NCBI GenBank assembly: GCA_030867875.1
Contig: JAOWCC010000744.1
Location: 930,001 to 994,000, forward strand
From: Actinernus sp. WN-2022
Taxonomy: Eukaryota > Cnidaria > Anthozoa > Actiniaria > Actinernidae
Direction: 5' to 3'
Length of the DNA: 64,000 nucleotides
Shown: one piece after another, positions 1-64,000 of the stretch
Numbering within the stretch: position 1 is the stretch's first letter
Layout: every line of letters begins with the position of its first letter
Program-made: the position numbers and the translations under genes
The notes under the pieces: model-generated
What the model saw: the letters and a program-made list of their open reading frames with translations, nothing else
What the model was told of the DNA's origin: nothing
The model's database searches: none

Positions 1-556
1 CGCACTAGTTAGACAGCACTTTGACTACTGCTGCGTCGTCTGGGATCCAATAGGCAGTATTCTATCAGAACGGCTGCAAAAGCTACAAAATAGGACTGCT
101 AGAGTTATAACGAAGCGCCCTAATGAATCCGGGCAGCCCCAAATAACCCTTGACGCCCTTGAGTGGCATAATCTAAACAAACACAGGACGCAGATGAAAT
201 CAAACCTCATGTACAAGACATTCCATGGTCGAGCTCCAACACGACTTTCAAATCTCTTTCAGAAACTCAATATAACCAGCTATTGTAATTATAACCTCCG
301 AGGATCTTCTACCAAATTAGTTATGCTTCAACCAAGAACTGATCATCGAGTCTTTGCCAATAGACTGTCAGACAATTAGTTTATATTATATACGATTTTA
401 AGTATTTTATCCATTGTATTAATAGTAGTAGTAGGTTTTGACATTAGCCGGTATATATTTAGCAATTTGTAATTTCATGACACGCCCCTCATGGAAATCA
501 GCTTTTATCGTTGTTGGTGCTAGCGTGGTTAAATAAAGATGATACGATACGATGTT
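1..556 (+). mobile_element. 3' end of a non-LTR retrotransposon (CR1/L2-like)
   Basis: This is the tail of a LINE that enters the window from the left. The open frame at 2-379 encodes the C-terminal end of a reverse transcriptase. It is followed by a 3' UTR with AATAAA at about 533 and a short simple-repeat tail built on GATAC at about 540-555. Short tandem repeats at the 3' end, in place of poly(A), are typical of CR1/L2-type LINEs. The clade is an inference from the protein motif and the tail. Confidence 0.75.
2..379 (+). pseudogene. LINE reverse transcriptase, C-terminal fragment
   Basis: The frame is open from the window edge to the TAG at 377-379 (125 residues). The early part has the pattern H-x-D-Y-C-x3-W-D, then LQKLQNRTARVI at about residues 30-41. 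That block is shared by the RT C-terminal region of CR1, L2 and Jockey-like LINEs, where it lies downstream of the catalytic YADD domain. The catalytic part would be left of the window. The last 60 residues are poorly conserved in the family. No frameshift is seen in this stretch, so the copy may be fairly young. The fragment alone has no function. Confidence 0.75.
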
Positions 557-625
557 GTAAATGTATGAGATCAAGCGCGAAATGGCCCGAAAACGCCTAC
601 AAATTTCGTGATATTCTTACTCTTA

Positions 626-1460
626 GAGCGGATTTCAATTGAGTGTCGGAAGTGTTTTGGTTTTGCGTTTACTAAGCTCTCCTATTGGCTGAGAAAGTAA
701 ACCAACCAATCAGATTCCAAAGTAAAACCAAACGCAAATTGATTTTGGTTTTGCTTTGGTTTGTCATTGGCTCACAGGGAAGCCATTTACGAGTTACTTG
801 TGATTACTCGCTCCTATGATTGGCTGGCTATGGGTAATTTGCGTTTGGTTTTACTCACACCGCGGCAAAACGGTATGCTCCGCTGGCCAAAAGAACGAAG
901 GCTCTGCTATCAAATACAAATTACCGAGGGTTTCAACTTTTTTAGTAAATAATTTTATAACTTAGTAAACTCACAATGAATTACAAATTAAGAAAACTTC
1001 AACCTGTTAAAGTCTTAGGCTTAGCCTGATTACTCGCTCCTATGTTTGGCTGGCTATGGGTAATTTGCGTTTGGTTTTACTCACACCGCGGCAAAACGGT
1101 ATGCTCCGCTGGCCAAAAGAACGAAGGCTCTGCTATCAAATACAAATTACCGAGGGTTTCAACTTTTTTAGTAAATAATTTTATAACTTAGTAAACTCAC
1201 AATGAATTACAAATTAAGAAAACTTCAACCTGTTAAAGTCTTAGGCTTAGCTTTTAAGTAGTTTTCTTAGTTTTTGATAAAACAGTTCACAAATGAATAC
1301 TTTTAAGCAGAAACGTTAAAATCACGGCATGTGCCTGTTGTTTCATTTCAGTTTTCGCGGGAAACTGGGGGCGGCCGCGCGCGGACAAGAATAGCAAATA
1401 CGCATGCGCGTGACGTTTTGCCGCGGTGTGGGTTTTACTACACTCAACTGAAAACTGCTC
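626..1460. mobile_element. TIR element with TA duplication (CCAAT-rich MITE, family also at 58.4 kb)
   Basis: The left end reads GAGCGGATTTCAATTGAG and the right end is its imperfect reverse complement (ACTCAACTGAAAACTGCTC). Each end is flanked by TA (624-625 and 1461-1462), as expected for Tc1/mariner-type insertion. The interior has several ATTGG/CCAAT motifs and a 226-bp tandem duplication. It has no transposase-like frame. The same termini occur on the element at 58407-60243. Confidence 0.7.
801..1252. repeat. 226-bp tandem duplication inside the TIR element
   Basis: Positions 801-1026 and 1027-1252 are nearly identical: both start TGATTACTCGCTCCTATG and end AAAGTCTTAGGCTTAGC. The few differences indicate a recent event. 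The frame at 761-952 is a by-product of this repeat. Confidence 0.85.
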
Positions 1461-1812
1461 TATACTTTCAAATGCGATCCAAATCTAAAACGCCACCAAC
1501 AGTACATAATAGTTCAGTTACTACTGACTTTCTATTGTGTCAAATATTTTCTAACTTTAGAATATCCTTTTTTCATTTAAATGTTTAGTGTAGACTGCAG
1601 AACGCAAGGTACACGGCTAATTGAATATTCATATAGTAAAATGGACTGCATATACTTGTAACAATCCGCATGGCCAACTAATTCAGTTGTTACTGTGCAT
1701 GTGATAAACGAAAACTGCTGGGATGCTTGTCATTGTTCAGTGAGTGTCAGATGTCGAACCTTTAATGGCAATGTTAAATACTGTGACACCGGATATGTCG
1801 GCACCACCTAAA

Positions 1813-2298
1813 AATAATAAATAGAGGAGTACGGCTGTATATTTGTACGAGTCATGCGTATCTTGGCGAGCCTTTGGGCGAGTAGCTAATATAGGGATGA
1901 CGATTACAAATACAGCCGTATTAGATGCTTCACCGACTAATAAGTTATTGATTATAATAATAAATAGAGGATATTAGTCGGCTAAGTACGGCTGTGTATT
2001 TGTACGAGTCATGCGTATCTTGGCGAGCCTTTGGGCGAGTAGCTAATATAGGGATGACGATTACAAATACAGCCGTATTAGATGCTTCACCGACTAATAA
2101 GTTATTGATTATAATAATAAATAGAGGATATTAGTCGGCTAAGTACGGCTGTGTATTTGTACGAGTCATGCGTGTCTTGGCGAGCCTTTGGGCGAGTAGC
2201 TAATATAGGGATGACGATTACAAATACAGCCGTATTAGATGCTTCACCCACTAATAAGTTATTTATTATAATAATAAATAGAGGATATTAGTCGGCTA
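1813..2298. repeat. 157-bp tandem repeat, three copies, with internal palindrome
   Basis: The marker GTACGAGTCATGCG recurs at 1845, 2002 and 2159, giving a constant 157-bp period. Each unit holds inverted arms (TACGGCTGTGTATTTGTA against TACAAATACAGCCGTA) and a second pair around ATTAGTCGG/CGACTAAT. A single unit can therefore fold into a hairpin. The first copy lacks about 14 bp near its start. Confidence 0.85.
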
Positions 2299-2685
2299 AT
2301 GAAATTCGTATGTGTATGTGTACTTCTTTTATGAAACTGATAAACAATCGAGAGCATTTTAGTTCGCCTAAAAGCTGGCCTTTAATTTATGCGGCCGTTG
2401 ATAAACAAACTAATCATAACATTGGCGCAAAGCACCATGGGCTCGGACACAGGGTCTTTAACTTGTATTTCACAATCATCACACGTCACTTTTATTGTTT
2501 TTGTTTCATATTATATATCACTCTCCACCTTCTTTTCATTGGTTTATATGATAGATAGATAACAATTTATTTAAAGAGGGTGCACAATTACAGTAAATAC
2601 CGTATTCTCCCTTGTGGCCCTAATAAAAAGGATTGAAAATAACAAAATTATGAAAAAATATAAATATAAATCCTAATTTGCTTAG

Positions 2686-2952
2686 TTAGCTAAATATATT
2701 ATTAAGTCCATTAATAAGTTTTACTAACAGTTTCTTAAGTGAAATTATTGATTTACAATCTTTAATATCATTCGGTAGAGTGTTCCAGATGTTAATAACT
2801 GAATAGAAAAATGTTCTACAGAGACTGTTTGTGCGTGGAACAGGAAGTATATACTTAGTATCAGATCTGGTTTTGTACACAGAAGTAAATTTAAAAGACG
2901 ATAGCTTGTTAATGAGATAATCAGGCGCCCGTTTGTCTTGAATTCTTTTCAA
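2686..2952 (-). pseudogene. LINE ORF2 C-terminal segment
   Basis: This 88-residue frame lies downstream of the RT in the same element. It carries the usual C-terminal pattern of CR1/L2 ORF2: KRAPDYL, then TRS, VPRTNSLCRTFFYSVINIWNTLP, and a basic/hydrophobic tail. The stretch between 2952 and 3134 also reads as ORF2 (D-x-C-C-P-T-I-W) in shifted frames, so the element is continuous here. The function of this tail is unknown even in active LINEs. Confidence 0.75.
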
Positions 2953-3133
2953 GAGAGAGAGACGATTAGCGATACAAAGCTTATCGACATGTTACCAATT
3001 CAGTTTATTAAATAAAACAAGAGATCTAGTGTCCATTGGAGCATCGAGGATGGTGCGAGCACAGCGTTTCTGAATTCTGAAGAGATCATCTAGGTGGCAG
3101 ACTCCACAATTTCCCCATATTGTTGGACAGTAG

Positions 3134-4557
3134 TCATGCAAGCAACGGTTTGATGTTTGTGTTGTAGAGTAGGATGCGGTACTTGACTGGTAGATGTCGC
3201 TTTATGCGAGACAGCACAGCTATCCTCTGGATGAGCTTTTTCCTTAGCATTTCGACGTGACAGGCCCAGGTCAGGTGAGAATCGATAAGCACTCCAAGAA
3301 GGCGTTCTTTTTCTACTTGTTCGAGGCGCTTACCACCGATATGTAAATTCAGCGAAGTGTCGTTAGCACGAGATGTTTTCTGATGGTTGGCAATTAACAT
3401 ACACTTGGTCTTAAGTGGGTGTGCAACCATGCCATTATCAGAAGTCCATTTGACAGTTGTTTCTAGATCAGATTGAAGTTTTTCCTTGACGACTGTAATA
3501 GTTGATGCTGAGGCATAGAAAGTTGAATCATCAGCGTATAGGGAGAGCTGTTAGACCAGTGCAAAGGAAGATCATTGATAAAAAGAATAAATAGGACGGG
3601 ACCAAGAATGGAGCGTGGGGTACACCAGATTTGATCAGCAATGGATCAGAGAGAGTCTGGTTGATACATACTCTGACGCCTGTTTGACAAGTAGCTCTTG
3701 AACCAACTTATCAAGTGCGATGAGAGGCCATATACATGGAGTTTGTTAAGCAGTAGGTCGTGATTAATAATGTCAAATGCCTTGCGAAAATCAAGGAAAG
3801 CCGCGCCTGTGAATAGTCCTTTGTCAATGGCTTCAAGCCACTCATCTGTCATCTTGATTAGGATGGTTTCACAAGAGTGGAGAGGGCGGAATCCGGACTG
3901 AGTAGAGTTGATTAGGCGGTAAGATCGTAGGTACTGCATTAAATGGGAACACACGTACCTTTCAAGGATCTTGGATATAATAGGAAGGATAGATATTGGT
4001 CGGTAGTTGTTCATATCGGTTTTAGCACCACTTTTGTAGACTGGAGTGACTCTAGCACACTTGAGTTGGTCAGGAACGATTTCGCTAGACAGGCTGCAAT
4101 TTAATACTTTAGATAGACTAGCAGACACCTTTGGAGCAATAAGCTCCAGAAGAGGAGAGCTAATGCCATCTAATCCTGTGGCAACGTTGATAGGGAGGGA
4201 CTTAATTAGTTTGAATACAGACTCTTCAGTGAAGGGTGGAATGATGAACGTAGCATCTGAAGGCTTCCTAGAATTGACAAAGTCCTTTAGGACTTGTTGG
4301 TCCTGGCAAGTATTGACGTCATTAATGATTGAAGAGACAATAGAAGCAAAATGCTTGTTAAAAGTGTTCGAGAGCTCGTTTGGATCAGAAATTTCGTTGT
4401 GAGAACCGTTATCAATTAGAACGCAGTCACTCTTCCCCCTTTGTTTGCCAGTCGGGTAAAGTCTTTTAAGGGTTTTCCACAGTAACCGAGAACTCCCTTT
4501 GTTCTCTACTATCTCTCTTTTGATAAATCGAGATTTTTCTTTTTCCACCAAATGCAC
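3134..4557 (-). pseudogene. LINE reverse transcriptase, broken by frameshifts
   Basis: The main open frame is 4557 to 3646. In order it shows the RT blocks ATGLDGISSPLL, NNYRPISILPIISKILER, QSGFRPLHSCET, and AFLDFRKAFDIINHDLLL (motif A, catalytic Asp). A stop near 3646 and two frameshifts (about 3610-3640 and about 3545) follow. The catalytic YADD box can still be read at 3527-3538 in another frame. The frame 3430-3134 then carries the thumb region (LLGVLIDSHLTW). RT copies the element RNA at the nicked target. Frames on the plus strand at 4046-4402 and 4499-4756 are shadows of this gene. Confidence 0.85.
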
Positions 4558-4665
4558 AACTTTAGTTCGAGCAGCCTTGTTGGCTTCTTTCGTGGCTGCG
4601 CCTGAATCGGCTCGTTTCTTTAGATGGTCGCGTTATTTAATAGCACTGAGTATTTCGTTAGTGAG

Positions 4666-5373
4666 TCATTCAGGTTTAATTTGTGACTTAACTTGTTTCT
4701 TCTTCAAAGGTGCGTGTTTGTCAATCACTTCTAGTACCAGCCCTTTCCATGTGTGAAGCATTTCATCAGGATCGTTGTCATAAGTGTCAAGAATACTCCA
4801 GGGAATGTTGTCCAGATGACGCATTAGCTCATCATTGTTTATCCTCTTAAATGGTCTGTAGCTGATGGTTATAGGCTTCGACTTCTTGGTTTTCAAGTTT
4901 GCATTTTGTTTACGTACAAGAATTGTTGGATAGTGGTCACTTAGACCAAAGCAAGGGACCATACAATTTAATACGTGTTCCGGGTGAGTTGTGTAATGGT
5001 GGTCAATTAAAGTGTTAGTAGTTTCAGTGATACGGGTAGGGGAAGAGACTAGTTGTTGAAAACCCAAATTCTCCATCATTCTGGGTAGCCCTCAGGATAT
5101 ATTTTGCTGTTTCATTAAGTCGATGTTTAAATCCCGAAGAACATGTACTTCACGTTTGGTGCTGAGTATATCATTGATACCGCGCTCAATGTTCATGATG
5201 GCGTGTGAAGGTGTGTCAGGAGGTCGATAAATACACACAAGAAAAATGGGAGCACACCGTCGTTGATAAAATTCGATACAAAGGTCTTCGAAATCTTGAT
5301 CACCATGCTCGAGATCATTTCGCCTTTTAGAAGTGACAGAGTTATTAACGTAAATGAGTATCCAGCCCCCCAA
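4666..5373 (-). pseudogene. LINE endonuclease domain (exonuclease-endonuclease-phosphatase fold), broken
   Basis: The minus-strand frame starting at 5373 has the endonuclease features: a YRPPD block at about residue 50, a degenerate DLNID in place of the usual GDFNID, and S-D-H-Y-P near the end (the SDHxP metal/catalytic motif). An in-frame TGA at 5092-5094 splits the domain without a frame change. A second in-frame TGA at 4666-4668 (probably TGG originally) and a TAA about 30 bases on separate it from the RT. In LINEs this domain nicks the target DNA to prime reverse transcription. The N-terminal third with the first catalytic Asn and Glu is absent. Confidence 0.8.
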
Positions 5374-5400
5374 TTTCTTTACTATTTTGGCCGCGATCTT

Positions 5401-5723
5401 TACGAAATATGTGTTTTATCATAAGATTGTGCAATTCATAATTCATGTATTTTCTCGTAACGGTTCTAGTTTATTAGATACTTTGTAAGACTCTTTCCCC
5501 GAAGAAGATCGGCCGTGCCAATCGAAATATTGGAAGGAAAAAACTCTCTACCGTTGAATCAGCCTTTCTTTTCTTGAATATTTATATATATATTGCTCAT
5601 CAGATCCCTACACGCTAGGAGATCCGGTTGTTTATCATTTCGTCTGTGGTCCCTCCAATTTTCCTATATGTAATTACGCATGCGCATTTGTAATAGAAAA
5701 GGTGACGCCATACAATAGAAAGA
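5401..5723. other. Intergenic spacer, no gene seen
   Basis: AT-rich sequence between the LINE and the 74-bp satellite. No coding, RNA or repeat feature was recognised. Confidence 0.5.
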
Positions 5724-7796
5724 ACCAAGAGAGCATAAGTAAGAGAGGGAATCTCCAATACGCGTACTTGTGTGATGGTAATGTAAGAATACTGTATACC
5801 AAGAGAGCATAAGTAAGAGAGGGAATCTCCAATACGCGTACTTGTGCTATGATAATGTAAGAATACTGTATACCAAGAGAGCATAAGTAAGAGAGGGAAT
5901 CTCCAATACGCGTACTTGTGCGATGATAATGTAAGAATACTGTATACCAAGAGAGCATAAGTAAGAGAGGGAATCTCCAATACGCGTACTTGTGCGATGG
6001 TAATGTAAGAATACTGTATACCAAGAGAGCATAAGTAAGAGAGGGAATCTCCAATACGCGTACTTGTGCGATGATAATGTAAGAATACTGTATACCAAGA
6101 GAGCATAAGTAAGAGAGGGAATCTCCAATACGCGCACTTGTGCTATGATAATGTAAGAATACTGTATACCAAGAGAGCATAAGTAAGAGAGGGAATCTCC
6201 AATACGCGTACTTGTGCGATGGTAATGTAAGAATAGTGTATACCAAGAGAGCATAAGTAAGAGAGGGAATCTCCAATACGCGTACGTGTGCGATGATAAT
6301 GTAAGAATACTGTATACCAAGAGAGCATAAGTAAGAGAGGGAATCTCCAATACGCGTACTTGTGCGATGATAATGTAAGAATACTGTATACCAAGAGAGC
6401 ATAAGTAAGAGAGGGAATCTCCAATACGCGTACTTGTGCGATGATAATGTAAGAATACTGTATACCAAGAGAGCATAAGTAAGAGAGGGAATCTCCAATA
6501 CGCGCACTTGTGCTATGATAATGTAAGAATACTGTATACCAAGAGAGCATAAGTAAGAGAGGGAATCTCCAATACGCGTACTTGTGCGATGGTAATGTAA
6601 GAATAGTGTATACCAAGAGAGCATAAGTAAGAGAGGGAATCTCCAATACGCGTACGTGTGCGATGATAATGTAAGAATACTGTATACCAAGAGAGCATAA
6701 GTAAGAGAGGGAATCTCCAATACGCGTACTTGTGCGATGATAATGTAAGAATACTGTATACCAAGAGAGCATAAGTAAGAGAGGGAATCTCCAATACGCG
6801 TACTTGTGCGATGATAATGTAAGAATACTGTATACCAAGAGAGCATAAGTAAGAGAGGGAATCTCCAATACGCGCACTTGTGCTATGATAATGTAAGAAT
6901 ACTGTATACCAAGAGAGCATAAGTAAGAGAGGGAATCTCCAATACGCGTACTTGTGCGATGGTAATGTAAGAATAGTGTATACCAAGAGAGCATAAGTAA
7001 GAGAGGGAATCTCCAATACGCGTACGTGTGCGATGGTAATGTAAGAATAGTGTATACCAAGAGAGCATAAGTAAGAGAGGGAATCTCCAATACGCGTACG
7101 TGTGCGATGATAATGTAAGAATACTGTATACCAAGAGAGCATAAGTAAGAGAGGGAATCTCCAATACGCGTACTTGTGCGATGATAATGTAAGAATACTG
7201 TATACCAAGAGAGCATAAGTAAGAGAGGGAATCTCCAATACGCGTACTTGTGCGATGATAATGTAAGAATACTGTATACCAAGAGAGCATAAGTAAGAGA
7301 GGGAATCTCCAATACGCGCACTTGTGCTATGATAATGTAAGAATACTGTATACCAAGAGAGCATAAGTAAGAGAGGGAATCTCCAATACGCGTACTTGTG
7401 CGATGATAATGTAAGAATACTGTATACCAAGAGAGCATAAGTAAGAGAGGGAATCTCCAATACGCGTACTTGTGCGATGATAATGTAAGAATACTGTATA
7501 CCAAGAGAGCATAAGTAAGAGAGGGAATCTCCAATACGCGTACTTGTGCTATGATAATGTAAGAATACTGTATACCAAGAGAGCATAAGTAAGAGAGGGA
7601 CTCTCCAATACGCGTACTTGTGCTATGATAATGTAAGAATACTGTATACCAAGAGAGCATAAGTAAGAGAGGGAATCTCCAATACGCGTACTTCTGCGAT
7701 GATAATGTAAGAATACTGTATACCAAGAGAGCATAAGTAAGAGAGGGAATCTCCAATACGCGTGCTTTTGCGATGGTAATGTCGAATAAAATCTAT
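5724..7796. repeat. 74-bp satellite, 28 units, with a higher-order period
   Basis: The marker ACCAAGAGAGCATAAG recurs from 5724 to 7722 at exact multiples of 74 bp, with no indel in 28 units. The minus strand of the unit has no stop in any frame. Because 74 is not a multiple of 3, one unit is read in all three frames, which produces overlapping open frames of up to 537 codons that are not genes. Diagnostic variants (CGCGCACTTGTGCTATG, and AGTG in place of ACTG) recur together every 5 units (6094, 6464, 6834), then after 6 units (7278). This is a 370-bp higher-order repeat. Confidence 0.95.
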
Positions 7797-7985
7797 TCTT
7801 AGTAACCGAAAGCAGTTGAAGCATAGTGGGCGCGAGCGACGACTAAAGAAATGGTACGGGAATATTTTGCGGCCGGCTTTTGATGGCCAATATTTTCGCG
7901 CCATTTGTTAAGTTGTCGCGCGCTGATTTTGCTTCCTGCTTCCGGTTACTAAAAATAGATTTTATTCGACATTATCATCACACGC
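7770..7985. repeat. Inverted repeat ending the 74-bp array
   Basis: Arms at 7781-7808 (GTCGAATAAAATCTATTCTT, then AGTAACCG) and 7943-7970 (CGGTTACT, then AATAGATTTTATTCGAC) are near-perfect inverses around a spacer of about 135 bp. Similarity runs outward on both sides into satellite-like sequence (ATGGTAATG on the left, CATTATCATC on the right). The array appears to grow from one arm of a palindromic element. Confidence 0.75.
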
Positions 7986-9060
7986 CACACACTACGCTGC
8001 TCTCTTGAGAACACGACGTGTATGTGTGCACGTGGAGATATAACAGAATTTAAAGTTGGGAATTAAAAATCTTACGCGTTACCGCAAAAGTACACTGAGA
8101 CTGATCATTGAGATAATTTTGAAAATCATAAATTCACGTAAACGGAAGAATTGAATGTAAAGGACAGAATGGCGTTAAATAGCCAAACAAAATTCAGGAC
8201 TCGAAACCTCACGTGTTGTGTGCATTGGTGCACCGGTCGGGCGGGCAAGAACATCCAGCAAAACTTTACTTTCATGCTATATATATGGTGCTCCGCTCAC
8301 ACGGCTCCGATAAAAATTAGAACGGTTCGGTTAATTTTATTCGTGTAAACGACCGTACCCTACTTTCACCCATCCACGGACATAGGCGCCTGTGGTCCTG
8401 AAATGGAACGGAACGGAACGGATAAAACTGGGTGCGGTACCCGTGTTTTCAGTTCCTGTGCATCGTGTAAACGCTTACTTACCGTTCCATTGCTTTTCCT
8501 GAGCACTGTTTTGTCCTCAGTTGGTTACTTCTGTCGGCATGCGCGTTTAGCTCCACTTTCTCGCAATATGGTGGACAATAAACGAGTTAACGGCAAGGGC
8601 AACAAAACGAAAACGAATGAAAATGACGCAAATTTTATCTTCTAACGAGTTTGTTCTAACCTTTTTATATGTTTGTTTCCATGCAACAACAACCTTCTTA
8701 TAAAAGACAATAAGCCTTACATCGTCAATCGCCATTTTGTTTTACGAGCATCATGTGCGACGCATACGAATGACAGTGATCTAAAAATTATCATGGGTTC
8801 AACCATGTCCGGAATCGGAAATATTCCCGTATAAACAACCCTTGCCGTTCCACCTAGGCTTGACGACCGGTGCCAACATTTTATCCGAACCGTTTCAAGA
8901 TATTTCTCGTGTGCATGGGCAAATATTGATGACACCGGTACTTCTCGCTATTCGAGCCGTTCCATTTTTTTATGTCGTGTACACGGGCCTATATTTGAAG
9001 CGTTTAATATCAGTGATTTTACAACATATTTTGTCTAAATCAGAAGTAAATTTCATTCAC
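7986..9060. other. Intergenic, no gene recognised
   Basis: Short frames here (63-80 codons) have no recognisable domain. The motif CGGAACGGATAAAA and related words such as GTGTAAACG recur between 8260 and 8990 on both strands, which suggests one or more decayed short elements. I could not delimit them. Confidence 0.5.
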
Positions 9061-9372
9061 AACTAACTAGGAGAATGAAACGACAGTACATTCCCTGTTT
9101 GACGTCACGTCATATTCGAAATATAAATCTTTATAACTCAACAATTGGTTTATTAACTTTATGAACTCGGCACTGCTTTTTAACTCGTTGATGTGCGCAT
9201 CTTTATAACTCAACAATTGGTTGACAACTAACTAGGACAACGAAACGACTGTAAATTCCCTGTTTGACGTCACGTCATAACCATATACGAAATATAAATC
9301 TTTATAACTCAACAACTGGCTTTATTCACTTTATAAACTCGGCACTGCTTTTTAACTCGTCGATGTGCGCAA
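9061..9372. repeat. Direct duplication of about 165 bp
   Basis: AACTAACTAGGA...CCCTGTTTGACGTCACGTCAT...CTTTATAACTCAACAA...TTTTTAACTCG occurs at 9061-9195 and again at 9226-9365. A shorter extra copy of CTTTATAACTCAACAATTGG lies at the junction (9201-9220). A CRE-like palindrome, TGACGTCA, is present in both copies. Confidence 0.75.
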
Positions 9373-9653
9373 GCGCAGAAACGTGTTATCGGGATGGTTG
9401 GGGTGTCACTCGCTCACTCACTCACTAAGATGTTAGCAGAATGGAATGCTTGGAATATCAATTGATAAGTTAATAGTAATCGATATTTCATTTAATTAAT
9501 AATTGAAGATCGATGTGCAACATTAATTTCTGTTGGAATTGACGTTGATCAAGGTCTCATCGTCGGATTCCCTAGCCTCTTGCTACTAACTATAAAGTGA
9601 GCGTCGGGGTACTTATATACATTAGCGACCAAATATTTACCATACCAAATATG

Positions 9654-11428
9654 GACCATGTGTTGCAGGTAGTTGGCTTCGTCATAGCTCCTTTGTCTCC
9701 TCAGTTTGTTGCCCGGTGGTCGACGCCACTTATGCCGCACCGCAAAGACCATTTCAATCCATATATATATATATTGTCTGATAGGTGTTACTGACCATGT
9801 GTCGCAGGTAGTTGGCTTCGTCATAGCTCCTCTGTCTCTTCAGTTTGTTGCCCGGTGGTCGAAGCCACTTATGCCGCACCGCAAAGACCATTTCAATCCA
9901 TATATATATATATTGTCTGATAGGTGTTACTGACCATGTGTCGCAGGTAGTTGGCTTCGTCATAGCTCCTCTGTCTCCTCAGTTTGTTGCCCGGTGGTCG
10001 ACGCCACTTATGCCGCACCGCAAAGACCATTTCAATCCATATATATATATATTGTCTGATAGGTGTTACTGGCCATGTGTCGCAGGTAGTTGGCTTCGTC
10101 ATACCTCCTCTGTCTCCTCAGTTTGTTGCCCGGTGGTCGACGCCACTTATGCCGCACCGCAAAGACCATTTCAATCCATATATATATATATTGTCTGATA
10201 GGTGTTACTGACCATGTGTCGCAGGTAGTTGGCTTCGTCATAGCTCCTTTGTCTCCTCAGTTTGTTGCCCGGTGGTCGACGCCACTTATGCCGCACCGCA
10301 AAGACCATTTCAATCCATATATATATATATTGTCTGATAGGTGTTACTGACCATGTGTCGCAGGTAGTTGGCTTCGTCATAGCTCCTTTGTCTCCTCAGT
10401 TTGTTGCCCGGTGGTCGACGCCACTTATGCCTCACCGCAAAGACCATTTCAATCCATATATATATATATTGTCTGATAGGTGTTACTGACCATGTGTCGC
10501 AGGTAGTTGGCTTCGTCATACCTCCTCTGTCTCCTCAGTTTGTTGCCCGGTGGTCGACGCCACTTATGCCGCACCGCAAAGACCATTTCAATCCATATAT
10601 ATATATATTGTCTGATAGGTTTTACTGACCATGTGTCGCAGGTAGTTGGCTTCGTCATAGCTCCTTTGTCTCCTCAGTTTGTTGCCCGGTGGTCGACGCC
10701 ACTTATGCCTCACCGCAAAGACCATTTCAATCCATATATATATATATTGTCTGATAGGTGTTACTGACCATGTGTCGCAGGTAGTTGGCTTCGTCATACC
10801 TCCTCTGTCTCCTCAGTTTGTTGCCCGGTGGTCGACGCCACTTATGCCGCACCGCAAAGACCATTTCAATCCATATATATATATATTGTCTGATAGGTGT
10901 TACTGGCCATGTGTCGCAGGTAGTTGGCTTCGTCATACCTCCTCTGTCTCCTCAGTTTGTTGCCCGGTGGTCGACGCCACTTATGCCGCACCGCAAAGAC
11001 CATTTCAATCCATATATATATATATTGTCTGATAGGTTTTACTGACCATGTGTCGCAGGTAGTTGGCTTCGTCATAGCTCCTTTGTCTCCTCAGTTTGTT
11101 GCCCGGTGGTCGACGCCACTTATGCCGCACCGCAAAGACCATTTCAATCCATATATATATATATTGTCTGATAGGTGTTACTGACCATGTGTCGCAGGTA
11201 GTTGGCTTCGTCATAGCTCCTCTGTCTCCTCAGTTTGTTGCCCGGTGGTCGACGCCACTTATGCCGCACCGCAAAGACCATTTCAATCCATATATATATA
11301 TATTGTCTGATAGGTGTTACTGACCATGTGTCGCAGGTAGTTGGCTCCGTCATAGCTCCTCTGTCTCCTCAGTTTGTTGCCCTGTGGTCGACGCCACTTA
11401 TGCCGCACCGCAAAGACCATTTCAATCC
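9654..11428. repeat. 139-bp satellite, 13 units
   Basis: GACCATGTG recurs from 9654 to 11322 at exact multiples of 139 bp (12 intervals), and the last unit ends at 11428. Every unit but the last carries an (AT)n run inside CCATATATATATATATTG. The first unit is the most diverged. Variants (GGCC for GACC, CATACCTCC for CATAGCTCC, CCTCACC for CCGCACC) are spread over several units, as expected from unequal exchange. Frames on both strands run 69-117 codons only because the unit has few stops. No gene is implied. Confidence 0.95.
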
Positions 11429-12089
11429 AATTAAACTAACTTAATTATTTTTGTGACCTAAAATTAGCTTTATTTATATTGTATCTTAAGTTATCTCTAT
11501 ACTATTGTTGTTTTATTACCTATTACTCTTATTACAGTTAGCCTAATGATTATTAAGATCTTAAATTCATTATATTCAATATGACTATTATTATAACAAG
11601 TATCCATTCAATACCTTTGTAGTGTGACGATTAATTAGTATCACAGCATGTAACTAGTTGTCCTATTCTACTCATGTATATATGTTTTTTTCTATATTTT
11701 TCCTTTTATTATCTTAAATGTTATTTGTATATAATTTAATCTTATAATATTGCACGTTCACGTTTAAAAGATGTGATACGTGGATAAATAACCTACTATT
11801 GGACGGGTGACTGAATACACGTGAGGAATGAAATGTACGATTTTGCGCTTAATTATTAGAAAGCTGGGAGGAAAAAGTATAGGAGGGTTTGAAGGTTTCG
11901 TCAACCTACATTACCGACGTCAGTGCGCAAAAACGTATTCATGAAACCAAATGACATTTCACATGGTGTCACGAAATATGTTATCCTACAACATACCCGC
12001 GAATGAGGCCAAAATTTTCGTTGAATTTTTTTAATATTTGCATGAATTCAAAATTGGCGCTTTTCGACAAATATTCACAATCGACCTTT
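11429..12089. other. AT-rich spacer, no gene seen
   Basis: Very AT-rich sequence from the end of the satellite to the LINE fragment. No feature was recognised. Confidence 0.5.
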
Positions 12090-12628
12090 CGTCATTCATC
12101 TAGTGATATACTCCCTACCGCTTTCTGATTATAATTCACTTGTCCAACCTTTTCGAAGCAAATATTCTTCTTCTCATAGATTCAGCCAATTTAAAAAATA
12201 CAATAAGTAAATTTACTAATGACTCTAGCTTTTCCTTGATTCACAACAAAGTAAGGAGGCTGACTCCGTAACCTTGAACATTTTCAAGTCCATCTGTTGG
12301 ACGAACGATTACCATTTTAGTGTTACTGGAGTAACTGAAACTAGAATTAATCATGCAAACATTTCTGATTTTAACTCTACAATAGCAAATTACAATTTCG
12401 AATTCGTGCCAATGCCTCTTGCTGCAGGACGTGTTGGCATGTACATAGATAATACCCTGCTGTATACAGTCATTGAAAAAAGTACTAATTAATGAAGCTT
12501 TTCAGGCTCTCTGGATTGATAATTACTTTTCTAACAAAAGAAACATAATTTGAGGCATAATCTAAAGGCAACATAATTCCCCTGAGCGTTTCCAAACTTA
12601 TTTTGAAGATACTATAGAAAGAGAGAGT
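12090..12628 (+). pseudogene. LINE endonuclease N-terminal fragment
   Basis: The open frame 12274-12492 reads as the first half of a LINE APE-like endonuclease. It has GVTETRI (the catalytic Glu of the conserved xxxSETxL/TETxI block) at about residue 20, and a glycine-rich AAGRVGMYIDNTL block. Weaker matching continues 3' to about 12620 through a frameshift and stops (FSNKRNII, then SPERFQTYFEDTIE in shifted frames). Similarity to the family also extends 5' to about 12090. The fragment ends at the start of the BEL/Pao-like sequence. Confidence 0.7.
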
Positions 12629-13673
12629 TGTCGAAGTCAGACAGACAGTCCAGACAGTCCAAGTCAGACAGTCCAGTGGGAGGTATGGACAAGGTGTATA
12701 TATGTCTTTTCACGTGTGCATCGTCAAGAGCGCTACATTTGCAACTCGTTCCTGGTCTGACGGTTGAAGTGTTTATTAGATGTCTGCGGAGATTCAGCGC
12801 GATGAGAGGTACGCCAACGTCAATCACTTCGGACAACGCGAAGACATTCAAAGGAGCTAACAAAGACCTTGGAAAGCTGTTCAAGAATGAAGCCGTCAGA
12901 AACTTTGTTGCTAACAAGGGCATAGAGTGGAAGTTTATTCTTGAGCGCGCACCCTGGTGGGGCGGGTTTTACGAACAGATGGTGCAGCTAGTGAAGAGAA
13001 GACTGCGCAAGCTCCTAGGAAACGCAAAGCTCACCTACGAAGAACTTCTGACAGTTGTCACCGAGGTGGAGGGGGTGCTTAATTGACGTCCAATCACGTA
13101 TACGTATACTCAGAAGTGTGCCACCAACCGCTAACGTCATCGCATCTCATTATCGGACGGAGAATATCGAGTTTACTGGACCCCGACGAATCAAGTGATG
13201 ACGAGGATGGCGCGACATTGCAGAGAAGAGCAGGTTATCTTAATCGGTTACTCAAGTGTTTCTGGCATAGGTGGACGAAAGAGTATCTCGCTGATCTACG
13301 GGAGTATCATAAATGCGGCACAAAGGATAATCAGGACAGAACAGTAGCGGTGGGCGAAATCGTGATAATACAAGACGACAACTTACCGAGGTCAAAATGG
13401 AGAATCGGTGAGGTGACACAGCTACTACCGAGCAGAGACGGGGAAGTTAGAGGCGTGGTGCTGCGGGTCGTATCTAAGAGAGGAACACATTCTATCCTAC
13501 GGAGACCACTCCAGAAGTTGTTTCCGATCGAAGTAAAAGCAGCGGAACCTGCACAGCGACGTCAGCAGGTCATCGCGACAGACGAGCAGCTCAACAGAGT
13601 GGACAGGCCACCGCGGAGAGCAGCAGCGGCGAATGCGGACGCCATAAGAAGTCTAATTGACCAACCAGTCTAG
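12628..13673 (+). pseudogene. BEL/Pao integrase core and C-terminal DUF5641-like domain
   Basis: The first frame (12628-13086) encodes the second half of the integrase catalytic core: SSRALHL, then TSDNAKTF (second catalytic Asp), then ERAPWWGGFYEQMV with the catalytic Glu in FYEQ. The second frame (13083-13673) has LTSSHLIIGRR, then the DUF5641-type block with VAVGEIVIIQDDNLPRSKW and WRIGEVTQL, and LRRPLQKLFPIE near the end. The usual linker, L-N-S-R-P-I-T-Y, is broken by a TGA at 13084-13086 and a frameshift near 13100. Integrase would insert the element cDNA. This copy cannot, because the N-terminal half and the rest of pol are gone. Confidence 0.85.
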
Positions 13674-14028
13674 ACTGTTGGTCAAGGGGGGAGTGTCGAA
13701 AATAGTGAACAATAGACAATGAGCTACGGCTTCCGGATAGTGTGACGTAATCACTTAGTCTAGTTTAGTCAATACATGTGCCGGACAACTTCTAGGCATT
13801 ACAAGTAAGCGCGTCAGGCGAGTAAGCAGAGTTGTGATCGAGTAACGGAGTGCGGAGTTCGGAGTTCGGTAGGGATACGGAGTTGGAGTTGGAGTTGAGG
13901 GCAAATTCAGATGGAGAATATGTATGGAACAAAGTATACCCAGTTGTAAATAGTGTATATATCACAACCGTTACAGTTATTGCGGAGCTTCATTATTGAG
14001 TTGATTGTGAGAGAGAATTGGAATTACA
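12629..14028 (+). mobile_element. BEL/Pao LTR retrotransposon, 5'-truncated
   Basis: The element keeps only the end of pol (integrase and C-terminal domain), a polypurine tract (AAGGGGGGAG, ending at 13693), and a 3' LTR beginning TGTCGAAAATAG at 13694. Everything upstream of the integrase core has been lost. The left border has short repeats of GTCAGACAG/GTCCAGACAG at 12633-12677 that may mark the deletion. Interestingly the left border also starts TGTCGAAG, like the LTR start, so a few bases of 5' LTR may remain. Confidence 0.8.
13694..14028 (+). repeat. Putative 3' LTR of the BEL/Pao element
   Basis: Begins TGTCGAAAATAG right after the polypurine tract and probably ends at TTACA (14024-14028), giving about 335 bp. 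Near 13850-13895 it has short internal repeats of GGAGTTCGGAGTT/GGAGTTGGAGTT. The right border is uncertain because no second LTR is available to compare. Confidence 0.6.
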
Positions 14029-14059
14029 TTGGAATACACGTACACGTGCATACTGGTCT

Positions 14060-14640
14060 TGTCTTCATATTGGTGCGGATATACTCTCGGAATTTAGTAG
14101 TTTAATAAAAAAATACCACAAGAGTGCTTCGGGTAAAGTGATCTATTTAATGGGCGATTTCAACATAAACCTCCTCAACTCCTCAACTTGTAACTATTCT
14201 AAAAAATTCCTGCTCTCTCTACAAAGTTTTAATTTAATGCCAACAGTTTACAATAATTCAGCTACACTAATCGATAACATATTTTTCAACAAGTTGTAAG
14301 ATGATATTTTAAGCGGTAATATTGTTTCTGATATTAGCGACCGCTATTCGCAATTTTGCATTATACGCTCATTTAGGAAAAAAATAAACCCTTCAAAATT
14401 AAAATCCGTGATTATTCGATATTTCCTGATGTCATCTTCACAAATGAACTTACCCAAATAGAATGGGACCTTATAATTTCTGAGAGTAATAATAATGTAG
14501 ATACACTATTTTCTACGTTTTACAATTAATTAAACAAAATAACAAATAAGCATGCACCCCTAAATTCAATTTCAACTCCAAAAAACAATTTCAACTCTCT
14601 AAACCGTGGATAACAAAAGGTTTAATGGAGCAATAAAGGT
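14060..14640 (+). pseudogene. LINE endonuclease C-terminal fragment
   Basis: Within the frame 14018-14299 the segment GKVIYLMGDFNINLL (the catalytic GDFN motif of the LINE endonuclease) is followed by NNSATLIDNIF, another family block. Decayed continuation (SDISDxYSQF, then NKLNKITNKHAPL, SKPWITKGL) can be read in shifted frames to about 14635. It probably belongs to the same LINE type as the fragment at 12090-12628, on the other side of the BEL/Pao sequence. The overlap of the two fragments around 'FxxxIxR/K' leaves open whether they were one copy. Confidence 0.75.
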
Positions 14641-14723
14641 AAATAATGCCATTCAGGCGACAAAGATAAGTATAAATTATACAGCAATAAGATTTTATTG
14701 CTCTCTCGTTTAAAGTGCACCTA

Positions 14724-15246
14724 ACCCCTTTTGCAATTTTTATACATATGAATCTTTGAAAGGTTTTGAGTACTTTTGTGAAGAATTGTTTGGCTTACAT
14801 AGAATACTCTATGTTCTATGCTTCTTTGAAATGGTGAAAATTTGACCTTTCCTGACCCATGACCGCGTAAGAAAAAGACTGGGTCGATTCTTGATCTTAC
14901 GTCATCTAATTCATTCCACTTTGCAATAATTTTAATAAATATTTAGCAGTTTGTCTAAAATAATAACTATTTTCTTTACTAACAACTCACAGACTGTGTA
15001 TATTATCTATATATCGATGTTGTTGTGATAGAAAGGCGACATGGAGAATAATGTATTAATGAGGTGACGTCAGATCAAGAATCAACCCAGTCTTTTTCCT
15101 ACGCGGTCATGGGTCAGGAAAGGTCATTTTTTTTACCATTTCAAACAAGCATAGAACATAGAGTATTCTATGTAAGCCAGAAATTTCTTCGCAGAAGTAT
15201 CCAAAACATTTCAAAGCTTCATATGGATAAAAAATGCAAAAGGGGT
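14724..15246. mobile_element. Foldback MITE with arms of about 190 bp and TA duplication
   Basis: Left arm (14724-~14915) and right arm (~15070-15246) are inverted copies. Shared marks include ACCCCTTTTGCA/TGCAAAAGGGGT at the tips, CATAGAATACTCTATG, CCTGACCCATGACCGCG and GATCTTACGTCA/TGACGTCAGATC. TA flanks both tips (14722-14723 and 15247-15248). The centre is AT-rich and has no coding frame. Confidence 0.85.
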
Positions 15247-15249
15247 TAT

Positions 15250-16145
15250 ACCATAAGTATTTTGAAGAAAATCTTAAGAATAGTAGTAAAGTACGGGAAT
15301 TCAGGGCATGGGTAACTATACATAATTAATTCTTGAAAATACTATATGTAAATAATTCTTGGAAATACTATATGTAAATAATTCTCGGGAAAAAAGGAAG
15401 TTAATGTAAGTAAATATAAAACGGGGGTTTCCCTAAACGTAATCCTAACATGTGTATTACGTAAGGATCATACAGCTTTATTTTCACTGAAGTTATGAGA
15501 TTAGCATATGATTTTTCGACGCATTTTACCGACGAATCTGGACAGAAAATACGCACAGCTAGCTTTATTTTGCTTAGAAGTTGTCGTTTGAAGTTTGCAA
15601 CAGTTGAGGAGCTCAATTAATAATGAACGATCAAGAAGTAAACTCGATGAACAGATCAAGAACGAGAGGTGGAAGAAAAGCTATTAAAGCATTTGAAACA
15701 TAAAAAGAAGGGGCACCAGAGAATCCATAAATCTCAACTAAGTTTGGAAGGATCCAGTAGACCAACACAGCTGTGTCGTGACGTCATATATTGTCTTAAT
15801 AAACATATGGATATGTCTCTATGTAGTTGTCAGATATGTTTTTTTTATTATGCGTTTATCATAACCGAAACTGTATATCGTTTCTTCATATTTGTTAAGA
15901 ATTTCTTAATTTTTTATAGTTATTTTATTTTCATTAACCAAGGTCAAATCATTAATTTCATTTCTTACCATTGTAACCTTTAACCATATGAAACCTTTAA
16001 TCATATGAAACCTTTAATTGTGCATTTTTGTTTATTATTACCATATATAAAACTGTAGATTTTTTGGTCCACCTGATACAAACATACCTCTTATAATATC
16101 ACCATCTAATTCATCTGTAAGATCTCCTAACATATCACTTGTTTT
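15250..16145. other. Intergenic, no gene recognised
   Basis: Contains small direct repeats only: AATTCTTGGAAATACTATATGTAAAT twice near 15330-15380, and GAAACCTTTAA...ATAT three times near 15970-16020. No frame has recognisable domains. Confidence 0.5.
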
Positions 16146-16149
16146 AATA

Positions 16150-16280
16150 GCCCACTTCCACGATATGCTTTACTTGTCACGCACAAACGTTTCACTGTTA
16201 AAATAATAAATTTAATTTAGCACGGGGCCTCGTATTGAAACCTTTGTGCGTGACAAGTAAAGCATATCGCGGAAGTGGGC
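16150..16280. mobile_element. 131-bp palindromic MITE with TA duplication
   Basis: GCCCACTTCCACGATATGC at the left is inverted at the right (GCATATCGCGGAAGTGGGC). The arms run about 46 bp around a 40-bp loop. TA flanks both ends (16148-16149 and 16281-16282). Confidence 0.85.
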
Positions 16281-17660
16281 TATTGTTTTACCGTTTGCAC
16301 TTTCTATATAAACAAGAGGCCCTGATTGGCCTTAACTCGGGCCACCTATAAATAGGTTAATACATGGAGTTCTAGTATATTTTTGTGTCATACATGGTTT
16401 GTGCTAGGGGACCGGATAATTGATTCACTTCTGATGCTTGTGATAATTTATATATAATGGGATGGACCTTTTGCAGGAATGCAATAATGTGGCTGTACTA
16501 GATGGCAAACAAATATTTAAAGGCACTTGTACGACATTGGTAGTGTTATTAGCAAAACCTGTTTGAAAATGCTATTTTCCACCTTCTTCCAATTCTCAAC
16601 CTCCAAAGGTGGCCACGGTCACTTACAGGAGCTTCTAATTACAAAGTTTTACTAAAAATTAAAACCAGGTTGCATAAGGGTGGTCGCTGAAGGGACTGGT
16701 CAGAAATTATCAGGGGAAGGAGCTGTGAAAGGAGAGGATCATATTTTTCTAAATCCCCAAAACTGGAGGGTCATAAATAATGGGCAACTGAAAAAGGATT
16801 GGTTATAAGGGAGAAATGGGTCAAAATATTTCATACTAATTGTCCAGGGAGGGTTATACAATTTTAGACTTTTTTTATCTCCACCCCACTCCCTCCCCCT
16901 TTGCACCTCCCCTGCTAATTTTTGACCAGTCCCTAATGTTTAATAAAATATTGTGTGCATTGATTTCATGCATGTAGACCACTTGGAAAATAAAATTAAC
17001 TTTATTTAAAGAGGGTAACATCAACTAGTACACACATAGAAATGCGTAGCCTCCCCCCCCCCCCCCCCCAGTCGTGAGACCCTAAAAACGACTGCGGGGG
17101 AGGCCAAGAAACGCGTGGCCCTCCTTGTAATTAAAAAATTGAAACAAATGTAGAAAATGATTTAGATTAATATCAATTAAAATATGTCACTAATTAAGCT
17201 AAATATTGTCTGTTCGTGACTGTAATAATAATATCAGTATACAACTGAATGCATATAAATTATATATCACTTCAATTCGTTATCTGAAAACATTAAAACA
17301 TAAATACTTCTGAAATACTATAAAAGTAGATTGGACGGATTGGGTTAGGTTTGGAGAATCAGTAATATGCCCCGAAGAGAGAAATGCACAGGAAATGCCA
17401 TTGTCCCAATTTCAAAACCTAAATTATTCTATTTTTAGTATTATACGATTTTCTGATTATGGTCATTCCATTTTTCGAGTCAGCTCTAATTCAATTTTTC
17501 TTCTTCTTATTTTTGACAGTCCTACATTTGTCTTCTTTCTTCAGTATTTAAAGTTGACTTTTTCAACATATTTTTCAGGGCAACAGTGTTCGCTTGGTAA
17601 ATAAATCTCCAAACCCAATTCTATTTATGATTGTTCTAACAGTTCCAGTATCTGTGTATA

Positions 17661-17960
17661 GCTCTACCAATTCCAAACCTGCCCATCCTCCAAGGGTGGG
17701 GGCATAAGTGAGGCATTTGACTGAGTTTTTGTCCCAGGGGTGAGACATTTTGGAGCAAACAAAAGTTGGCAGGGTGGGGAATTCATTAATTGTAGAAAGA
17801 GAGTCAAAATAGCGAATTTAATAAGAGATTTGCACCCGTACCAAAGCCCCACCGTGGAGCATTTGACCCCACAGTGGGGCATTTGCAACATTCTGATGCC
17901 CCACAAATATCCAGGGGGGTGGGGGGGGGGGGGGAGGGGCAGGTTTGGAATTGATAGAGC
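17661..17960. mobile_element. TIR element in copy A (CAATTCCAAACCTGCCC family)
   Basis: Left tip GCTCTACCAATTCCAAACC and right tip GGTTTGGAATTGATAGAGC are inverted repeats with one mismatch. The interior is rich in GGGGCATTTG and CCCCACAGTGGGGC. The frame at 17740-18105 and its reverse partner are by-products. The homologous copy lies at 20408-20695. Confidence 0.75.
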
Positions 17961-18074
17961 CATAACTTATATAATTGTACTCTCCAGTATGGCTTTACAC
18001 AACAAATCCTGCTCTTCTTTTGACAGTTTCACATCCAATTCAATTTTAATTCGGTACTCTCGGTTTGGGAATGA

Positions 18075-18299
18075 TTGCAGAATACCCCACCACTTGGTTC
18101 ATTAATAATGCATTTTCTCAAATTCTCATACAAACCCTCTAAAAACCTAACCCTGAAATTCAAATAAATCTTACCCATTTTCAACTCCAAATCATTCATA
18201 GAACGAGTCTAAATACACCTGAGCTATATAAATGGATAATTTTGCACAATTTGTAAGGGCTTTTCAAGTGATCTTTCGAAGTGGTAGGGTATTCTGCAA
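18075..18299. mobile_element. 225-bp MITE (TTGCAGAATACCCC family)
   Basis: Left end TTGCAGAATACCCCACCACTT and right end AAGTGGTAGGGTATTCTGCAA are inverted. It is absent from duplication copy B. Related but partial copies are at 29181-29335 and 47370-47860; they share AAATCATTCATAGAAC and GTCTAAATACACCTGA. Confidence 0.75.
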
Positions 18300-19279
18300 T
18301 CTAGCCATGTAAGGGATGTAAGTCATATCCTGAGAGTGAGTTCTGTTTTAGGGTATAATTCGTAGTAAATTCGAATGCCTCTCTGTATCTTCCGAGTTCT
18401 GTTATTGTTTTGACGATCGATTTTAACTTTTTCTTCTTGGTCTCTATAAAGTCACAATTCAACTTACGGACGATTTCATTTCCAGTTCGAATTACAGTCA
18501 CCATTACACTTAATAACATTTTAAAAGTAGGGAACAAGCAAGATTTGTGTGCGCATATATAAACACATAATTTCAACCTCACCAGTTCTGATTTCCGTTC
18601 GCGTTCAAAGCAGGGTCAATCACTGTTCACTTCCAGCTTTTGCGACTCTTGAATTGAAGTCTTAGTAAAGTTCGGCATTGGTTGACTGGTTTAGTCAAGA
18701 TTCCCAGTTGTATAATCTCAAGAGTATTAGGACTTCGCAGTAAACAATTACAGCCAACATTGCAAACAATCAATCCATTTGACCTCCTCACAGTGTGTGA
18801 TGGTAATGAAGTGCATTTCAACAATATCAACAACGCAACACTGCAATCGTATGGCACTTAGATGCAGCAGTACAGACATTTTCTTTCAGTTTCCGTGGAT
18901 TATTGGACCAAAACCATCACTCCTCCGGCCGGCTAGATCATAGACTAGCTAGTCTAGTAGCTTACCGTGCGATATTTGGATCGCCACATCCCTTTCGTAA
19001 ATGTGAGAATTTTCCATCGAAAGCCCCTAAAAGTCCTGTCAGCCCTAGAATAACTGAATATCTTGATATTTCATTCGAAGAAATCTTTGGTTTCAGCAAA
19101 ATAATACATGTAGTTCAGAATGAACCCAAACCTTCGCTACGTTGCTGGCTTTGCCGAGCGATCTGGCGGGTGTCGGATCTGATTGGTTGATCCTGTCACG
19201 TGTTGGGAATCGAACAATGGCTCCTGTGTAATCTGATTGGTTACTGGCGCCAAGCAGCGAAACACAAAAAATAAAAAAT

Positions 19280-21798
19280 AACAAGAGGCCCTGATTGGCC
19301 TTAACTCGGGCCACCTATAAATAGGTTAATACATGGAGTTCTAGCATATTTTTGTGTCATACATGGTTTGTACTAGGGGACCGGGTAATTGATTCACTTC
19401 TGATGCTTGTGATAATTTATATATAATGGAATGGACCTTTTGCAGGAATGCAATAATGTGGCTGTACTAGATGGCAAACAAATATTTAAAGGCACTTGTA
19501 CGAGATTGGTTGTGTTAGTAAAACCTGTTTGTAAATGCTATTTTCCACCTTCTTCCAATTCTCAACCTCCAAAGGTGCTCACGGTCACTTACAGGAGCTT
19601 CTAATTACAAAGTTTTATTGATAATTAAAACCAGGTTGCATAAGGGTGGTCGCTGAAGGGACTGGTCAGAAATTAGCAGGGGAAGGGGTTGTGAAAGGGG
19701 GAGGATCATATTGTTTTGAATCCCCAAAACTGGATGGTCATAAATATTGGGCAACTGAAAAAGGATTGGTTATAGGGAGAAAGAGTCCAAATATTTCATA
19801 CTAATTGTCCAGGGAGGGTTATACATTTTTAGACTTTCTTATCTCCACCCCACCCCCTTTGCACCTACCCTGCTAATTTTTTGACCAGTCCCTAATGTTT
19901 AATAAAATATTGTGTGCATTGATTTCATGCATGTAGACCACTTGGAAAATTAAATTAACTTTATTTAAAGAGGGTAACACCAACTAATACACACATAGAA
20001 ATGCGTAGCCTCCACCACAGTCGTTTTTAGGGGCTAGGTATGAGCCCGTAAAAACGACTGCGGGGGAGGCTAAGAAATGCGTGGCCCTCCTTGTAATTAA
20101 AAATTCGAAACAAATGTAGAACATGATTTAGATTAATATCAATTAAAATATGTCACTAATTAAGCTAAATATTGTCTGTTCATGACTGTAATAATAATAT
20201 CAGTATACAAGTGAATGCATATAAATTATATATCACTTCAATTCGTTATCTGAAAACATAAAAACATAAATACTTCTTTGTCTTCTTTCTTCAGTCAAGT
20301 TGACTTTTTCGACATATTTTTCAGGGCAACAGTGTTCGCTTGGTAAATAAATCTCCACACCCAATTCTATTTATGATTGTTTTAATCAGTTCCAGTATCT
20401 GTGTATAGCTCTACCAATTCCAAACCTGCCCATCCCCCAAGGGTGGGGGGCATAAGTGGGGCATTTGACTGAGTTTTTGTCCCAGGGGTGAGACATTTTG
20501 GAGCAAACAAAAGTTGGCAGGGTGAGGAATTCATTTGTAGAAAGAGTCAAAATAGCGAATTTGATAAGAGATTTGCACCCGTACCAAAGCCCCACCATGG
20601 AGCATTTGACCCCACAGTGGGGCATTTGCAACATTCTGATGCCCCACAAATATCCAAGGGGGGAGGGAAAGGGGCAGGTTTGGAATTGATAGAGCCATAA
20701 CTTATATAATTGTACTCTCCAGTATGGCTTTACACAACAAATCCTGCTCTTCTTTTGACAGTTTCACATCCAATTCAATTTTAATTCGGTATTCTCGGTT
20801 TGTAAGTCATATCCAGTTCTGTTTATGGGTATAATTCGCAGTAAATTCGAATGCCTCTCTGTATCTTCCGAGTTCTGTTATTGTTTTGACGATCGATTTT
20901 AACTTTTTCTTCTTGGTCTCTATAAAGTCACATACAAGTCAACTTACGGACGATTTCATTTCCAGTTCGAATTACAGTCACCATTACACTTACTAAAATT
21001 TTAAAAGTAGGGAACAAGCAAGATTTGTGTGCGCATATGATATATCACATGTAAACACATAATTACAACCTCACCAGTTCTGATTTCCGTTCGCGTTCAA
21101 AGCAGGGTCAATCACTGTTCACTTCCAGCTTTTGCGACTCTTGAATTGAAGTCTTAGTGAAGTTCGGTAGTGGTTGACTGGTTTAGTCAAGACTTCCCAG
21201 TTGTATAATCTCGACTCAAGAGTATTTCATTTTCAGGAGAGGACTTAGCTTCGCAGTAAACAATTGTACAGCCAACATTGCAAACAATCAAAATCCCTCA
21301 TTTCACCTCCTGACAGTGTGTGATGGTAGAGCATTTCAACAATATCAACAACGCAACACTGCAATCGTATGGCACTTAGATGCAGCAGTACAGGCATTTT
21401 CTTTCAGTTTCCGTGGATTATTGGACCAAAACCACTGAAACCATCACTCCTCCGGCCGGCAGTAGAAGTAGCTTGCTCAGTTGCTGTGCGATATTTGGAT
21501 CGCCACATCCCTTTCGTAAATGTGAGAATTTTCCATTGAAAGCCTCTAAAAGTCCTGTCAGCCCTAGAATAACTGAACATCTTGGTATTTCATTCGAAGA
21601 AACCTTTGGTTTCAGCAAAATAATGGTTAAGAATGGCCCCGAATCTTCGCTCCGTTGCTGACTTGGCAGCAGACAACAACCAAGATCGGGCGGGAGTCGA
21701 ATCTGATTGGTTGATCATGTCACGTGTTGGGAATCGAACAATGGGATCCTGTGTAATCTGATTGGTTGCTGGCGCATTTCAGCGACACAAAAAATATA
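19280..21798. repeat. Large tandem duplication, copy B
   Basis: Colinear with copy A with roughly 5-10% scattered differences by eye, and missing two internal blocks of copy A. It keeps the CAATTCCAAACCTGCCC TIR element (20408-20695). At the position of the C run in A it reads ACCACAGTCGTTTTTAGG, so the run in A replaces ordinary sequence. The right end is followed at once by the AAT-rich 58-bp tandem repeat. Confidence 0.9.
20408..20695. mobile_element. TIR element in copy B (CAATTCCAAACCTGCCC family)
   Basis: Same termini as the element at 17661-17960. It was carried along by the large duplication, so it does not mark an independent insertion. The G run near its right end is short here (GGGGGGAGGG), unlike the long G run in copy A. 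Confidence 0.75.
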
Positions 21799-22034
21799 AT
21801 AATAAACGGCTTGCATTTTCTGACTCGTGCCGGCCAAAGGCCTGGCCTGAGTAATAATAATAAACGGCTTGCATTTTCTGACTCGTGCCGGCCAAAGGCC
21901 TGGCCCGAGTAATAATAATAAACGGCTTGCATTTTCTGACTCGTGCCGGCCAAAGGCCTGGCCCGAGTAATAATAATAATAATAAACGGCTTGCATTTTC
22001 TGACTCGTGCCTCGGCCGAAGGCCTGGCCCGAGT
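21797..22034. repeat. 58-bp tandem repeat, four copies, with AAT triplet run
   Basis: CGGCTTGCATTTTCTGACTCG starts at 21807, 21865, 21923 and 21987 (periods 58, 58, 64). The longer period comes from extra AAT triplets. Each unit has a GC-rich palindromic core, GGCCAAAGGCCTGGCC. Frames on the minus strand here come from the repeat. Confidence 0.9.
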
Positions 22035-22187
22035 AATAATTGAGTCGGTATCAAAATAAAGTACCTGTTTATCTAAACAATTTAGCTTATCATACAACAT
22101 TAGTCAGCACTACTAGTTGTAAAACACGCCACATATATATTCGTATTATAGGAGTTATCTACAAACTGATCTATAACTCATTTGTAC

Positions 22188-22470
22188 CATAGTTAATAGA
22201 GTAGAATGGTTATGAAACCCAGCGACCTTCTTTGTTATATGTCTTTGTTAGCTTTTTTCAACCGTGACCCTGCACAAAACACAATAGAAATTCCAATGTG
22301 TTAATCAATCAGCCAATAGAAACGTGTGAGTTCAGTCGTTCAGGGGACGCTAATGAACTATGACCCTGCACAATCTTTTTTCTTGCCCCCTTCCAACATA
22401 AATCGCAGCGACTTTGTTAGCCCCTTTGAAGTTTGCCGGGTTTCATAACCATTCCACTCTATTAACTATG
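22188..22470. mobile_element. 283-bp TIR element with 7-bp target duplication
   Basis: Left end CATAGTTAATAGAGTAGAAT and right end ATTCCACTCTATTAACTATG are inverted, and the TIRs extend through GGTTATGAAACCC/GGGTTTCATAACC. TTTGTAC flanks both ends (22181-22187 and 22471-22477). A GTGACCCTGCACAA / ATGACCCTGCACAA direct repeat sits inside. No coding frame. Confidence 0.85.
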
Positions 22471-22477
22471 TTTGTAC

Positions 22478-22923
22478 CATATCATAATTTATTAAGTTAA
22501 TAGTCAGATTTTCTAGTACTAAAAGGGACCCCTTCCCCATCATCTTGGAAGTTACGCAGAGGCGCTTGGCTGGATTTATTTGGCCAAGTAATGCCGTCAG
22601 CCATGTTGGTCTAGGGGTAGGGTGTACTGAACGTTTTGTCTCCAGGCTTCGTAAGATGTAATTGTTTCATGTTTTGTGAGCGACCACTGTTTTGAAGCTC
22701 GGGTAGACATGTCTGTTATTGTATAGTACGGGGTAAATAATACAGAGAAAGTATACTTTCCTGTTAGGTGTGACTTTTCCTCGTGTAGCCAGCTAACGCT
22801 TAAGCTGTCTCGTGACGTTCTTGAGTGATCGCTTCTGATTGCTTATCGCGCGAAATTCGAATTTAAAAAATCATACTAAAAAATGAGGGCTAAAGAGTTT
22901 GTAAACAGTCCTAAAATAATGCA
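22478..22923. other. Intergenic, no gene recognised
   Basis: Unremarkable sequence between the 283-bp element and the integrase pseudogene. Reads in the integrase frame stop just upstream of 22924. Confidence 0.5.
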
Positions 22924-24637
22924 CTTCACATTAAACTTGACCATCCATCCAGTCATCAGCTTCAAATGGTAATTCAATGCAATTTCTTTGCCCTGGACAT
23001 GAGCTCCGCCATAACTCGCGTATCCAAAGCATGCCACATATGTGCCTTGGTTAATCAGTCATCTGAAGACTCACCAGAAGTAGTCGGTGTTTCCTTAGCC
23101 GCCGACGTCATCAAGCATTGTCGCCAACTCATCTTGTTATTGAGAGGATGTACAACCTCGTACACAGTGTCGTGCATAATACCAGACGAGAAGCACGATA
23201 CCCTCCGTGATGCCCTCACTCGCTTAGTTGTAGGCCTACACCCACTTGATGGACCCAAGGCAGTTATACGTGTCGATCCCGCACCCGGTTTCATTTCACT
23301 AAGAAACAACGATACGTTACGTCATCTTAGCGTCTCGGTGGAAATCGGCCGAGTTAAAAAGAATAACAAGAACCCTTATTAAATTGCCGAGACGGCGGTA
23401 CTAGAGCTTGAAGAGGAGCTTCTACGCCAGGAACCCGGTGGCGGACCCGTGAGTGAAGTTAGCCTTGCCTTAGCTACAGCGCGTTTGAACTCCCGAATAC
23501 GCAACCAAGGCCTCTCCTCTCGCGAGCTATGGACACAACGCAACCAGCTCACAAACGATCAGATACCGTTGTCTGACCACCGATACATATTGGAAAAGCA
23601 CAAGCAACGACTTGAGAACCATGCCCACAGTGAAAGGGCTAAGAACAGTCGCGGTATAGTAGCCCCTATGTCCCCACTCCGAGTTGGAGACCTCGTGTAT
23701 TTATATTCCGACCGGGATAAATCACGGGCACGAGACAGATACATTGTTGTCGATATCGACGGCGAGTGGCGTTTTATTAAAGGGGAACTGAACCCTAAAA
23801 TCAACCCAATGTCTATACAAACATGTATTCGAAATAAATAGGTTCTGCTATTTAATTTTTCTGTGTTGCGCGTCTAGCAAGAGAAAAAGTCTTGTAATTT
23901 GTGACGTGCTATATGGGGAATAAATTAGTTTTGCCATGCTGTCCCCTACATTGAATAGCTGGACTAACGGCTTCTAATTGTAGACCATTGTGTTTTCTTT
24001 GTGCTAGAGGTGTGATCGTTTTTCCTTGGTATTTGTGACGTACGTTATCGGGAAATTTGCACTGCATTGAGCTGCCACACAATATAGATTTTTCAGCGGA
24101 ACATCGAACTTGGAGACTAATTTTCTCCCCATAGACGCGCAACACAGAAAAATAAAATAGCAGAACGTATTTCTTTCAAATACATCTTTGTAAAGATGTT
24201 GGGTTGATTTTAGGGTTGAGTTCCCCTTTAAGAAATTCACTGGATCTCAACTGCGGGCATCTTCCTACAAAGTTAAGCTTTCTGAATGTTACATTGTACC
24301 CCCGACCATCACGCTTGCTAACATTCCATCACTTCCTGCTGCCCATGATGACGAGGAAGAGAACAACATCGCCGATCAACCTCCCCCTCTGTACCAGCCA
24401 CCATCAGCGCCTCCTTTCCTTACAGGTCCCTACGATCCTGATGCCATAAATCCTACCCCTTACCAGGAAAACCTTACGATTGTTAGTCACAGTACACCAG
24501 ACCAAGGTGCAGCTCTATCACATACATGTAGTATATCACCCTCTGCTACTGATGAGATAGATGATCCAGACACAACGTCAAGATCTCAGCGTCACCACAA
24601 ACCCCCAGGGTATTTACAAGACTATGTCCTATCATAA
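22924..24637 (+). pseudogene. LTR-retrotransposon integrase and pol C-terminus, interrupted
   Basis: The frame starts 5' of 22966 with a zinc-binding H-x3-H...C-x2-C pattern (HPSSH, then CHICAL). The catalytic core follows: SLAADVI with the first Asp, IRVDPAPGF with the second Asp, and IAETAV with the likely Glu. A TAA at 23380-23382 lies between the second and third catalytic residues, without a frame change. After that comes RDRYIVV, part of a C-terminal chromatin/DNA-binding type domain, and then a 447-bp TTAA-flanked element (23781-24227). Beyond it the same frame resumes with FTGSQLR and a proline-rich tail, and ends in QDYVLS. The upstream RT and RNase H are missing. I take it for a Ty3-like element, but the exact clade needs a search. 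Confidence 0.8.
23781..24227. mobile_element. 447-bp MITE with TTAA duplication inside the integrase
   Basis: Left tip AGGGGAACTGAACCCTAAAA and right tip TTTTAGGGTTGAGTTCCCCT are inverted over 29 bp with one mismatch. Both sides carry TTAA (23777-23780 and 24228-24231), the piggyBac-type target. A second inverted pair further in (CTGTGTTGCGCGTCTA against TAGACGCGCAACACAG) means the ends can fold for over 80 bp. The insertion adds 447 bp plus the 4-bp duplication, and the host frame continues cleanly when both are ignored. No transposase frame inside. Confidence 0.9.
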
Positions 24638-24999
24638 GACACTTTCCCGGAATTTAACATTCGTTATGAACGATATCTCAGTCGTACTGAGTCGTATCAG
24701 ACTCGCTACTGTTGTTGACACTTTCGTCCTCTGGGAATATTATTAGTTAAAATATACTTTGTGTTTTTAAAGAGGAGGAAGAAGAGATTACGTCAGCAGT
24801 CATCGACTGCCAGCAGACATTGATGACTTGCAGCCGCGCATGCGCGTGTCGCTTCTCATCTGGCGTTCGTTGTTGTTGGATCGCCATCTTGAAAACGTGT
24901 GTTATTAAATAATGTTCCTCGTTCGTTGCTTCACAAGTATTTCTCTCCTCACTGGCGCTAGCTAGATTAGCTTTTAGTTATTCTAGGATACTCGTACTT
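24638..24999 (+). other. Probable polypurine tract and LTR remnant after the integrase
   Basis: AAAGAGGAGGAAGAAGAGA (24769-24787) is a good polypurine tract and lies about 130 bp after the pol stop. GC-rich sequence follows with CGCATGCGCGTG. The place and content fit a 3' LTR, but there is no partner LTR in the window, so the end is not defined. Confidence 0.4.
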
Positions 25000-25560
25000 T
25001 TATTTATGTAAATTAATCACCGTAAACTTCACATGTAACGCATGGTACAAATAAAGTTGTTGCTGTTGAGTCATATTACTCCTTTGTCCAAATTTTCGAC
25101 ACATTTCAGCAATAGCTCGTAAACCCTCATTTGGTTCAATTTTATCAATGGCAATATTTAAATTATTTTTAACTTTTTCTATAAACAATTTTTGTTCTTT
25201 GTTATTTTTAAAATCATATTTTATTGATTCCAGCTAAGTTTTATAATATTTTCAATATAACCCGTTGAATAGATCGTTAGTCGATTTTTCAAAATGCCAT
25301 ACCTCATATATTTTCACTATTTTCTAACCCTTTTGAATAGCTTTATTATCTTCATCAGTTGTCCATGTTCCAATAAATGAACGTTCATTATTATTATGAC
25401 AATATTTCTCTTGATTATTGGTTTTAGCACATGATATGCATAGAGGAAACATTAATTTTTCAGAATTTTCATTTTTTTTTAGATAAAACAGGATGATATA
25501 ATTTTCGTGGTGGTAATATTTTACATTTTATGAACCATACCATAATTGTTTGTATTTAAG
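25000..25560 (-). pseudogene. Polinton/Maverick-type DNA polymerase B fragment
   Basis: Reading the minus strand from about 25560 to 25000 gives, through several frameshifts and stops, the order found in protein-primed family B polymerases of Polintons: a KCKILPPR-like block, FPLCISCAKT, GTWTTDE, a KIYEVWHFE-like block, then an asparagine/lysine-rich segment, and GLRAIAEMCRKFGQRSNMT. The last corresponds to the conserved NSLWGKFGQR-type region, which has lost several residues here. The enzyme copies the element DNA from a protein primer. Only a central piece of about 190 codons remains, and it is not functional. No Polinton capsid, ATPase, protease or integrase genes are seen nearby. Confidence 0.65.
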
Positions 25561-25856
25561 TTTTTTTCAGTGTGTCCTACAGGATATCTCTTATAGTACT
25601 GCACTGTAGGATATCAACTACATAAATCAACATATTTCCCACATTCGCTCTCTTTGAATTTTTATAACAGCTTAGTGGCATTAGTTCGCCCCCCATAGAA
25701 GGCATCCCTTGGATTTAATGGTCCAACTACTTCTCTATTCCATTCAGTTTATAATAATTCTGAAAGTTGTATTCATTTTTAATTTGCACTCCCACATTTC
25801 AATTAGGTTGAAACCTAGTTCTCTTATTTGTTTATTCTTTTCTGCCAGTATGGGCG
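25561..25856. other. AT-rich spacer
   Basis: No gene. A 16-bp near-duplicate TGTAGGATATCAACTAC/TGTCCTACAGGATATCTC pair near 25575-25625 forms a small inverted repeat. Confidence 0.4.
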
Positions 25857-26437
25857 GTAGTATAGAATATGGGGGTTCTGGCGCTAGGGTGAGAACACCC
25901 CCTCCTGCCCCACGAAAGCGTGTTTGCGCTTTTGGTTTCGAGTATACACATTTTGCTATGGGTTCTATGGTCTTTGGATCCACAGCGGCAAGTAGTATCG
26001 AGGGGCTCGACTGCCGATGCTTGTGCGCCACCATCCGGTTCCAGCGAATTTTCGGGCTGTTGCTCGTAGAATCCTGGTTGTAGAAAACGTTCGTAGTTTT
26101 CTGGCAGTAGAAGCCGTTCGAAGGATAGAAAGCCGGACCTACCAATTTTGTGGACTCGCATATCCACGATGTCTTGTACATATCCAGAGGCTAGGAAATA
26201 GTGGTATTGTAGCCTATAGAGCTAGGAGAACGCCGTATTTGCTTCTTAGGCAAAAAGTCGACAAAATACGAGGTATCTGGAACGAGGAAAATATATGGAT
26301 CCACTACCTTCTTCGGTAGAAAATACAAGGAACCACGGTGCTGCATGGGGACTTTTGGGGCCGGAGAGCATAGTGCTTTCGTGGGGCAGGAGGAGGTGTT
26401 CTCACCCTAGCGCCAGAGCCCCCATATTCTATACTAC
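25857..26437. mobile_element. TIR element with 65-bp ends, next to the 31-bp satellite
   Basis: GTAGTATAGAATATGGGGG...CTGGCGCTAGGGTGAGAACA...CTGCCCCACGAAAG at 25857-25921 is inverted at 26373-26437. Frames in both directions (up to 145 codons) run across the element, but they have no recognised domain and change unpredictably, so I do not call them genes. Just outside the left TIR is CCAGTATGGGC, a word that is also part of the satellite unit on the right side. Confidence 0.8.
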
Positions 26438-26439
26438 TT

Positions 26440-27922
26440 GGGCAGCTCTACTAGGTTATAATACCAGTATGGGCAGCACTACTAGGTTATAATACCAGTA
26501 TGGGCAGCACTACTAGGTTATAATACCAGTATGGGCAGCACTACTAGGTTATAATACCAGTATGGGCAGCACTACTTGGTTATAATACCAGTATGGGCAG
26601 CACTACTAGGTTATAATACCAGTATGGGCAGCACTACTAGGTTATAATACCAGTATGGGCAGCACTACTAGGTTATAATACCAGTATGGGCAGCACTACT
26701 AGGTTATAATACCAGTATGGGCAGCACTACTTGGTTATAATACCAGTATGGGCAGCACTACTAGGTTATAATACCAGTATGGGCAGCACTACTTGGTTAT
26801 AATACCAGTATGGGCAGCACTACTAGGTTATAATACCAGTATGGGCAGCACTACTAGGTTATAATACCAGTATGGGCAGCACTACTAGGTTATAATACCA
26901 GTATGGGCAGCACTACTAGGTTATAATACCAGTATGGGCAGCACTACTAGGTTATAATACCAGTATGGGCAGCACTACTAGGTTATAATACCAGTATGGA
27001 CAGCACTACTAGGTTATAATACCAGTATGGGCAGCACTACTAGGTTATAATACCAGTATGGGCAGCACTACTAGGTTATAATACCAGTATGGGCAGCACT
27101 ACTAGGTTATAATACCAGTATGGGCAGCACTACTTGGTTATAATACCAGTATGGGCAGCACTACTTGGTTATAATACCAGTATGGGCAGCACTACTAGGT
27201 TATAATACCAGTATGGGCAGCACTACTAGGTTATAATACCAGTATGGGCAGCACTACTAGGTTATAATACCAGTATGGGCAGCACTACTAGGTTATAATA
27301 CCAGTATGGGCAGCACTACTAGGTTATAATACCAGTATGGGCAGCACTACTAGGTTATAATACCAGTATGGGCAGCACTACTAGGTTATAATACCAGTAT
27401 GGGCAGCACTACTAGGTTATAATACCAGTATGGGCAGCACTACTAGGTTATAATACCAGTATGGGCAGCACTACTAGGTTATAATACCAGTATGGGCAGC
27501 ACTACTAGGTTATAATACCAGTATGGGCAGCACTACTTGGTTATAATACCAGTATGGGCAGCACTACTAGGTTATAATACCAGTATGGGCAGCACTACTA
27601 GGTTATAATACCAGTATGGGCAGCACTACTAGGTTATAATACCAGTATGGGCAGCACTACTAGGTTATAATACCAGTATGGGCAGCACTACTAGGTTATA
27701 ATACCAGTATGGGCAGCACTACTAGGTTAAAATACCAGTATGGGCAGCACTACTAGGTTATAATACCAGTATGGGCAGCACTACTAGGTTATAATACCAG
27801 TATGGGCAGCACTACTAGGTTATAATACCAGTATGGGCAGCACTACTAGGTTATAATACCAGGATGGGCAGCACTACTAGGTTATAATACCAGTATGGGC
27901 AGCACTACTAGGTTATAATACC
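26440..27922. repeat. 31-bp satellite, 48 units with no indel
   Basis: The unit, starting GGGCAGCACTACTAGG and continuing TTATAATACCAGTAT, recurs from 26440 to 27897 at exact multiples of 31 bp. The variants are single substitutions (ACTTGG for ACTAGG in several units, ATGGACA once, AAAATACC once, CCAGGATG once). The first unit joins the right TIR of the neighbouring element directly. Confidence 0.97.
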
Positions 27923-28314
27923 ATGATCACCTCGGTTTTCTTTGTTTGTTCAGGGACATTATTTTTAAAATCTCTAAATTCCCTCATCAACATGCATATT
28001 TCATGTTCTAATTTTCCCTCATTGACATACAAGAAGGAAAATAGAAGGGCATGCATGCAATGGCAAGTTATTAGACCCTAGCAGGGTGAAATGCCTGTCA
28101 ACCCTGTACCCTTAATATTGTATTAGGGGCGTTCAATCAAGTATAATAACAAAGTTCTAGCTGAAAAGCAACTCAACTGCAGCATATTTAAGCAGAGAAA
28201 AACTAAAGTTAATGGCAATTAAAATAATTTAACGAAGTTTGAAACTAAAGTTGCTAATAATGGCCCTACATTGCAAGTTAGTTCCTGTCATCATCATCAT
28301 GATCATTTTAATTG
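27923..28314. other. Spacer with a MITE end remnant
   Basis: Starts with TGATCACCTCGGTTTTCTTTG, which resembles the TIR of the elements at 28.6 and 31.1 kb (TGATCGGCTCGGTTTTC). Otherwise nothing was recognised. An ATCATCATCATGATCAT stretch sits at about 28291. Confidence 0.45.
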
Positions 28315-28580
28315 CATACAAGCATACACTATACATATATGTATCAGGAGCCATTATATACAAGCATACACTATACATATATGTATCAGGAGCCCATTAT
28401 ATGTATATATGATATAGTTACAAGCATACACTATACATATATGTATCAGGAGCCCATTATATGTATATATGATATAGTTACAAGCATACACTATACATAT
28501 ATGTATCAGGAGCCCATTATATGTATATATGATATAGTTACAGGCATACACTATACATATATGTATCAGGAGCGATTATA
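28315..28580. repeat. 60-bp tandem repeat, about four and a half copies
   Basis: CAAGCATACA recurs at 28319, 28361, 28421 and 28481, with CAGGCATACA at 28541: one short interval of 42, then 60 bp each. Units are AT-rich with ACTATACATATATGTATC palindromes. The 103-codon frame here is an artefact of the 60-bp (20-codon) period. Confidence 0.9.
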
Positions 28581-28595
28581 TGTATTTATGGAAGA

Positions 28596-29144
28596 GTTAA
28601 ATACCGAGAACCGAGGCTTTTAGCCTTTTATCTGGATAAAAGCTGAGGTTCGAGGTATTTAACTGACTTATTGCATGATCGGCTCGGTTTTCTCGCCAAA
28701 GCTATTCCTATGAGAAAACAATTCTTTGACCTTCAGAAAAAGTAAACAATACCCTTGGCAGTTTTGTAAATTAAACAAAGCACTGAATCATACAATAGAA
28801 TAATTATTTCGGCGTTAAGGTTACGTCACTAACATGCGCAGTTGGAGTATGGTGAAAAAAATCACGTCCCATAATGATAAGACGGCTCGCGTTCTTCAAG
28901 AGGGACTGAGTGAAAGTTCGTACTTGAGTTCTCATATCGGGCCGTTGAACTGACTGTCAGCTTGAGAGCATAACCCTTGCATTGGTCATTATAAATGCAA
29001 GCCGCTTTATCTGTATATTGATCCGGGTCAATATACAGATAAAGCCCTTGCATTTATAATGAGCAACACTCTGTTGTTCAACCGGTCTTTATCGTAGATA
29101 AAGCCCTATGAATAACAAAGAAAACCGAGCCGATCATGCAATAA
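28596..29144. mobile_element. Hairpin-bearing MITE, copy 1
   Basis: TIRs are TTATTGCATGATCGGCTCGG at 28668 and its inverse ending at 29144. Directly outside the left TIR is a hairpin (GTTAAATACC...GGTATTTAAC, 28596-28662). It is also present in the second copy at 31.1 kb and so is part of the family. An internal near-perfect palindrome centres on CCGGGTCAATATACAGATAA (about 28996-29062). A frame at 28862-29053 is not considered a gene. Confidence 0.85.
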
Positions 29145-29180
29145 GATATAGTTACAGACCAATGTTATCATCTGTAACTG

Positions 29181-29335
29181 GAGAATACCCCACGTGCCAC
29201 TTGGTCATTATTAATGCATTTTATCAAACCTCATAATAAACCTACCTCCCAAAAATTAAAAAAACTCTAACTATTTCCAACCCAAATCGTCCATAGAAAG
29301 AGTCTAAATACATCTGAGCTATAATGGCGATTTTA
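29181..29335. mobile_element. Partial MITE of the GAATACCCCAC family
   Basis: GAGAATACCCCAC...CCACTTGGTCATT...CCATAGAAAGAGTCTAAATAC matches the left two-thirds of the element at 18075-18299. The right end is not present. Confidence 0.6.
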
Positions 29336-29668
29336 GCCAGCTGTCTGAGTCTGAGGGAACTGTCACACAAAATGACATTAAGAAGCGAAAAAGTATTAAC
29401 TTCATTCTGTGAAGGGTTTTTATTCACTCTGGCTATTTATCGAAGCCTGAAGCGTGGGCTGACATCTCCGCATATTTTTAAACTCCATCGCTTTCTGAGA
29501 TGTTCATTAAATGGAACCAAATATGTGATAAGAATCCCTAGATCTTCTTTTCTGGATAGTATTTGTACAATTCGGATTCAGTTACAGAAGTGGAGATGAA
29601 GTAGCTTTTTCATCCAAACTCGCGACCAACGACAGAGCAAATAGTAAGCGCTAGGTAACGTGGCTTAT

Positions 29669-29893
29669 GGTGCGTTCGATTGACCGTATTCCGGAATAAG
29701 AATAAACAGAATGTTCACTACAAATCGCCTATACTGGATTCTTTTAGCTACTGGAATACTAAATAATTGTATCCTGAATATCATATGTCAGCAAGCATTT
29801 GTAGCTTACAGTGTAAATTGTACCTCAACCAGTGATTTCCAGAGACTATATTCCATCTATTCCTATTCCGGAAAACGGTCAATCGAACGCACC
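29669..29893. mobile_element. 225-bp MITE (GGTGCGTTCGATTGACCG termini)
   Basis: GGTGCGTTCGATTGACCG at the left and CGGTCAATCGAACGCACC at the right are perfect inverses over 18 bp. TATTCCGGAATA/TATTCCGGAAAA extends the pairing. The flanks CTTAT and CTTAG hint at a target duplication, but I cannot define its length. The frame at 29711-29920 is an artefact. Confidence 0.85.
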
Positions 29894-29932
29894 CTTAGTG
29901 AGATGGCCGAAATGGGATAATAGGCACGCGCG

Positions 29933-30056
29933 AGGTCAAGATGGGGGTATTAATTGGCCAAGTTCATTTTTTACGTGTTTATGGACCGAGCCGTGAAGTC
30001 GAGGTCCATAAAAGCGCAAAAAAAAATGAACGAGGCCAATATTCCCCAATCTTGAC
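29933..30056. mobile_element. Short palindromic MITE
   Basis: GAGGTCAAGATGGGGGTATTAATTGG is inverted at the right as CCAATATTCCCCAATCTTGACC. The centre has the inverted pair TTTATGGACC/GGTCCATAAA around GCCGTGAAGTCGAGG. Confidence 0.75.
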
Positions 30057-31060
30057 CGAACAAGCTTGGTCAATAAGGTTTATACTATATTGCAAAAATG
30101 AATAAAATCCCACTTTGACGCACGCGCCAGGAACCCATTGCATTGCGTGGTAAACTGAAGAGCGAAAAGAAATCAAGACTCGACGACTTTCACTTGAAAT
30201 TCAATCTCGTGGCCTTCCAAACAGTTCGTTTTCCGACACTGATCAAAAATGCTCTTTATGGATGAAAACTGACCTGTACTTTACTTCAGATGCACTAGGT
30301 TTCAATGACAACTTTATAAGGAACCCGAATGCATTTTATCTGGAGACAAAAATGTGCATATTTGTGGAAGATTTGAAAGAGTTGAAAATCGGCAAGTTGA
30401 AATCACTCGAGTGGCGATAATCACACAGTAAAGCTTGACAAAAAGAGCTGTAGAAGAATACAAACAAACTTGTAAGTATTAATTAGTAAATACTCATAAT
30501 TTATAAGCCAATTGCCAAATGTGAATGCTGAATTTCTTAGCCCGTGCAACTGAATAAACCCGGCTTCTTGCTTACTTTGACGAAACTGTGTGCTAAGTTT
30601 ACTCGTTTCCGTAATAATTGTATGTATTTCTTTGTACCACGATTGTAGCGTTGTGAGGTAGCCAAACTTTTCTTAGTGTTTTTTGAAGTCACATCCATTT
30701 CAGCTTATCGGTGTAGTTCAGTTTATCTTGACTAATTCAGCTTCTGATCATTCAATTCAGTCGTTTTTGCTGCAGTTGTTTTATCGAATTTGCGAGAGCC
30801 GGAAAAACTGTATTAATCGCTCTTGACTAAAAGGTTGAATTTTAGCGGCTGAAATATGAAAAAGCAGAAATAGTTTTAAATTAGTATTTGCCTTCATGTA
30901 ACAAATTGTTTAGTTTCTTTCAAAAGGTACGGGTTTTATTACTATTTGATTATACAAAGAGCTGTGAGCGAATTTGGAAAATCCTGAGCGGACAAGATGA
31001 AAAAATCTTGCCCGCTAGTCATCCTGCCTGCTCACTGAGCTGCGCCGTGAAATAAGCAGT
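30057..31060. other. Intergenic, no gene recognised
   Basis: No frame with recognisable domains. CTCAGCGGACAAGATGAAAAAATCTTGCCCGCT near 30985 forms a short inverted repeat. Nothing else stands out. Confidence 0.5.
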
Positions 31061-31621
31061 AAGAGGTATATACGAAGAACCGAGGCTTTTAGCAATATAC
31101 GGCCCTCGGGATGTATATGGATAAAAGCCGAGGTTCGAGGTATTTAACTGACTTATTTCATTTCAAGGTTTTCTCACAAAAAGCATTCCTATCAGAAACG
31201 GTTCTTTGATCTTTAGAAAAAGCAAACGAGGCCCTTGGTAGGTTTGTAAATTAAACAAAGCACTGAATCATACGATAGAATAATTATTTCAGCGTTAAAG
31301 TTACGTCACTGACATGCGCAGCTGGTGTATGGTGAAAAAATCACGTCCCATAATGATAAGACGGCTCGCAGTTAAAGAGAGAGAGAGTGAAAGTGTTGTA
31401 CTTCAGCTCTCATTATCGGGTCATTGAACTGACTGTCAGCTAAAGAGCACAACCCTTACTTTGGTCTTATAAATGCAAGGGCTTTATCTGTATATTGACC
31501 CGGGTTAATATACAGATAAAGCCCTTGCATTTATAATGACCAAGTCTGTGTTGTTCGTCGGGTCTTTATCGTATATAAAGCCCTATGAAGAACAAAGAAA
31601 ACTGAGCCGATCATGAAATAA
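31061..31621. mobile_element. Hairpin-bearing MITE, copy 2
   Basis: Colinear with the element at 28596-29144 (for example CAAAGCACTGAATCATAC, GTTACGTCACTGACATGCG, AATCACGTCCCATAATGATA). It has the same left hairpin and the same internal palindrome, here TATTGACCCGGGTTAATATA. The left TIR is degenerate (TTATTTCATTTCAAGG), and the right one is GAGCCGATCATGAAATAA. Confidence 0.85.
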
Positions 31622-31801
31622 CAGCGAATATAGCCTGCGAAACAGACCCTCAGTGTTATTTCAACGCAAAGTAAGTGATAACATAATTTGGCCGCCTGAA
31701 AACGGAGACTGGCACGAGAGTCAGGAGAATGTTCTGCTCCCTTTGAGCGTATTTAAGTGCGCGTCAAAGAAAATATTTGAAGGATGATAACAACAATAAC
31801 C

Positions 31802-31962
31802 TACATTGTGGCGTCGAAATATGCCCTGATATTTGTCCTTGGACATTATCTGATCCTCGAAGCTCAGTTTCCCTCGAGCTTCGCTCTCGGGAACTGTTCT
31901 CTACTCGGATCAGATAATGTCCGCGGACGAATATCAGGGCATATAATATTTCGACATTGTAT
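31802..31962. mobile_element. 161-bp palindromic MITE
   Basis: TACATTGTGGCGTCGAAATATGCCCTGATAT at the left is inverted at the right (ATATCAGGGCATATAATATTTCGACATTGTA). GGACATTATCTGATCC/GGATCAGATAATGTCC is an inner perfect pair. The frame at 31784-32041 reads across it and is not a gene. Confidence 0.85.
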
Positions 31963-33134
31963 TTGCATGCATGCCTGCATTATTCGTGCGGCCGCGGTCT
32001 GCCATATTTTATGCGCGAGCACCCACGTGCCAGTAATCTGACACCAAGCTCGAGTTACGATGAGTTCTCTAACGCGACGTGTCCCGTCAGGTAAAGACAT
32101 ATTGACACGGTTTCAAAACTCCGGCTTTGTCTTTATGTTATTTTGCTGAACTGCAGAGAAGACCTTGACATTTCCGTTCAATAATAGAAACATTAGAGAA
32201 ACCTTATAGAACGCTTTCATTTTTACCCTCGAAGAAGGGATTTATTTGATTTTCCCCGCTCTTGTCGGTAGGAAATGAACAATGTCTCACTTTTTCGGCC
32301 AATGAAAATCGAGGTACAGGGCAACCATCGGGCTTCGTGAAGAGTATTCTCTGACGTGTACGTATCCAGCGAAGATCGAAGTTCAAGAATTTGTCCAGTT
32401 TGATTACGTTACTATTTCTGTCTTATGCACCAACCCTTCAAAGGAATCCCACGTGCCAAGTTATTTTCCCTTGGTCTATAACTTCCGAGAAACCCAGGAA
32501 GTTGACGATCTCTTGCTCTTGTACATTTGCATATTCGCCGTGTTATGTTTTCCGGGGGACTGACATACATCACGTGAATATAGAGTCCTCTCTTCTCTTT
32601 ATAACAAGTTTTAACTGCTACCAATATTTAAGCAATTTACTCAATGCATTAGAAATTAAGTTGCTTCAAACATCATCAGACAGCTTTCTTGTTCCCAGAC
32701 CTTTCTTAGATCGCTCGAAAAGCATGAAACCGTGCAAGATCGGATTCCCATTTTGGGTCTAAGCGGATTCAGTTGTTGTAGCCAAAGTATAGCAAATTTT
32801 GTAAGACGTACCACCAATCAGCTCTATGGATATTTAAACGAAACGTTCAAGCCATTTCTTGTAATCTAAATCACCATCTTTATTTTAACTTTGAATGTTC
32901 AGTTATTTTCAAGAAGAAATCTTAAAGACGAGTTACTACTAAAATGCGCTTCTTTCAATAGCTGTTCATTAGTTTACCCCTCCTGACAGCAACCTTCTAA
33001 TCCATGGTATCCATGGTAACTAGAGATCCACACGCCTAGATCACGTGTTGTTCACAAGGTATAAGAAATTACGCAGAGGCATTCTGCCACAAAGTCTGGG
33101 GAAGACGCTGACATTGAAACAACGCAAAGAAAAG
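31963..33134. other. Region upstream of the RING-type locus
   Basis: No coding frame with domains. TTACCCTCGAAGAAGGGA at about 32222 is inverted with respect to CCCTTCTTCGAGGGTAGAA at about 60927, so a dispersed repeat end is likely. If the gene at 33135 is transcribed, its promoter should be here, but no clear TATA box stands out. Confidence 0.4.
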
Positions 33135-34257
33135 ATGGGGTTCGAAGACCTCCTGAGAGAATTTTCTGCAAAGTTACAGTGTGCCATTTGCGGGGAGGTT
33201 TTTACGAATCCAAAAACTCTCCCGTGCCTACACAATTTTTGCCAACACTGTATCACAAGTTGGTTGGGAACGTGCTAGAAAAACCACCAGCCCTTCACAT
33301 GTCCCGAGTGCCGTTCGGTAGTGGAGCTGCTGAATGGAGATCCATCAAATCTGCGAGCATCATTCTACCTGGCTGGTTTACTGGAGCTGTACACAGCCTT
33401 GGAAACTGCCAGTTCCAGTCAGGAAAGCCCAAGAACCATGTGTGGTAATTGCGAGGAAGCTGTGGTCGTCTGTGCATTTTGTTCTGATTGCAGTGATCTT
33501 CTGTGTGCACAATGCATAGAGCTACTGACACAGAAAAGTCAAAAATACACGAAATCATCGAATCATCCCGCTACGCGAATTCAAGTCGGAAGATGTTCGA
33601 GATTTCCTACAACGACCCATGTACTGTAAGGAAGTTAGCCATGAACACAACCGACTGGAATACTTTTGTAGGTCAAAACATGCCGAAAGTGCGTTTGCCA
33701 AAAGTGTGTGACGCTAACTCACAACACACACGATTTCACAAGCATGGAGCAGGCAGCACAAGAAGCGAAAGCAGCTATGATGGAACAAGCCGAACGCATA
33801 AAGAAGGCAGTTACATATTGTCATACTGTACTGACCAGTTCACAAAACGAGTTGGCTGATACACGAAAAGAATTAGACTTAGCTCGACGCGAAGTGCACG
33901 AGAGCGTTGAAGCTGCAATTCGCAAGTTGAGAGAACACGAGGCGGAAGTGGTGGCAAAGATAGACGAGGTACAAAACAAACAAGAAACCTCGCATAGCGT
34001 CCTCCAGAAAGATTTGGAGCGGAAGATTGGCCAACTAACAAGTTATGTGCAACACGTAGAGGGTATAGTTAATAGAAACCTGAAAACCGAGGTTTTGCAA
34101 ACCCAGTCAACTACTGCTCAGCGTGGACAAGAACTGCTGGTCGCACATGAGAAACAAAGGCCACAACTACGAGAAAGTCCATCAGTGTATTACGAGACGA
34201 CTGAAAACGTTCACGAAGCTCTAAATGTTGGGAAGTTGGTGATTTCAAGCTGTGCAG
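33135..34257 (+). pseudogene. RING/B-box/coiled-coil (TRIM-like) exon, broken
   Basis: From the ATG at 33135 the first 59 codons make a C3HC4 RING: C16-x2-C19, C31-x-H33, C36-x2-C39 and C56-x2-C59. A TAG at 33276-33278 (codon 48) lies inside it without a frame change. The frame continues into a B-box1-like CGNCEEAVVV and CSDCSDLLCAQC. About 4 extra bases near 33525-33530 then shift the frame. A second shift lies in the B-box2 (near 33670), after which CRKCVCQKCVTLTHNTHDF restores the zinc pattern. From 33738 to 34257 the frame is clean and forms a charged coiled coil (EQAAQEAKAAMMEQAER, then REHEAEVVAKIDEVQ). A good donor (CAG|GTAACT) ends the exon at 34257. TRIM proteins are usually ubiquitin ligases; as read, this exon could not make the whole protein. 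Confidence 0.8.
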
Positions 34258-34897
34258 GTAACTAATCTTTTTACCTTGTTCTTGTTTTTGTAGCAAAATA
34301 TCCAACGATTTTAAATTTATTTATTTTATTTATTATAACTTTATAACTCTCCACCGTATAACGTTTCTGTTTTAAAGAAAACTAACAGATATCAATATTT
34401 GAATATTCTACTAAGTTCTTAATATTTTCTATTAATTTAATATTTTGCCTATATTACATGACAACATTTCTGGGTTGATTCGCTAAGAGCAGTGTAGTTC
34501 GAGTATACCAGCGCTAACAGCAATGCACAAAGTTTATGCTGAGATTCTTACGTAAGTGTATCGTAGTAGTATTGGATATTGTGTATTTCTGTCTCATATT
34601 TTTAAATAAAGAAAGGTTAAAATAGGTTAACACTGCTGAAAATTGCTTCGATGTAGTTTCAGTTTTTGTTCGTGCGCTGCCTACCCGCTACATAATGGCA
34701 CTTTCCAACAAAGAGCGCGCGCTCGTAACTTTATGAATGCGCAACTGAATAAACAATGTGCTCCTGCCCTTCCGACTGGAGGAATTTTTGGCAGCCATTG
34801 ATACGATACTGAAGGAAAGATCCGCGCATCATTGATATTGTAGTTTATATGCTTGTTTTTTGTATTCTCCAACATTTCAGCTTCCTTTTTAATTCAG

Positions 34898-35049
34898 GGA
34901 ATACTGGTACCATAATAGTCTCCATTGGGGAGGGGACGAGCAATCCTTTAGCGGGTTATGTTGTTTGCATTTCCTGCAGCTTGGCATCTGAAGGAGAGTC
35001 ATTTACGCAAATTCGCGAGTGCTTTGTCGTACGCTGTACTTCAGGCTAA
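34898..35049 (+). CDS. Possible short downstream exon of the TRIM-like locus
   Basis: TTTTTAATTCAG|GG at 34897/34898 is a plausible acceptor. It joins the phase-1 donor at 34257 in frame and gives about 50 residues (NTGTIIVSIGEG..., ...CFVVRCTSG), then a stop at 35047-35049. I recognise no domain in it. A filamin-type domain would be expected here in TRIM-NHL proteins, but the sequence does not look like one. It may be chance or an alternative 3' end. Confidence 0.25.
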
Positions 35050-36549
35050 TTCTGATCATCTTCGTTTGTATTTTTACTACAGTTCCTTCAGTGCTCCTTA
35101 TTAGTCTTGTGTTGTGACGTGAAGTTTACTATAACAACGGGTTTAACCCACAAAATATGTTTTGTATAACTTGATGATCACATGCGCGAGTCACTGGAGT
35201 CGTGTAAGCGATCGGACCGGCTCAGTGTGAGCATAATTATACAGTTTGATAGTTTTGGGCGGAGATAATGGCTATCAGTTTCCAAAGAGCAAGATGGTGA
35301 GAAGCAAATCATTTTCTTCTATTGGCCTTCGATAAAGTTCAAATACAATTAGCATTTACAATTACGTTCTCGATTACAGTTGATTGCCGGTGCAGTAAAC
35401 TTCACCCGGGGAGAACAGCGGTTCTTTGTGCTGGGAATCGCAAGAAAATGGCGGGAATTGGTAGGCTCATGATCAGGGAATTTACAGGGAATTTATTTAA
35501 TTTTCAAATGAAAATAAATCAGACGACTTTTGAGAAAAGACACCACAGCTCAAACAGGCTTCAGTCGCATGATGGCCCCAAAACTACAAGATATATTAAT
35601 CTAACGGCCTTGGTATTTTTATCACCCAGTAATTTAATATATTTTCCTGTCAAAGAGCTACTGTAGGTTTTCTTCTAACACTACCCTATTAGATATACTA
35701 GTTTGTATTTTTTACGTAGGTTTATTAAAAGCTGTTAAAAGATTATCATTCGGATTTCTTGTGAACATTTGAATCAGTTCTAACTTGTGTGTTTTTCAAA
35801 GAGCTCAATGTTTTTTGCTGTACGGGCTCGCGCAATTGTGATAGTTTTTCAATGTGATTTGAGGCCATGCGAGGAATTAGCGATGTAAACTTCTCGCTAA
35901 CTTGTGACAACGCTAGGGGCCCTTTTAATTACTTCGACAAAACTACAGATCAAATATAGTTCACTTGAATGCGAGAAAACTAATTCCGACAAATGTCTGA
36001 ATTAAAGTTTTAGATATGATTTTCTAGGTCAACAAAATGTTAAAGAACTTCAAAGATGTCGCACAGGACTCGCATGCATGTAGCCGAACATATGAAATCG
36101 CTGACATATCCATAAATGCAAATAGCTTCAACAAACCAACAAAGCAGGTTTCAGTTTTGGAAAAAAAGTCAAAGTTGTTTAAAAACAACTGAATTCCTAA
36201 CGAACTGTTGTACACCTGAGTGCATGAAAGCTAGTGCATGCAGCTTCTTGTTGCTAATACTTAACAAATAAAGAAGCCTTAGACGGCATGCTTTATATTG
36301 GAATACAAATCTGTATTGTTTTGTGCTTGTTTCACATCTAGTTTTTTCACTCTTCCTTATCCCAATCAGAACAGACGAGTTCGCCGTTAATTTCGACACT
36401 GATTTGGAAAGGGTGCACACATGGCGCGAAATACAGTATTTGTATGGGAATCCGATGCTAAATAATTTCCGTAATAATTTCTGAAATATTTACCGGCAAT
36501 AAACTGTAATCGAGAACGTAGTTGTAAATGCTAATTGTATTTCTGTAAA

Positions 36550-36745
36550 CTTAAGATACCAGGCAAAAGATTAACTGTTCAAAATTTGAGAGATGTAGCT
36601 GTACTGGGAAGCGAACACGATTGCACGCTTCCCAGTAGACTTTCTCAAAGTCCTTCTTAGCGTTCCACTTGGAGCAAGTCTAGCTTCCCAGCACAGTACA
36701 TCCCTCAAATTTTTATCAGTTAATATTTCACCTGGTATCTTAAAG
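36550..36745. mobile_element. 196-bp palindromic MITE
   Basis: CTTAAGATACCAGG at the left pairs with CCTGGTATCTTAAAG at the right. Inner pairs include TTTGAGAGATGTAG/GTACATCCCTCAAAT and ACTGGGAAGC/GCTTCCCAG. No coding frame. Confidence 0.8.
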
Positions 36746-37119
36746 TGCCTATATGAAGCGAAAAATCAAACCCTTTTTTAATTAATTTTAATTTTTAGTC
36801 TCCCCTTAGCCATTTTGAGGAATGAAAAATACATTTGGAGAGCGCGAACGTTATTTTTCTCCTTGTCGAAGTTATACATAATTGTCAAAAATCATGCGAC
36901 AATTTTTATTCCGTTAAAGTTGCAAATCACATGCGTGATATCAGTTGGTTTGGACATCCATATTCGTCTTCGTAAATAATACAAAATGCAGTGCTTTATT
37001 TTGTCTAATTCTCATTCTAAATATATTTTACTTGAGGGGCCTTGCTATCTGTCATATTTATTTTTCTTAAAGAAGCCTTGCCGTGGCCATATTTTGACTT
37101 TGGTGAATATAAATGTCAC

Positions 37120-37175
37120 ACCACATACAATACAATACAATATTCTTTATTTACAGAGGGAAGACACATTAACCT
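37120..37175 (-). mobile_element. LINE 3' tail fragment (ATACA repeats)
   Basis: CATACAATACAATACAATATTCTTTATTTACAGAGGG reads on the minus strand as CTCTGTAAATAAAG followed by TATTG repeats. This matches the 3' UTR end and simple-repeat tail of CR1/L2-like LINEs (compare 2548-2580). Only the tail is present. Confidence 0.45.
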
Positions 37176-37352
37176 TACATAGTTATCTAACATGACGTCA
37201 CGCATGTGATTAGCGTTATTTATAAACGGCACAGAAATAGACCAGTTCGCGGTAAATGGAGTGCATGGCACGAAATGCTGACGAAATACAGTGTTTGTAT
37301 GGGATTCGATGGGAATCCGATGCCAAATAAAATCCGTAAAATCGAAACACAG

Positions 37353-37957
37353 TAGATAAATACAATAATAATATTATTGTTAGTGACTCTGGTAATAACA
37401 GGGTTCAAGTGTTTTCAGTAGATGGAGTGTTTATTCGTAGTATTGGTGAGGGGAGAGTTGAGCGTCCTTGTGGAGTATGTGTTTGTAACCAGGGTAATAT
37501 TGTGGTGTGTAGTCGTGGAGATAAGAGAGGGGTAAAGAAGTTTAGTAGAGATGGAGTGTTTATTAGAGAGTTTGGTAACCAATATACAGCCCCATACTCT
37601 ATAACGTACACTAACGGTACATATTTTGTATCGTATGCTGATGAACATTGTATACGTGTGTTTGCCGATGATAATGGACAATTCGTTCGTCAGTTCGGTT
37701 CACATGGAGAAGGTAATGGTCAGTTTAATGGTCCCCGTGGCCTTACAGTGTATAGACACAGTTATCTACTGGTCTGTGACTATAATAATCATCGTGTTCA
37801 GGTGGTAACACAGGAAGGTGAATGTGTGAGTACATTCGGTAGTGTAGGTTCTAATCTTGGTGAGATGTTGTGTCCAGTAGACCTGACAGTTCTCCCTGAT
37901 GGCCGTACTGTGATGGTGATAGAACACAACAACGATCGTGTTCATGTATGGCGTTAG
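37353..37957 (+). CDS. NHL-repeat beta-propeller exon (C-terminal part, intact)
   Basis: A CAG at 37350-37352 gives a possible acceptor, and the frame is open to the TAG at 37955-37957 (about 200 residues). Five NHL-type repeats can be read. The first is partial (NNIIVSDSGNNRVQVFS). Blades with PCGVCVCNQGNIVVCS, APYSITYTNGTYFVSY, GPRGLTVYRHSYLLVCDYNNHRVQVV and CPVDLTVLPDGRTVMVIEHNNDRVHVW follow. The N-R-V-Q-V / H-R-V-Q-V signatures are typical. NHL propellers bind RNA or protein and form the C-terminus of TRIM2/3/71-type proteins. That fits the RING/B-box exon 3 kb upstream on the same strand. The start at 37353 is weak, because the frame is closed by a TAA at 37337 and repeat sequence abuts it. 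There is no frameshift or stop inside, unlike in the upstream exon. Confidence 0.75.
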
Positions 37958-38040
37958 TGTAGAACTGAATCCACTCTACTCTATCAACACACAATATCTA
38001 CAACCTTCAGCACGTAAGTACAACATCTACAACTGTTCCT

Positions 38041-38468
38041 ATTTATCACAACTATTCTTTTTTTGCATTTTTTACACGAGTTAGATTTTTTTCTCCGATA
38101 AAACTCGCGCGTTATTTTTTATTGCTGTCTGTTTTCTGTACAATGTTTAGTTTGAAAATGAAATGTTTTCTTCCATCCTTTTTATAACTTTTCGTTCTTA
38201 TTCTTTTATAATAGACAACAGGTTTTATTATGGATGCATTTTTCAATATTTTACTGAAACATTTATCAAACTATTCTTTTTGGGGGGGGCATTTTTACGA
38301 GTTGGATTTTTTTCTCCGATAAAACTCGCGCGTTATTTTTTATTGTTTTCTGTACAATGTTTAGTTTGAAATGTTTTCTTCCCTCCTTTTTATAACTTTT
38401 CGTTCTTATTCTTGTAAAATAGACAACAGGTTTTATTATTGATGCATTTTTCATTATTTTACTGAAAC
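38041..38468. repeat. Tandem duplication of about 220 bp in the 3' flank of the NHL exon
   Basis: Two copies start TTTATCACAACTATTC / TTTATCAAACTATTC (38041 and 38261). They share TTTTTTCTCCGATAAAACTC, GCGCGTTATTTTTTATTG, TTTTATAACTTTTCGTTC and TAGACAACAGGTTTTATTAT. The second has a GGGGGGGG run (38281-38288) where the first has TTTTTTTG. It may form part of a 3' UTR. Confidence 0.85.
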
Positions 38469-41425
38469 GACCAAGTTTGTTTGCCGTGTAAATGGGAGCT
38501 TACTATTTGTAAACTTCACTACTGATTATCGGTTTAATGTTTTCCCTGTAAACTATTTCTGTTAAATTGTCAAGAGTTCTTTTAGAACTAATTAGCTTGA
38601 CTTTACTAAAACAATTGATTATAAAAGAGGTAATTCCACTGATACAAATTGAATTTAGTTGTAGTTTCTTTGTAAAATTAATGTCAGCTAAGTTTTATTC
38701 ACATAACTGTTTCAGGTGTCTGACAAGATAAGCAATGACATTATTTTCATAAAGTAGTTCGTTTTCTTTGTTGTTGTCAAAAGTTTTCTTTGGTAATTAC
38801 ATTATTTCTTTTGATTGTTTCTTTGGTGCACATATCATAAATTCAGAGCTTTCAACCTTTATTTATTTGATTGAGAATTCTTGTCACAGACCAGTAAATG
38901 GCTTATTCCATACACTGTCTTTCTGGCGAACAAATTCTCCATTGTTGTCATGTTCATCAGGATATTAACATGCTGTTAGTGTACTAATCTTGTATGTTGT
39001 CTTGTATATAGAGTGGTGTGTACATATATTGCAGTTTGTAGTGTCAATTGATGGGGTATGTGAACTAATGTAGTTTTTTTAAACAGAAACAGCAATTTCA
39101 TTAAATGTGTATAGAGAAACAAATCCTAAAGTAAAAGATATTTTCTAGCACAATCATGATAAACCATTAATTTTGCTATTTGCTCATTGTTTTGTTATTT
39201 TGTATCAATTTAAAGTTTTGTCAATTAAATAGCTCTATTTGCATGATTGGTTACACTTGAATCCTGTTATTTTAGGAATATTGGTTTTGTATACTGTGAC
39301 TCAATTCTACTTATATGTTAGAGTATTATTTAATTATCTAAATGATATTGTCACTAAAAATGTAATGTATGTACATGTAAGGTCCTGCCAATACAATCAC
39401 GGTCAACATTCAATGTTGCTGTCCCAAAATAGCAATTGAATATTTTTGGGGGAAATACGAGCATGCACTGGAGGTCAGTGTATGTAGTTGTTTTTTTTCA
39501 CTGCAAATGTGTGAGAAGCCTGAAAATATTTTGTTTACTATTGCCTGAACTACCCTTTTTTAAAAGCCTAAAAAAAATAGGTTTAAGACTGACCCAATGC
39601 CTTTTAGAAAAAATGATGAAGATTGAAAAAAGATGGAAGAATATTTTTTTAACTACACCTCTTCTGAGCTCTCTAAATAAATATTAGTTTCTTGCCTTTC
39701 TCATTCAATTGCAAATTGTCAATCCACAACTGGTAGAGGAAAAAAGTAGTTGAATACATGAACATTTTTACGAGAGTCTTCAACTGAAGCCAACTTGGAC
39801 CAGACGTTTTTTTTGTTTAATCGACTAACCGACCGACCCATGCCACCATCATGAACCCGAGGGCAATAGTAAACAAAACATTTGATTGGGATGGCCTAAT
39901 GAAACAAATGTATATAACCTTTGTATAAAAAGAGGAATAAAATAATGTTGTTGTACAATGTACATCTATCAATTTGTTGTTTTACAATAACAGAAATGGA
40001 TTTATATAGCAGTTGTGGGTAAGATTTTAAGACGTGAGTTTGGTGATCTGTTAACAGTTTAGGGGGTGGACATGTTACCACCAAAGTGGAGGACTGGGGT
40101 CGAAAGAGCATTTTCAGAACCCCTCATTTAAATTGGAGGGTAATTCAACATTGACAATTAATAAAGGAAGGATTCAATGATTTTGGATTCCTTTAAAAAA
40201 AATATGGAGTATGGGATTTTCCAGGTAATTTTGAAACTCATCAAAATGGACAAATTATCTTACTTCAAGGCTACCTGAAAAATGAGTAACTCAATTTTTT
40301 AAATACTGTATTTCCTCACATACATGTATAAACCACAGATTTTTAACCTTTCAAATTTTGAAAGTAACGAAAATTACCTCAGGAGTGCAGCTTACAAGTT
40401 TTTACAAAAAAAATTCTGCAATTATGGCTGTAAACAATCCTGAAAATTGTGTGTGTGGGGGGGGGGGGGGGGGAAAGATAAATTTTGGGAGATTTTCATT
40501 GATGACTTCTGTCAATCTCTCTTCTGGGAGTGGGGCAACTGCCCCCGCCCTACATGACTGAAATACAATGGCAATGCTACATGTTCAACAATAGAGCACA
40601 AAGTATCTGAGTTTTTCTTGGCAAGCTCTAATTCTCCTTCGTTTTACAAAGTAAAGCTCGCTGTCCATTTGCTTGTCATCATCTCTTCCCAGGGGACTCT
40701 TCTATATTGAACTCTGATATACGTGTATTCTGCACTACTTTTTGGGGAAAATGTTTGCCTCAATCTGTACCTTTTAGGGCCTGTTACTTTTTTAGATTGT
40801 AATGTTATTTATTTTCTAATTATTACAGACTGCATTCACTTCACCTATTTATACCCTATCTTTTTTGCATTATGCAAATTAGAGCAGCCCTACTGGAATA
40901 GGGGCTACAATATATAGTGAACATACTGTAGCTGACCTTTCTCTTTTGGGGGATCTTGAGCCAATCAAATTATTTTGGTAATTATTCGTTAGGGATACCT
41001 GTGAGTGTCAATAAATGACCTGCTCCTCTGTTTATGACTGGCTAAATTCTTTTAACGATTGCATGAGACAAGTGAAAACGTCAAGATATTAAAATCACTT
41101 TATTGATGCTCCAGGGGTCAAAAATAGAAAGAAATGGGAAAGAAATAGCTATCATCATGATACAATAATAATGGCAAAATTAGATATTAGCATAAGCTAT
41201 TTGGGCCATGTCAGGCAAAAAGGACCCAGACAACAAAATGTAAATATTATTTGAATTTGCTTTTCGTTTTGTATGCATGTACATGTATGGCTATTAGGAT
41301 CTGCATCGCAAGTGCCACATTTTGCTACTTAAACAATGTTCATTTGATTTAGTTGACAAGTGAAATAGAGAACAAAATTTTATACAAGGTTTGATCGCAA
41401 TTTTAGCAGTTGCAAATGGACTGCC
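38469..41425. other. Long AT-rich region without recognised genes
   Basis: Nearly 3 kb with only short frames (60-90 codons) and no domains. A G run lies at 40457-40472. TACATGTA-type octamers become frequent from about 39.3 kb on. It may hold decayed repeats or the 3' UTR of the NHL gene, but nothing can be delimited. Confidence 0.5.
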
Positions 41426-41566
41426 TACAGTCATTCTGCCCATCATAGCTCATATGATTTTAGCAATAGTACATGTACAAGTTATCATCTGAGGATAATC
41501 CTCAGATGATAACTTATTTGTACTATTGCTAAATCATATGAGCTACGACGGGCAGAATGACTGCAG
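41426..41566. mobile_element. 141-bp near-perfect palindrome (MITE)
   Basis: TACAGTCATTCTGCCCATCATAGCTCATATG is inverted at the right as CATATGAGCTACGACGGGCAGAATGACTGCAG. The centre is GATAACTT...ATCATCTGAGGATAATCCTCAGATGAT. The arms of about 70 bp leave almost no loop. Confidence 0.9.
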
Positions 41567-42417
41567 AAAAGACATTTTTTTTTTTGGTGAAAATGTGACC
41601 ATCTTGTTCATCTTACTGTTTTACCCTTTAAAACCAGCAGGTATAAACGAATGTCGTACAACAAAATCATCCCCTATTTACTGGTCACCAGTTGATACCA
41701 GCTAATCAAAAACGATTAGCTGATCGGTCTTATCAGTTTACATAAAGTTATTATTAATTATTACAAGATTCCTAATTTGTAATCTGAGGCCTTGAATCAA
41801 AATGTGAATAATTTCACTGGCCTTGTTTAACTACTATAAAACTACAAATAGCCCTTGCCAGAACCTTGCTAATACGAGAGATATCTACATTAAAGTGTCT
41901 ATGGAAGGAACTTAACTGGTCATCTTAACCAGTCTCACACTGCACAAGCTACAGATTCCTTTCCTGTAATCCAATTCTGAATTAAACAAAGTTTAGCTCA
42001 AAAGAGTATAAATAGGCAAACTCCTATTAACCTTTGCTTACTGCTGCTAAACACAGAAAAACCAAATACGTATACCCCCTGTTTTATACAGTATGTCAAA
42101 CAACACCCCTATCAGTATGCTTGGGATTCAGGGGGGACTGCTGATTACCAGATGACACACTTCTTAGCAGGATTCATTGGGCTCTCCACGGGACACTTGA
42201 ATACTTGTGAACATTCCTTCATGCAGGTTCAATAATGTCCCAAGAACTCTGTGAACATGTGAAAACAAAACTGTTAAAATATAACACACAAGGCAGGAAT
42301 ATACAATTTCTATACAGTCATGTATTTTGTCTATCTAATAGGCCTTTTGCAGGAAACATCAAAACGCCTTTTGTAGGAAACTTCAAAACACTGATTTTGA
42401 AAGATTGACGATCGATA
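41567..42417. other. Intergenic, no gene recognised
   Basis: No domains. Two short direct repeats of GCCTTTTGCAGGAAAC...TCAAAAC near 42344-42390 look like MITE tips of the family that follows. Confidence 0.5.
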
Positions 42418-42699
42418 GGCCCTTTGCAGCTAACAAATAACGTGGTTGTAATGGAGAGCAAAAAATAACTGACTTCATTTATTTAAAGGCCTTGCAGGAC
42501 ATCGGTAATGCCTGTTTGCAAATGCTATTTTCCACCTCCAATCAATTGCTGATCTTTCTAAAATTGCGTTTTTAAAGATAGCGGCTTGCTCGAGGACTCT
42601 AGTATTCATGGCAACGCCTTTCCCATGGGGATCATGAGCTCAATTCATTCGTTAATGAAGTATTATATCAGCACATGACTGTAATAGCTGCAAAGGGCC
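42418..42699. mobile_element. 282-bp MITE (GGCCCTTTGCAGCT termini)
   Basis: GGCCCTTTGCAGCT at 42418 and AGCTGCAAAGGGCC ending at 42699 are perfect inverses. Inside is AATGCTATTTTCCACCT, also found in both copies of the 3-kb duplication (about 16568 and 19538), where GGACCTTTTGCAGGAATGC begins a related element. A diverged further copy or half-element follows to 42837 (ATTTCTGCAAACGGCCC). Confidence 0.8.
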
Positions 42700-42837
42700 T
42701 ATTGGAGGTGGAACAGACATTTCACAAACAGGTTTTGCTATAACACTATCGATCTTGTACAAGCGCCTTTCAATAAATGAAGTCAGATTTTTTTGCCATC
42801 CAGTACAATCATGTGATTGCATTTCTGCAAACGGCCC

Positions 42838-43599
42838 ATTCCTTATCCACCAGGGGCTGGTTGTTCGAAGCAAGGTTAAGCATTAACCCGGGGTTAAATC
42901 GCTAACCCAGGGTTAAATTGTACAGATTACAATTACAGATTTAGCGCTAACCCAGGTTAAAGTTATCCTTGCATGGAAAACAAAGCTCTGGAGAGCTGTC
43001 ACATGTTCTGAATTGGAACAACAAAATAATGTACAAGCTAACTCGGTCAATTGATTCAGATGCCACACTTCTATATATGGAGTGATTTAGTGTCAAAAAG
43101 AACATGTTTTCTTTTAAGTAATGGCATGTGTATGAACTGTACCCCAAGAACAATAGACCTGGCACAATCAGCATATCCGCACATACGATTTTTCTAGAAT
43201 ATGCCTTAAGTGTTGTTTGAGATGTTCACAGTCAAAGTTACAAGCGAAAATTGTAGGAGTCGATCTCTATGCTGTTGACCATTTTTACTGTGAAAACGTA
43301 AAGAAAACAAGTTTTCGAATCACAAATTTGATAACATTCGATCCCCACATACAAATTTCTCCAAAATCAAACCATAGTTTGATCAAAAATAAATTTAAAC
43401 TTCAAAAATTAATAGCTAATGAAAGTGCATTATTTCAATGGTCTTCTATTGAATGAAATTATAAGAAAGAAGAATAGAAAATTAACATCTGTTAACATTC
43501 CTTGTCATTCAACTGTTCCTTTCTTATCCGTAGCCTGTTTTAGGACCCCCTTTCTTTACTTTCTGCTTATTTTACCCCTGGATATACATGTATGGACTA
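42838..43599. other. Spacer with GGTTAA-rich repeat fragment
   Basis: GGGGCTGGTTGTTCGAAGC with clustered GGGTTAAA/TTAACCC words at 42851-42970 looks like one end of a MITE. Its other end was not found. No gene up to the satellite. Confidence 0.45.
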
Positions 43600-46500
43600 G
43601 CTAAGGATTATGACCATGCAGCTTGCAGCGATACAACCCAGCCAGAACTAAGAGTACATGTACTAAACGGACTATGACCAGCATGCAGCAATACAATTAA
43701 CCCAGCCAGAACTAAGGGTACTAACTGGACTAAGGACTAGGACCAGCATGCAGCGATACAACCCAGCCAGAACTAAGGGTACATGTACTAAACGGACTAT
43801 GACCAGCATGCAGCAATACAATTAACCCAGCCAGAACTAAGGGTACTAACTGGACTAAGGACTATGACCAGCATGCAGCGATACAACCCAGCCAGAACTA
43901 AGGGTACATGTACTAAATGGACTTTGACCAGCATGCAGCAATACAATTAACCCAACCAGAACTAAGGGTACTAACTGGACTAAGGACTAGGACCAGCATG
44001 CAGCAATACAACCCAGCCAGAACTAAGGGTACATGTACCAAACGGACTATGACCAGCATGCAGCAATACAATTAACCCAGCCAGAACTAAGGGTACTAAC
44101 TGGACTAAGGACTAGGACCAGCATGCAGCGATACAACCCAGCCAGAACTAAGGGTACATGTACTAACCGGACTAAGGACTATGATCAGCATGCAGCGATA
44201 CAACCCAGCCAGAACTAAGGGTACATGTACTAACCGGACTAAGGACTATGATCAGCATGCAGCGATACAACCCGGGGATACAACCCAGCCAGAACTAAGG
44301 GGCTTAACCAGACTAAGGACTATGACTAGCATACAGTGATACAACTCTGCTAGAACTAAGGGACTTAACCAGATTAAGGACTATGACTAGCATACAGTGA
44401 TACAACCCCGCTAGAACTAAGGGGCTTAACCAGACTAATTAGGACTATGACTAGCATACAGTGATACAACCCTGCTAGAACTAAGGGGCTTAACCAGACT
44501 AAGGACTATGACTAGCATCCAGTGATACAACCCTGCTAGAACTAAGGGGCTTAACCAGACTAAGGACTGTGACTAGCATACAGTGATACAACCCTGCTAG
44601 AACTAAGGGGGCTTAACCAGACTAAGGTAGCATACAGTGATACATTACCCTGCTAGAACTAAGGGGCTTAACCAGACTAAGGACTATGACTAGCATACAG
44701 TGATACAACCCTGCTAGAACTAAGGGGCTTAACCAGACTAATATAAGGACTATGACTAGCATACAGTGATACAACCCTGCTAGAACTAAGGGGACCAACC
44801 GGACTAAGGACTATGACTAGCATACAGCGATACAACCCAGCCAGAACTAAGGGTACAGGTACATGTACTAAACGGACTATGACCAGCATGCAGCAATACA
44901 ATTAACCCAGCCAGAACTAAGGGTACTAACTGGACTAAGGACTATGACCAGCATGCAGCGATACAACCCAGCCAGAACTAAGGGTACATGTACTAACTAA
45001 GGGTACAGGTACATGTACTAAATGGACTAAGACCAGCATGCAGCAATACAATTAACCCAGCCAGAACTAAGGGTACTAACTGGACTAAGGACTATGACCA
45101 GCATACAGCAATACAACGCAGCCAGAAGTAAGGGTACATGTACTAAATGGACTATGACCAGCATGCAGCAATACAATTAACCCAGCCAGAACTAAGGGTA
45201 CTAACTGGACTAAGGACTATGACCAGCATACAGCAATACAACGCAGCCAGAAGTAAGGGTACATGTACTAAATGGACTATGACCAGCATGCAGCAATACA
45301 ATTAACCCAGCCAGAACTAAGGGTACTAACTGGACTAAGGACTATGACCAGCATGCAGCGACACAACCCAGCCAGAACTAAGGGCACATGTACTAAATGG
45401 ACTACATGTATGACCAGACTAAGGACTATGACCAGCATGCAGCAATACAATTAACCCAGCCAGAACTAAGGGTACATGTACTAACCGGACTAAGGACTAT
45501 GATCACCATGCAGCGATACAACCCAGCCAGAACTAAGGGTACATGTACTAAACGGACTATGACCAGCATGCAGCAATACAATTAACCCAGCCAGAACTAA
45601 GGGTACTAACTGGACTAAGGACTATGACCAGCATGCAGCGATACAACCCAGCCAGAACTAAGGGTACATGTACTAACCGGACTAAGGACTATGATCACCA
45701 TGCAGCGATACAACCCAGCCAGAACTAAGGGGCTTTACCAGACTAAGGACTATGACTATAGCATACAGTGATACAACTCTGCTAGAACTAAGGGACTTAA
45801 CCAGACTAAGGAATATGACTAGCATACAGTGATACAACCCTGCTAGAACTAAGGGGCTTAACCAGACTAAGGACTACATGTATGACTAGCATACAGTGAT
45901 ACAACCATGCTAGAACTAATGGGCTTAACCAGACTAAGGACTATGACTAGCATACAGTGATACAACCCTGCTAGAACTAAGGGGCTTTAAACCAGACTAA
46001 GGACTATGACTAGCATACAGTGATACAACCCAGCCAGAACTTAAAGGGGCTTAACCAGACTAAGGACTATGACTATAGCATACAGTGATACAACTCTGCT
46101 AGAACTAATGGGCTTAACCAGACTAAGGACTATGACTAGCATACAGTGATACAACCCTGCTAGAACTAAGGGGCTTAACCAGACTAAGGACTGTGACTAG
46201 CATACAGTGATACAACCCTGCTAGAACTAAGGGGCTTAACCAGACTAAGGACTATGACTAGCATACAGTGATACAACCCTGCTAGAACTAAGGGGCTTAA
46301 CCAGACTAAGGACTATGACTAGCATACAGTGATACAACCCTGCTAGAACTACATGTAAGGGGCTTAACCAGACTAAGGACTATGACTAGCATACAGTGAT
46401 ACAACCCTGCTAGAACTAAGGGGACCTGAACCAGACTAAGGACTATGACTAGCATACTGTACAGTGATACAACCCTGCTAGAATTAAGGAGCTTAACCAG

Positions 46501-46815
46501 ACTAAGGACTATGACTAGCATACAGTGATACATTACCCTGCTAGAACTAAGGGGCTTAACCAGACTAACCTTGGACTATGACTAACATACAGTGATACAA
46601 CCCTGCTAGAACTAAGGGGACCAACCGGACTAAGGAATACAAATGACATGTAGCAATACAACCCTGCTAGAACTAAGGAGACTAACTGGACTAAGGACTA
46701 TGACTATAGCATAGAATGATACAATGCAACCCCAGTAGAACTATGGGGTCGACTAACCAGACTAAGGAATACAAATGGAATGCATGTAGCAATACAACCC
46801 AGCTAGAACTACTGT
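43600..46815. repeat. Satellite of about 61 bp in alternating subfamily blocks
   Basis: About 3.2 kb. Subfamily A reads CCAGCATGCAGCRATACAA...CCAGCCAGAACTAAGGGTAC, with ACATGTACTAA and often ATTAA added. Subfamily B reads CTAGCATACAGTGATACAA, CCCTGCTAGAACTAAGGGGC, TTAACCAGACTAAGGACTATGA and has a regular 61-bp period (for example 44451 to 44512). Blocks run A (43.6-44.27), B (44.28-44.82), A (44.82-45.72), B (45.73-46.6). Diverged units then follow to 46.8 kb. Frames here are artefacts. Confidence 0.93.
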
Positions 46816-46929
46816 ATGTGACATGTGGAGTCTCAAGGGTACGTGGTGAACACAACAACAGGAATTATATTTGATTTCCCATCAAGAAGAAAACTCAGAA
46901 AAACTTTCCAAAGACCGTACATGTATCTA

Positions 46930-47165
46930 CATAAGGGTGATTGGTTATAAAGAATATATTTTTGGGTTTGATCTCATACTTCAGATAGCTTGATATACAG
47001 TTGGACATCTTGTAATTGCGACCCCCTCTCTTAAGTGACCACCTTTGATAGACATTTAGGGTGGTTGCTTGTAAAGAATAGATTGTTGGGATTCATCTCA
47101 TACTAAATTTAGATACAATGTACATGTAGCTTGATAATTACATGCAGTTGGACATCTTGTATGTG
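46930..47165. repeat. Diverged direct duplication
   Basis: GGGTGATTGGTTATAAAGAAT...TCTCATACT...CAGTTGGACATCTTGTA (46934-47017) and GGGTGGTTGCTTGTAAAGAAT...TCTCATACT...CAGTTGGACATCTTGTA (47060-47161) are two copies. The second carries an extra 20 bp with TGTACATGTA. Confidence 0.75.
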
Positions 47166-47474
47166 CATGTTTCTGGTTATTCTGTTTGTTATTGGTGCAG
47201 TGTTTCTGGTTGTTATCCTGGTTATTGTACAGTATGTTGCATTGTATTTGTAAAGTTTACCTATGAAACATTTCATCCCCTTCATAAAAAGTAGAAAGGG
47301 TGGATAACTCAACAAAATGCCAAGTTTTACCAACAAATTCAATTCAAACCGAGTTCAAACTCTCCTGTAGCACACAGTACATCCAATGGTTCATTAAATC
47401 CCCACACAAAAAAAGCTACCCACTTTCAACCCCAAATCATTCATAGAACAAGTCTAAATACACCTGAACTATTA

Positions 47475-47647
47475 CCATTTTCATTGAAGTGTGACCCTGG
47501 AAGTTACAAGTCTCGTTTGGAAAATTGCATTTAGCCGACGTCAATCACAATTTAATTAAGTCCAGGTGGTAATTAAGATTTGTATGAGACTAGGCTCCGC
47601 ATCTGATTGACAGTCAACTTTCAAGGTCGCACTTCAATGAAAACGGT
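47475..47647. mobile_element. Nested 173-bp MITE with TA duplication
   Basis: CCATTTTCATTGAAGTGTGACC and GGTCGCACTTCAATGAAAACGG are inverted ends flanked by TA (47473-47474 and 47648-47649). It interrupts the host MITE between CTGAACTAT and AATGGAGAATTTAGC. Confidence 0.85.
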
Positions 47648-47685
47648 AATAAAATGGAGAATTTAGCACAGTTTTCAAGACTGTG

Positions 47686-47819
47686 AAGGGCTGTGTGCAA
47701 CAAGGGCATAAGTGACTCCTGATCACAATCTATATTCTCCTTCGATTTATTTGTTTTCTAAAGGAGAATTTAGAATGTGATCAATAATCACTTAATGCCC
47801 TTTTTGCACACAGCCCTTC
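47686..47819. mobile_element. Nested 134-bp palindromic MITE
   Basis: GAAGGGCTGTGTGCAACAAGGGCATAAGTGA at the left is inverted at the right (TCACTTAATGCCCTTTTTGCACACAGCCCTTC). GATCACA/TGTGATC and ATTCTCCTT/AAGGAGAAT form inner pairs. Second insertion in the same host element. Confidence 0.85.
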
Positions 47820-48364
47820 ATTTGATCTTTTGAATATGGAGGGGATATTCTACAACTAAGCCATTAGCTTACCTTTACTATATACACATAAAATGGAGTC
47901 AAATTCACAGCTACAATGTACATGCCCAAACAAACTCTCTCCTAGCTTTCATTTTGAATGCTATTCATCAATTTAAATTCACATACAAAATAATATAGAT
48001 TCTGCTATATGTACATGTACAGGCAGCCAGAGTAATTGCACATTAATCCACAGTCGCTCAAACTGATACAAAATCATTGATGAAACGAATAGCCATGAAA
48101 CATCTTTTCCTCAGCAATAACACAACATATCTTACCAGTTTAGAAGCAGCTTTGCTCTTTCCTAACACATGTAAGTTTACATATATAATAATTTGGTGTT
48201 ATTACAAATGTACCTCAATGTGAGAACCACACAAACTGCATCATAAGACTCTCTTTGTTAACTATGAATAATTTGCTACTTAGAATATTTCCCGAGCACC
48301 TGAAGCAGCACAATTTTAGCACAATTTTACATGGAATTGGGCAGCCTCTACTTGAAAAAAAATT

Positions 48365-48460
48365 ACACTGTACTGAGGGTAAGAATCAAACCCAGCAAAA
48401 TAAGATTACAATGGCTGACATATAACCCAGCTACCCAAACCCTAACTGCTGCACCACAAG
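48365..48460 (-). ncRNA. tRNA-like SINE head (Pol III A and B boxes)
   Basis: On the minus strand, TGGTGCAGCAGTTAGGG (about 48457-48441) resembles a tRNA A box, and GGGTTTGATTCTTACCC (about 48393-48377) fits the B box GGTTCRANTCC with two changes. The spacing of about 50 bp is tRNA-like. No cloverleaf acceptor stem is obvious, so I call it a tRNA-derived SINE promoter and not a tRNA gene. The SINE body would extend leftward on the minus strand. Confidence 0.45.
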
Positions 48461-48780
48461 TGAATTTGCTTGGTAGCAATAGTTTTTTCACCTATTTATA
48501 TAACCAATGATGAGTAGGTGCATAAATTATAATAGTATTATAGTATTCAATACACTATAATCGGTAATACAACAACTCACAGAGTGTGCAATGGCATGCC
48601 CTAACCACTAGACCATGAGTGAACTGCTTGGTAGCAATTGTTTTTTTCAGGTATTTATATCAACTAATGATGAGTAGGTACATAAATTATAATAGTATTA
48701 TAGTATTCAATACACTATAATCGGTAATACAACAATTCACAGAGTGTGCGATGGCATGCAGTCTCCAGCAAGTGGTCCTT
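48461..48780. repeat. 159-bp direct duplication next to the SINE
   Basis: GCTTGGTAGCAAT...GATGAGTAGGT...CATAAATTATAATAGTATTA...CACTATAATCGGTAATACAA occurs twice with a 159-bp offset (48461 and 48620). Just left of the second copy, on the minus strand, TGGTCTAGTGGTTAGGGC again looks like a tRNA A box. Each copy may therefore have come with a SINE head. Confidence 0.75.
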
Positions 48781-48995
48781 ACACCGAAGTAAACCCAATA
48801 AATCATGTCCTGTCATTATATATATTTAGTATATTATAGTACCAAGTCTTTCTTGTGTTTATTAGCCATTTCACACTCATTATGTGAAGGAACTTTCCTT
48901 ATTATGGTTATTATTATGGTTGTATTTCTGGTTGTTATTGTACGTTACATTGTATTTGTAAAGTTTACCTAAACATTTCCTCCCCTTCATGAACG

Positions 48996-49086
48996 AAAAG
49001 GCAAGAAACATCTATTCCTCAGTGTAGTGTTTATACATCTGGGAGTTTCCTAGTTCGGGAAACCATGTATAATGTCATAGGTAGAT
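48996..49086. repeat. 91-bp direct repeat, left copy (right copy 55098-55188)
   Basis: AAAAGGCAAGAAACATCTATTCC...GGGAGTTTCCTAGTTCGGGAAACC...ATAGGTAGAT is present at 48996-49086 and 55098-55188 with a single visible substitution. The pair brackets the LINE ORF1 and its 5.1-kb insertion. Confidence 0.9.
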
Positions 49087-49267
49087 TTAGAAGATGGCGG
49101 CTTTCTACCGCTCTCTACCTAATTCTAAAAATAAGAGTTAGACTTCTCTACAAATCATGCCTCCCAAGTCTAAAACATCCGATGAAGGCCTAACAGCGAT
49201 GAATGAGCGACTCTCGTCAATTGAGACCTTGTTAAAGAATATTAGCAACTCACTAAACGAGAAACTC
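49087..49267 (+). pseudogene. LINE 5' end and ORF1 N-terminal part (split gene, first half)
   Basis: TTAGAAGATGGCGGC at 49087 resembles the 5' UTR start of L1-like LINEs. The ATG at 49157 opens a frame of 37 codons (starting MPPKSKTSDE, with a heptad-like NERLSSIETLLKNISNSLNE) up to the TIR of the 5.1-kb element at 49268. The second half starts at 54410 in the matching frame once the insert and the 2-bp duplication are discounted. LINE ORF1 proteins bind the element RNA and trimerise by coiled coils. Confidence 0.7.
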
Positions 49268-49284
49268 CCCAGGCACCAAAAGCC

Positions 49285-49720
49285 AGGTAAAAAGCTTGGT
49301 AAGCCTGGTTAACCCCGGTATAACCAGGCTTTCAGTGCTTTGAACCGGGCTTACCTCAAAAGCCTGGCAAGGAAAAAGGCCGGAAAGCCCGGAAATTCCT
49401 GCCTTTCCCGGAAAGGTTGGTACATGAAATCCAGAATAGCTTGGTAAACCCGGAATCATGTTTTAGGTACCAAGTTTAGTCCTGGCTTTTCTGGAAAGGC
49501 TGGTATGAAAAAGCCTGGAAAAGCCTGGAAAGCTTGGCATCTGATTCAATAAGCTGTGAATTCCAAGCTTTCCTGGAAAGGCTGGTATGAAAAGCCTGGA
49601 AAAAGCCAGGAAAGCTTGGCATGTTATTCAATAAGCCTTGAATTCCAAGCTTTCCTGGACTATGGCAGGAGTCAATAACAAAAGTCAAGAAAAGCTTGGA
49701 AGATTTGGCTTAACTGCAAT
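49285..49720. repeat. Left subterminal repeats of the 5.1-kb element
   Basis: Dense copies of AAGCCTGGAA, AAAGCCTGG and CTTTCCTGGAAAGGCTGGTA, and of CCGGAAAGCCCGG-like words, in both orientations. One unit of about 110 bp (GCTTTCCTGGAAAGGCTGGT to AGCTTGGCATxTxATTCAATAA) occurs twice (about 49490 and about 49567). Frames on the minus strand (49253-49459 and 49476-49688) are products of these repeats. Confidence 0.85.
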
Positions 49721-49899
49721 GAAAACTACAAAATTAACCATTAGTTGTCTGATTTTATGATAAGAACCTTTCATAATAATATTATTTTATTGTTTGTCAG
49801 GCCTAATTATTTAAATATGAATGGATAATTATATTAAATTGCAATGTTCAATCACTATTAGATTACTTAAATATAGGAGCTTTAAATTGTTAAATATTA

Positions 49900-50315
49900 G
49901 GGAACCTCGGCTGAAAAACAATGTTTGCTCTCAAGGGTTTGTTATGGATGCCTAAGTCTGTTTCTGTGTTTGTCTCCAGTAAATTGTACACTAGATGTCA
50001 TTTATGCACCGATTTTCCTCTCGATAAAACTCATTTGAATTTCCTGTGTGCCGCCATCTTGGATATCATGACGTCACAGTGTTGCCCTATTGTCGCATAA
50101 CAAAAGAGCTATTGTTTTCTGACAATAAGGCAACACTGTGACGTCATAAAATTCAAGATGGCAGCGCGCAGGAAATTCAAATGAGTTTTATCGAGAGGAA
50201 AATCAGTGCATAAATGACAACTAGTGTACAATTTACTGGAGACAAACACAGAAACAGACTTAGGCATGTATAACAAACACTTGAGAGCAAACATCGTTTT
50301 TGAGCCGAGGTTCCC
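49900..50315. mobile_element. 416-bp palindromic element nested in the 5.1-kb element
   Basis: GGGAACCTCGGCT at the left and AGCCGAGGTTCCC at the right are perfect inverses. The arms run about 200 bp each (for example CCTAAGTCTGTTTCTGTGTT against AACACAGAAACAGACTTAGG) around a short centre at about 50105. The right flank is TTTAA and the left is ATTA, so a TTAA-type insertion, like that at 23781-24227, is likely but degenerate on the left. Confidence 0.9.
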
Positions 50316-50668
50316 TTTAAATATTTAGCGAAAACTACATGTATTATGCATTTAAGTTACATACCATTAAATATTTTGAGACTGTTGACTGAGAAACCAT
50401 AATTTGTTAACAACAAGAGAGCTTCAAATATCACTCAGTCACATAAAGGTTTCAGAAATGACAGATATATACAATTTGGAAAACAGTGTTTCAGGTTATA
50501 ATCAACAACTGGTTTGGAGATCTCCAGTTACAAATTAAGCACAATTTAAGATTTTCTTGTAATATGTGTTCTACATGTACATTTAAATTGTTTTCACAAA
50601 CTTTCCTAACCCTAATTTCGGGGCTCAGCTGATTTGATGTTTACCAAAACAGAATTAGAAAGTTGTAG

Positions 50669-51027
50669 TGTGCGAAGCCGCCACACCAATAAAGCTGTGG
50701 GGTGGCGTGAGCCCCTAGACCCTGCCAAGTTGGGTTGGATGGCAAGTAAGTTAATTCTTAACTCTGCTAATCTGAGTAATAAATAATTATTCTTGTCTTT
50801 GGGGTTGATATTAGTTCTGGCATTTAATTGAAAGTGCCTAGTGAAACTTAGATAAGCTCAAATTATTTGGCTAATGTTATGTGGATATTTTTGGTTTCCT
50901 TGTAGAAAAAATTATCAAGAAATACACACAGGCAAACGACTCCAAGATTGTGGCCACTCTTGGTGACTTCTTGAAAAACAACAGGAAGCGTGCCTTGAAG
51001 CATTTTAGAACCTACTATTGCAAATAA
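50669..51027 (+). CDS. Two-exon open frame inside the 5.1-kb element (3' part of an unknown gene)
   Basis: A candidate exon at 50669-50745 follows an acceptor (GTTGTAG) and ends at a near-consensus donor, CAA|GTAAGT. The second exon, 50906-51027, follows TTTCCTTGTAG and ends in TAA at 51025-51027. Exon 1 ends in phase 1 and exon 2 resumes in phase 1, so the reading frame joins cleanly across the 160-bp intron. The product (about 65 residues) starts near RSRHTNKAVGWREPLDPAKL and ends LKHFRTYYCK. It is basic, with aromatic residues, and has no domain I recognise. More 5' exons would have to lie to the left, but 49.9-50.3 kb is occupied by the palindrome. It may be the end of a transposase or a captured host gene. 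Confidence 0.4.
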
Positions 51028-51039
51028 GCTCTTCCTTTC

Positions 51040-51200
51040 AGGGCTTGGAATTACTAGGAATTTAAGGTTTTAATGAGAGTGTAAAAGCTTGGAATAGTTT
51101 GGAGTTCCTAGGAATTCCTAACTGAATTCCATCTTGGCTTATTAGCTATTTTGTGAAGGTGTTATTTTCTAGGCTTGGAATTCCTAAGAGTTCCTTGGAA
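51040..51200. repeat. Inner repeat cluster, left
   Basis: Several copies of CTTGGAATTCCTAGGAATT-like words, for example GGCTTGGAATTACTAGGAAT, GGAGTTCCTAGGAATTCC and GGCTTGGAATTCCTAAGAGT. The matching right cluster is at 53110-53460. The word resembles the outer AAGCCTGGAAATTCC repeats. Confidence 0.75.
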
Positions 51201-51749
51201 TTAATGAAGGTTTTCTACTAATTCTTAAGTCACTGAGTCACATTGATTTTAGAAGACTGTTCAACTTCACTAATATAAAGTCTTCCAGTGCCCTGCTAGA
51301 CAGAGATTCTTAAATCCCTTAGCTTCCTCTGAGCAATTAATTTTAGAGTAAAGTTATAAGGATACTTCAATAATTGTCACCAATTGACTAAGATCATGCA
51401 CTCACATATTTCTCAATACTTTATTAGAAAGCTAACATTACAGGGAATATTAAGATCGTTTTCATGAGAAATTTTAAAACTTATACATGTAATTATTATT
51501 GTAAACTTGTTGCCATAATTTGTTGACTGACTGCTACAGAAGAAAAGCTAATATCACGATATTTTCCTGGTTATTTTCACTATTACTCACCGATTTGACC
51601 TTCCCAGTGTTTAAATGAAGCAAAGTATTCATCCAAATCTTTGAAAATGTGTTGTTGTTGTAAAGAAATTTGAACAAAACTTAGATTTCGGCCTTGCCAA
51701 AGTCTCTGCCATGTTTCCACTTTAAACCGAGTAAAGACTAGAACCAAGT

Positions 51750-52045
51750 TGATCCATATTTCGTAATAGCTTGCACCTGATTGGCTGGAGGAGTTGTAAG
51801 GCCTCCAGGGATTGGCTGAAGTTTAAATTAGGCGCCATTAGGTGAGGTGAGACTTGTTCATTTCACTGTGTTCACTCGTGCGTTTGTTGGAGGTTTTACA
51901 GCTCGTTCAAAGGGTAAATTCAACAGTATTTCACGAAAGAGAATGCTTAGATGGAAAGATTATAATAACTGCTGCCAACTGTGAGGTAATATCAGGGCAT
52001 ATCAGTTCTAGATGAGATGAATTCCTGGAGAGATCTTTGTAAAAG
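51750..52045 (+). promoter_or_regulatory. Possible promoter and first exon between the inner repeat clusters
   Basis: Two inverted CCAAT boxes (GATTGGCTGG at about 51779 and GGATTGGCTGA at about 51811) precede a less AT-rich stretch. A strong splice donor, AAAAG|GTGAGC, lies at 52045/52046. This looks like a promoter with a mostly untranslated first exon. I could not find a downstream exon with a matching phase, so the call is weak. Confidence 0.25.
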
Positions 52046-52797
52046 GTGAGCATGTTTTACTTTTATTAAATCCGTTAAATGACACTGAAAGTTCTGTCAG
52101 ACACGCATTTCACACAAAACAATTTAAGTTTACGGTTTTTCTAGTAGTTCAGTTCGCTAATTTGTCATTTAATTGTGCATTTTAAAGTAATGTTCTCGAA
52201 TAGTCATTTCAAGAAACTATTCTTTAAAGCTAATATGAAGATGTGGTACATGCATTCAATTTGAGGTCCCCGCGTGTTACGGTTTTGTTATTTTACTTTA
52301 TATTGATCAGACCATGAGTTGCTCTCAATAAATTAAACGGCACTTGAAAACTTTGCAGTGAGAACTTCTCGATCTGTAGAGCTTTAAGTACATATTTTGG
52401 GCTATGAATTGAAGGATTAATGTGAGCTTTAATCACAGTCTCTGCTAGTATAAGTGTAGAGCACGATTTGAATAATTATTTTGTTTGTATATGCATACAT
52501 GTATGTGTAGTGATATATTACTCCTAAATATATTAGCTCATTTATCCTAACCATTGGTCAATGTGTTTAAATCAGCGATCAAGGCATTGAGCAACAATTT
52601 CTACTTTGAAATACCCATTCCAAAAGCAATTTAACCAGTTAATTATTAACAAATATTTATTGGACAAGATTCGAAGCACAAGCGATTCCTTTGTAATTTC
52701 CGGTTGTCACGCCACACCGACATGTAAAATCCTTTATCTAATGAAGTTGTAATTCAAATTTTATTGATTAATAAATTAATTATATTTATATTTTTAG

Positions 52798-52907
52798 GCC
52801 TTCAAGTTGCAGATCAGAAGCTTTTCAAATCTAAAAACTCTCAAAGAAAGCTGAACACTGGAAAACGTCCACTGCCAATTACAGGGTACCTACAAAAAAT
52901 AATGTAG
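52798..52907 (+). other. Open segment after a good splice acceptor
   Basis: TATATTTTTAG ends at 52797. From 52800 the frame is open for 35 codons (LQVADQKLFKSKNSQRKLNT, then GKRPLPITGYLQKIM) and stops at 52905-52907. Composition is lysine-rich and plausible for coding, but the phase does not fit an ATG-started first exon at 52017. Not recognised. Confidence 0.2.
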
Positions 52908-53109
52908 TGAGTGAAGTCACAATCAGTCTTGTTAATACATGTAACTCTGTATAAAATTAGACTGCACAGCCTTTATAAGTTTAATGATTAAACTAAAAGA
53001 AGGAATGGCAAGAAATAAGCGTTGACTCATTATTGATATCTATTAGTTTACTGCCAGACCCTAACCTCTATTCTTACCCTTTGGTAATTGGCAAAAATAT
53101 ACCTTTTAA

Positions 53110-53460
53110 TGTTTTTAGATTCCCAGATATTAGATTTCCCAGATATTCCAAGCAAAATTCCTAGGAATTCCCAGATATTCCAAGAAATTCATATAAATTC
53201 CCAGATATTCCTTGAATCCAAAGGTTTGCTGGCCTGTAGTTATTGATCTTAAGAATTCCTAGGAATTCCTAGCAATTTTATTCCCAGCTATTCCAAACTC
53301 AACCAAAGCTTGGAATTCCTAGGAATTCCATGTTCCAATTACCGTGAAAATTGACAGCTATTCCTAAGAATTCCTAGGCTTTCCCAGGAATTCCTAGGAA
53401 TAAAATCCTAGGAATTCTTAGCAAATTCTTAGGAATTCCTAGGAATTCTAAGCTTAAATA
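53110..53460. repeat. Inner repeat cluster, right
   Basis: Ten or so copies of TTCCTAGGAATTCC/CCCAGATATTCC-type words, including the palindrome GGAATTCCTAGGAATTCC. Together with 51040-51200 this frames about 1.9 kb of sequence inside the 5.1-kb element. Confidence 0.8.
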
Positions 53461-54014
53461 TTTCGCAGGGGAATTATGTTGCCAAGACTGTATATAGTTA
53501 TGAAATGTAAGTAAACAGTTATTCCATTGTGAAAAGCAATGGTATAAATTCAATTCTTTCATCCATTTATTATATCCAATTTTGGAGTTTTTTTTTTTTT
53601 TTTTTAAGATGGACTGACAGCTGATTCTGTAAGTTTAATACTGCTGTGTTTTATTTACAATCTACATGTATAATAATTATAATGTCAGTGCACATACATG
53701 TATGTTTATAAATATTTTGATACAAAGTTTATTGTCAAAATCATTATCATTAAAAATCAATAACTGATCCCACTGAGTTTAATGATTTGACTAATTTAAA
53801 GCTTATAGGTCCATTGTGAAAAAATAATCCTTATATTTTAGTGACTGGACTGACAAACACATCACACTTCGTGGACTCGAAAGGAGCTATAATTTTTTTC
53901 CAGGCAACAAGAGATTTACATGTATGTGATCTCAGCTTACCGTAAGCACTGGGAATTTTTGTTTGTTATAAAAGTTTAATTTATTAGTACCATTATTTTT
54001 AATTGGTTGATTCC

Positions 54015-54390
54015 AGAATTTCCAGGCTTTAATCCTGGAATTTAACCAGGGTTACCCTGGAATTTCCGGGCTTACCCCATAATTTAACCGGGTTTACCCC
54101 GGAATTTCTGGGCTTACCCCGGAATTTAACCGGGCTTACCCCGGAATTTCCAGGCTTACCCTGGAATTTCCAGGCTTACCCTGGAATTTCTGAGCTTTCC
54201 CTGGAATTCCGGGGTTACCCCAGAATTTAGGTGGGCTAAAACCAGATTTGCCTTTACCAAGCTTTCTGGGCTTTCCGGGGTTACCCCAGAATATTCCTCA
54301 TTGGGTAAACCCGGTGAAAGCCCGGAATGTTTACCAGGTAACCCCGGTATCTTAACCAAGCTTTAACCCCGGAAAACCCCGGAATTTCCA
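54015..54390. repeat. Right subterminal repeats of the 5.1-kb element
   Basis: CCAGGCTTACCCTGGAATTT, GGGCTTACCCCGGAATTT and AACCGGGTTTACCCC-like words in tandem. They are the inverse counterpart of the left cluster (CCTGG and CCGG cores, GGAAATTCC). The two frames read here are artefacts. Confidence 0.85.
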
Positions 54391-54409
54391 GGCTTTTGGT
54401 GCCTGGGTC

Positions 54410-55033
54410 GACAATCTGAACTCCTAAATGAAAGCCTTGATCAAATCACAAGAGCACATTAACAACGAATTCGAAAAATTCAAGTCAATCACAGATAACG
54501 TTCTCAAGCAAAATTCTAACTTAACCAAAGAAAATGAAGCCTTGAGAATAAAAATGTCTATACAAGAGAAAGAAACAAGAAGAATGTTCCAGGCTTTAGA
54601 CGATCAGGAACAATATGGCAGACGGTCGATGGTGGAAATTTCTGGTATCCCCCGTACGGCAGAAGAAAATACTGAAGCTATGGTGATACAGCTCTGTTAA
54701 CCGGCTACACGTCGAAGTCCAAGCCGAAGATATCGAAGCAGCACACCGGTTATCTGCGAAGGATACAGCAAATATAATCGTAAAGTTTGTCAACAGAAAA
54801 ACGAGGGACATGGTACATAAAGCAAGATCCCAACTGTACCGCAAGACAACCCATGATCTCGGCCTTAAGTTCAAGAAAGGGCTCCAGCAAAAATCTATAT
54901 AAATGAAAGTCTGACAAAATCCAGAAAAGAACTATTTGCAAAGGCACGCATGTGTAAAAGAGAAAGGGAGTACAAGTACCTATGGTCTAGAAATGGATCG
55001 ATTTTATTAAGGAAAACCGAAAACTCCCAGTGA
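54410..55033 (+). pseudogene. LINE ORF1, second half
   Basis: From 54410 the frame continues the ORF1 of 49157-49267. After a TAA at 54425-54427 it runs as a coiled coil (EFEKFKSITDNVLKQ, then KENEALRIKMSIQEKETRR), then YGRRSMVEISGIP. This is the start of the nucleic-acid-binding part seen in many cnidarian LINE ORF1 proteins. A one-base insertion near 54698 shifts the frame into EAAHRLSAKDTANIIVKFV. A second shift near 54895 leads to INESLTKSRKELFAKAR, KYLWSRNGSILLRK, and a TGA at 55031-55033. No ORF2 follows; satellite-like sequence of the 43.6-46.8 kb type abuts at 55034. Confidence 0.8.
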
Positions 55034-55188
55034 AACAACTCTGCTAGAACTAAGGGACTTAATTCCCTCCTTCCATTTCACACTCATTATGTGAAGGAAA
55101 AGGCAAGAAACATCTATTCCTCAGTGTAGTGTTTATACATCTGGGAGTTTCCTAGTTCGGGAAACCATGTATAATGTGATAGGTAGAT
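55034..55188. repeat. Satellite B unit plus right copy of the 91-bp direct repeat
   Basis: AACAACTCTGCTAGAACTAAGGGACTTAA (55034-55062) is one satellite unit of the type at 45773. It is followed by CCATTTCACACTCATTATGTGAAGG, which also occurs at about 48868, and then by the 91-bp repeat (55098-55188). The order suggests an old local duplication of the satellite flank. Confidence 0.8.
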
Positions 55189-56049
55189 TGAGGAGGTCTC
55201 GAGTAGCGAGCTGTACTCCGAGTTTATAGAGTAGTCCAAGCCTTAATTAGTGGCTTTCTAGGTACATAACACTCAGCAATAAGTACATTGGAAAACATAT
55301 CTTACCGGTTTAGAAGCAGCTTTGTTCTTTCACACGTCAGCTTACATAATAAATAATGTCCTGTCCCTGTATACATATGATATAGTATAGTACCAAGTCT
55401 TTGCTGTGTTTATTACATTAGCCATTTTGATGTCAATTTCCTCCTTCCAGTTCACACGCACTCATTATGTGAAGGTACTGTTCTTTCCATGATCTCAAGT
55501 GGTATCAAGGGCATCCATGTAGTGTTAGGTGTTGTTATTCCCCGTGTTATTGTCTCCATTTTGCCTTTTCACCGGGTATTTCGGCACGTTTTCCAATAAT
55601 CATAAGTCAGTAGTATACATTTGGTACATCCCCAGGTATGTAGCATGTTTGTTTGGAGTGAGTCGATCGACTCGCTGGTAAATCACATCTAGCACCTTTC
55701 AATCCAATCCAGTGGAGAATCATTCCATACAGACCTTTAGTAACGTATTTATCAGCTCTAAAACACTCCAATAAACTCTGTTTGTGGGTTTTCTTTCCAT
55801 TTTCTTGTCCATTTAATAGAAGCACCATCTACGCCGTACGTGCCGCTGACCACAAACAATGTCATGCTCACTAGATTTTGGCGGGAAATAATGACGTCAC
55901 CACAGGGATCCCAAGCCGTTGGGCTTAACGTTCGGTTGCGCGGTTACAATAAGTTAAAACACATACAACACAAGACATAAAACAGCTGCCGCTAAACTTC
56001 TCGATTGTTTTTCTAAATATGCCGACCACGACACATCAACTGATCTCGC
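55189..56049. other. Spacer with flank repeats, no convincing gene
   Basis: TAGTACCAAGTCTTTGCTGTGTTTATTA and CTCATTATGTGAAGG repeat words from 48.83-48.89 kb. A minus-strand frame at 55607-55828 (MVLLLNGQENGKK start, 73 codons) has protein-like composition, but I recognise no domain and give it low weight. Confidence 0.4.
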
Positions 56050-56910
56050 TCCACTATATATTAACAGTTTTTTTTTTGGCCAACAAAAAAATATAAAACA
56101 AAGTGAGAGTGGCGCGAAAACAAGAATAACAGAATGGAGAAAACACACTAAGATAACAGTTTATATCAGTATTGAGATAACACGTATTTGAAGAAATTAA
56201 TGAATAAATAATAAGCGATTTCAAAGACGGGAGCAGAGATATTTTTTTCAGCTTGGATTGAAACGAGGAAACGGTCATGGCATCACGAATGTCTGCGTTC
56301 AGCGAGTTAAAAAATGCTGGACCCTGATAATAAACAGAAAACTGTCTAATTTTGGTTCTACATAAAGGAACATAAAAAAGTTTAGAATGTCTAGTATTAT
56401 AACTGTGAACTTGATAAATTCGTAGAAAAGATTTTTCAAAACTTCTAGGTAATAAATTAATTTTTAACAGGAACATGAACTTTCCTAAATTGAATAAGTA
56501 AATATGGGGTTAGTATGCGCATCAATGCCTCATTATTAATAACTCGCACTACGCGTTTTTGAAGCAGAACAATACGATTAAGGTTGGATGGATAGGTAGA
56601 GCCCCAGACCGTGATACAGTATTGAAGATATGGATAAACTAAGGAATAGTATAAACTGAGTAATGCTTGCTTGCAAAGGCAAAAACTTGATTTGTGTATA
56701 ATTCCTATTGATTTTGATATTTTACTGGCATGATGGGAAATGTGAAACTTCCAAGCCATATTTTCGTCCAAGATCACACCCAGGAATACGACCTCATTAA
56801 CCTTGTCAATCCTAACATTGTTTATTTCTATCGCCAGATCAAATATAATATAGTTGGATTTGTTTACATTCACCGATAACTTGCTAGCCTTATATTGCTC
56901 CGATTCAGAA
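56050..56910 (-). pseudogene. LINE reverse transcriptase C-terminal fragment
   Basis: Two overlapping minus-strand frames make one ORF2 tail. The first (56873-56457) has NVNKSNYIIFD, VVFLGVILDENMAWKFHI (thumb region) and SLVYPYLQYCITVWGSTYPSNL with LQKRVVRVI. A shift near 56470 leads to the second (to 56054), with RSFEKSF, QVHSYNTRHS, and GPAFFNSLNADIRD, the usual C-terminal pattern. The YADD-containing core is not present, so the copy is 5'-truncated by the usual incomplete reverse transcription. The 3' UTR probably continues to about 55970. Confidence 0.8.
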
Positions 56911-57822
56911 GCGCGATCAGTGCCCAGATTTTGAAATGGTTTATAGTTTCCATGGTCGAAAGAGCTTCGATATTGTATACAAAGCTACGACAGGAGTGAG
57001 AAATGTGTTCGCTTAGATATTATGTCAGCAGCACTCATAATTTTTGTGCATTCTAATTTATCCTGTTTATTGCGAACTAGCCTGGTGATCGATCCCTCGC
57101 AAGACCAGGGATTGATTTTAGTTATTTTAACTTAATAAAATTGAGGACTCCCAATTCCCTTTTTAAAGGTGTTGGTTACACGCTATCAGAAAAACAGAAA
57201 TCGGCCAAAAAAAAGAACCAAAACGAAATGGCAACAGCACGAGGCATGGCTTAACTTTGGCCACAGGGAACCCAATTAGGTCTGTTATGACAATAGGGAG
57301 ATTAACAGGACGACGACGGAAGTGACGACGGAACGTAGAAGTGTTTTCTCCCGAAATTTAGAATTTACTATTTCCTTTAGTTGCCTTCAGATGCCGTTTA
57401 TAACCATATTTTCCAGGCCGAATAATAAACGGTGATTTACTTTCTTACGTTCTCGTTCTCCTTTGAACGTGTTGTTGTTTTCACGTTGTGCTTTGTTGAG
57501 AGAACGGTCAAAATGTAGGTGACTGCGTGCATTTTCACGTGCAGTTATTGTATTTTGTAATTAAGGCTATTGTTTATGCCGTCGTGGTTGCTGAAGGTCC
57601 CTAATCACGAAGTAGAAAACTTTTCAGTTTTATTTTCCACAACATTTCGGTAAAGCAACCTAACGATATCTATTGGCCCGAGTTCGGTTGGCAATGCCAG
57701 CCTCTTGTTTGTCATGGATTTCTCGGATTCATTATCCATTTTTGATATTCCCAAAAAATGCCGGCCAAAAAAAATATGTTATTATTTTAGATTCCAAATC
57801 CGGATTTTGTAAATATCCCACC
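56911..57822. other. Intergenic, no gene recognised
   Basis: Mixed-composition sequence. ACGACGACGGAAGTGACGACGGAA at about 57312 is a small direct repeat. No domain-bearing frame was found. Confidence 0.5.
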
Positions 57823-58020
57823 CACAGGCAGCCCATTAGCTCAAGTTACGAAAACATAAGGGTTTGTATGGGAAGGTAGCGAGCTCAAGTTACGAAAATA
57901 TAAGGGTTTGTATGGGAGCGTAGCGAACTCCGTTTACTAGCCAGAAATACTGTAAAATATTTGAATAAAATGACTAACCTAACCCTTATATTTTCGTAAC
58001 TTGAGCTTGGGCTGCCTGTG
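57823..58020. mobile_element. 198-bp MITE with 7-bp target duplication
   Basis: CACAGGCAGCCCATTAGCTC at the left and GAGCTTGGGCTGCCTGTG at the right are inverted, and the pairing continues through AAGTTACGAAAA...TAAGGGTT. TCCCACC flanks both sides (57816-57822 and 58021-58027). The left arm is duplicated in tandem inside the element (AGCTCAAGTTACGAAAA at 57838 and 57883). Confidence 0.9.
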
Positions 58021-58027
58021 TCCCACC

Positions 58028-58406
58028 AAACCCCACCGCACAAACAAACCACAGAAGAAATACCACAATTTGAAAGATTTGCACAATTCCTTTTATTAAA
58101 GATATAGCAAAACAGTATTAGAAGTATAATATACATGATGATAAGTCCGCAACGACTACCCTTGAAGCACGAAGAGCAATAATCAAAGATTTTAAGGATT
58201 GAATAATATAAACACTTATGATGAAATGTTTTACATTTTTGGCTGCACTTACCGTGAACGGAAATATCTTCGTGCAGTCTGTGGCAAAAAAGCTTCAGTT
58301 CAATAAACAATTATTTTGCAAGACGAGCAGGATTTCTTTTTAAATAGTCCTGTTTACGCCATTTCAGCTATACTGTAGTTTCGCGTTACGTGGCAAATAC
58401 AAGATT
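58028..58406. other. Spacer, no gene seen
   Basis: A minus-strand frame at 57885-58310 spans part of the MITE and has no recognised domain. Confidence 0.45.
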
Positions 58407-58439
58407 GAGCGGTTGTCGATTAAGTATCGTAAAACTGAA

Positions 58440-59950
58440 GTAATTAGAGCCAATCGCGGGAGCAACTAAACCAAAATGAGCCAATCACGAACGGACGTAT
58501 GATAAAACTAAAACCAAAGTAATTAGAGCCAATCACGGGAGCAACTAAACCACAATGAGCCAATCACGAACGGACGTATGATAAAACTAAAACCAAGTAA
58601 TTAGAGCCAATCACGGGAGCAACTAAACCAAAATGAGCCAATCACGGGAGCAACTAAACCACAATGAGCCAATCACGAACGGACGTCTGATAAAACTAAA
58701 ACCAAGTAATTAGAGCCAATCACGGGAGCAACTAAACCAAAATGAGCCAATCACGAACGGACGTATGATAAAACTAAAACCAAAGTAATTAGAGCCAATC
58801 GAGGGAGCAAGTAAACCGTAATGAGCCAATCACGAACGGACGTATGATAAAACTAAAACCAAAGTAATTAGAGCCAATCACGGGAGCAACTAAACCACAA
58901 TGAGCCAATCACGAACGGACGTATGATAAAACTAAAACCAAGTAATTAGAGCCAATCACGGGAGCAACTAAACCAAAATGAGCCAATCACGAACGGACGT
59001 ATGATAAAACTAAAACCAAAGTAATTAGAGCCAATCGAGGGAGCAAGTAAACCGTAATGAGCCAATCACGAACGGACGTATGATAAAACTAAAACCAAAG
59101 TAATTAGAGCCAATCACGGGAGCAACTAAACCACAATGAGCCAATCACGAACGGACGTCTGATAAAACTAAAACCAAGTAATTAGAGCCAATCACGGGAG
59201 CAACTAAACCACAATGAGCCAATCACGAACGGACGTCTGATAAAACTAAAACCAAAGTAATTAGAGGCAATCACGGGAGCAACTAAACCACAATGAGCCA
59301 ATCACGAACGGACGTATGATAAAACTAAAACCAAAGTAATTAGAGCCAATCACGGGAGCAACTAAACCACAATGAGCCAATCACGAACGGACGTCTGATA
59401 AAACTAAAACCAAAGTAATTAGAGCCAATCACGGGAGCAACTAAACCACAATGAGCCAATCACGAACGGACGTATGATAAAACTAAAACCAAAGTAATTA
59501 GAGCCAATCACGGGAGCAACTAAACCACAATGAGCCAATCACGAACGGACGTATGATAAAACTAAAACCAAAGTAATTAGAGCCAATCACGGGAGCAACT
59601 AAACCACAATGAGCCAATCACGAACGGACGTATGATAAAACTAAAACCAAAGTAATTAGAGCCAATCACGGGAGCAACTAAACCACAATGAGCCAATCAC
59701 GAACGAACGTATGATAAAACTAAACCAAGTAATTAGAGCCAATCACGGGAGCAACTAAACCACAATGAGCCAATCACGAACGAACGTATGATAAAACTAA
59801 AACCAAAGTAATTAGAGCCAATCACGGGAGCAACTAAACCGCAATGAGCCACTCACGAACGGACGTCTGATAAAACTAAAACCAAAGTAATTAGAGCCAA
59901 TCACGGGAGCAACTAAACCGCAATGAGCCAATCACGAACGGACGTATGAT
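58440..59950. repeat. 78/79-bp tandem repeat, about 19 units
   Basis: Unit: GTAATTAGAGCCAATCACGG, GAGCAACTAAACCACAATGA, GCCAATCACGAACGGACGTA and TGATAAAACTAAAACCAAA. The period is 79 bp, or 78 bp where CCAAAGT reads CCAAGT. Each unit has two AGCCAATCA (CCAAT-box) motifs on the same strand. Variants such as CGAGGGAGCAAGTAAACCGT recur every few units (58799, 59035), so blocks of units were copied together. Confidence 0.93.
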
Positions 59951-60000
59951 TTGGTTTACTTGAACCAATCACAAGGAAAAGTAAACGCAATCGTGCCTGT

Positions 60001-60087
60001 TGACTATCTTTGCGCACCGCTGACTGTGCATCGAGCATATAAGCCAGTACGCTCGTATTTAGTAAGAGAAGAGTAACGCTCGCTAAA
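60001..60087 (+). promoter_or_regulatory. TATA-like core downstream of the CCAAT array
   Basis: After the array come CACCGCTGACTGTGC, GAGCATATAAGCC at about 60034 and AAAATG at 60085. The order of CCAAT boxes, TATA and start codon resembles an animal Pol II promoter. The frame after the ATG is only 14 codons, so no gene is attached that I can see. Confidence 0.3.
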
Positions 60088-60245
60088 ATGAAAATTGATT
60101 GCGTGACGGACCAAAACAATGTTTGGTTTTAGTTTAGAAATTGATTGGCTGATATTATTACAAAACATTCTTCACAACCAATAAAAAACTCAACAAACGC
60201 AAAACCAAATCAATCACTTTCGACACTCAATCGGAAACCGCTCTA

Positions 60246-60665
60246 CTGTGCGCATGACATCTCTAAGTTTGCGCGCATAACTACGGACATAATGACAGGG
60301 TTCGAGGATGAAATTATGTTTTATAAATGTTTTCCTTATTCGAGTTTTAATTCATAGCAGAACAGCAAAGACAAGAGTACATCCCAACCCAGAGATTGGT
60401 GATTTCTTTCTTTTCTCTTGACTAGTAAATACCACGGAGGGATTCACGGTGGTAAGACAAACATTTTCAGCCGGTAAAGTACTAAGACTACGGTCGTGTC
60501 GTACGAGGACAGGAGTCTGAAATGACTCGTTCCGGAATTATATTTCGTACTAGTATCATGTTAGGATGATCATGTTTATCTGCATGCGAAGTAATAAAAA
60601 TGCACCAGAAGAGTTATAGCTCAATCCTAGAAACCTGCGCACAGAAACTGATACAATGAACACCT
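60246..60665. other. Spacer, no gene recognised
   Basis: No domain-bearing frame and no clear repeat between the satellite element and the next TIR element. Confidence 0.5.
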
Positions 60666-62613
60666 CGTTCCCAGTGCTTCCTCAACTTAACTGAAAAATC
60701 GGAGGCCCTTGTTAGACACAAATGAAGCACGACTGTGATTGGTTGGTGAACAAAGGCTGCGCGAATATCAAAAAGTTAAACTCTTCACGCACCCGAACGG
60801 TATCTCGATTGCCATCAGCTGAGAAAAACGAGACAGTAAACATTGTTGATTTCAGATTGCTCATTTCCTATTGTAACGGCTAAAAGGACACGAGGACGCT
60901 GCGTAGTGGGGGAAATAAAATAAATTCCCTTCTTCGAGGGTAGAAATCATTGAAAGCTTTTTATAAGTAATACCATGACAAGAGGGAAATTAGTGATTAA
61001 ATTTCCCCGCAAGCCGAGGGAGAGTTTGTTGAAGCGGCCGAGGGACTTTTACAAACTCTCCCGAGGCTTGAGGGGAAATTTAATCACTAATTTCCCGAAT
61101 TGTCATGGTATTCCCGAATTGTCATGGTATATAACTGATCGCGAGGAACGGAACAAATCTCTGAGAAGTTTAGTTTTCTCTGCGCAGTTGAGTTGCTTTC
61201 GAAAACGTTTTAATGCTCGATTGAATGACCTTGACTTCCCCTGGGGACAAGTGTGTTGTTTTTGAGAAGAATAGCAGTAAAACACAATGTAATTATGTGT
61301 TTGACTAAATATTTAAAGGTCATGCGTATATGGTTTTAAATATCCCACATGGAAGAAGCGGGTTTGAGAAATAAGAGAAGAACGTGCGGATTGAAATACG
61401 TGTTCCCACATGGATTACGTTGAAGGTTATGATGAAGCCAGGTCAGTTTGGGTACAATTCCTTTCACCGGCCGGGAGCGCAGGGCTAGTCGTGCCAGAGG
61501 GTAAGCAAGAGTTGATGCTTTTCACCCTCTCATGTCCAGCCTGCATTGTCTTCTAGTTTTCTCTCATTACGATGCAAGGGAAAATTAGAAATATGCATTG
61601 TTCTTGCAGGGAAATTTAGAAATTTCCCTGTTTAAGACAATGCATATTTCTAAATTTCCCTTGCATTTGTAATGACCGGGGAATTTAGAGATTAAGTAAC
61701 AGTCCGCGCAAGAGGTAGGCACAATTCTATTGTTCAGATGCAATTTGCTTTCCCCACTTTAGTATTTTCTGTTTTTCATACTGACAACTAATCAACCCTT
61801 AAATCATAAATTTCTGAAATTATATCCACTAAAAATGCATTTTAAAGGTAGAGTTCTTTTGTGTGAAAACATTTTGTCCAATCAGAAGAGTGTAAACAAT
61901 AACCAAGAAAACGTTCAATTTAAAAATGTTCCCCATATTGAAAGTTCGTCATATTGAAAGTTTTGATTGTTTTCACTAGATACAATTCAAATCTGTTTAC
62001 AAAATGAGAAAAAATATTCTTCTTCTTCAATTTTAGATAGATTTTAATGTCTAAGCCAATGAGGTGGAAGATTGAAACAATACCACAATTAGCACCTTTT
62101 TACATTCCATGCATAACATATGCCTACCTCTTGCGCGGACCATTACTTAAATGTGCGTGAACAAACAAAGGAATCCGAGGCGATCATGGTATTACTTAGG
62201 ATAAATTAAGGTAGATTTATTGAACGGTAACTTCAAGGTCTTCTGTGCAGTTCAGCGAAATAACAAGAAGACAAAGCCGGAAATTTGAAACCGAAACTGT
62301 ATCAATATTTAAATCAATAGAAATCTTTACTTCGCCAGCACCGACTGAAGGCGGATAGAAGAAGAGATGCAAACAACGCCGTAAAATAAACCCGAGAGTT
62401 CGATAAGTATCATTTTCTGTTTGTTTGCACAAAGTCCACTGCATAATATTGTTTTATTTCTGTGATTTTTGATGTGCACTCTGACGCCCGGAAGTAAAAT
62501 TTCCTACTGGCATGCGCAGTTTCAATGTCCTAGAATCTAGGACATCCGGTTTTTGTCTTACCAGGGCCTCCGATTTTTTAGTTATGTCGAGGAGGGACTG
62601 GGAACGAGAATGA
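60666..62613. mobile_element. About 1.95-kb TIR element with a nested MITE
   Basis: CTCGTTCCCAGTGCTTCCTC with AAAAATCGGAGGCCCT at the left (60666-60715) is inverted at the right as AGGGCCTCCGATTTTTTAGT and GGAGGGACTGGGAACGAG (62564-62613). GTCCTAGAATCTAGGAC near 62528 is a small perfect palindrome. Most of the interior is taken up by a second inverted-repeat element. No transposase frame. Confidence 0.75.
60964..62196. mobile_element. Nested element with several hairpins, related to the 28.6/31.1-kb MITEs
   Basis: AAGTAATACCATGA at the left pairs with TCATGGTATTACTT at the right. Next to the left tip is a long palindrome (GGGAAATTAGTGATTAAATTTCCCC against GGGGAAATTTAATCACTAATTTCCC, 60983-61097) with CTCCCGAGGCTTG. 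A second one lies at 61564-61674 (CAAGGGAAAATTAGAAATATGCATTG against its inverse). GCATTTGTAATGACC resembles GCATTTATAATGACC of the 28.6/31.1-kb elements, as does GATCATG next to the right TIR. Confidence 0.75.
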
Positions 62614-62913
62614 CAGAATTACTTCAAAAAGACTTCAAATTTAGAGAAAGAAAGATCAGCTTTTTTGACAGTTACGAAATTTTAAACAACTTTAGTGCTT
62701 AACTTAAATATATTAACATTACTTTAGGCCTTGGGGTGCAAGAGGTTTTAATGATAATATTAGTAATAATAATAGCTACTTTTCCATGTGGTAAATATTT
62801 CGGAAAGACAGGAAAAGAGTTTTCCATAAGACAATAGGTACTCAAGGCTACTGAGAAATGCTTTACCCAAAGCAGAGGTTTAGCACCGAATTACAGTAAA
62901 GCATTGTAAGACT

Positions 62914-63177
62914 TAATACCTCATTCACACCAACCTGTTTATTTAAACTGAGTTTATCTGGTCCCTATGTACAATGTGTTTAGGTACACAGGGTTAAAAC
63001 TACCTCGAACAGGTTGTTTAGTTAAACTGAATTTATCTAGCCCCTATCTTGAATGTGTTTAGTTAGACAGGATTAAAAGTACCTCGAACAGGTTGTTTAC
63101 TTAAGAAAGGTCAGTTTGAAACTAGTTTAATTAAACAGCTTTAGACATGTTTAAGCTTTGGTGTGAACGGGATATTA
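62914..63177. mobile_element. 264-bp MITE with TTCACACCAA termini
   Basis: TAATACCTCATTCACACCAA at the left is inverted at the right (TTGGTGTGAACGGGATATTA). Inside, a unit of about 78 bp (ACCTCGAACAGGTTGTTTA, then GAATGTGTTTAG/CAATGTGTTTAG) is duplicated in tandem. Confidence 0.8.
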
Positions 63178-63336
63178 CACAAAGCATGTTTGACAACAAT
63201 GACAACAACAATTTCCTGAAGTTCGCATTTTGATAAACAAATATAAAACAACATAATTACAGTTTCTATTATAGATGTAAGAACCCTTTGTGAAGCAAGT
63301 GGTTTATTATAGACTGCAGGCATGGCTACATTATTA

Positions 63337-63416
63337 TTACTCCATGCTTTCTACTCCTTCCTTTGGCTTCGGGATATCTTCCTCCACCGGTTCTGATTTC
63401 GTGGTCTCTGCTTCCA
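63337..63416 (-). CDS. Probable last coding exon of a gene on the minus strand
   Basis: On the minus strand TTTCATCATCTTCGCAG is a good acceptor ending at 63417. It is followed by a 26-codon open end (phase 2 entry) that encodes EAETTKSEPVEEDIPKPKEG and VESME, then TAA at 63339-63337. An ATAATAAACC, giving an AATAAA poly(A) signal, follows about 35 bases after the stop (about 63302-63308). The acidic/proline-rich tail looks like a natural C-terminus. Upstream exons would lie to the right and may be outside the window. The plus-strand frame 63290-63472 is probably the shadow. Confidence 0.45.
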
Positions 63417-64000
63417 CTGCGAAGATGATGAAATCAACAGTTAACTCTCTAGATGAAGGAGCGAGTGTATAAAAAAGCTTAAGGAGCCTACAGCGTATGA
63501 CAAGTTCCAAATTCCTATCTATAAGGTTTGTTTCCTAAGAATAAGGAACTGGATCATTAATCACTTATTTTATAAGCTGTTCTGGCACTCAAGCCTTCAA
63601 ATGCTGTGCAAATATAAAAGCAACTAGCACAGCATTAATGTTTGTCTTCTTGAAATGTGGAATCTTAATACGAAAGTTTATCAGTGTTACATGTTAATAC
63701 TAAATAGTAAATAAGTTGCTTTTTTCTTTTTATCTATTAGGCTGAATTTCAGATAACAGCAACCAAACTTTCCGGTTAGTACCCTAATTCTAGGCCATTT
63801 ATAGGCCTGGAGAATACCATCGAAAAACAACAACAAATGTACCAGTAATAGTTACTTACAGTAGTAGTAGAGTCGCTCCAACAGCGGTGTTGACAATTTA
63901 GATAAATTTAACTAAATTAGTTAACTATTTAGTTGATGTCACCTAAATTAGTGCAACCGCAAGACCTACGGTCATAGGGAAATCAGGGGGGTTGAACATA
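63417..64000. other. Right edge, possibly an intron of the minus-strand gene
   Basis: No exon with clear splice sites was recognised. AAATTTAACTAAATTAGTTAAC-like words repeat near 63900-63950 and make a small inverted repeat. Confidence 0.35.

Follow-up and report, generated by a model that had tools for sequence, protein, structure and literature searches.

A well-bounded, probably new non-autonomous family of DNA transposons with CCC..GGG tips and variable 2-bp target duplications in Actinernus sp. WN-2022

What kind of element interrupts the LINE reading frame found in the 64,000-nucleotide stretch of DNA analyzed here (the window), and by which type of enzyme could it have been moved? The element belongs to a well-bounded new family that, as far as the present data go, involves no new mechanism, probably a non-autonomous one with a CACTA-like way of working. 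A reading of the letters alone (hereafter the sequence-only reading) had placed both ends to the base by means of perfect 17-bp tips and TC flanks, and this placement was upheld by tip comparison, by the flanking bases and by an empty site (Table 1). The empty-site check, which had been named in the same reading, was performed as a genome search with the joined flanks (one TC kept): they matched the locus C813:49461550-49461849 at 99% over 300/300 bases without gaps. Five matches were obtained in total, two of them being the window's own two halves, and further empty-site matches were located at C1398:6237584-6237851 (91%, bases 32-300) and C1398:6885478-6885712 (79%, bases 32-296). The host was correctly recognized as a LINE ORF1, as its frame, joined across the element, displayed 42% identity over 119 aa (E 7e-34) to ORF1 of another LINE in L044. 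The clean restoration of the host frame, proposed earlier, was confirmed insofar as the frame crosses the junction, but in this LINE copy the sixth codon past it is an in-frame stop; hence, the host ORF is broken independently of the element insertion.

Table 1. Features of the element and its insertion site (positions are those of the window)
Feature	Positions	Strand	Remarks
Whole element, subfamily A	49268..54407	+	5,140 bases including the nested foldback; supported by tips, 2-bp duplication, empty site and 8 further aligned copies sharing the ends
Left TC duplication copy	49266..49267		Flanking bases read
Right TC duplication copy	54408..54409		Flanking bases read
Left terminal inverted repeat, 17 bp	49268..49284	+	Perfect match with the right tip; extends to 23 bp at 91%
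Right terminal inverted repeat, 17 bp	54391..54407	-	Perfect match with the left tip; 23 bp at 91% complementarity
Host LINE ORF1, upstream part	49157..49267	+	Continues at 54410; joined frame compared with ORF1 of the LINE in L044
Left subterminal repeat field	49268..49717		Leftmost 450 bases hold 17 AAGCYNGG motifs; 0.1 expected after base shuffling
Right subterminal repeat field	53958..54407		Rightmost 450 bases hold 9 AAGCYNGG motifs; 0.1 expected
Nested foldback element, 418 bases	49899..50316		Two 208-base arms, 91% complementary
BEN-like domain remnant, exon 1 of 2	50616..50745	+	Open from 50616; predicted splice donor after 50745
BEN-like exon 2	50906..51027	+	Ends in a stop codon; frame stays open through the predicted splice
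Inner palindrome field (CCTAGGAATT type), left part	51049..51202		6/25 matches
Inner palindrome field (CCTAGGAATT type), right part	53134..53458		19/25 matches; direct-repeat family D1

A search for the tip in the same genome, allowing for up to 2 mismatches, revealed 583 sites, compared with 34 for the reversed control. Among 217 listed exact tip sites, 70 of the 115 on the plus strand are followed downstream, at 0.5-12 kb, by a facing site on the minus strand, while the chance expectation is about 0.0009 per plus-strand site. The tips are CCC..GGG in 9/9 aligned subfamily A copies and also in the subfamily B copies inspected. The concern that copies might be lacking or have their ends elsewhere was thus settled by these tip sites and by the eight other copies in the alignment, whose ends are identical in position. 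The nine A copies represent eight sites, since L027 and L047 share one. Seven of the nine deviate from the column majority by only 0.4-0.9%, and therefore the family has moved recently; L016 (2.3%) and L019 (3.8%) are older. Accordingly, the enzyme behind these nearly identical copies worked recently in this genome and may still do so. Many relatives possess a second, inner right end, which suggests a transposon that acquired neighboring DNA through the use of an end copy lying farther away.

Identical 2-bp flanks were found at 15 of 23 distinct sites (TA at four, AT, AA and TT at three each, TC and CA at one each), so that 13 of the 15 consist of A/T only, whereas random re-pairing of the flanks gave 3.9 identical pairs on average and 10 at most in 5,000 trials. 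The other eight sites showed no duplication (six), a 3-bp match (one) or a 6-bp match (one); a match over 4 bases was observed at 0/23 sites. TC is consequently not supported as a diagnostic duplication: the duplication is 2 bp long, variable in its letters and mostly A/T. With this correction, the sequence-only view of the locus as a candidate new transposon family or a non-autonomous derivative of one is retained, as the data support a real family with no recognized transposase in the copies examined.

The large subterminal repeat fields described earlier proved to be real (Table 1). The AAGCYNGG repeats are dense at both ends and overlap the tip, the right field also containing a 20/42-base tandem array (54016-54228). 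Across the nine A copies, 15-17 motifs occur in the left 450 bases and 6-9 in the right 450 bases, versus 1-3 in the rest of the element. Dense subterminal repeats are a trait of CACTA elements. One part of the interior, the foldback, is a later nested insertion: it is absent from 8/8 other aligned copies and is flanked by a 9-bp duplication (49890-49898 and 50317-50325, as judged by eye on comparing the junctions with three copies that lack the insertion).

Starting from what is directly observed (ends, duplications, empty site, copy number and near-identity of copies at separate sites), we consider it very probable that this DNA transposon is non-autonomous and is mobilized in trans. The transposase of some relative would bind the tip together with the repeated AAGCYNGG motifs that follow it, pair both ends and excise the element in a cut-and-paste manner; the cut ends would then be joined to a target opened with a 2-bp stagger, and repair of the stagger would leave the 2-bp duplication with its A/T bias. 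Supply of the enzyme in trans we only infer, since neither the interior frames tested, nor the long tip-to-tip intervals inspected, nor the listed Transposase_21 hits yielded a transposase bounded by these tips. The likeliest mode of action is one resembling that of CACTA/CMC elements, to which we give nearly an even chance, with no claim of membership. Subfamilies with common ends and different interiors are likewise described for the Ds-like non-autonomous families of maize Ac (PMC3260210); those are hAT elements, however, while the present family has no partner in hand.

True membership in CACTA/EnSpm (CMC), with tips diverged from CA..TG, is the strongest alternative, possible although rather doubtful. 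The CMC/CMCT group (CACTA/EnSpm, Mirage, Chapaev, Plavaka and kin) shares with the present family 2-3-bp duplications and short tips followed by dense subterminal repeats. The 15 duplications of 2 bp and the single one of 3 bp fall within the 2-4(5)-bp span of CMC (2-4 bp in PMC4482050). The genome also harbors many genes for Transposase_21, the type of enzyme expected in autonomous CMC elements (150 hits scored among 264 candidates). On the other hand, CMCT ends are in most cases CA..TG (PMC12730594), whereas here they are CCC..GGG, and when the 150 scored Transposase_21 hits were compared with the 217 listed tips, none came closer than 31 kb, both lists being partial.

Much less likely, in our estimation, is a DNA-transposon superfamily new to science, whose hallmarks would be CCC..GGG tips, 2-bp duplications of variable, A/T-rich sequence and subterminal sites present in many repeats. 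It is favored by the fact that tips and duplications fall outside the rules of ISL2EU, piggyBac and CMCT, the groups whose rules could be compared. ISL2EU (PHIS superfamily) is characterized by a DDE/THAP transposase and a YqaJ protein. Like the present family, it makes a 2-bp duplication, but exclusively AT within an A|AT|T target (PMC4482050), while AT accounts for 3/15 duplications here; similarly, the TA of Tc1/mariner accounts for 4/15. The piggyBac elements have comparable CC..GG ends but 4-bp duplications (PMC10045372), in contrast to the 0/23 sites matching over 4 bases. A literature search located the tip letters in five papers, in none of which the word transposon occurs. Nevertheless, no enzyme is in hand, and a named family may turn out to possess these ends.

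The interior was analyzed with respect to its coding potential. The longest stop-to-stop frame comprises 86 aa in the window element and 131 aa across seven other copies. Neither one spliced peptide nor 15 frames from the interiors of A and B copies matched a transposase family of Pfam; these are part of the interior frames, and spliced genes with short exons could escape. The joined peptide of two predicted exons weakly resembled BEN (PF10523; E 0.02, 15.5 bits, under the curated cut-off of 23.2), the sole family at E <= 10; it had no match among solved structures, and a protein search gave one candidate and none at E <= 1. Exon 2 is split by a 290-293-base insertion at 50921 in 5/8 other copies and is longer by 28 bases in L027 and L047. 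The CCTAGGAATT palindromes were counted with up to 1 mismatch on both strands (0.16 expected across the inner 2.5 kb). Improbable, even more so than a new superfamily as such, is a separate animal superfamily, recently active and marked by CCC..GGG tips and 2-bp duplications of variable sequence, whose parent element encoded a transposase together with a BEN-type DNA-binding helper for one repeat field; the BEN-like exons and the palindrome fields of subfamily A would then be remnants of the helper.

Derivation of the 5-kb element by deletion from a Polinton-like element is very improbable. Polinton-type genes do occur in three of the five long tip-to-tip intervals inspected, but the other two hold a Helitron-like element and a LINE with a DUF6589 element, and the foreign blocks appear nested: in 4/5 intervals at least 200 bases of ordinary subfamily B sequence stand on both sides of the block (in the fifth, C280, one side shows the tip only), and L040/L042 and L036/L037 show the 7-8-base overlap expected of separate insertion. 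Moreover, the absence of a 4-base match at all 23 sites disagrees with the 6-bp Polinton duplication (PMC10045372). Finally, an origin of the inverted tips by chance or local rearrangement can practically be dismissed, being refuted by the empty site and contradicted by the excess and facing arrangement of tip sites.

Knowledge of the precise tips, together with the 2-bp rule, provides a handle for locating the mobilizing enzyme. Two ORFs of 525 and 1113 aa at L043 were rejected as the transposase pair of the family, as they belong to a different element, which is bounded by inverted repeats exceeding 400 bases and lies within a LINE that has itself inserted into a B copy. The middles of four 7.7-10.2-kb intervals were sampled (360 bases each), revealing a MITE piece (L049) and, by eye, a reverse-transcriptase-like frame (L050) and a tandem-like stretch (L052); the L051 sample, matchless at first, was taken for another dispersed repeat because it has at least 40 genomic matches.

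The transposon at window positions 49268-54407 is bounded by 17-bp terminal inverted repeats (tips, of the type CCC..GGG), which match each other perfectly, as the sequence-only reading had claimed, the inverted match extending to 23 bp at 91%. The genome-wide tip search proposed in that reading was performed on both strands of the 1.39-Gb assembly and gave 583 sites (297 + 286) at no more than two mismatches, versus 34 (14 + 20) for the reversed, non-complemented tip used as a control. At least 217 exact tip sites were listed, of which 95, 45 and 43 came from three flank-specific genome-wide searches and 34, TT-flanked, were drawn from 100 places listed in the search at up to two mismatches. 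Among these listed exact sites, 70 of 115 plus-strand tips face a minus-strand tip 0.5-12 kb downstream, the chance expectation being about 0.0009 per site. Two facing exact tips lie within 58 bases in all at G000:C1380:36056240-36056297, and another such pair is 1.6 kb apart at G000:C1398:14770038-14771625; these could be either very short derivatives or rearranged ends.

The empty site, which had also been asked for, was found when 150 bases from each side of the element were joined with one TC retained: the query matched C813:49461550-49461849 at 99% across 300 of 300 bases. It further matched C1398:6237584-6237851 at 91% (query bases 32-300) and C1398:6885478-6885712 at 79% (query bases 32-296), the remaining two matches being the window's own two halves. 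The host is a LINE ORF1, with 42% identity over 119 aa to the ORF1 of another LINE in the stretch L044. Its frame runs on across the junction and meets an in-frame stop at the sixth codon beyond, so the earlier statement of a clean restoration is true of the frame, not of an intact ORF.

TC does flank the window copy on both sides; however, the view of TC as a special duplication did not survive comparison with other insertions. We read 27 pairs of outer ends (including two right ends with one or two tip mismatches), four of which repeat an already counted site in duplicated segments, leaving 23 distinct sites. This sample is not random, as it comes from listed places of the search at up to two mismatches, with long pairs chosen deliberately. 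Identical 2-bp flanks were present at 15 of the 23 sites, their sequences being varied (four TA, three each of AT, AA and TT, one CA and TC once); 5,000 random re-pairings of left and right flanks gave 3.9 such sites on average and never more than 10. The flanks matched over 3 bp (TTG) at one site and over 6 bp (TACCAT) at another, no duplication was detected at 6 of the 23, and four-base matches occurred at none of the 23. The TC duplication of the window copy is not special.

Coordinates of the element's features and of elements nested in related copies (unprefixed positions refer to the window; L036, L037 and L043 are other stretches of the same genome)
Feature	Position	Remarks
Left 17-bp tip	49268-49284	perfect inverted match to right tip
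Foldback element, nested	49899-50316	418 b; 9-bp duplication
BEN-like exon 1	50616-50745	consensus splice sites
BEN-like exon 2	50906-51027	consensus splice sites
Right 17-bp tip	54391-54407	perfect inverted match to left tip
Helitron-like element in a B copy	L036:1975-7506, L037:2808-4238	Helitron_like_N, PIF1 and OTU domains
Element inside LINE	L043:3035-9620	inverted repeats >400 b; ORFs of 525 aa and 1113 aa

Two subfamilies share the tips: A, aligned in nine copies (the window copy, L016, L018, L019, L027, L028, L045, L046 and L047, of which L027 and L047 are copies of one site), and B, exemplified by L013, L014, L021 and L023. They have in common only the tips and about 130 bases of the right end (85-86%). 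Outside gaps, seven of the nine A copies diverge by 0.4-0.9% from the column majority, L016 by 2.3% and L019 by 3.8%; such near-identical copies at different target sites therefore indicate recent movement. The common insertion site of L027 and L047 is on G000:C685, and exon-2 matches of equal score were found at two places on G000:C790, both cases being segmental duplications which carried the transposon along.

The subterminal repeat fields reported at both ends were confirmed by counts of AAGCYNGG, a motif overlapping the inner portion of the tip. Each A copy has 15-17 of these motifs in its left 450 bases, 6-9 in its right 450 bases and 1-3 elsewhere, at most 0.1 per 450-base end being expected after base shuffling. 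The three B copies counted contain 13 on the left, 19-24 on the right and 7-12 between. This layout is as expected of sites which a transposase or helper would bind. Two fields of the palindrome CCTAGGAATT flank the element centre, with 25 matches at no more than one mismatch on both strands of the inner 2.5 kb (0.16 expected).

As to the internal gene-like unit, two exons do join as a single open frame, yet the sole Pfam match of the joined peptide, a BEN domain (E 0.02, 15.5 bits), is under the cut-off of 23.2. Exon 2, for which the genome search gave at least 51 matches, is interrupted by an insertion of 290-293 bases in five of the eight other A copies; spread therefore does not require the BEN-like exon to be intact. 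At the corresponding point (window 50921), L027 and L047 have 28 extra bases in exon 2, which look like a remnant of this insertion. The foldback element is missing from all eight other A copies. Window 22186-22470 is a copy of a short dispersed repeat (97% over 148 bases to L049); in other A copies the BEN-like exon is interrupted by this repeat.

In 19 places of subfamily B (21 listed inner right ends, two of them repeat listings), including L013:4772 and L021:1443, an inner right end is always followed by AATGATTA. At 16 places the outer right end was read as well; its distance beyond the inner end is 0.9-1.5 kb at 14 of them, 3.0 kb for L011 and 12.3 kb for C575. On the simplest reading, an ancestor would have moved by using its left end together with a right end lying further away, thereby taking up flanking sequence that enclosed the old end; the outer end is apparently the one used by later copies.

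The longest stop-to-stop frame is 86 aa within the window element and 131 aa among seven other copies, and no transposase family was recognized among the 15 interior frames and one spliced peptide searched. Transposase_21 gave 150 scored matches among 264 candidates in the genome, none of the 150 being within 31 kb of the 217 exact tips listed. Five tip-to-tip intervals of 17-34 kb enclose foreign blocks, which we read as nested insertions rather than as the autonomous form. In four of them the block has subfamily-B sequence at either side; in the C280 interval one side showed the tip alone. Three of the five (L029/L030, L032-L035 and L040/L041) carry Polinton-type genes, a label given from our reading of the ORFs, from an integrase core (L030, L041) and from a Pox_A32-like match in L033 that is just under the cut-off; two large ORFs without family match and one with an endonuclease match under the cut-off are also present there. 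The fourth interval holds the Helitron-like element of L036 and L037. The fifth holds a LINE that contains a DUF6589 element (L043), whose 1113-aa ORF scores 26.7 bits, just under the cut-off of 27; for its 525-aa protein, 153 relatives were found at E ≤ 0.001, those named among the 120 listed being from the cnidarians Exaiptasia, Porites, Nematostella and Acropora. Taken together, the family is real, precisely bounded and recently mobile, with no transposase recognized in the tested frames, and would best be read as non-autonomous and moved in trans.

Repbase assigns non-autonomous families according to the length of the duplication and the first 11 bases of the tip (PMC4455052). The family resembles the CMC group in duplication length and subterminal repeats, but its tips do not fit the CA..TG ends which most CMC relatives have along with 2-5-bp duplications (PMC12730594). 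We think that it acts like CACTA, yet do not file it as CACTA because the tested tips do not fit. ISL2EU is excluded by its AT-only duplication rule (PMC4482050), AT making up 3 of the 15 duplications here. PiggyBac has similar CC..GG ends and is excluded by its 4-bp duplication (PMC10045372). A specialist would find here a sound new family and would wish to see its partner element.

Elsewhere in the window, large tandem arrays occupy 5724-7782 (period 74 bases), 9654-11429 (139 bases), 26439-27923 (31 bases), 43619-46724 (about 61-128 bases) and 58635-59950 (79 bases). The ORF at 33672-34265 presumably resembles a coiled-coil/B-box protein, and that at 37340-37957 what we take to be an NHL-repeat protein.
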